Of a stretch of 34,278 nt of DNA, positions 1 to 34,278 are shown piece by piece. Every line of letters starts with the position of its first letter. The first letter of the stretch is position 1. The stretch comes from Acidobacteriota bacterium (GTDB taxonomy: Bacteria > Acidobacteriota > Vicinamibacteria > Vicinamibacterales > SCN-69-37). Location of the stretch: assembly GCA_021824055.1 (NCBI GenBank), contig JAKALV010000003.1, positions 1-34,278 of the forward strand, in the 5' to 3' direction. The translations under genes and the position numbers were made by a program. Below the pieces are notes generated by a model, which did no database searches, was not told the DNA's origin, and saw only the letters and a list, made by a program, of their open reading frames with translations.

Positions 1-1
1 G

Positions 2-2782
2 CTCGCGTCGGCCGGGTCAATGGCGCAGGTGGCGCAGAAGCCTGCGCCGCCGGCCGTTCGGACCGCGCCACGACCGGCGGTGGCCCGCATCACCACGCCG
101 AAGGAGGAGTTCGGCCACAACTTCGGCGACGACTACTTTCTCGCCAACTATCAGCAGATCTCCGCCTACTGGAAGAAGCTCGCGAAAGAGTCCAACCGGA
201 TCGTCCTCGAGGACATCGGCAAGACGGCCGAGGGACGCACCCAGCTCATGGCGATCGTGACGTCGCCGGAGAATCAGAAGAAGCTGGCGCGCTACAAGGA
301 AATCTCGCAAGAGCTGGCGCACGCTCGCGGGCCCGACGGCGTGGTATTGACCGAGGCGCAGGCGCGACTGCTGGCCAAAGAGGGCAAGACGGTCGTGTGG
401 ATCGACGGCGGCCTGCACGCGACCGAAGTGCTCGGCGCGCAGCAGCTCGGTGAGATGGTCTATCAGTTCGTCACCCGGAATGATGACGAGACGACGAGGA
501 TTCTGCAGGACTGCATCATCCTCTTCGTGCACGCCAATCCGGACGGCAACGATCTGACGGCCGATTGGTACATGCGCAATCCGGTGCCCGAGCAGCGTAC
601 GCTGGCCGGCCTGCCGAAGCTGTATCAGAAGTACATCGGCCACGACAACAACCGCGACTTCTTCGGGTCGACGCAGGCGGAAACCGAGAACATGAATCGC
701 GTGCTCTACCGCGAGTGGTTCCCGCAGATTCTCTACAACCACCACCAGAGCGGTCCCGCGGGCACGGTGCTGTGGTCGCCGCCGCTGCGCGACCCGTTCA
801 ACTACAACCAGGATCCGCTGCTCGTGCTGGGTATTCAGACGGTCGGGCTCGCGCTGCACACGCGCCTCGCGGCGGAAGGGAAGCCGGGCGCCACGATGCG
901 TAGCGGCGGTCCGTACGACGGATGGTGGAACGGCGGGCTGCGCAACACCGCCGCGTTTCACAACATCATCGCGATTCTGACGGAAATGATCGGCAGCCCC
1001 ACGCCGCAGCGCGTGCCGCTCGTGATGGATCGGCAGTTGCCGTCGAGCGATCTGACCTTTCCAGCGCCGCCGACCACGCCCGCCGCGCTGTGGCACTTCC
1101 GGCAGTCGATCGACTACTCGGTGGCGACCAACCGCGGCGTGCTCGACATCGCGTCGAAGATGCGTGAGAACTTTCTCTACAACATCTACCGGATGGGCAG
1201 GAACTCGATCGAGCGCGGCTCGGAGGATTACTGGACGCCGCGGCCGCACCGGTTGCAGGCGATCGCGACGGCGGCCGGCCTGGCCGGTCCGGCCGGGGGC
1301 GCGGCCGGCGGCCGCGGCGGCAGCACGCCCGAGCAGGATGCGGAGGTCTGGGCCGCGATGCACAGACCCGAGGATCGCGATCCGCGCGCGTTCATCATTC
1401 CGTCGAGTCAGCGCGACTTCCTGACGGCGAACACATTTATCGACGCGCTGCTCGAGACCGGCATTACCGTCGAGCGCGCGACACGCGCCTTCACGTTCGC
1501 CGGCACGACCTATCCGGCCGGATCGTTTGTGGTGAACACGAACCAGGCGTTCCGTCCGCACGTCATCGACATGTTCGAGCCGCAGGATCACCCCGACAAC
1601 TTCGCGTATCCCGGCGCGCCGCCCACGCGCCCATACGACAACGCCGGCTGGACGCTCGCCTTTCAGATGGGCGTCGAGTTCGAACGGGTCTTCGACACGG
1701 TGAAGGATGCGTCGCTCGAGGTGGTGAAGGACTGGAACATCACGCCGACGCCCGGCGTTGTCCGGCCGGCCGGTGCGGGTGGTTATCTCCTGAGCCACGA
1801 CGTGCTCGATTCGTTCCGCGCGCTCAACGCGCTCGCGGGGAGGCAGATCGCGATGACGTCGGCGCCGATGGTGATCGACGGCCGGACGTGGCCGACCGGC
1901 ACGTTCTGGGCCGAGGCGGGCGCCGAGCCGGTGCTCGCCGGCCTGGCGCAGAGGACCGGGATCAGCGCGCGCGCGTTGACGGCGATGCCCGATGGCCTCG
2001 TGCCGACGCGGACGCCGCGCATCGGACTGTGGGATCAGTACGGCGGTTCGATCGATGCCGGGTGGGCCCGCTGGATTCTCGAGCAGTTCGATTTCACGTT
2101 CGATCGCGTGTTCGCGCCGCAACTCGATGCGGGTAATCTCAACGCGAAGTATGACGTGCTGGTCTTTGTCGGCGGCGCGATTCCCGCGGGAGGCCTGGGC
2201 CGCGCCGGACGCAGTGGCGCTGGCGGCGGGGCCGTGGGCACCATCCTGCCGGTTCCGGCGGAGTACGTGAATCAGCAAGGATCGATCTCGGCCACCACGA
2301 TGGCCGCGCTGAAGACGTTCGCGGAGGCCGGCGGCACGATCATCGCCATCGGGTCATCGGCGACGAACCTCGGCGCCTATCTCGCCCTGCCGATGGAGAA
2401 CCACCTCGTCGAGAACGGCCAGCCGTTGCCGCAGACGAAGTTCTACACGCCCGGCTCGGTGTTGCGCGCGCGCGTCGACACGACGAGCCCGTTTGCGTAC
2501 GGCATGCAGGAACACACCGATGTGTTCTTCGACAACAGTCCGGTGTGGACGCTCGGGCCCGATGCGGCCGCGAGAGGCGTGAAGCCGATCGCCTGGTTCG
2601 ATTCGAAGACGCCGCTCAGGAGCGGATGGTCCTGGGGGCAGGCGTATCTGGACGGCGGCGTGATCGGCGTCGACGCGAAGGTGGGGCAGGGGCGGGTGCT
2701 GCTGTTTGGCGCGGAGATTCTGCAGCGCGCGCAGCCGCACGGCACGTTTAAACTGCTATTCAATGGCATCTGGACGAAATAG
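2..2782 (+). CDS. M14-family zinc carboxypeptidase-like secreted protein; 5' end probably truncated by the window edge
   Basis: Long ORF with a peptidase_M14-like N-terminal domain (GKTAEGRTQLMAIV, IDGGLHATEVLG, HANPDGND). The frame stays open upstream of the ATG at 20 (..LASAGS-MAQVAQ..), which looks like the end of a signal peptide. Confidence 0.85.
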   Translation, partial: LASAGSMAQVAQKPAPPAVRTAPRPAVARITTPKEEFGHNFGDDYFLANYQQISAYWKKLAKESNRIVLEDIGKTAEGRTQLMAIVTSPENQKKLARYKEISQELAHARGPDGVVLTEAQARLLAKEGKTVVWIDGGLHATEVLGAQQLGEMVYQFVTRNDDETTRILQDCIILFVHANPDGNDLTADWYMRNPVPEQRTLAGLPKLYQKYIGHDNNRDFFGSTQAETENMNRVLYREWFPQILYNHHQSGPAGTVLWSPPLRDPFNYNQDPLLVLGIQTVGLALHTRLAAEGKPGATMRSGGPYDGWWNGGLRNTAAFHNIIAILTEMIGSPTPQRVPLVMDRQLPSSDLTFPAPPTTPAALWHFRQSIDYSVATNRGVLDIASKMRENFLYNIYRMGRNSIERGSEDYWTPRPHRLQAIATAAGLAGPAGGAAGGRGGSTPEQDAEVWAAMHRPEDRDPRAFIIPSSQRDFLTANTFIDALLETGITVERATRAFTFAGTTYPAGSFVVNTNQAFRPHVIDMFEPQDHPDNFAYPGAPPTRPYDNAGWTLAFQMGVEFERVFDTVKDASLEVVKDWNITPTPGVVRPAGAGGYLLSHDVLDSFRALNALAGRQIAMTSAPMVIDGRTWPTGTFWAEAGAEPVLAGLAQRTGISARALTAMPDGLVPTRTPRIGLWDQYGGSIDAGWARWILEQFDFTFDRVFAPQLDAGNLNAKYDVLVFVGGAIPAGGLGRAGRSGAGGGAVGTILPVPAEYVNQQGSISATTMAALKTFAEAGGTIIAIGSSATNLGAYLALPMENHLVENGQPLPQTKFYTPGSVLRARVDTTSPFAYGMQEHTDVFFDNSPVWTLGPDAAARGVKPIAWFDSKTPLRSGWSWGQAYLDGGVIGVDAKVGQGRVLLFGAEILQRAQPHGTFKLLFNGIWTK

Positions 2783-4292
2783 CAAACCTACCGTCTTCAC
2801 GGTTCTCTTGGCCGTCGGGATGGGCGTTGGCGCGTGGGCGCAGCAGGAGCCCGTGGATTCGGCGGCGATCGCGAAGATCCGCGACGAGGGCCTGAACCGA
2901 TCGAAGGTGACCGAGCCGTTCGACATGTTCGCCAACACTATCGGCCCGCGCCTGACCGGATCGCCGGCTCACAAGCGCGCGGCGGAATGGGCCCGCGACA
3001 CGCTCACGAAATGGGGCATCTCGAACGCGCATCTCGAGGCGTGGGAATTCGGTCGGGGGTGGGAGCTGCAGAAGCTCACCATCGAAATGGTGGAGCCGCG
3101 CTACATGCCGCTCACCGGGTTCGCCGAGGCCTGGACCCCGTCGACGCCAGGGGAAATCGTGATTCCGGCGGTGTCCACCGCAGGCAAGACGCCTGAGGAA
3201 GTCGCGGCGCTGCCGATCAAGGGCGCGGCGCTGCTGCAGCAGGGCGTCGTGACGGCGTTCATTGACAAGGATCGGGAACAGCCGGAGCTCGTTCAGGGCG
3301 CCCGCATCGGCGCGCCCCCTGCGCCGCGAGAACCAGGTTCGGCTCCTGCCGCGCGAGGTTCGGCTGCGGCCGCTCCTCGTTCAGGGGGCGCTGGGCGTGG
3401 TTCGGGGGACTCCGCCGGTAGTCCGGTTCCCAACCCCGCCTCTGCCGCCGCTGTCCTGATCAAGCCGAGCCGTGGCATGCAGGGCACAGTGTTCGTGCAG
3501 GCCGGGCGCGAGACGCCCGCCGCGACCCAGCCGGCCATCGTGCTCATGGCCGAGCACTACAACATCGTGGCGCGCCTGCTGGCCCAGGGCGTGCCGGTCA
3601 CGCTGCGCGTCAACGTTCAAGCGAAGTTCTACGAGGCCGACCGCAATTCATACAACGTCGTCGCCGAGATTCCCGGCACCGATCCGGTGCTGAAGAACGA
3701 CGTGGTCATCCTGGGCGCCCATCTTGATTCGTGGCACACGGCGACCGGCGCGACCGACAACGCGGACGGGGCCGCCGGTGTCATGGAGGCGTTCCGAATT
3801 CTGAAAGCGACAAGACTGCAGCCCAAACGCACGTTGCGTCTCGCGCTCTGGAGCGGCGAGGAAGAGGGTTTGTACGGATCGAAACACTACGTGGACGACC
3901 ACCTCGCCGGCGACATGCACGCGGCCGACCGCGAGCAGGTCAGCGCGTACTTCAATATCGATCCGGGCACGGGGCCGATCTACGGCTGGTACTGCGAGGG
4001 CAATGCGGCTGCCAAGGCGATCTTCGACGCGTGGCTGACGCCCTTCAAGGACCTGGGGGCGCGCCAGAACGTGCTGCCGGGAATCGGCAACACCGACCAC
4101 CTGAGCTTCAGGGCGGTCGGCATCCCGGCGTTCAATGCGATCCAGGACTATACCGCCTACGATACGCGCCTGCACCACACGAACGTGGACACGGCCGAGT
4201 ATGTGAACGTGGCCGATCTGAAGCAGACGGCTGTCGTGCTGGCGGGATTCGCCTTCCAGGCGGCACAGCGACCGGAGCGCATTCCGAGGTAA
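2763..4292 (+). CDS. M28-family metallopeptidase with PA-like insert, secreted
   Basis: ORF 2706..4292; ATG at 2763 followed by a signal peptide (TVFTVLLAVGMGVGAWAQ). M28 motifs: VVILGAHLDSWHTATGATDNADGAAGVMEA, LWSGEEEGLYGS, GNTDHLSF. Confidence 0.87.
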   Translation: MASGRNSKPTVFTVLLAVGMGVGAWAQQEPVDSAAIAKIRDEGLNRSKVTEPFDMFANTIGPRLTGSPAHKRAAEWARDTLTKWGISNAHLEAWEFGRGWELQKLTIEMVEPRYMPLTGFAEAWTPSTPGEIVIPAVSTAGKTPEEVAALPIKGAALLQQGVVTAFIDKDREQPELVQGARIGAPPAPREPGSAPAARGSAAAAPRSGGAGRGSGDSAGSPVPNPASAAAVLIKPSRGMQGTVFVQAGRETPAATQPAIVLMAEHYNIVARLLAQGVPVTLRVNVQAKFYEADRNSYNVVAEIPGTDPVLKNDVVILGAHLDSWHTATGATDNADGAAGVMEAFRILKATRLQPKRTLRLALWSGEEEGLYGSKHYVDDHLAGDMHAADREQVSAYFNIDPGTGPIYGWYCEGNAAAKAIFDAWLTPFKDLGARQNVLPGIGNTDHLSFRAVGIPAFNAIQDYTAYDTRLHHTNVDTAEYVNVADLKQTAVVLAGFAFQAAQRPERIPR

Positions 4293-4339
4293 AGTTTTCC
4301 TCAGGCCGCCGGGCGAAATCCGCGGTCTAAAGAGGTGCC

Positions 4340-4882
4340 ATGACTCCCCAGTCACCACGTAGGTCTCAGTCCGCCCAGCGCGGTTTCACGCTCATCGAGC
4401 TCCTGATCGTCGTCGCCATCATCAGCATCATCGCCGCGGTGGCCGTGCCGAACCTGCTGCGCTCGCGCCAGACGGGCAACGAGGTGTCGGCGGCCACGTC
4501 GCTGCTGGCCATTTCAAAAGCCCAGGTCATGTATTCGGTCTCGTGCGGCGGTGGCGGTTATGCGGCTTCGTTGCCCACCCTGGGCGTCCCGTCGCCAGGG
4601 ACCACCGAGGCGTATCTCTCGGCGGATCTCACCATGTCGCCGACGCCCTTCAAAGCCGGCTACAACTTCACGATGGGCCCCGGAGCCGGGGCCAGCGCCG
4701 GCGCAAACGACTGCAACGGCACCGTCACGCAGAGCAACTACTACGCGACCGCCGTGCCCCAGACCTTTGGGACGAGCGGATCACGCTCCTTTGCGATCAA
4801 CGCGTCGGGGACCGTGTGGATGAACAATACGGCAGCCGCGCCGACAGAGCCGTTTGGCGCGCCGGCGACGACGTATCGATAG
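4340..4882 (+). CDS. type IV pilin / pseudopilin-like protein (prepilin N-terminal methylation motif)
   Basis: N-terminus QRGFTLIELLIVVAIISIIAAVAVPNLLRSRQ is a canonical class III signal peptide plus pilin alpha-1 helix. Confidence 0.9.
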   Translation: MTPQSPRRSQSAQRGFTLIELLIVVAIISIIAAVAVPNLLRSRQTGNEVSAATSLLAISKAQVMYSVSCGGGGYAASLPTLGVPSPGTTEAYLSADLTMSPTPFKAGYNFTMGPGAGASAGANDCNGTVTQSNYYATAVPQTFGTSGSRSFAINASGTVWMNNTAAAPTEPFGAPATTYR

Positions 4883-4889
4883 TCAGGCA

Positions 4890-5120
4890 ATGGGGCAGTG
4901 GGGCATCCTTCCTCTCGTTTTTGCTCTCATTCTTCCGGCGGCGCAAGCCGCTCAGACGCCATCACAGCCCGCTCCGGTTCGCCTGAATGGAGTGTGGGAC
5001 CTCGACAAGGCCCTCTCAACCAAACCAATGGCCGCGCCCGGTGAGCAGCCCGGCGACGACGGCGGGCGGCGTTCATGCGCTTCGTGTACGACCATTCTTT
5101 GGTGCAATACGAATCGCTGA
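4890..5120 (+). pseudogene. possible truncated or frameshifted secreted protein (signal peptide plus LNGVWDLDKALS start)
   Basis: MGQWGILPLVFALILPAAQAAQ is a plausible signal peptide followed by LNGVWDLDKALSTKP; the frame then becomes Cys/Arg-rich and stops. Confidence 0.35.
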
Positions 5121-5174
5121 CGCCGGTGGCGCGCTGCGCCCGCGACCGGCGCCGTCATGCGGTAATCTCGACGG

Positions 5175-5582
5175 ATGAACGAGCGAGTTCTCCTCAGTGC
5201 GGTAGCCGGCATTTGTTTTGGACTGTGGCCTCTGGTCATGAACCGCGTGCGCCTCGACCCCTACGTGACCGTGATCGTCTTTCTCGCCGGCTCGCTGCTC
5301 TTCGCGTTGCCGGCCGCCTTCTTCGGAAACTGGTCGGGGATCAGCGGCAGCCAGCTGCGCGTGGCGGCCATCGCGTGCGCGATTTCCGCGATAGGCAGCA
5401 TCAGCTTCAATCGCATGCTCGCCACCACCACCGTTGCCGAGGTGGCGAACATGTTTCTTGTGATGCTGGTGGTGCAGGTCGCGGTGCCGGCCGCCGTATT
5501 GCTGCGATCAGGCGCGTCGACCCGTCAGATCGCGGGGCTATGCGCCGCCGCGCTGGCCGTGGTGCTGCTCGGGAAGCGATAG
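5175..5582 (+). CDS. small DMT/EamA-like half-size transporter, about 4 TM segments
   Basis: 135-aa hydrophobic protein (GICFGLWPLVMNRV..., VTVIVFLAGSLLFALPAAFF, GSISFNRMLATTTVAEVANMFLVMLVVQVAVPAAVLL, AGLCAAALAVVLLGKR). Confidence 0.7.
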   Translation: MNERVLLSAVAGICFGLWPLVMNRVRLDPYVTVIVFLAGSLLFALPAAFFGNWSGISGSQLRVAAIACAISAIGSISFNRMLATTTVAEVANMFLVMLVVQVAVPAAVLLRSGASTRQIAGLCAAALAVVLLGKR

Positions 5583-5587
5583 CCGCG

Positions 5588-8254
5588 CTACCGCAGCGCA
5601 GCGGCGAGGAGTTCGCGGGCCTTCGCCAGCAATTCCTCGATCTTTGACGCGTCCTTGCCGCCGGCTTCCGCGAAATCCGGACGGCCGCCACCGCCACCGC
5701 CGACGATCGGCGCCAGTTCCTTCACAAGCGCGCCAGCTTTGACACGATCCGTCAGGTCCTTCGTGACCGATACGAGCAGCGACACCTTGCCGTCAGTCTC
5801 CGCGGCGATGACCACAACGCCTCGCTGGAGGCGGTCTCGAAGCGAATCCGCCAGGCCGCGCAGCGCGTTCTTTTCAAGTCCGCTGACGCGCCGCGCCACG
5901 AACTTCGCATCGCCCATCGTCACCACGTCATCGTCGCCGCCGCCCTTGGCGTTGCCGCCCAGCGCCAGCGTCATCTTGAGCTGCTCGTTCTCGCGCGCGA
6001 GCTTCCGGGCCTCGCTCTGCAGCTTCGCGATGGCCTCGGCCGCGTGCTCCGCCGGCACGTTGAGCGCCTCCAGCGTCCGGCCGAGCGTGTCACGCTGGGC
6101 CTGGATGTAGGCGACCGCGCCGGCGCCCGTCAGCGCCTCGATGCGGCGGATGCCGGCCGCCACGCCGGCTTCCTCGGTGATGACAAAGGGTCCGATGTCG
6201 CCGGTGGCGCCCACGTGCGTGCCGCCGCACAGCTCGGTCGAGAAGCCCTCGACGCTGACCACGCGCACGCGGTCGCCGTATTTCTCGCCGAAGAGGGCCA
6301 TGGCGCCGGACTTCATCGCCTCCTCAGTGTTCTTCTCCGTCGTCGTCACAGTGACGTTGCGAAAGATCTCCGCGTTGACGATCCGTTCGATCTGCTGCTT
6401 CTCGTCGTGGCCGACCGCGGCATCGTGCGCGAAGTCGAAGCGCAAGCGGTCGGGCGCCACAAGGGAACCCTTCTGGCGCACGTGCGTGCCGAGCGTCCTG
6501 CGCAGCGCGGCATGCAGCAGGTGGGTTGCCGTGTGGTTGCGCCGGGTGGCGTCACGCCGCTCGGCGTCCACGGCGGCCGTGACGATGTCCCCCACGGACA
6601 GCGTGCCGTCTTCGATCTCGACGAAGTGCACGCGCGATCTGCTGAACTTCTTCGACACGTCCAGCACGAGCGCCCGCGCGTGCGGGGACACGAGCGTGCC
6701 TTCGTCGGACACCTGCCCGCCGGACTCGACATAGAACGGCGTCACGTCGAGCACCACGCCGCCACGCTGGCCCTTGGAGAGGGCGGCGACCGGCGACAAT
6801 TTCTCGTCCACCAGGTGCAGGACGCGGGATCCCGCGTGGGTCGTGGCGTCGTACCCGACGAATGTCTCGTCGAAGTCCTTCACAAAGGCCGAGCCGTCGA
6901 CCTTGAACTTCGCCGACGCCCGCGCGCGCGCCCGTTGCGCGTTCATGGCCGCATCGTAGGACACACGATCGATCGTGAGGCCGCGCTGGCCGGCCAGGTC
7001 CTCGGCGAAATCAAACGGCACGCCGAGCGAGTCGTACAGCTTGAACACTTCGTCGCCCGGCACGGTCCTGGCCCTGGCGGCAATCGTACGATCGATCAGG
7101 TCCTCCAGTCTGGGCAGGCCCGTGGTCAGCACCATGTCGAAGCGTTCTTCTTCCGACCTGATTGCGCGTACGATCGCTTCGCGATTGGCGCTGAGCTCGG
7201 GATACGCGCCACCCATTTCGCGAATAACGACGTCGGCCAGTTCGAAGAGCACGGGCTCGGTGAATCCGAGTGTCTTGCCGTGGCGCATCGCGCGCCGCAT
7301 GATCTTGCGCAACACATAGCCGCGCCATTCGTTGGACGGCTCGACGCCGTCGGCAATGAGGAACGTCATGGCTCGCAGATGGTCGGCGATCACGCGCATG
7401 GATACATCCGGGTGATCGCCGCCGCCCTCGAATGCGCCATAGGTGCGGCCGGCGCGTTCGCCGATGGCCGTCAGGAGCGGCATGAAGACGTCAGTGTCGT
7501 AGTTGGACAGCTTGCCCTGCAGCACCGCGACGATGCGCTCGAAGCCCATGCCGGTGTCCACCGAGAGGGCGGGCAATGGATGCAGCGTGCCCTGGTCGTC
7601 GCGGTTGAACTCCATGAACACGTTGTTCCAGACTTCGACGTAGCGCTGGCAGCTGCACTCGACGCCCAGACACACGGGCGCGTCGCAGGGGATCTCGTGG
7701 CCGCGGAAGTAGTGGATTTCCGAACAGCGGCCGCACGGGCCCGTCTCGCCCATCTGCCAGAAGTTTTCGGCCAAGCCGAGTGCCGTGATGCGTGCCGCGG
7801 GGACCAGGCCTTTCCAGATGTCGAAGGCTTCGGCGTCACGCGGAATACCGGCCTCGCCCTTGAAGACCGTCGGGTACAGCCTCTCGGGATCGAGTTTCCA
7901 GACTTTGGTGAGGAGTTCCCAGGCAAACGGGATCGCGTCCTTCTTGAAGTAGTCGCCGAACGAGAAGTTGCCCAGCATCTCGAAGAACGTGTGATGGCGC
8001 AGCGAGGGGCCCACGTTCTCGAGGTCGTTGTGCTTGCCGCTGACGCGCATGCACTTCTGCACCGTTGTCGCCCGCCGGTAGTCGCGCCGCTCTTTGCCCA
8101 GAAACAGGTCCTTGAACTGGTTCATCCCCGCGTTGGTGAACAGCAGGGTCGGATCCTCATGCGGTACGAGCGACGACGACGGCACCATGCGGTGGCCGTG
8201 GGATTCAAAGTACTTCAGGAACGACAGCCGGATTTCAGACGAGGTCATGACCAC
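5588..8254 (-). CDS. alaS: alanyl-tRNA synthetase
   Basis: 888 aa; FLKYFESHGHRMVPSSSLVPHEDPTLLFTNAGMNQFKDLFLG, NHTATHLLHAALR, STELCGGTHVGATGDIG, C-terminal DHHA1 region GGGGGGRPDFAEAGG. Confidence 0.97.
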   Translation of the reverse strand: MVMTSSEIRLSFLKYFESHGHRMVPSSSLVPHEDPTLLFTNAGMNQFKDLFLGKERRDYRRATTVQKCMRVSGKHNDLENVGPSLRHHTFFEMLGNFSFGDYFKKDAIPFAWELLTKVWKLDPERLYPTVFKGEAGIPRDAEAFDIWKGLVPAARITALGLAENFWQMGETGPCGRCSEIHYFRGHEIPCDAPVCLGVECSCQRYVEVWNNVFMEFNRDDQGTLHPLPALSVDTGMGFERIVAVLQGKLSNYDTDVFMPLLTAIGERAGRTYGAFEGGGDHPDVSMRVIADHLRAMTFLIADGVEPSNEWRGYVLRKIMRRAMRHGKTLGFTEPVLFELADVVIREMGGAYPELSANREAIVRAIRSEEERFDMVLTTGLPRLEDLIDRTIAARARTVPGDEVFKLYDSLGVPFDFAEDLAGQRGLTIDRVSYDAAMNAQRARARASAKFKVDGSAFVKDFDETFVGYDATTHAGSRVLHLVDEKLSPVAALSKGQRGGVVLDVTPFYVESGGQVSDEGTLVSPHARALVLDVSKKFSRSRVHFVEIEDGTLSVGDIVTAAVDAERRDATRRNHTATHLLHAALRRTLGTHVRQKGSLVAPDRLRFDFAHDAAVGHDEKQQIERIVNAEIFRNVTVTTTEKNTEEAMKSGAMALFGEKYGDRVRVVSVEGFSTELCGGTHVGATGDIGPFVITEEAGVAAGIRRIEALTGAGAVAYIQAQRDTLGRTLEALNVPAEHAAEAIAKLQSEARKLARENEQLKMTLALGGNAKGGGDDDVVTMGDAKFVARRVSGLEKNALRGLADSLRDRLQRGVVVIAAETDGKVSLLVSVTKDLTDRVKAGALVKELAPIVGGGGGGRPDFAEAGGKDASKIEELLAKARELLAAALR

Positions 8255-8344
8255 GACATTGTACTAGGCAGGCACGGTGAGGCTTGTCGGCAGATCAAGA
8301 GCTTTCACCATGAAGGCCCATGGAGAGCCATGGAGCTGAAACAC

Positions 8345-8485
8345 CGAGGGCCTGGCGGCCGCCTCCGGCGGCCGGCCGGGATGAGGACGAGCGGGAACGA
8401 GAGAGCGTCTCGACCTCACGCGCTCTCTCGTTCCCGCTCGTCCTCATCCCGGCTCGCCCGGCGAAGCCGGGCCACCAGGCCCTCG
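8345..8485. repeat. cloverleaf-type palindromic intergenic element
   Basis: Outer 11-bp arms 8345-8355/8475-8485 (CGAGGGCCTGG/CCAGGCCCTCG); hairpin 8356-8374 (CGGCCGCC-TCC-GGCGGCCG); 33-bp perfect central arms 8375-8407/8421-8453; hairpin 8456-8472 (GCCCGGC-GAA-GCCGGGC). Confidence 0.9.
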
Positions 8486-8598
8486 AGACCTTCATGCCTT
8501 CATGTTGAGCGCTCTTGGACGACGCCCTTGGACGGCGTGCGGCTCCATGGAACTCCATCGCCCTCCATGTTGAGCGCCTTGCGACTTGCCACCTTCTG

Positions 8599-9045
8599 CT
8601 ACTTGCGGCTCGCCCGTACTGCCTTGCTGATCGCTTCAGACGTGAAGCCCTTGCGGAGCAGCTGCTGGAAGATCTTCCGACGCTCTTCGGCGGTGGGCCT
8701 GGCCGGGAATCGTTTGCGCGACAGGAACTTCGCGATCGCGGCCGCTTCGTCGTCCGGCGGCAGGTCGGCGATCAACTCGTCGGCGAGGTGCCGGTCGATG
8801 CCGCGCGCGGCCAGTTCCTGGCGGATCCGCAGGCGCCCGCGGCCCTTGATCTGGCTGGACACCCGGACGTGCGCGGCGGCCACGCGGCGATCATCGATCG
8901 TGCGATCTTCGACGAGAGCCGCGACGACGGCGTCGACGTCAGCCGGTGGATGCTCGCGATCGATCAGGCGCTGGCGCAATTCGGCCGTCGTGTAGTCGCG
9001 GCGTCCGAGCAAGGCCAGCGCGGCGCCCCGCACCTTCGCGCTCAC
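8599..9045 (-). CDS. recX: RecX family regulatory protein
   Basis: ORF 8599..9114, with GTG at about 9045 as the likely start (VSAKVRGAALALLGRRDYTTAELRQRLIDR). RecX three-helix repeats: GRGRLRIRQELAARGIDRHLADELI, QLLRKGFTSEAISKAVRA. Confidence 0.85.
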   Translation of the reverse strand: MSAKVRGAALALLGRRDYTTAELRQRLIDREHPPADVDAVVAALVEDRTIDDRRVAAAHVRVSSQIKGRGRLRIRQELAARGIDRHLADELIADLPPDDEAAAIAKFLSRKRFPARPTAEERRKIFQQLLRKGFTSEAISKAVRASRK

Positions 9046-9061
9046 GCCGCCACTCCGCACA

Positions 9062-10147
9062 CTAACCCCGGCTGCCCGGCGTGATGCCGCGCAGCCGCAT
9101 CTTGAACTCGTCAACGTTGGTGACCCATCGCAGGGCTTCGTCCACGCTCACAATCTGCTGCTGGCACAACTCCAGGATGGACTGGTCAAACGTCTGCATG
9201 CCGTACTCCGATCCGCCGGACGCGATCGCGGTGGGGATCGACGCGACCTTGTCGCGGTCGGCGATGGCGTCCTTGATGAACGGCGTGCTGATGAGCACTT
9301 CGGCGGCCAGCGCGCGCCCCGTGCCGTCGGCGCGCGGCAGCAGGCGCTGCGAGACGGCCGCCCGAAGCACGCGGGCCAGTTGCAGCCGCACCTGCGCCTG
9401 ATGGTGCGGCGGAAAGACCGAGATGACCCGCGTGATCGTCTCCGCGGCGTCGAGGGTGTGCAGCGTGGAGAGCACGAGGTGACCGGTTTCCGCGGCGATC
9501 AGCGCCGTCTCGATGGTCTCGATGTCCCGCATTTCGCCGACCAGAATCACATCTGGATCCTGCCGGAGCGCGCTCTTCAGGCCCGACGCGTACGACGGCG
9601 TGTCGAACCCGATCTCGCGCTGGCTGATCACGGCGCGCGCGTCCGTGTGCACGAATTCGATCGGGTCTTCAATCGTGAGGATATGCACCGCGCGCGTGCG
9701 GTTGATTTGATCCACGAGGGCCGCCAGCGTCGTGCTCTTGCCGCTGCCGGTGGCGCCCGTCACGATGACCAGACCGCGCGATTCCTCCGACAGCGCGGCC
9801 ACCGACGCCGGCAGCCGCAGCGTTTCGAGCGGCGGCACGGTTGCCGGGATCAGGCGCAGCGCGAGCCCGGTGCTGCCGCGCTGCCGGAAGACGCTGGCGC
9901 GGCAGCGCCCGACCTCGGGGATCTGCCAGGCCACGTCCACTTCCAGGTCGCGCTTCAACCGTTCATGTTGCGCGGGGCTGAGCAGGCGCGCCACGAGGGC
10001 GTCCAGATCGGCGGCGCTGAGCGCGCCGACGTCGTTGACCCGTTTCAACTCGCCGTGCAGGCGCAACAGCGGCGGCTGGCCGGCGCGCAGATGAATATCC
10101 GACGCGCCAACCGCGGCCGCGGAAGAGAGCAAGGCATCAAAGGTCAT
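9062..10147 (-). CDS. pilT: type IV pilus twitching motility ATPase (PilT/PilU type)
   Basis: Walker A GATGSGKSTTLAALVDQIN; ILTIEDPIEFVH, ALRQDPDVILVGEMRDIETIETALIAAETGHLVLSTLHT. Start taken as MTFDALLSSAAAVGASDIHLR at 10147; the residues upstream derive from the spacer repeat. Confidence 0.9.
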   Translation of the reverse strand: MTFDALLSSAAAVGASDIHLRAGQPPLLRLHGELKRVNDVGALSAADLDALVARLLSPAQHERLKRDLEVDVAWQIPEVGRCRASVFRQRGSTGLALRLIPATVPPLETLRLPASVAALSEESRGLVIVTGATGSGKSTTLAALVDQINRTRAVHILTIEDPIEFVHTDARAVISQREIGFDTPSYASGLKSALRQDPDVILVGEMRDIETIETALIAAETGHLVLSTLHTLDAAETITRVISVFPPHHQAQVRLQLARVLRAAVSQRLLPRADGTGRALAAEVLISTPFIKDAIADRDKVASIPTAIASGGSEYGMQTFDQSILELCQQQIVSVDEALRWVTNVDEFKMRLRGITPGSRG

Positions 10148-10151
10148 GTCG

Positions 10152-10189
10152 TTCGGAGTCCTGGGTCCGGCGTCCAGCGTCCATGGTGC
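10152..10189. repeat. degenerate GTCCnnn heptamer array (left member of an inverted pair)
   Basis: gtcctgggtccggcgtccagcgtcc: GTCC repeated at 7-nt spacing. Confidence 0.65.
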
Positions 10190-10285
10190 GTTCGGCCACG
10201 GTTCATTGTCCACACTTCTGCGCGGATCGCGCGCGCAAAATGCGCATCGCGCAGGAATGTCACGCGGATTGCGAACGTGGGATCC

Positions 10286-10325
10286 CGGACCCCGGACTCT
10301 GGACCCTGGACCCTGGACCCTGGAC
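10286..10325. repeat. GGACCCT heptamer tandem array (right member of an inverted pair)
   Basis: cggaccccggactctggaccctggaccctggaccctggac: perfect TGGACCC copies plus degenerate ones; inverse complement periodicity to 10152-10189. Confidence 0.85.
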
Positions 10326-11266
10326 TACCGAGCCGCGACGGGCGTGTTCACATACGTGAGCCAGCCGTGTTTGTCCGGCGTCTTGCCGTTCACGCAGTCG
10401 AAGAACGCCTGCTGAATCCTGGCCGTGATCGGGCCGCGCTTGCCTTCGCCGATCTTGATCTTGTCGACCGACCTGATCGGCGTCACTTCGACGGCCGTGC
10501 CGGCGAAGAACATCTCGTCGGCGATGTAGCAGAACTCGCGCGGCAGCGCCTGTTCCTTCACCGTGAGCCCCATGTCGTGCGCGAGCGTGATGATCGTGTC
10601 GCGCGTGATGCCGGGCAGCACGGAGGCCGCGATCGGCGGCGTGTAGAGGATCTGGTCGCGCACCAGGAAGATGTTCTGGCCGCTGCCTTCGCTGAGCTGG
10701 CCGCTCACGTCGAGCGCGATGCCCTCGCTGTACCCGTCGGCGACCGCTTCCATCTTGATGAGCCCGGAGTTTGCGTAGTTGGCGACCGACTTGGCCATCG
10801 CCGGGAACGTGTTGGGGGCGCTGCGCGTCCACGAACTGATCTTGACGTCGACGCCTTTCTCGACCGCTTCCGGCCCGAGATACGCGTCCCATTCCCAGAC
10901 GAGAATCATGGCGTCAATCGGGCAGGGGAGCGGGTTCACGCCGAGCGTGTTGTAGCCGCGGTAAATGAGCGGCCGGATGTAGCAGGCCTCGAAGCCGTTC
11001 GCCTTGATCGTGTCGATGACGCCCTGCGTCAACGCATCCTGGCTCTTGCCGTAGTCCATCCGGTAAATGCGCGCCGAGTCGTAGAGGCGCCGCATGTGCG
11101 CATCGAGACGGAAGCACGCCGAGCCCTGCGGCGTCTTGTAACAGCGCGCGCCTTCGAAGACGCCCGTGCCGTAATGAATCACGTGAGACGCCGCGTGGAT
11201 GGTGGCGTCAGCCCAATTGACCAGCTTGCCATTCATCCATACCTTGCCATTACGAGAGAAGGCCAT
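10325..11266 (-). CDS. ilvE: branched-chain amino acid aminotransferase (class IV PLP)
   Basis: 313 aa; GKVWMNGKLVNWADATIHAASHVIHYGTGVFEGARCY, SGLIKMEAVADGYSEGIALD, GQNIFLVRD, CYIADEMFFAGTAVEVTPIRSVD. Confidence 0.93.
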   Translation of the reverse strand: MAFSRNGKVWMNGKLVNWADATIHAASHVIHYGTGVFEGARCYKTPQGSACFRLDAHMRRLYDSARIYRMDYGKSQDALTQGVIDTIKANGFEACYIRPLIYRGYNTLGVNPLPCPIDAMILVWEWDAYLGPEAVEKGVDVKISSWTRSAPNTFPAMAKSVANYANSGLIKMEAVADGYSEGIALDVSGQLSEGSGQNIFLVRDQILYTPPIAASVLPGITRDTIITLAHDMGLTVKEQALPREFCYIADEMFFAGTAVEVTPIRSVDKIKIGEGKRGPITARIQQAFFDCVNGKTPDKHGWLTYVNTPVAAR

Positions 11267-11310
11267 ACAGGCGAGGTTAACAGTACCGGAAAGGTACGGC
11301 TACAGACTTT

Positions 11311-12330
11311 CTACTGTTTCTCGCCGCAGAACGGACAGCGCGTGGCCTTGGCGGGCAGCGGCTTGCGGCACTGCAGACAGAACCGGCCCGCCGACAACTC
11401 GCGCGTGCGCGGTGAACGCTGAATGGCCGGCGTGCGAGCGGCGGGCGCGCGCGGCGGTGGCGACGGTCGTGAGGCCACGGCAGACCCGGGCGCGGACACC
11501 GACGGAATATCGGCAGGCGTTCGGCGTGGCAATGCACGCCGGGCATTCAGCAGGTCGTTGAGCAGATCTTCCGCCCGCTGATAGCGTGACGCCACATCCG
11601 GGGCCATCGCGCGCATGACGATGGTCTCGATGATCTGCGGCACCGACGCGTTGCGGCTGCGCAGGGGCGCCGCCAACTCGCCGCGGCGAAGGCGATCCAG
11701 GTCGCTCGGCGCCGGCGTGTCGTACGGCAGGCCGCCCGTGAGCATCTGGTACATCGTGACGCCCAGCGAATACAGGTCCGACGCAAAGACGGCGCGGCCT
11801 TCGAATTGCTCCGGCGCCATATACGGCGGACTGCCGATGACAGTGGTGCCGTGCGCCGCCACTTCCAGAATGCGCGACGTGCCGAAGTCGCCGACCTTGA
11901 GCAGGCCTTTCTCATTGACGAAGACATTGGCGGGTCTGAGGTCGCGGTGAAGCACACCTTGTTTGTGCGCGTGCTCGACAGCGTTGCAGATCTGGCAGGT
12001 GTAGTCGAGCGACGTCGCCAGATCCAGCCCGCCCTTGGCGCCGATGATGTTCTCGAGGGTTTCCCCCGGCACGTATTCCATGACGATGAAGAACACGTTG
12101 TCCTGTTTTTCCGCCGTGATCACCGTGACGATGTTCGGATGGTTGAGCGAGGCCAGCAGCCGCGGCTCGCGCAGCAACTCGCCGAAGTCGAGACCCTGGC
12201 GATGCGGCACCTTCAGCGCGACGCGCTTGTCGATCCAGGTATCCTCGGCCAGGTACACCGTGCCGAATCCGCCGCTGCCGAGCGGTTCGAGGATGCGGTA
12301 CTTGCCGAGCGTCTGCCCGCGAAACACCAT
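11311..12330 (-). CDS. serine/threonine protein kinase with C-terminal zinc ribbon
   Basis: GKYRILEPLGSGGFGTVYLAED, VALKVP, VLHRDLRPANVFVNEKGLLKVGDFGTSR, SPPYMAPEQFEG, and C-terminal FCLQCRKPLPAKATRCPFCGEKQ. Start taken as MVFRGQTLGKY. Confidence 0.92.
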   Translation of the reverse strand: MVFRGQTLGKYRILEPLGSGGFGTVYLAEDTWIDKRVALKVPHRQGLDFGELLREPRLLASLNHPNIVTVITAEKQDNVFFIVMEYVPGETLENIIGAKGGLDLATSLDYTCQICNAVEHAHKQGVLHRDLRPANVFVNEKGLLKVGDFGTSRILEVAAHGTTVIGSPPYMAPEQFEGRAVFASDLYSLGVTMYQMLTGGLPYDTPAPSDLDRLRRGELAAPLRSRNASVPQIIETIVMRAMAPDVASRYQRAEDLLNDLLNARRALPRRTPADIPSVSAPGSAVASRPSPPPRAPAARTPAIQRSPRTRELSAGRFCLQCRKPLPAKATRCPFCGEKQ

Positions 12331-12392
12331 CGGCGACAGTATAGAGGTCCCGGCGCCCACGTACAACGTTCATGGCCCTACAATTCACGGTA

Positions 12393-13109
12393 ATGAGCGC
12401 TCCGCGTGTGCTTGTGCCCGATGTCGAGCCGCCGGAGGTGACGCTGCCGGCCGACGAAGCGCACCACGTCATGCAGGTGCTGCGGCTCGAGGCGGGCGAT
12501 CCGATCGTCGTGTTCGACGGCGCCGGCTGTGAATGGGACGCGCGCCTTGCCTCGGTGGCCAAGCGCGCCGTGACGGCCACAATCCTGCAGGCACGGACGC
12601 CCGTGCCCGAACCGGCGACGCGCGTGATCCTGGCCATCGGGCTGCTCAAGGGCGACGCGATGGATGAAGTGGTGCGCGATGCCACCGCGCTCGGGGTGGC
12701 GGCGATCGTCCCGATGATCACGACGCATTGCGTGGTGCCGAAGCGGGCGCGGGGCGACGAGGCGATCGCGCGGTGGAGGCGGGTGGCGGTGTCGTCGGCC
12801 AAGCAGTGTGGCCGCGCCACGTTGCCGGAGCTCCGGGCGCCGGCGCCGTTCCTCGACGTGTTGCGGGTGGCGGCCGACGTGAAGCTCATCTGTCTCGAGC
12901 CGACGTTTCCGGGAGTGTCGCTTCCGGCGTTCGCGACTGTGCCGCGCACGGCCCTCCTGCTGATTGGTCCGGAGGGCGGCTGGTCGCGTGACGAAGTCGC
13001 GTCGGCGCGCCTTGCGGGTTGTCAGGGACTGCAGCTGGGACCGCTGACCTTGCGCGCGGAACTCGCGCCGGCCGTCGCGCTCAGTCAGTTCTGGGCAGTA
13101 TTCAGTTAA
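12393..13109 (+). CDS. rsmE: 16S rRNA m3U1498 methyltransferase (RsmE)
   Basis: PADEAHHVMQVLRLEAGDPIVVFDG, LLKGDAMDEVVRDATALGVAAIVPMIT, AVSSAKQCGRATLPEL, LLLIGPEGGWSRDEV, LGPLTLRAELAPAVAL. Confidence 0.93.
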   Translation: MSAPRVLVPDVEPPEVTLPADEAHHVMQVLRLEAGDPIVVFDGAGCEWDARLASVAKRAVTATILQARTPVPEPATRVILAIGLLKGDAMDEVVRDATALGVAAIVPMITTHCVVPKRARGDEAIARWRRVAVSSAKQCGRATLPELRAPAPFLDVLRVAADVKLICLEPTFPGVSLPAFATVPRTALLLIGPEGGWSRDEVASARLAGCQGLQLGPLTLRAELAPAVALSQFWAVFS

Positions 13110-13355
13110 ACGTGGGTTGACGTAGGCGGCGGGCTTTAGAGCCCGAATGCGAGGATCAGGACGGACGAGAGCCAGTGCATTAACCGTGAAGCTCGTGAAG
13201 AACGTGAAGACGAAACTTGTTGGTTTTCTTCACGCCCTTCGCGTTCTTCACGGTAGATTGCCCTTGAAGGCAAGTAGTCGCTTTTAGCCCTGCGCACAAA
13301 CCGCAGGGCTGAAGATCCTGCGGCCACGTTAACTAACCCTATGTCAACCCACGTT
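13109..13355. repeat. 247-bp MITE-like intergenic element with terminal inverted repeats and internal hairpins
   Basis: TIRs 13109-13125 AACGTGGGTTGACGTAG and 13339-13355 CTATGTCAACCCACGTT (16/17). Internal 28-nt imperfect stem 13184-13211/13226-13253 made of CGTGAAGnn 9-mers; 9-bp perfect hairpin AGCCCTGCG/CGCAGGGCT 13286-13294/13302-13310. Confidence 0.8.
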
Positions 13356-13360
13356 CAGGG

Positions 13361-14206
13361 TTAGGCGCGCGCCCAGCTGGCGCCGACCCACTCGTGTTCG
13401 GCCGCTCGTCGCTGCCGCACGAAGCCGGCCCCGATGAGCGCTTGTGCGACCATGGCCTCTTCGTCGATCGTGACGCCGCTCGTGATCAGCAGGCCGGCCG
13501 GCGCCGTGAATCCCGCGAGGGTTGCCGCGAATCGCGCCAGCATGCCGCCCGTGAGGTTGGCCAGGACCACGTCAAATTGCCGGCCGGCGAGCGCCGCTGG
13601 TTCCGCCAGATCCAGTTGCAGCAGCGTGATCGCCGACTCGACGCGGTTCAATTCAAGATTCTCGCGCGCGGACGCGATCGCGTCGGGATCGTAGTCGGCC
13701 GCGACCACCGTGGTCGCGCCGAGGACGCGCGCGGCGATTGCCAGCACGCCCGACCCCGTGCCCACGTCGAGCACGCGCAGGCCGTTGATGAGTGGCAGGT
13801 CCTGCAGCAGTCCAAGGCAGAGGCGCGTCGATTCATGATGCGCCGTGCCGAAACCCATCGACGGCTGGATCACGATGACGGTGGAGCCGTCGTTCGGCAC
13901 GGCCCACGGCGGCGCGACGACGAGCGCGCCGACGCGCACCGCGGTGATCGACGCCTGGCTGCGCTCGGCCCAGTTCTCATCGGAGATCAGCGCGCGCTCG
14001 CAGCGTGCCGACGGATCCACGAGCGGCATGACCGCCGCCGCCCGATCCCGCGCGTCGATGCTGGAGAAGAAGAACCGCGCCGCGCCCTCCACAACGTCGG
14101 CCGCCGTGACGCCGAATTCGTCGAGCTCGGCGAGCAGCCGATCGCGCCGGTCGTCATCGGGCGGCGATGTCCAGCGCAGCACCAGCGCCGGATACTTACG
14201 ATCCAA
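13361..14206 (-). CDS. prmA: ribosomal protein L11 methyltransferase
   Basis: [73 protein letters not shown]. Probable TTG start at 14206 overlapping the dnaJ end; the longer ORF runs to 14263. Confidence 0.9.
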
Positions 14207-15338
14207 AGAGATCCTTGACCCGCTCGAAGAACGGCTTCTCGTCGTCGTCGCCATCGATGGCACGCGGCTGGACCTTGTCCAGCGGCATCGCCTTGCCCAA
14301 CTGCTCGACGAGCTTGCGCTGCTCCTTGGTCAATTTCTTCGGCACGTCCACGACGACACGCACGTAGAGGGCGCCGCGGCCCCGGCCCGACACGCTCGGC
14401 ATGCCCTTCCCGCGGAACGGCAGCAGCGTGCCGCTGGCGGTACCGGGCGGGACGTCGATCGTGAGCTCGCCGCCGGGAGGCTCGATCTTGAATGCGCCGC
14501 CCATCGCCATCATCGCGAACGGCACGGGCACCTCCACGAACAGGTCATCGCCCTCGCGATGGTAGATCTCGTGCGGCTTCACGTGCACGACGACGTACAG
14601 GTCGCCCGTCGGGCCGCCGTGCGCGCCGTGTTCGCCTTCGCCGTACATCCGCAGGCGCTGCCCCTCGGCGATGCCCGCGGGAATCTTGACCGTCACCCGG
14701 CGGTCCTTCGTCGTGCGGCCCGTGCCGCGGCACGCCGTGCATGGTTTCGGAATGATCTGCCCGGTGCCCCGGCACTGCCCGCAGGGCCGCGCGACGACAA
14801 GGAAGCCTTGCTGAAAGCGGAGTTGGCCAGCGCCGCGGCACTGCGGGCACGTTTCACGCGCGGAGCCCGGCGCCGCGCCGCTGCCCTTGCACGTCTCGCA
14901 GCTTTCTTCGCGGGGAATCTGGATCGTGGTTTCAGTTCCGGTGAACGAGTCGTTGAAGCTGATCTCGAGGTCGAAGCGCAGATCCGCGCCGCGCTCCGGG
15001 CCGCCGGCCTGGCGGCGTCCGCCGCCGAAGCCGAAGAAGTCGCCGAAGATGTCGGAGAAGTCCGCGAAGATGTCGGGATTGAATCCGGGGCCACCGGGCT
15101 GGCTGGCGGCGCCCGACACGCCCGCGTGCCCGAATCGGTCGTATCGCGCGCGCTTGTCGGCGTCGGCCAGCACGGAATAGGCTTCCGCCGCCTCTTTGAA
15201 TTTCGCCTCCGCCTCGTCGTTGCCCTGATTGCGATCGGGGTGGTACTTCAGCGCCTGCTTGCGGTACGCGCTCTTGATTTCAGAGTCGCTGGCACCTTTG
15301 GCAACACCGAGCACCTCGTAGTAATCACGTGCGCTCAC
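14196..15338 (-). CDS. dnaJ: chaperone DnaJ
   Basis: J domain [38 protein letters not shown] region; four zinc motifs ([32 protein letters not shown]). Confidence 0.97.
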
Positions 15339-15820
15339 GCCCGCGCCACCTTGACCATCGACGGCCGCAGCAGGCGGCCGGCCACGCGGTACCCGCGCCG
15401 GAACTCCTCGAGGATCTCGCCGTCGGGTTTGCCCTCGGCGTGTTCCACCGCGACCGATTCGTGCACCTGCGGGTCGAACATCTGTCCGACCGCGTCAATC
15501 GGTTCCACGCCGCGGCGGCGCAACTGTTCGAGCAAGTGACGGTGGGTCAGTTCCACGCCTTGCAGGACGGCGCTCTCGCGGCCGGCGGCTTCCTGGCGGG
15601 AGGCCGCCATCGCGCGCTCGAGATCATCGATGATCGGCAGCAGATCGCGAATCAGGTCGGCGGCGGCGGCTTCGGACAGCTCGCGCCGTTCGCGATCCAC
15701 GCGCTTGCGGTAGTTGTCGAACTCCGCGGTCATGCGGAGCAAACGGTCCTTGAAGTCGTCGCGCTCGGTGGTCAGCGCGTCCAGGTCCAGGGTCGAGGCG
15801 TCGTCAGTCTGTTCAGTCAC
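15335..15820 (-). CDS. grpE: nucleotide exchange factor GrpE
   Basis: [67 protein letters not shown]; 4-bp overlap with dnaJ. Confidence 0.93.
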
Positions 15821-15838
15821 GTCGATAGTCCGTGGAAA

Positions 15839-16864
15839 TTAGAGCACGCGGCTCACGGCCTGGGACAAGCTGTCCACGACCGAGATCGTCCGCGGATAGC
15901 GCATGCGGGTCGGGCCAATCACGCCGACCGTCGCGCTGCGCGCGCCATCCTGGAACGTGGAGGCCACAATGCTGAAGGGATGCATATCGGGATCGAGGTG
16001 CTCGGACCCGATGACGATCGTCAGGCCGTTGGTGCTCATGTAGCGCGTCAGCAGGTCGAGCAGGCGGTGCTTTTCTTCGATCATCCGGAACAGCGCCCGC
16101 AAGGTTTCGAGCGTCATCCGCTCGTCACGATCGGACAGGCCGTCGAGAAAGGCCGACGTGCCCTGAATGCTGACGGTCTGCGCCGGCGACACTTCGCTGA
16201 GGCCCGACTGCGCCAGTTGCAGTGCCCTGGAGAGCAGCACGTTGTAGAGCACGCGCTCTTCCTGCAGGTGCGCCGCGACCGCTTCGCGGGCTTCGTCGAT
16301 CGTCATGCCCGCAAATTCGCGGTTGATGTAGTTGGCGGCCTCCGCGAGACTCGCGGCGTCGTGCGCCTCGCCGGTCTCCACCATCTTGTGCGTGATGTGG
16401 CCGCCGGTCGATACGACGATCACGAGCACGCGTCTCGCGTCGAGATTCACGAAGTCGACGTGCCGCAACTGCGCGGACGGGCTGGCGGTCAGCGCAAATC
16501 CGATGTGATGGGACTGCCGGGAGAGCTCCTGCGATGCGTTGTCGAGGATGTCGCCAACGGTGCCGGCCTGGCGCAGCCGCGCTTCGACATCGGGGCCCGG
16601 CCGGGTACGCCGCCGGGCGGTCAGCAGGCCCTCGACATAGTGCCGGTAGCCCGAGTCGGTCGGAATCCGGCCGGCTGACGTGTGGGGCTGACGCAGCAGC
16701 CCGTATTCCTCGAGATGCGACAGGATATTGCGGACCGTGGCGGACGAGACGCCCAGGCCGCTGTTCTCCGCGAGCCACGCCGAGGAGATCGGTTCGCCCT
16801 GCTCGATGTACTCCGCCACGAGCCGGGCAAGGAGACGATGCTGACGATCGGTGAGGTCGGACAT
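15839..16864 (-). CDS. hrcA: heat-inducible transcription repressor HrcA
   Basis: LTDRQHRLLARLVAEYIEQGEPISSAWLAENSGLGVSSATVRNILSHLEEYGLLRQPHTSAGRIPTDSGYRHYVEGLL. Confidence 0.96.
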   Translation of the reverse strand: MSDLTDRQHRLLARLVAEYIEQGEPISSAWLAENSGLGVSSATVRNILSHLEEYGLLRQPHTSAGRIPTDSGYRHYVEGLLTARRRTRPGPDVEARLRQAGTVGDILDNASQELSRQSHHIGFALTASPSAQLRHVDFVNLDARRVLVIVVSTGGHITHKMVETGEAHDAASLAEAANYINREFAGMTIDEAREAVAAHLQEERVLYNVLLSRALQLAQSGLSEVSPAQTVSIQGTSAFLDGLSDRDERMTLETLRALFRMIEEKHRLLDLLTRYMSTNGLTIVIGSEHLDPDMHPFSIVASTFQDGARSATVGVIGPTRMRYPRTISVVDSLSQAVSRVL

Positions 16865-16890
16865 TAGCAGTCGGGGTTAGAGACTGCTAA
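16864..16890 (-). promoter_or_regulatory. variant CIRCE operator of the hrcA operon
   Basis: TTAGCAGTC-GGGGTTAGA-GACTGCTAA: perfect 9-bp arms with a 9-nt spacer. It matches CIRCE (TTAGCACTC-N9-GAGTGCTAA) except for one symmetric change per arm, and lies immediately 5' of hrcA. A TATACT -10-like box sits just upstream (complement of 16892-16897). Confidence 0.9.
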
Positions 16891-16903
16891 CAGTATAACG
16901 CAT

Positions 16904-16993
16904 CGGCAATCGGGGAATCTCCAATCGGTAATCTGGGATCGCCAATCGGGCAATTGCGGAATCGGCTGATCGGGGAATCGGGGAATCGGCGGT
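16904..16993. repeat. degenerate GGGGAATC/CAATCGG array (left member of an inverted pair)
   Basis: Multiple caatcgg/ggaatcgg units ending gatcggggaatcggggaatcggcgg; 16969-16989 is the exact reverse complement of 17551-17571. Confidence 0.85.
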
Positions 16994-17395
16994 TCAGCTG
17001 CGCCGAGTGCGGCGCTTGAGTTCTCGATCCGCCGCCTCCCGGCGGCGCGCGGTTGATAGGGCTGCCGTCAGGATTGCCGTGAGCTCGGTGGCCTCGGCGT
17101 AGAGTCCGGCGTGATTGTCAGTGGCGTCCGACGGCACGGCCGCCGATTGCTCCAGGTACTTCAACCAGGCTTGGCTCTCATCGATTTCTTCCACGGCCAG
17201 GCCCAGCTTCGAGGTGAATTCGGCATGCGACCGGGCTCGCCCGGCTGACCGGTGATTGGCCATCGCCGATGACGCCGCGCGACTGAGTTGGCTGGCTGTG
17301 TCCCGCGTCGCGGGGTCCCTGAACAGCGGCCGGCAGAAGATGGCCACTGAAGCTGCGTAGTCGGCGAGGCGATCGCGAAGTTCCTGCGGAGTCAC
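16994..17395 (-). CDS. four-helix-bundle protein (S23/IVP-like) of unknown function
   Basis: 133 aa, GTG start, all-helical composition; ASQLSRAASSAMANHRSAGRARSHAEFTSKLGLAVEEIDESQAWLKYLEQSAAV resembles the stand-alone 23S-rRNA-intervening-sequence protein family. Recognised by pattern only. Confidence 0.8.
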   Translation of the reverse strand: MTPQELRDRLADYAASVAIFCRPLFRDPATRDTASQLSRAASSAMANHRSAGRARSHAEFTSKLGLAVEEIDESQAWLKYLEQSAAVPSDATDNHAGLYAEATELTAILTAALSTARRREAADRELKRRTRRS

Positions 17396-17518
17396 GCCCA
17401 GGTTGTGTGCACGGCGCCTGCCACACCCGGTCGCCCGAATTCCCGGGAATTCCGACGCCTCACGACCTCAGCGCGGCATTTATTGCACTCCTCAAGCCCG
17501 CGCCGGACGGCAAATTCT

Positions 17519-17644
17519 GCAATCCCCCAATTCCTCAATTCCTCAATTCCCCGATTCCCCGATTCCCCGATTCCCGATTCCCGATTCCCCGATTCCCGAT
17601 TCCCCAATTGGCAATCGAAGATTGCCGATTATCGATTCTCCGAT
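17519..17644. repeat. GATTCCC/GATTCCCC tandem array (right member of an inverted pair)
   Basis: aatcccccaattcctcaattcctcaattccccgattccccgattccccgattcccgattcccgattccccgattcccgattcccc: roughly a dozen 7-8-bp units between the PBP stop codon and the four-helix-bundle ORF. Confidence 0.92.
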
Positions 17645-20005
17645 TCATCGATGGAGAGGGCAGTATTCCCCCGGCTCGGTCCCGGCGAGGAACGCCTCCC
17701 GGATGGTCCGGATGCAGCCCGGCGTGGCGAGCTTGCCGGTGTCCTTGTCGATGTCCACGAACACGAGCCCATCCGGCACGGTGAACGCCTTGTTGCGGTG
17801 TCCGGCGGTGGCGCGCTTCATGAACGCCGTCCAGATCGGCAGCGCGGCCTGGGCGCCGGTGAGACCGATCGGGTTGTTGTTGTCGAAGCCGACCCACACG
17901 GCCGTCAGCAGGTCCGGCGTGAAACCGATGAACCAGGCGTCGCGCTGATCGTTGGTCGTACCGGTCTTGCCGGCCGCGTCGAGCGTGAAGCCCGCCGTGC
18001 GCGCCGCCGCGGCCGTGCCTTCATTGAGCACGCTGCGCATCATGTTCAAGACCAGGTAGGTCGTGTCCGGGCGCGCCACCTGGCGGGCGGGCTCGGGCTT
18101 GATCTTCTTATCCTGGCCGTTTTCGCTGATCCGCGTGATGGCGCGCAGCGGGCGCACGACGCCACCGTTGTCGAAGAGCGTGTAGGCCGACGCCATTTCG
18201 AGCGTCGAGGCTTCGAAGACCCCGAGCGCGATGGACGGATACGGTTTGGCCGGCGAGCCTTCGCCGACCTTGGTCCAGAGATTGGCCACGCGGTCGTAAC
18301 CGGCCTGCTCCGCGACCTTGATGGCGACGATGTTGCGCGAGTGGGCGAGCGCGAACCGCAGGGTGACGGGGCCGTCATATTCGTTCTGATAATTGGTCGG
18401 CGTGTAGGGCTTGCCCTGGTCATCGATCCACGTGGTCGGCTCGTCCACTTCAATCGTAGCCGGTGTCAGGTCGTGGCTGCCGGTCTCGGCCATCTTCTCG
18501 AACGCGGCCAGATACACGAAGGGCTTGAACGTGGAACCCGGCTGCCGGCGCGACGTCACCGCGCGGTTGTACTGCGACTGGTTGTAGCCACGGCCGCCGA
18601 TCATGGCGAGGATGTCGCCCGTCGTCGGGTCGGCGACCACCATCGCCGCCTGCGCGATGTCTTTGCGCTTGCGCGCGAGCAGTTGCTTGTCGACCTGCGC
18701 CAGCCCTTCGGCGAGGGCCTCCTGCGCGAGCCGCTGCAGGTGGACGTCGAGCGTGGTGTAGACGTCCACGGCCGCATCCTTCTTGAGCAGGCCCGCGTAG
18801 CCGTCGTCGACGAGCTGGCTGACGTAGTCGACGAAATACGGCGCCTCGTTCTCCATGGCGCGCGCCGAGATGCCGATCGGCTCGGCCTGGGCTTTCGCCT
18901 TCTCCGCCGGCGTGATGAACCCCGCGTCGGCCATTTCCTTCAGCACGACATTGCGCCGTTCGAGCGCGCGCTCCGGATTGCGGAACGGCGAGAGGCGCGA
19001 GGGCGACTGGATGACGCCCGCGATCGTCGCCGCCTGGGCGATCGAGATGTTGCGCAGGTCCACGCCGAAGAAGATCCGCGAGGCCTCGGCGACGCCGTGG
19101 ATCTCGAACGGGCCGCGCTGGCCGAGCACGACCTCGTTCAGATACAGCTCGAGAATCTGATCCTTGGTCAGCCGCCGCTCCATCACGACGGCGATGAACT
19201 GCTCGGAGAGCTTGCGCCTGAGCGTCTTGGCGGGCGTGAGGAAGGTGTTCTTGACGATCTGCTGCGTCAGCGTGCTGCCGCCGGCCAGATACGTCTTGTC
19301 CCCGCGGAGATTGCGCACCAGGGCGCCGATGGCACCGATCGGATCGATGCCGGGGTGTTCGTAAAAGCGCTTGTCCTCGATCGCCAGCACCGCCTGGATC
19401 ATCCGCTTCGGAATCATGGCGAGCGGCACGTACCGCCGGCGCTCGCCGGTGGCCAGCGCGGCCAGCATGGGCGACTCGAGCGTCAGGCGGGTGAGCGGCT
19501 TGCCCCCCGCGGGCACGATGCGCGTGACCACCGCGCCGGCGCCGCGCGAGAAATCGATCTTGACCAGTTCCGGCGTGGCGCCGGCCTCCGCCTTGGTCAT
19601 CATTTGCAGGCTGGTGGGCGTGGTCGCGAATTCTCCCGGCTGCTCGGCCTTCGGCCGCTCCGAATAGCCCACGTTATTCAGGCGCGACCGCAATTCGGCG
19701 ACCGTGAGCGTCTGCCCCGGATGAATCTCAAAGGCGCGACCGAAGATCCGGGGCATCGGACGGTCCTCGCCGCCGCCGAGCCGCTTGTCGATCATGTGCC
19801 CCACGCTGATCCAGTAGTAGGTCGTGACCGCAATGAGCAGCACCGTGCCGACGCCGACGGCCCACAGCACTCGTTGCATCCACGGGTGCTGACGCCAGGA
19901 GCCCTTGGCTCGCGAGACGGCCGCGGCGCGGGGACGTGCCGGCGGCGTCTTCTTCCGGTCACTGGGCGGGAGGGGCGGACGTGTGGCCATGTCGGCGAAG
20001 GTCAA
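17645..20005 (-). CDS. mrcA: penicillin-binding protein 1A (bifunctional glycosyltransferase/transpeptidase)
   Basis: GT51 motifs AVLAIEDKRFYEHPGIDPIGAIGALVRNL, GGSTLTQQIVKNTFL, RKLSEQFIAVVMERRLTKDQILELYLNEV. Transpeptidase motifs RQPGSTFKPFVYLAAF, HSRN, KTGTTNDQRDAWFIGFTPDL. Confidence 0.93.
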   Translation of the reverse strand: MTFADMATRPPLPPSDRKKTPPARPRAAAVSRAKGSWRQHPWMQRVLWAVGVGTVLLIAVTTYYWISVGHMIDKRLGGGEDRPMPRIFGRAFEIHPGQTLTVAELRSRLNNVGYSERPKAEQPGEFATTPTSLQMMTKAEAGATPELVKIDFSRGAGAVVTRIVPAGGKPLTRLTLESPMLAALATGERRRYVPLAMIPKRMIQAVLAIEDKRFYEHPGIDPIGAIGALVRNLRGDKTYLAGGSTLTQQIVKNTFLTPAKTLRRKLSEQFIAVVMERRLTKDQILELYLNEVVLGQRGPFEIHGVAEASRIFFGVDLRNISIAQAATIAGVIQSPSRLSPFRNPERALERRNVVLKEMADAGFITPAEKAKAQAEPIGISARAMENEAPYFVDYVSQLVDDGYAGLLKKDAAVDVYTTLDVHLQRLAQEALAEGLAQVDKQLLARKRKDIAQAAMVVADPTTGDILAMIGGRGYNQSQYNRAVTSRRQPGSTFKPFVYLAAFEKMAETGSHDLTPATIEVDEPTTWIDDQGKPYTPTNYQNEYDGPVTLRFALAHSRNIVAIKVAEQAGYDRVANLWTKVGEGSPAKPYPSIALGVFEASTLEMASAYTLFDNGGVVRPLRAITRISENGQDKKIKPEPARQVARPDTTYLVLNMMRSVLNEGTAAAARTAGFTLDAAGKTGTTNDQRDAWFIGFTPDLLTAVWVGFDNNNPIGLTGAQAALPIWTAFMKRATAGHRNKAFTVPDGLVFVDIDKDTGKLATPGCIRTIREAFLAGTEPGEYCPLHR

Positions 20006-20046
20006 GTGTACGCCGAGTGTCGCCCGGCACAGGCCGCCGGCGCGGC

Positions 20047-20075
20047 TTGACAGGGGATGAGGCCGGCACTACGGT
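20047..20075 (+). promoter_or_regulatory. putative sigma70-type promoter for the ROK regulator
   Basis: TTGACA (20047-20052), 17-nt spacer, TACGGT (20070-20075), ATG at 20090. Confidence 0.45.
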
Positions 20076-20089
20076 CGTTTCGAACGCGT

Positions 20090-21262
20090 ATGGTCAGCTC
20101 CTCGACGCAACGATTTGATGGGCATGCCGGCACGGGGGCGATCAACGCGCGCCTCGTCCACCGCCAGCGTATTTTCGATGTGGTCCGCAGGTTCGGTCCC
20201 ATCTCACGCGCCGAACTCGCCAAACGGACGCGCCTCAGTCCGCCGACGGTATCGGCCGTGGTGGAGGATCTGGTCCGAGGCGTCCATCTGCTGCGGGAGG
20301 TTGGCGTCGGCGTGGCCCATCGGGGCCGGCCGCCGATGATGCTCTCGACCAATGCCGAATATGGATTCCTCGTCGGCGTGGACATCGGATCCCAAACGCT
20401 GCGCGTGGCACTGGCGGATCTCGAGGGCCGTGTGCTGGCCCGGCTCCGGGCGAAGACCGACGCCGAGTCGCGCGAAGGCGTGCTGCTCCAAATCGAGCGG
20501 TCGATTGAGCGGGTCTTCGCGGACGCGGATCGCGACCTCTCGAAGTTGTTTGCCGTGGGTGTTGGTGCCCCCGGCATGACCAACGTCAATGAAGGCCGCG
20601 TGATTGAGGCGGCGCACCTTCGCGGGTGGGTCGACGTGCCGCTGCGTGACCGTTTGCAGGGCCGGTTCAGCGCGCCCGTGCGCGTGGACAACGACGCGAA
20701 TATGGCGGCGCTCGGCGAGCGGTGGCAGGGCTCGGCCCGCGACATCGACGACTTCGTCTTCATCGCGATCGGCGCCGGCGTGGGCGCCGGCGTCGTCGTC
20801 GGCGGCCGGCTCCATCGGGGCCATCATTGGTATGCGGGAGAAGTCAGCCGCATGAACCTCGACTATCGCGACTGGCAGGTGGACTTCGGCCAGAGCGGAT
20901 ATCTGGAACAACGCGTCGGCGCCGGCGGACCGGGTGGCTGGAAGGCCGTCTTCGATGACGCGGCACGCGGCGACGCGGCCGCGACGGCGATGGTGGAGGA
21001 ACTGGCGATCTATCTGGGCACGGCCGTTGGCAACATCACCACCGTGCTCGACCCGGCGATGGTGGTTTTTGGCGGCGGCTTGAGCCATGCCGGCGCCTCG
21101 CTGATCGAACCGGTGCGCCGCGTTGTCGCGCGCATCGTGCCGAATGTCCCGGCGATCAAGATCTCGGCGCTTGGCGATGACGCCCAGTTGATGGGCGCCC
21201 TGTACTCCGCCCTGGAACTGGCCGAGGCCCGGCTGTTTGCCATCGCCGGGCAGGGCCCATAG
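20090..21262 (+). CDS. ROK family transcriptional regulator (NagC/XylR type)
   Basis: N-terminal wHTH (RQRIFDVVRRFGPISRAELAKRTRLSPPTVSAVVEDLV) plus ROK domain (FLVGVDIGSQTLRVALADLEG, VGVGAPGMTN, VDNDANMAALGERW, GAGVGAGVVVGGRLHRG). Confidence 0.9.
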   Translation: MVSSSTQRFDGHAGTGAINARLVHRQRIFDVVRRFGPISRAELAKRTRLSPPTVSAVVEDLVRGVHLLREVGVGVAHRGRPPMMLSTNAEYGFLVGVDIGSQTLRVALADLEGRVLARLRAKTDAESREGVLLQIERSIERVFADADRDLSKLFAVGVGAPGMTNVNEGRVIEAAHLRGWVDVPLRDRLQGRFSAPVRVDNDANMAALGERWQGSARDIDDFVFIAIGAGVGAGVVVGGRLHRGHHWYAGEVSRMNLDYRDWQVDFGQSGYLEQRVGAGGPGGWKAVFDDAARGDAAATAMVEELAIYLGTAVGNITTVLDPAMVVFGGGLSHAGASLIEPVRRVVARIVPNVPAIKISALGDDAQLMGALYSALELAEARLFAIAGQGP

Positions 21263-21361
21263 GGCGCTGGACTTAATTAAGCTTGTTTATAAAATAGATT
21301 CCACGAGGACCCCGCTCCGGATGCAGAATGTCCCCAAGCGGTAATCCTGCTGCGTTTCTGA

Positions 21362-21408
21362 GCACCGGTTTTGGGCCCGGCCGGTGCCACCGCATACTGA
21401 GGCACCGG
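21362..21408 (+). promoter_or_regulatory. three-segment alternative hairpin region in the TonB-receptor leader
   Basis: GCACCGG (21362-21368), CCGGTGCC (21381-21388), GGCACCGG (21401-21408): the middle segment can pair with either flank. Confidence 0.35.
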
Positions 21409-21456
21409 GTGGCGGATCGGCCGCGAACCCGCGTAGTGAGAGTCAAGGAGCATTGC

Positions 21457-24354
21457 ATGTTTCGTCGAATGATCGGGATGGTGGCGGCGGTGATGCTGGC
21501 CGGGGCGGTTCCGGCGGCGGCGCAGTCGCAGGCGACCAACGGCACGATTGAAGGTATCGTGCGCGACGCGTCCGGAGGAGTGCTGCCGGGGGTGACGGTG
21601 ACCGTCAAGAACGTGGACACCGGCCTGGAGCGCGTTGTGATCAGTAATGAAGCGGGCGCGTTTCGCGCGCCGCTGCTGCCACTGGGCGGATATTCCGTGC
21701 GTGCCGAGTTGCAGGGTTTCAAGAGTTTCGAACAGCAGGGTTTGTCCCTGTCGGCCGGTCAAACCGCCGTCGTCAACGTGACCCTCGCGGTCGGCAACGT
21801 GTCGGAAACCGTGACGGTGACGAGCGAAGCGCCCATCGCGCAGCCCGGAAAGATCGACCTCGGCCGAACGATCAACAGCGAGGAAATCCACAATCTGCCC
21901 CTGCCGTCGCGCAATCCGTACAACTTCGCGTTTCTCCAGGCCAACGTGACCGGCTACGAGAACAATGAGTTCGGCGTCCCGCGCATCAATGCCAATGGCT
22001 CGCAGATGCACACCAACTACCAGCTGGACGGCAACACGAACACCGAGAAGGACCGTGCCGGCCTCCGGTTGCTGCCGGTGTCCGAGGTGCTGGTGCGCGA
22101 GGTCAAGGTCATCACCAACGGCTTCGCGCCGGAATTCGGCCAGACGACGGGCATGGTCTACAACGCCATCACGCCATCGGGCACCAACAAGTTCAGCGGG
22201 TCGGCGAGCTACCGGTTCAAGCGCAACAACATGTCGGCGGCGCCGTTCTACCTCAAGGCCGGCGTGCGCAAGCCCGACACGGTGGCAGACGACGTGACGG
22301 CGACCTTGGGCGGTCCGATTGCAAAGGACAGGACGCACTTCTACGCCGCCTACGAATTCGTGAATCGCAGCCTCATCACGGGGGGGCAGGTCATCACGGT
22401 TGCGGCGGCCGACGCGGCGGCGCTGGGCATCACGCTGCCGGCCGACGGCGTCATTCCGGCGCATCAGCGCGTGAACTTCGGTTTTGGCAAGATCGACCAC
22501 GAACTGAGCAAGAATTCGCACCTCGCCGTGCGCTACTTCCTGTTCAAGAATTTCTCGCCGGCGAACATCGGCGGCGGTCTCACCACGCCGGATCGCGTGA
22601 CCGACTTTACGGACCGCATGGATTCGGCGTCCGCGCAGATGACGACGACCCTGGGCAAGACCTCGTTGAACGAACTCCGCGTCCAGTACGCGCGGCGGCA
22701 TCAGTTCCGCACGGCGGGCGCGACGGCGGCAACGGGGCCCGCGATCGTGGTGTCGGGCAAGGCCAATTTCGGCGGCCCGCGCGCGGGTGGCGGCAACGAC
22801 ATTGGCTTCGACTTCAACCAGGGCATCTGGCAGGTGGTCGACAACGTGTCCGTGCTGCGCGGCCGTCACGCCTTCAAAGTCGGCATCGATGCGCAGCTGA
22901 TCGCCGACGACCGGGTCAAGGGCGATCGGTTCATGTATACCTTCCCGACCATCGCCGCGTATCTCGCGGCGCAGGGCGGGACGAACAAGTACGGTTACAC
23001 GTCCTTGCAGCAGCAGTTCGGCAACGTCAGCGCGAGCTACAACTCGGGCTTCTACGGGTTTTTCCTGCAGGACGACTGGCAGGTCTCGCCGCAGGTGAAG
23101 GTGCTGTACGGCCTGCGCTACGATCTGTTCGACGTGCCGTCGGCGCGGCCGTTTGCGGCCAACAAGTACTCGCAGAATTTCGTGATCGACAAGAACAACA
23201 TCGCGCCGCGCGTGGGAATGTCCTGGTCGATTGACCAGAGCGCGCGCACTGTGCTGCGCGCTTCGACGGGCCTGATGTTCGAGCCGCCGCTGCTGGACTT
23301 CTACGACAACGCCATCCTGAGCAATGGCGATCCGGCCAGCTACACCGTGTCGGTCGCCGGGTCGGCCGCCGGTGCGCCCGCGTACCCGACCAGTCTCGCG
23401 GCGCCGCCGGCTGGGTTCGTCCTGCCGCGTCAGAGCATCATGGCCGTTGACCCGAACTTCAAGACGCAGCAGGCCTGGTTGACCAACGTGCAGCTCGAGC
23501 ACGCGCTGAGCAGCGACATCTCGGTGGCGGCCGGCTACGTCAATTCGATCGGTCGCAACCTGCCGGTGCTCGTCGACGTGAACCTGATTCCGACCGGGGC
23601 GACGCTCGGCGACGGGCGTCCGATCTACTCGACGACGGTGAGCGCGGCGACCCGCGTGGACCCGACGTTTGATCACGTCAACGTGTTTCAGTCAATCGGC
23701 GAGTCGACATACAACGCCGCCACGTTCACGTTGACCAAGCGCATGACGCATGGCTGGCAGGGACAGGCCACCTATACGCTTGCGCGCGGCACGGATACGT
23801 CGCCGTTGACGGGCAGCTATGTCGTCGCCAGCGGAGACGACCGCATGTCGGATCCGTCGAACCTCGCGCGCGACAAGGGCGTGTCGCCCTTCAACCAGAC
23901 GCATACGTTCGTCCTCTCCGCGGTCCTGGCGCCATCGATCAGCGGCAGCGGCCTCGGTGCGATGCTGGCCAACAACAACCAGCTCGGCATCATCCTGCAG
24001 GCCAATAGCGGCCTCCCGTTCAACGTGCGGTCGAACCTGGACCTCAACAAGGACGGCGTGACCAACGACCGGCCGCTGAACATCGACCGGAACACCGGCC
24101 GGTTGGGCAACGTGCTGAATCTGGATCTGCGCTACTCGCGGTTCATTCCTCTCAGAAACGGACGGAAGATCGAAGCGTTTCTCGAGGCCAAGAACCTGGG
24201 GAACCGGCTGAACGTGGCCGGGGTGAACCGCGTGGTGACCACGGATGCGGCCGGCGTTCCGGCGATAGCCATCGCGACGCCCGCGGTGGGCTTTGCCGGC
24301 ACGAGCGCCTACGATCAGCGGCTGGTGCAGGTGGGGTTCAAGTTTGTCTTCTAG
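21457..24354 (+). CDS. TonB-dependent receptor with N-terminal carboxypeptidase-regulatory-like domain
   Basis: ATG at 21457 after AAGGAG; signal peptide; NGTIEGIVRDASGGVLPGVTVTVKNVDTG..., plug region, aromatic C-terminus VQVGFKFVF. Confidence 0.92.
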   Translation: MFRRMIGMVAAVMLAGAVPAAAQSQATNGTIEGIVRDASGGVLPGVTVTVKNVDTGLERVVISNEAGAFRAPLLPLGGYSVRAELQGFKSFEQQGLSLSAGQTAVVNVTLAVGNVSETVTVTSEAPIAQPGKIDLGRTINSEEIHNLPLPSRNPYNFAFLQANVTGYENNEFGVPRINANGSQMHTNYQLDGNTNTEKDRAGLRLLPVSEVLVREVKVITNGFAPEFGQTTGMVYNAITPSGTNKFSGSASYRFKRNNMSAAPFYLKAGVRKPDTVADDVTATLGGPIAKDRTHFYAAYEFVNRSLITGGQVITVAAADAAALGITLPADGVIPAHQRVNFGFGKIDHELSKNSHLAVRYFLFKNFSPANIGGGLTTPDRVTDFTDRMDSASAQMTTTLGKTSLNELRVQYARRHQFRTAGATAATGPAIVVSGKANFGGPRAGGGNDIGFDFNQGIWQVVDNVSVLRGRHAFKVGIDAQLIADDRVKGDRFMYTFPTIAAYLAAQGGTNKYGYTSLQQQFGNVSASYNSGFYGFFLQDDWQVSPQVKVLYGLRYDLFDVPSARPFAANKYSQNFVIDKNNIAPRVGMSWSIDQSARTVLRASTGLMFEPPLLDFYDNAILSNGDPASYTVSVAGSAAGAPAYPTSLAAPPAGFVLPRQSIMAVDPNFKTQQAWLTNVQLEHALSSDISVAAGYVNSIGRNLPVLVDVNLIPTGATLGDGRPIYSTTVSAATRVDPTFDHVNVFQSIGESTYNAATFTLTKRMTHGWQGQATYTLARGTDTSPLTGSYVVASGDDRMSDPSNLARDKGVSPFNQTHTFVLSAVLAPSISGSGLGAMLANNNQLGIILQANSGLPFNVRSNLDLNKDGVTNDRPLNIDRNTGRLGNVLNLDLRYSRFIPLRNGRKIEAFLEAKNLGNRLNVAGVNRVVTTDAAGVPAIAIATPAVGFAGTSAYDQRLVQVGFKFVF

Positions 24355-24392
24355 TTAAGGCAGAAGGCAAAAGGCAGAAACACGGCAAAAAC

Positions 24393-24430
24393 AAAGGCAG
24401 ATGCCGGAAACGCCGGCGTCTGCCTTTTTT
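24393..24430 (+). terminator. Rho-independent terminator after the TonB-dependent receptor
   Basis: AAAGGCAGATGCCGG-AAACG-CCGGCGTCTGCCTTT then a T-run: 15-bp stem with one T-G wobble. Confidence 0.88.
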
Positions 24431-24453
24431 GTATTATCCGAGAGGACCATGTT

Positions 24454-25908
24454 GTGAAGTTCGATTCCGAGTACGTGCGTATCGTTCTCAATGAGAACTT
24501 CGAGGACGCGAAGCGGTTGCTGCTCGACCCGCTGCTGGCGATCGACGAAGCCCATCTGGTGATGCTGGTCGACACGGGGATTGTGTCCAGGTCTGACGGT
24601 CGCGTCCTGCGCGACGCGATCGGCACGGTGGATGTCGAGGCGCTTCGGGCGGTCCGGTACGACGGTACCTACGAAGATCTGTTCTTCTACGTCGAACGTC
24701 TCGTCCGGGAGGCCTGCGATCCCGACATCGCCGGCCGGCTGCACACCGCGCGCAGCCGCAATGACATCGACATGACGATGTACCGGATGCAGCTGCGGGA
24801 GATGGTGCTGACGCTGCACGAGGCGACGCTGGCGTTGCGCGCCTCGTTGATCGGCGTGGCCGAGCGACACCGCGAGACGGTGTATCCCGCACATACGCAC
24901 ACCCAGCCGGCCCAGCCCTCCACCGTGGCGCACTACCTGCTCGCCGCCATCGAAGAATTGGAGCGAGACGGGCAGCGCCTGGCCGCGGCGTTTGTCTCGA
25001 CGAACCGGAACCCGCTTGGCGCCTGCGCCATTACCGGCACGGGATTTCCGATCGACCGCGACCGGACGAGCGTCCTGCTGGGATTCGACGGCCCGACCGG
25101 CAACACGTTTGGCAGCATCGCCACGGTGGACTACCTGCTCGAGAGTGCCGCGGCGGCCGCTGTCACGCTGGTGGGCGTCGGCCGGATGGTGCAGGACCTG
25201 CTGCTGTGGTGCACGATGGAAATGGGCTATCTGCGCCTGGCCGACGGTTTCGTGCAGACGAGCAGCATCATGCCGCAGAAGCGCAATCCCGTGGCGCTTG
25301 AACACGCGCGGGCGCTCTGCTCGAAGGCGTTTGCCCAGTCGACGGCCATCGCCATGTCGGTGCACAACACGCCGTTCGGTGACATCGTCGATACCGAGGA
25401 TGACCTGCAGCCGCTGGTCGCCTCGGCGTTTCGTGACGCCACGCGCGCCGTCTCCCTCGTGGCCGCGGCGATGGAACACGCAGAGTTCAACGTGGCGCTG
25501 ATGCGCCAGCGAGCCGGCCAGCATGGCGTGTCCATTACCGAATTGGCCGACACGCTCGCCCGCGAACACGGTCTGGCCTTCCGTCTGGCGCACGCCATCG
25601 CCGCGAAGATGGTCACGGGCCTCAGGGAGGAGCCGCAGACGCCGGTCTCAAGGCTCCTGCGGGACGCATCGCTCGAGATCGCCGGGCGGGCGATCGAGAT
25701 CGACGAAGCCGCACTCACCGCGCTGCTCAGCCCGGAGCATTTTGTCGCCGTGCGCCGCACGCTCGGCGGACCGGCGCCCGACGTCACCCATGCGGCGTTG
25801 GCCGCCTCCCGTCAGTTGCTGGAGCGGGACCGCGCAGAGGTGGCCGGAGTTTGCGAGAAGCTGGCTGCCGCGGCTCGGAATCGCAAGGCGGCGCTGAGGG
25901 CGCTCTGA
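24454..25908 (+). CDS. argH: argininosuccinate lyase-like protein (fumarase/aspartase superfamily)
   Basis: TARSRNDIDMTMYRMQLRE, HTHTQPAQPSTVAHYL, NPLGACAITGTGFPIDRDRT, signature SSIMPQKRNPVALEHAR. GTG start at 24454. The canonical N-terminal WGGRF segment is absent. Confidence 0.8.
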   Translation: MKFDSEYVRIVLNENFEDAKRLLLDPLLAIDEAHLVMLVDTGIVSRSDGRVLRDAIGTVDVEALRAVRYDGTYEDLFFYVERLVREACDPDIAGRLHTARSRNDIDMTMYRMQLREMVLTLHEATLALRASLIGVAERHRETVYPAHTHTQPAQPSTVAHYLLAAIEELERDGQRLAAAFVSTNRNPLGACAITGTGFPIDRDRTSVLLGFDGPTGNTFGSIATVDYLLESAAAAAVTLVGVGRMVQDLLLWCTMEMGYLRLADGFVQTSSIMPQKRNPVALEHARALCSKAFAQSTAIAMSVHNTPFGDIVDTEDDLQPLVASAFRDATRAVSLVAAAMEHAEFNVALMRQRAGQHGVSITELADTLAREHGLAFRLAHAIAAKMVTGLREEPQTPVSRLLRDASLEIAGRAIEIDEAALTALLSPEHFVAVRRTLGGPAPDVTHAALAASRQLLERDRAEVAGVCEKLAAAARNRKAALRAL

Positions 25909-25927
25909 TCCGGAATCGACAGGCGCG

Positions 25928-27592
25928 TCAGAGCGTCAGGACGTAGTGCAGGCCCATTTCGAGGGGCAACACGTCCAGCAGCCGGTCGACCACCGCCTGG
26001 CCATACCGATTCATGAAGAACGGCAGATCCACGATCCGCTCCTGCGGTTCGCCCGCCGGAAACGCGAGCGCCTGCGTGCGGGTGAACTGGCGGCGGAGGG
26101 TCTCATCCTTCTTCTTGCTGGCGTGAATGATCTTGTTATGCAGGGTCTTCACCGTGTCCTGCATGCGCTCGCGCGTCGTGTCGGCCGCGCCCGTCAGCGT
26201 CGGGTCCACCTCGGCCACGATGGCCTTGATCGTCTCGATGCGCGCCGAGACTTCGCGGACCAGATCCTCCAGCCCAGGCTCGAGTGTGGGCGGGAGCTGG
26301 CTCTCCAGCAACTTGTTCAGGGCCGTTTCACCTTCGGTATGCAACGATTCGAGCGGCAACGCGGAGCGCTCGAGAAATCGCACGGCCGCTGAATCCAGCA
26401 GCGTGGCGTTGGCGCGCGGATAGAGCAGAGGCGCTTCGACACCGAAGGCGCCATAGATCCCGCCGAGTTGCGCCTGATAGGCGAGCTCACTCGGCCCCGC
26501 CACGTAACAGACCGTGGGGAAGAGGCGATCCTGAACAACAGGGCGGAGCAGCACATTCGGGCTGAACCGCTCCGGATGCTCGAGGGCTTCGGCGCGCAGG
26601 GCGTCTGCCTCATGGACCGTGTCGCCGATGGTGTATCCACCGCCGGAGCGGCGCTTGATGGCCTGCCGGCCGCCACCGCCGAGGTAGAACAAGGCGACGC
26701 TGTCCTCGGACGGTTCCACCTGCGGCGTGTGGCCAAGACGTCGCATGGCCTCACCGGTCTCCTTGGCCAAAGCCGCCGTGTGACAGGGCACCTCCAGTTC
26801 GCGCCGGAACAGATCGGCGACGAGCGGTTTGGCGGCCGGATCCGAGGCTTCGAACACGACCAGTCCGTGCCGTCCGAGCAGGTCGTCAATCCACGCGGCG
26901 AACGCGTCGCCCATGCGCCGGCCGGGTTTGTAGTGCTGCCGCAACCGGGTGATGAGGTCGTCCGTGAATTCGGTCTTTGCGAGGTTCGCCTCGAGCTCGC
27001 CGATCGCGTCATCGATGCCGGCATCGAAGGTCAGGGAGGAGACCGGCCGCTCGCCGGCCCCGTCGAGATGGCCGAGCGTCACGCTGCGAAGGTGCAAGTC
27101 GGCATCGAGCACGTGCGCCGTGCGCACCTCGTCCCAGTCGTGGTCTTCGGACTCGACCCAGAACACGGGAATAGCCGCGACGCCGTGCCGGGCCGAGACC
27201 TTTCTGGCCAGCTGGATGGCCGTAATGGCCTTCAGGAGCGTGTAGAGCGGCCCGCCGAAGAGCCCGGCCTGCTGGCCGGTCACGACGGCGACCGTGGACG
27301 GGTCGGCCAGCCGTCCGGCCACGGCTCGGGCATGCGCGTGCGCACTCCGCCGCTCCAGCTGTCCCGACACGATTCTGGCGATGGCGGTGCGGTCGCGCGT
27401 GCTCTTCTGTACCCGCGCAATCGTGTGTTTCCATGCGGCCGGATCGGCGGGATTTCCGGCGAACAGCGGCGCCACGCTCGCGAAATCCGACGAGTACGCG
27501 CTCACGAGCGGGCGAATCCACGAGAAACGACGGACGTCGAGCGACTGCCGGACGTCGCCGGTCGCCATGGAAGCGGCAGCGGGTTGCATCAA
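25928..27592 (-). CDS. bshC: putative bacillithiol biosynthesis cysteine-adding enzyme BshC
   Basis: VAVVTGQQAGLFGGPLYTLLKAITAIQLA, IPVFWVESEDHDWDEV, LRPVVQDRLFPTVCYVAGPSELAYQAQLGGIYGAFGVEAPLLYPRA. Confidence 0.92.
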   Translation of the reverse strand: MMQPAAASMATGDVRQSLDVRRFSWIRPLVSAYSSDFASVAPLFAGNPADPAAWKHTIARVQKSTRDRTAIARIVSGQLERRSAHAHARAVAGRLADPSTVAVVTGQQAGLFGGPLYTLLKAITAIQLARKVSARHGVAAIPVFWVESEDHDWDEVRTAHVLDADLHLRSVTLGHLDGAGERPVSSLTFDAGIDDAIGELEANLAKTEFTDDLITRLRQHYKPGRRMGDAFAAWIDDLLGRHGLVVFEASDPAAKPLVADLFRRELEVPCHTAALAKETGEAMRRLGHTPQVEPSEDSVALFYLGGGGRQAIKRRSGGGYTIGDTVHEADALRAEALEHPERFSPNVLLRPVVQDRLFPTVCYVAGPSELAYQAQLGGIYGAFGVEAPLLYPRANATLLDSAAVRFLERSALPLESLHTEGETALNKLLESQLPPTLEPGLEDLVREVSARIETIKAIVAEVDPTLTGAADTTRERMQDTVKTLHNKIIHASKKKDETLRRQFTRTQALAFPAGEPQERIVDLPFFMNRYGQAVVDRLLDVLPLEMGLHYVLTL

Positions 27593-27643
27593 GCGAATCT
27601 ACTACAGTCGTCGGCGTGTTACTATTCTTTGGATCGCCAAGGA

Positions 27644-29542
27644 GTGTCCGCACTGCCCTTCGACGAGTCCAACACCTTCACTCCTCCGTCCGCATTTGGA
27701 CCCTATCGGGTCCTTCATCAAATTGGCAGCGGCGTTCTGGGGCCCGTCTTCCGGACCTACGATCCCCATGCCGACCGGCTGGTTGCCGTCAAGGCGTTCC
27801 GCCTCGATTTGTTGCCGGAGGACGTGGCGCACCTTGCGGATGAGCTCCGTAAGCTGGTCGGCACGGCCGGGTATCTCGCCGCCGGTCTTGAAGGGACCAC
27901 GGCGTACCTGGCGATGGACTACCACGCCGCCGAAACACTCGACGTCGCCCTGCGTCATCTCGCGCCCGCGCCGATCGAGACCGCGCTGCCGATCCTCCGA
28001 GCGATGGCCGAGGCCGTCGACGCCGCCTGGGCCGCCGGCGCCGCGTTCGGACATGGAGCCCTGCACCCTCGGGACGTCTTCGTGACGCCCGGTACGGGCG
28101 AACTGCACATCACCGGCTTTGGCATCGCGCCCGCGCTCGAAGCCATCGGCGCGCGCCCCCCGCTGCGCCGCCCGTACACGTCACCGGAACGCGCGGCGGG
28201 CGCCCCGTGGGACATCCGGGCGGACGTGTATGCCCTCGGCGCGATAGCGCATGAGTTGCTCACAGGACGCCGGCCGGCAGGGCCCGGAGAACAGGACGGC
28301 TCGCTGCCGGCTGCCATGGCCCCGGAGCTTCGCGTCCGGATCAGGCGCGTGTTGTCGACAGCATTGGCCGAGTCGCCCGCGGCTCGCTTCGCGTCCGGCC
28401 GCGAGTTCATCGGTGCCCTCGAGGATCCGTCGGCGTTCTCCGAAACAGCCGTCACCCCAACTTCAATCACGGGATTCCCCCCGGCCGCAGACGCACCGGC
28501 GCCCGCGGGTGAGCCGGTTGGCGTCGAGGGCGAAGCGGGTTCCGCTGAACCCCCCGCGCTAGTGCCGGCGCCTCCGCCCCGTCGCCCGCGCGCCCGCGTC
28601 GCAACGCCGGCGCAGCGATCCGTTGCGCGCGCGACGTCACGTGGGAAGGGGCCCGGCGCCGGCGAGGCCCCGCTTCCGGCCGGCGACGCGCCGATCGACA
28701 GCGGCGACATCCTGCTCCGGCCGGAGGTCGGGCCAGATGAAGAAGATGTGCTGCGGACCGCGTCGGACGCGCCGCTGCGGGGTGCGGCCGCGCCTGGGGC
28801 GCTGTCCTTGCCGCCGCCGTTTCCCTGGGTCGCAATGGCGGCGGCGGTGTTGGCCACAGGGATCATCTGCGGAGTTGGTGGTTACCAGTTGGGCATGCAG
28901 CGCGCGGTCACGCTGGTGCCGCCGCCCACCGCGTCTGCGACGTCGACGCAGCCGCCGGCGGCCGTGGGATCGCTGCCGACGTCGCCTCACGACACCGAAG
29001 TGGCAGTGGGTGGCACGGCGGCGGCCGGCGAACCCACGTCGGGAACTCCGGTGCCCGACGCGAAGCCTCCGGCGCTGCCCGGACAGGTCGTGGTACGCAG
29101 TACGCCGGCGGGCGCCGCGGTCAGCATCGACGGCAAGTCCGTCGGCCACACGCCGCTGACCGCCCGTGATCTTGCGCTCGGCACACATCGCGTTGTGCTG
29201 TCGCGTGCGGGATTCGCCAGCGAGGCGCGTCGCGTGGCGTTGACTCGCCGGGCGCCATCGTCGACGATCACTGTCACGCTGAAAGCCCAACGAGCGGCGC
29301 GCGGTGAGACGGCGCCCAAGGCGGCGACGACGGGGGCGATCGCGGTGGACTCGCGTCCGCGAGGCGCACGGGTCACCATTGACGGTCGCGCTGTTGGCGT
29401 GACGCCGCTCAGTGCGCCCGGGCTCGCGCCCGGCGCGCATCGAGTACGTGTGGAGCTTGCGGGCTACAAGCCGGTGGCGACGGCCGTGACCGTGAAGGCC
29501 GGAGAGACGGCGCGCATTGCCGTGACATTGGAACAACGATGA
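27644..29542 (+). CDS. kinase-fold (apparent pseudokinase) transmembrane protein with two C-terminal PEGA domains
   Basis: Kinase-like [38 protein letters not shown]; catalytic loop ALHPRDVFV and GFG ([10 protein letters not shown]) in place of HRDxxxxN and [30 protein letters not shown] repeats [20 protein letters not shown] and [20 protein letters not shown]. Start uncertain (GTG 27644 or CTG 27653). Confidence 0.85.
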
Positions 29543-30666
29543 TGGAAGCCATTCTGGCGCTGGAGAACGGACAGATATTCCGCGGCAAGGCCGCGGGCGC
29601 CGCCGGTGAGACGGGCGGCGAGGTGGTGTTCAACACCGCCATGACCGGGTATCAGGAAGTGCTGACCGACCCGTCGTACTCGGGGCAGATTGTCACGATG
29701 ACGTCGGCGGAAATCGGCAACTACGGCGTGGCCCGTGAGGATCAGGAATCGCGCGGGCTGCACGTGGCCGGTTTCATCGTGCGCGATGCGTCGCCGATGG
29801 CGAGCAACTGGCGCGCCGACGGCACGCTTCGCGACTACCTGACGTCCCACAACGTCGTCGCGATCTCGGATATCGACACGCGGGCCCTCACGCGCGTCCT
29901 GCGCTCGAGCGGCGTCATGCGCGGCGTGATGGCGACCGGATCACCCGATCCCGAGACGCTGGTCGCGCGCGCGCGCGCGCTGCCGCAGATGGAAGGCAGC
30001 GACCTGGTCACGGGCGTGACCTGCGGCGAGGCCTTCGACTGGATGCCGCCCGCCGACGATCCCGACTACGTCGTGGCGCCCTCGCGGAAGGCCGCGCGCG
30101 TGCTGCGCGTGGCCGCGTACGACTACGGCATGAAATGGAACATCCTGCGCCGGTTCACCGCGCACGGTTGCGCCGTGCGTGTGTATCCCGCGGGAACGCC
30201 GGCGGCCGATGTTCTGGCGACGCAACCGGACGGCGTGTTTCTGAGCAATGGCCCTGGCGATCCGGCGGTGCTCGACTACGCCATCGCGAATGCGAAGGTG
30301 CTGATTGCCTCGGGCGTGCCGGTCTTCGGGATCTGCCTGGGCCACCAGCTCCTCAGCCTGGCCATGGGGGCCTCCACGTTCAAGCTGAAATTCGGCCACC
30401 GCGGCGCCAATCACCCCGTGAAGGAGCTGCGGACCGGCAAGATCGAGATCACGTCGCAGAATCATGGATTCGCGGTGGATCCCGACTCGCTGCCGTCGCA
30501 CGTGCAGGTGACGCATCTGAATCTGTACGACGGCACGATTGAAGGCGTGCGTCACGCGCGCCAGCCGGTGTTCTGCGTGCAATACCACCCCGAGGCGGCG
30601 CCGGGTCCGCACGACGCCGATTATCTGTTCAGCCAGTTTCTCGGGGAGATGGAACATCGTGCCTAA
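29539..30666 (+). CDS. carA: carbamoyl-phosphate synthase small subunit
   Basis: [96 protein letters not shown]. Confidence 0.97.
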
Positions 30667-33600
30667 GCGCACCGACTTGAAACGCATCCTGGTGCTGGGG
30701 TCCGGTCCGATCGTCATCGGCCAGGCGTGTGAGTTCGACTACTCGGGCACGCAGGCCTGCAAAGCGCTGCGGGCCGAAGGCCTCGAAGTCATTCTCGTCA
30801 ACAGCAATCCGGCCACGATCATGACCGATCCGGAATTCGCGGATCGCACGTACGTCGAACCGTTGACCGTGGATGTGGTGGAGAAGATCATCGCCAAGGA
30901 ACGGCCCGATGCGGTGCTGCCCACCGTCGGCGGCCAGACCGCGCTGAATCTCGCGGTCGAGCTCGCCGAACGGGGCGTGCTCGCGAAGTACGGGGTCGAG
31001 CTGATCGGCGCGTCCATCGAGGCGATTCAGGTCGCGGAAGACCGCCAGAAGTTCAAGGACGCCATGCGCGACATCGGCGTCGACGTCCCGAAGAGCTACG
31101 TCGTACGGTCGATGGACGACGCCGTGATCGCGGCCGAGGAGATCGGATTTCCGATCATCATCAGGCCGTCCTTCACGATGGGCGGCGTCGGCGGCGGGAT
31201 TGCGTACAACGTCGAGGAATTCCGCGAGATCGCCGGGCGTGGGCTCAGCATGAGTCCCGTCCACGAGATTCTGGTCGAGCAGTCGGTGATTGGGTGGAAG
31301 GAATTCGAGCTCGAAGTGATGCGCGATTGCGCGGACAACTTCGTGGTGATCTGTTCGATCGAGAATATCGATCCGATGGGCGTGCACACCGGGGACTCGA
31401 TCACGATCGCGCCGGCGCTGACCCTGACCGATCGCGAGTACCAGCGGATGCGCGACGCCGCGCGCAAGATCATCCGGCGTGTGGGCGTGGAAACCGGCGG
31501 GTCGAATATCCAGTTCGCGGTCAATCCGGCCAACGGCCAGATGATCGCGATCGAAATGAACCCCCGCGTGTCGCGGTCGTCCGCGCTGGCGTCGAAGGCC
31601 ACGGGTTTTCCGATCGCGAAGATCGCGGCGAAGCTCGCGCTCGGCTACACGCTGGACGAGATTCCGAATGACATCACGCGGCTGACACCGGCCTCGTTCG
31701 AGCCCACGATCGATTACATCGTCACCAAGGTGCCGCGGTGGGCGTTCGAGAAGTTTCCGCAGGCGGATCGCACGCTGACGACGCAGATGAAGTCGGTGGG
31801 CGAGGCGATGGCGATCGGGCGCACGTTCAAAGAGTCGTTTCTCAAAGCCTTTCGGTCGCTCGAACTCGGGTCGAGCGGGCGCCTGTTCGGGCAGACGCGG
31901 CCGGGCGGCCCGTTCGCCGATGAAGACGACGCGGCGCTCCAGCGCGCGATCAGCGTGCCGACCGACCGGCGCATGTTCGCGGTGTTCCGCGCGCTTGAGC
32001 GCGGCTGGAGCCTCGATGAACTCCATCGGCTCACCAAGATCGATCCGTGGTTCCTGACGCAGTTTGAAGAGGTCATGGCCATGGCCCGATCGGCGGCGGC
32101 CGAGGGCGCCGAGGCTCTGTCGGCCGAACGCCTGCGCGATCTGAAGCGCGCGGGTTTTGGCGACGCCGATCTGGCCGTCATTCTCGGGGTCGGCGAAGGC
32201 GAGATCCGCGCAGAGCGGCTCGCGGCCGGGCTGGCGGCGTCCTACAAGCGGATCGACACGTGTGCCGCCGAGTTCGAGTCGTTCACGCCGTACATGTATG
32301 GCAGCTACGAACGCGAGTGCGAGGCGAATCCGACGCCGAAGCGGAAGGTCGTGATTCTCGGCAGCGGTCCGAACCGCATCGGCCAGGGCATCGAGTTTGA
32401 CTATTGCTGCTGTCATGCGGCGTTTGCCCTGCAGGCCGAGGGGTACGAGACGATCATGGTGAACTGCAACCCTGAAACCGTCTCCACCGACTACGACACC
32501 GTCGACCGCCTGTACTTCGAGCCGCTGACCTTCGAGGACGTGACCGCGATCATCGATCGCGAGAAGTCCGCCGGCGCGGACGTGTCGTGCGTCGTCCAGT
32601 ACGGCGGACAGACGCCGCTCAAGCTGTCGCTGAGCCTGCACGCGGCCGGCGTGAAAATCATCGGCACGTCGCCGGATTCCATTGATTTGGCGGAAGATCG
32701 TGAGCGGTTCTCGAAGCTGTTGTCGGAGCTCGACATCCCGCAGGCCTCGAGCGGCATCGCGCGATCACCGGAGGAGGCGCGTGAGGTCGCGACGTCGATC
32801 GGGTTTCCAGTGGTCGTGCGTCCGTCGTATGTGCTCGGTGGACGCGCCATGGCGATCGTGTACGACATGGGCACGCTCGAACGCTACATGCGCTTCGCGG
32901 TCAACGCGGCGCCGGAACATCCGATCCTGATCGACAAGTTCCTCGAGGATGCGTTCGAGATCGACGTGGATTGCGTGGCCGACGGCACCGGCGCGGTGAT
33001 GATCGGCGGCATCATGGAGCACATCGAGCAGGCCGGCATCCACTCCGGCGACAGCTCGTGCGTCGTGCCCCCTGTGCAGCTCCCGGAGCGCCACGTGGCG
33101 ACCATCCGCGAGTACACGCGGCGCATCGCGCGCGCCATCAACGTGATCGGCCTCATGAACACGCAGTTCGCCGTGAAGGACGACGTCGTGTACGTGCTCG
33201 AGGTGAATCCGCGCGCGTCGCGCACGGTACCGTATTTGTCGAAGGCCACCGGCGTGCCGCTGGCCAAGGTCGCCGCGCAGGTCATGGTGGGGCGCACGCT
33301 CGCCGACCTCGGGCTTACCGAGGACCTCACCGTGTCGGGACATTTCGTCAAGACGCCCGTGTTTCCCTTCGTGCGCTTCCCGGGCGTGGACACGCTGCTC
33401 GGCCCGGAGATGAAATCGACGGGCGAAGTCATGGGCGGAGCCGAGTCGTTCGGCGCGGCGTTCGCCAAGGCGCAGCTCGGCGCGGGGAACCGTCTGCCGC
33501 TCTCCGGCACCGCGTTCATCAGCGTGAACAACAACGACAAGCACAACGTCGTGCCCATCGCGCGCGATCTGGCGGCCCTGGGATTCAAGCTGATTGCCAC

Positions 33601-33916
33601 GCGCGGCACGGCGGCGTACCTGCGCGCGCACGGCCTCGAGGTCGACATCGTCTACAAGATCAACGAGGGCCGGCCGCACATCGGCGACGAAATCCTGAAC
33701 AAGCGCGTGGCGCTCGTCATCAACACGCCGCTCGGCCGCGAGTCCTTCTTTGACGACCGCACCGTGCGGCGCGTGGCCATGCTGAATGGCGTTCCGGCGG
33801 TGACCACGCTCACCGGCGCCGCCGCCACGGTCAGCGCGATTGCCGCATTGCGTGCGGAAGGACTGACCGTGAAATCCCTGCAGGAATATCACGCGGTCGG
33901 GCAAGGTATCCGCTAA
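30659..33916 (+). CDS. carB: carbamoyl-phosphate synthase large subunit
   Basis: GTG start overlapping the carA end by 8 bp; [36 protein letters not shown]; duplicated ATP-grasp halves ([29 protein letters not shown]), C-terminal MGS domain. Confidence 0.97.
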
Positions 33917-33971
33917 GCCTCAGGTTTCCCTGCCACCAGGCATCGTCCGCAGCGGTCGCCGGTCCCATCGT

Positions 33972-34278
33972 GTGATCGCCCATGCGAAGCGCGTGGGCCG
34001 CGTTGAGAGTGGCCATCTTGATGGCCGCGGCCGGAGGAATGCCGGCCAGCACGAGCGCGTGCAGCCCGCGGTGCACGCCGAACCCGGAGAGGTATTCACC
34101 CCAGTTCGGGTGATCGGTGCCGACGGTGATCAGCCGCGCGCCGCTCCGGTCGTAGAAGCGCTTCACTTCCTTCATCGTGGAGCGCATCTTTGCCGTCAGC
34201 GTTCGACCCGGCCTGACGGGACGACGAGTGCGGCCGAGGCGCGCACGGAGGATAATGGGTCCGAGGTGTTGCCATGCG
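33972..34278 (-). pseudogene. amidohydrolase-family C-terminal fragment, truncated, running off the window edge
   Basis: Minus-strand MKEVKRFYDRSGARLITVGTDHPNWGEYLSGFGVHRGLHALVLAGIPPAAAIKMATLNAAHALRMGDH is amidohydrolase-like, but the expected LGxIxxGKxADLxV tail is absent. The frame is open to the window edge upstream. Confidence 0.6.

Follow-up and report, generated by a model that had tools for sequence, protein, structure and literature searches.

The locus between hrcA and mrcA in an Acidobacteriota genome, where a short open reading frame (ORF) lies between two tandem arrays in inverted orientation, raises the question of whether gene and arrays form one element, and of what kind. The window, which is the whole stretch of 34,278 bp that was analysed, belongs to a draft genome of 3.44 Mb (G000). 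In it, a 741-bp insertion with its gene on the minus strand occupies 16904-17644, from the hrcA promoter/CIRCE-like region to the mrcA stop codon. Read on the ORF strand, the insertion consists of an array of GGGGAATC-type units 5′ of the ORF (17644-17521; GATTCCC(C) on the plus strand), a two-box motif GCAN5TGC / GCAN5TGC with an exact spacing of 34 nt and possibly a hairpin fold (17520-17476), the ORF itself (17395-16994; 133 amino acids, GTG start, TGA stop) and, 3′ of the ORF, an inverted array of degenerate AATCGGGG/CAATCGG units with the G-rich strand inward (16990-16904). Both arrays are detected by Tandem Repeats Finder (scores of 107 for the 5′ array and 89 for the 3′ array), 17551-17571 is the exact reverse complement of 16969-16989 (21 bp), and the inverted-repeat score over the ORF is 73, as against a maximum of 35 among 70 control placements in the same window. 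The sequence-only reading, which had described a 133-aa minus-strand ORF between inverted GGGGAATC arrays, was correct to the base in its coordinates and in the 21-bp match. No Rfam match was found anywhere in the window, and the element sits outside rRNA. Its S23/IVP-type gene (hereafter IVP) is its only protein-family match; no transposase, recombinase or reverse transcriptase is encoded in it.

By profile as well as by fold, the ORF product genuinely belongs to the S23/IVP four-helix-bundle family. It matches PF05635 over the gathering score (E=1.7e-8) and TIGR02436, ‘four helix bundle protein’ (E=2.4e-13), in profile searches, and its AlphaFold2 model (pLDDT 97) has four long helices, for which the S23-family structures 2rld and 2gsc are the best matches, followed by Avd (4dwl), with 8ub7 also among the matches. 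The family matches and the hrcA-mrcA position bear out the earlier proposal of an IVS-like element of the IVP family outside rRNA. The window copy has the lowest profile score of the 11 full copies in G000. The protein is under purifying selection, with dN/dS of about 0.03-0.12 in close pairs, where dS is near saturation. Its solved relatives, which share the S23/Avd fold, are ring-forming. A phage origin of IVP was rejected, because none of 50,697 phage records matched at E<=1e-5; a match was found on 24 plasmids, cyanobacterial for the most part.

The limits of the insertion were set by alignment to the orthologous hrcA-mrcA spacer of G002, a genome of the same genus, in which this spacer is 48 bp long and free of arrays. 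This empty site confirms that gene and arrays are one discrete insertion, as had been supposed from the letters. The corresponding spacer of the same-genus genome G001 (233 bp) carries inverted arrays of the window's unit type and no gene, that of other genera is short and array-free (72-191 bp), and G003 and G007 have another gene at this place. A second G000 copy, which adjoins ridA on contig C179, is missing from both G001 and G002. Where G003 has an IVP copy, G007 has an inverted array with no gene beyond a remnant of the 3′ end of the ORF, so that gene-less elements can arise by internal deletion. The window itself contains a gene-less inverted GGGTCCA element at about 10157-10326, between ilvE-like and pilT-like genes, which G002 lacks and in place of which G001 has another array (GCAGATAG). 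In the filled/empty comparisons at two sites, the flanks of which have diverged, target-site duplication is not visible. Another small palindromic element is resembled by the nested inverted repeats at 13109-13358, in which an outer AACGTGGGTTGACGTAGG faces a near-identical inverted copy at 13337-13358 and the inner arrays CGTGAAGAA / TTCTTCACG enclose a short loop.

Arrays without a gene are also dispersed through the genomes. GGGGAATC occurs 129 times in G000, as compared with once for the reversed control, and about a dozen more solo or inverted arrays of this unit are present among the sites inspected. For GGGTCCAGGGTCC, 88 occurrences were counted in G000, 48 in G007, 29 in G013, 25 in G003 and 20 in G011, five each in G010 and G022, and none or one in the others, including the same-genus G001 and G002. 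In paired dispersed GGGTCCAGGGTCC arrays the plus-strand units come first and the minus-strand units follow, which is the same inward polarity. An IVP gene flanked by the GGGTCCA unit is present in G000, G007 and G013, the unit in G011 is merely similar, and no IVP gene with this unit was detected in G003, G010 and G022, despite their dispersed arrays. Gene-less arrays of one unit are found mostly in genomes holding a gene with that unit.

The association between gene and arrays is a general one. G000 harbors 11 IVP copies over the cut-off and one fragment, and inverted tandem arrays surround all eight copies with both flanks assembled; the remaining three (on C232, C286 and C82) have 206-317 bp to the contig end. 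Proximity to contig ends was noted for the copies on C232, C286, C82 and C355. A survey of the order (60 genomes) gave 80 testable copies, and for 61 of them the inverted arrays score higher than the 99th percentile of the controls, which were 1306 placements on the contigs that carry the IVP copies. Across about 20 phyla, inverted arrays exceed the local 99th percentile in 45 of the 78 copies scored out of 80 from one genome-collection scan, which picks copies with a conserved AA[VI]S[VI]P[SA]NI stretch and is not a random sample. Arrays in direct orientation flank eight of the 80 copies in the order and none of the 78 across phyla. With other ORFs in the same DNA and identical flank geometry as a stricter control, the counts are 62/82 for IVP copies against 6/456 for other ORFs in the order (p=3e-56), and 51/79 against 3/112 in the cross-phylum set (p=3e-22). 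Homologs lacking arrays had been named beforehand as evidence that would speak against such an element, and most homologs in the order and in the cross-phylum set (the 61 of 80 and 45 of 78 above) turned out to have them.

Clear arms are missing in 19 of 80 copies in the order and 33 of 78 across phyla, some of which are explained by contig ends; a location in rRNA was rejected as the reason, since 19 such array-less loci gave no Rfam hit. The closeness of IVP copies to contig ends suggests that arrays break short-read assemblies and are themselves undercounted. Xanthomonas, Dyella and Dokdonella carry the IVP gene between accB and accC (L164, L187, L193 and L198), with arms of GGGAATC, GGGAATA/GGGAATC and GGGATTC units. 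This is an old insertion between neighbouring genes that has kept its arms, and so stable a placement is more suggestive of a resident gene than of active mobility. In Nostoc (L191), AGGGGACAGGGAATAGGGGATAGG-type repeats near the IVP gene are like the known cyanobacterial heptamer repeats.

The arrays follow common rules of layout, and their units vary between copies. Most loci have a period of 7 bp and many one of 8 bp, the median arm length is 43 bp, and in 95 of 103 loci both ends have the G-rich strand pointing inward. In some cases one arm is a co-linear copy of the other, with common irregularities across 80-290 bp, a likeness beyond mere identity of the unit. Almost every IVP copy has its own unit, which is carried by both arms of the site; those in G000 are GGGTCCA, GGTGGCGCA, GGTCCAA, AGGGCAA, AAGGCAG, GGGGAATC, GTTCGGGG-type and longer ones. 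Given this variety, what matters is not GGGGAATC as such. A k-mer test of unit sharing within genomes, applied to all copies, gave no clear signal either way, with few loci per genome. At a common site in sister species of another genus, the unit is CGGGTCAC in G016 and CGGGAGTC in G028 and G038, and further pairs from the same comparison are TCGGCCT versus CGGCAGT and GTCATTG versus AGTCATG. Within each of these genomes the two arms agree, whereas arm scores across species are at or near background. The flanks of the common sites are about 83-89% identical and the ORFs 63-78%. Both arms can apparently turn over in concert at common sites, as judged from these alignments. The IVP proteins of G016 and G028 are mostly reciprocal best matches in the sample, yet only 44-59% identical, and the difference in unit could also reflect a swap for a related new element instead of turnover in place.

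In 554 kb of single-strand sequence of this genus, the GCAN5TGC two-box with its exact 34-nt spacing is confined to IVP loci and a single gene-less element; it could be an RNA hairpin or a protein site. The window copy matches the covariance model with 46 bits, being itself part of the training set. Three of six tested copies fold into a good hairpin (z -3.1 to -5.6); the window's own copy folds no better than shuffles (z -0.44), and covariation is weak to modest, 28 of 500 shuffles equalling the observed pairing. A hairpin as a universal part of the element was rejected, because most copies do not show the motif clearly, unlike those of this genus and a few others. Additional covariance-model matches in G000 (on C59, C139, C360, C108 and C281) were judged to be due to chance; alignment showed no flanking inverted array at C360 and one C139 match, and the matches on C59, C108 and the other on C139 were judged by eye from partial sequence. 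The C281 match lies in a Y1/RAYT-like transposase frame (L257) with GGCCGGACCTGAAGGTCCGGCC palindromes of its own, a REP-type system recognized by eye only.

Known systems resemble the element in part. The intervening sequences (IVS) of 23S rRNA in Coxiella and Leptospira are selfish rRNA inserts with complementary ends and an S23 ORF, and share with it the protein family, the short insert with complementary ends and a patchy, selfish-looking distribution (PMC4990558); the window element differs in lying outside rRNA, in having tandem heptamer arrays as ends, with a unit that changes by copy, and in the gene-less dispersed arrays. The RAYT (TnpA-REP)/REPIN system likewise combines a gene with inverted repeats and numerous inverted copies that lack the gene and are dispersed through its genome (PMC3116915, PMC8266576). 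Dispersed cognate gene-less copies exist here as well, for GGGGAATC in G000 and for GGGTCCA in G000, G007 and G013 (G003, G010 and G022 being exceptions). RAYT is, however, a Y1 transposase, whereas IVP is a four-helix bundle and PF05635 is the only Pfam match of the window ORF; moreover, IVP ends are tandem arrays rather than one conserved palindrome, with many unit families per genome. The GGGAATC / GGGGA(C/T)T G-quadruplex repeats of Xanthomonas and Nostoc have the window's unit and are mostly intergenic (PMC4692102). In Xanthomonas, GGGAATC arrays form 70-75 convergent inverted pairs per genome, with a function left open (Rehm et al., 2015, PMC4692102), and the window likewise has GGGNATC tandem units in convergent pairs; that work makes no link to S23/IVP and does not describe unit variety between loci or concerted change of the arms. 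The accessory protein Avd of diversity-generating retroelements (DGR) has the same fold as IVP (4dwl, 8ub7), but RVT_1 is missing from G000. The eukaryotic Foldback/Galileo transposons have long, internally repetitive terminal inverted repeats (PMC3573991), although Galileo encodes a P-superfamily transposase, and a classical transposon with terminal inverted repeats, or a MITE, is set apart by the lack of a transposase in the IVP element.

That the gene and its two arrays are one element is well supported. It most likely belongs to a class of DNA elements with gene-bearing and gene-less members that is functionally RAYT/REPIN-like and has no known recombinase. From the empty sites, the gene-less derivatives and the dispersed unit families we infer that the element is mobile; no transposition of IVP elements was observed. 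The evidence is about evenly balanced on a selfish or mobile-like element in which IVP binds its own arrays as cis sites while host replication and repair copy, rewrite and spread them. IVP would then be the element's own nucleic-acid-binding protein and the terminal inverted heptamer arrays its cis sites. Slippage during copying by host replication and repair would alter the unit inside one array, and the change would pass from one inverted arm to the other by template switching, so that both ends turn over together; template switching is described as a process that keeps inverted arms alike (PMC8794818, PMC7202029). Internal deletion would yield copies consisting of arrays only, and arrays of one unit would spread while the cognate IVP gene resides in the genome. 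Binding of IVP to the arrays, spread driven by IVP and the replication-based mechanism are steps that we infer.

If the arrays instead paired in the ORF transcript, the stem being cut by RNase III or bound by IVP, selection on pairing would keep them complementary. IVS elements do have complementary ends and are cleaved by RNase III (PMC4990558), arrays of this kind are mostly transcribed in Xanthomonas citri (PMC4692102), and the two-box hairpin folds in the three of six copies noted above. Such a stem, which the sequence-only reading had raised, is nevertheless unlikely: the unit is locus-specific, gene-less arrays are widespread, and the two-box of the window folds poorly and covaries weakly. 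Furthermore, mismatches between arms are G.U-compatible in 154 cases and incompatible in 181 (p=0.16), and those of the cross-phylum set lean in the opposite direction (51 compatible, 81 incompatible; p=0.011), a looser arm alignment having been discarded as noise. The lack of a G.U excess argues against a selected RNA stem and leaves room for a role of RNA. We consider it similarly improbable that slippage simply lets heptamer arrays grow anywhere, that quasi-palindrome template switching keeps inverted pairs uniform, and that IVP genes are only tolerated near them. Both processes have been described (PMC4692102, PMC8794818, PMC7202029), and arrays without genes are common, but three things are left unaccounted for: that most copies of one gene family are bracketed across phyla, compared with 1-3% of other ORFs; that the polarity is uniformly inward; and that genomes have specific unit families which for the most part go with an IVP gene.

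Addition of G-rich repeats at a break by a telomerase-like templated or reiterative polymerase, with the IVP element filling the gap, would by itself account for G-rich strands that point inward and for arms with the same unit, if it acted on both 3′ ends. The polarity (95:8), the usual period near 7 and the identical unit on both arms, site by site, agree with this scheme, which we still regard as rather implausible: searches of G000-G007 and of two complete genomes, G016 and G028, found no RVT_1, and the co-linear arms with common irregularities point to copying of one arm from the other. There is an equally slim chance that the elements are moved by an enzyme acting in trans, either a DGR-type reverse transcriptase or a Y1 transposase, for which the Avd fold of IVP and the Y1/RAYT-like frame with its own palindromes on C281 of G000, recognized by eye, can be cited. 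Against it, RVT_1 is missing from genomes with 10-12 IVP genes and from the complete genomes G016 and G028, which have 10 and 6 IVP copies, and the phage records searched contain no IVP at E<=1e-5. A reverse transcriptase in trans was rejected, as it is missing from several IVP-rich genomes.

The array layout around IVP genes in about 20 phyla points to a large class of mobile-like DNA elements that may have gone unrecognised. A full-text search limited to open-licence papers found none that links an S23/IVP gene to such arrays. With somewhat less than even confidence, S23/IVP can be proposed as the core of pan-bacterial, transposase-less mobile elements, the ends of which would be locus-specific, constantly rewritten inverted heptamer arrays, with bacterial G-rich heptamer repeats as gene-less descendants and 23S IVS as members that landed in rRNA. 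If this is true, a family with solved structures (2gsc, 2rld) but no known role would gain a function, or at least a context, and the abundance of G-rich heptamer arrays, the role of which was explicitly left open (PMC4692102), would be explained. The intervening sequences of rRNA would become a special case, and the simultaneous change of unit in both arms between sister species poses a directly testable puzzle of DNA replication.
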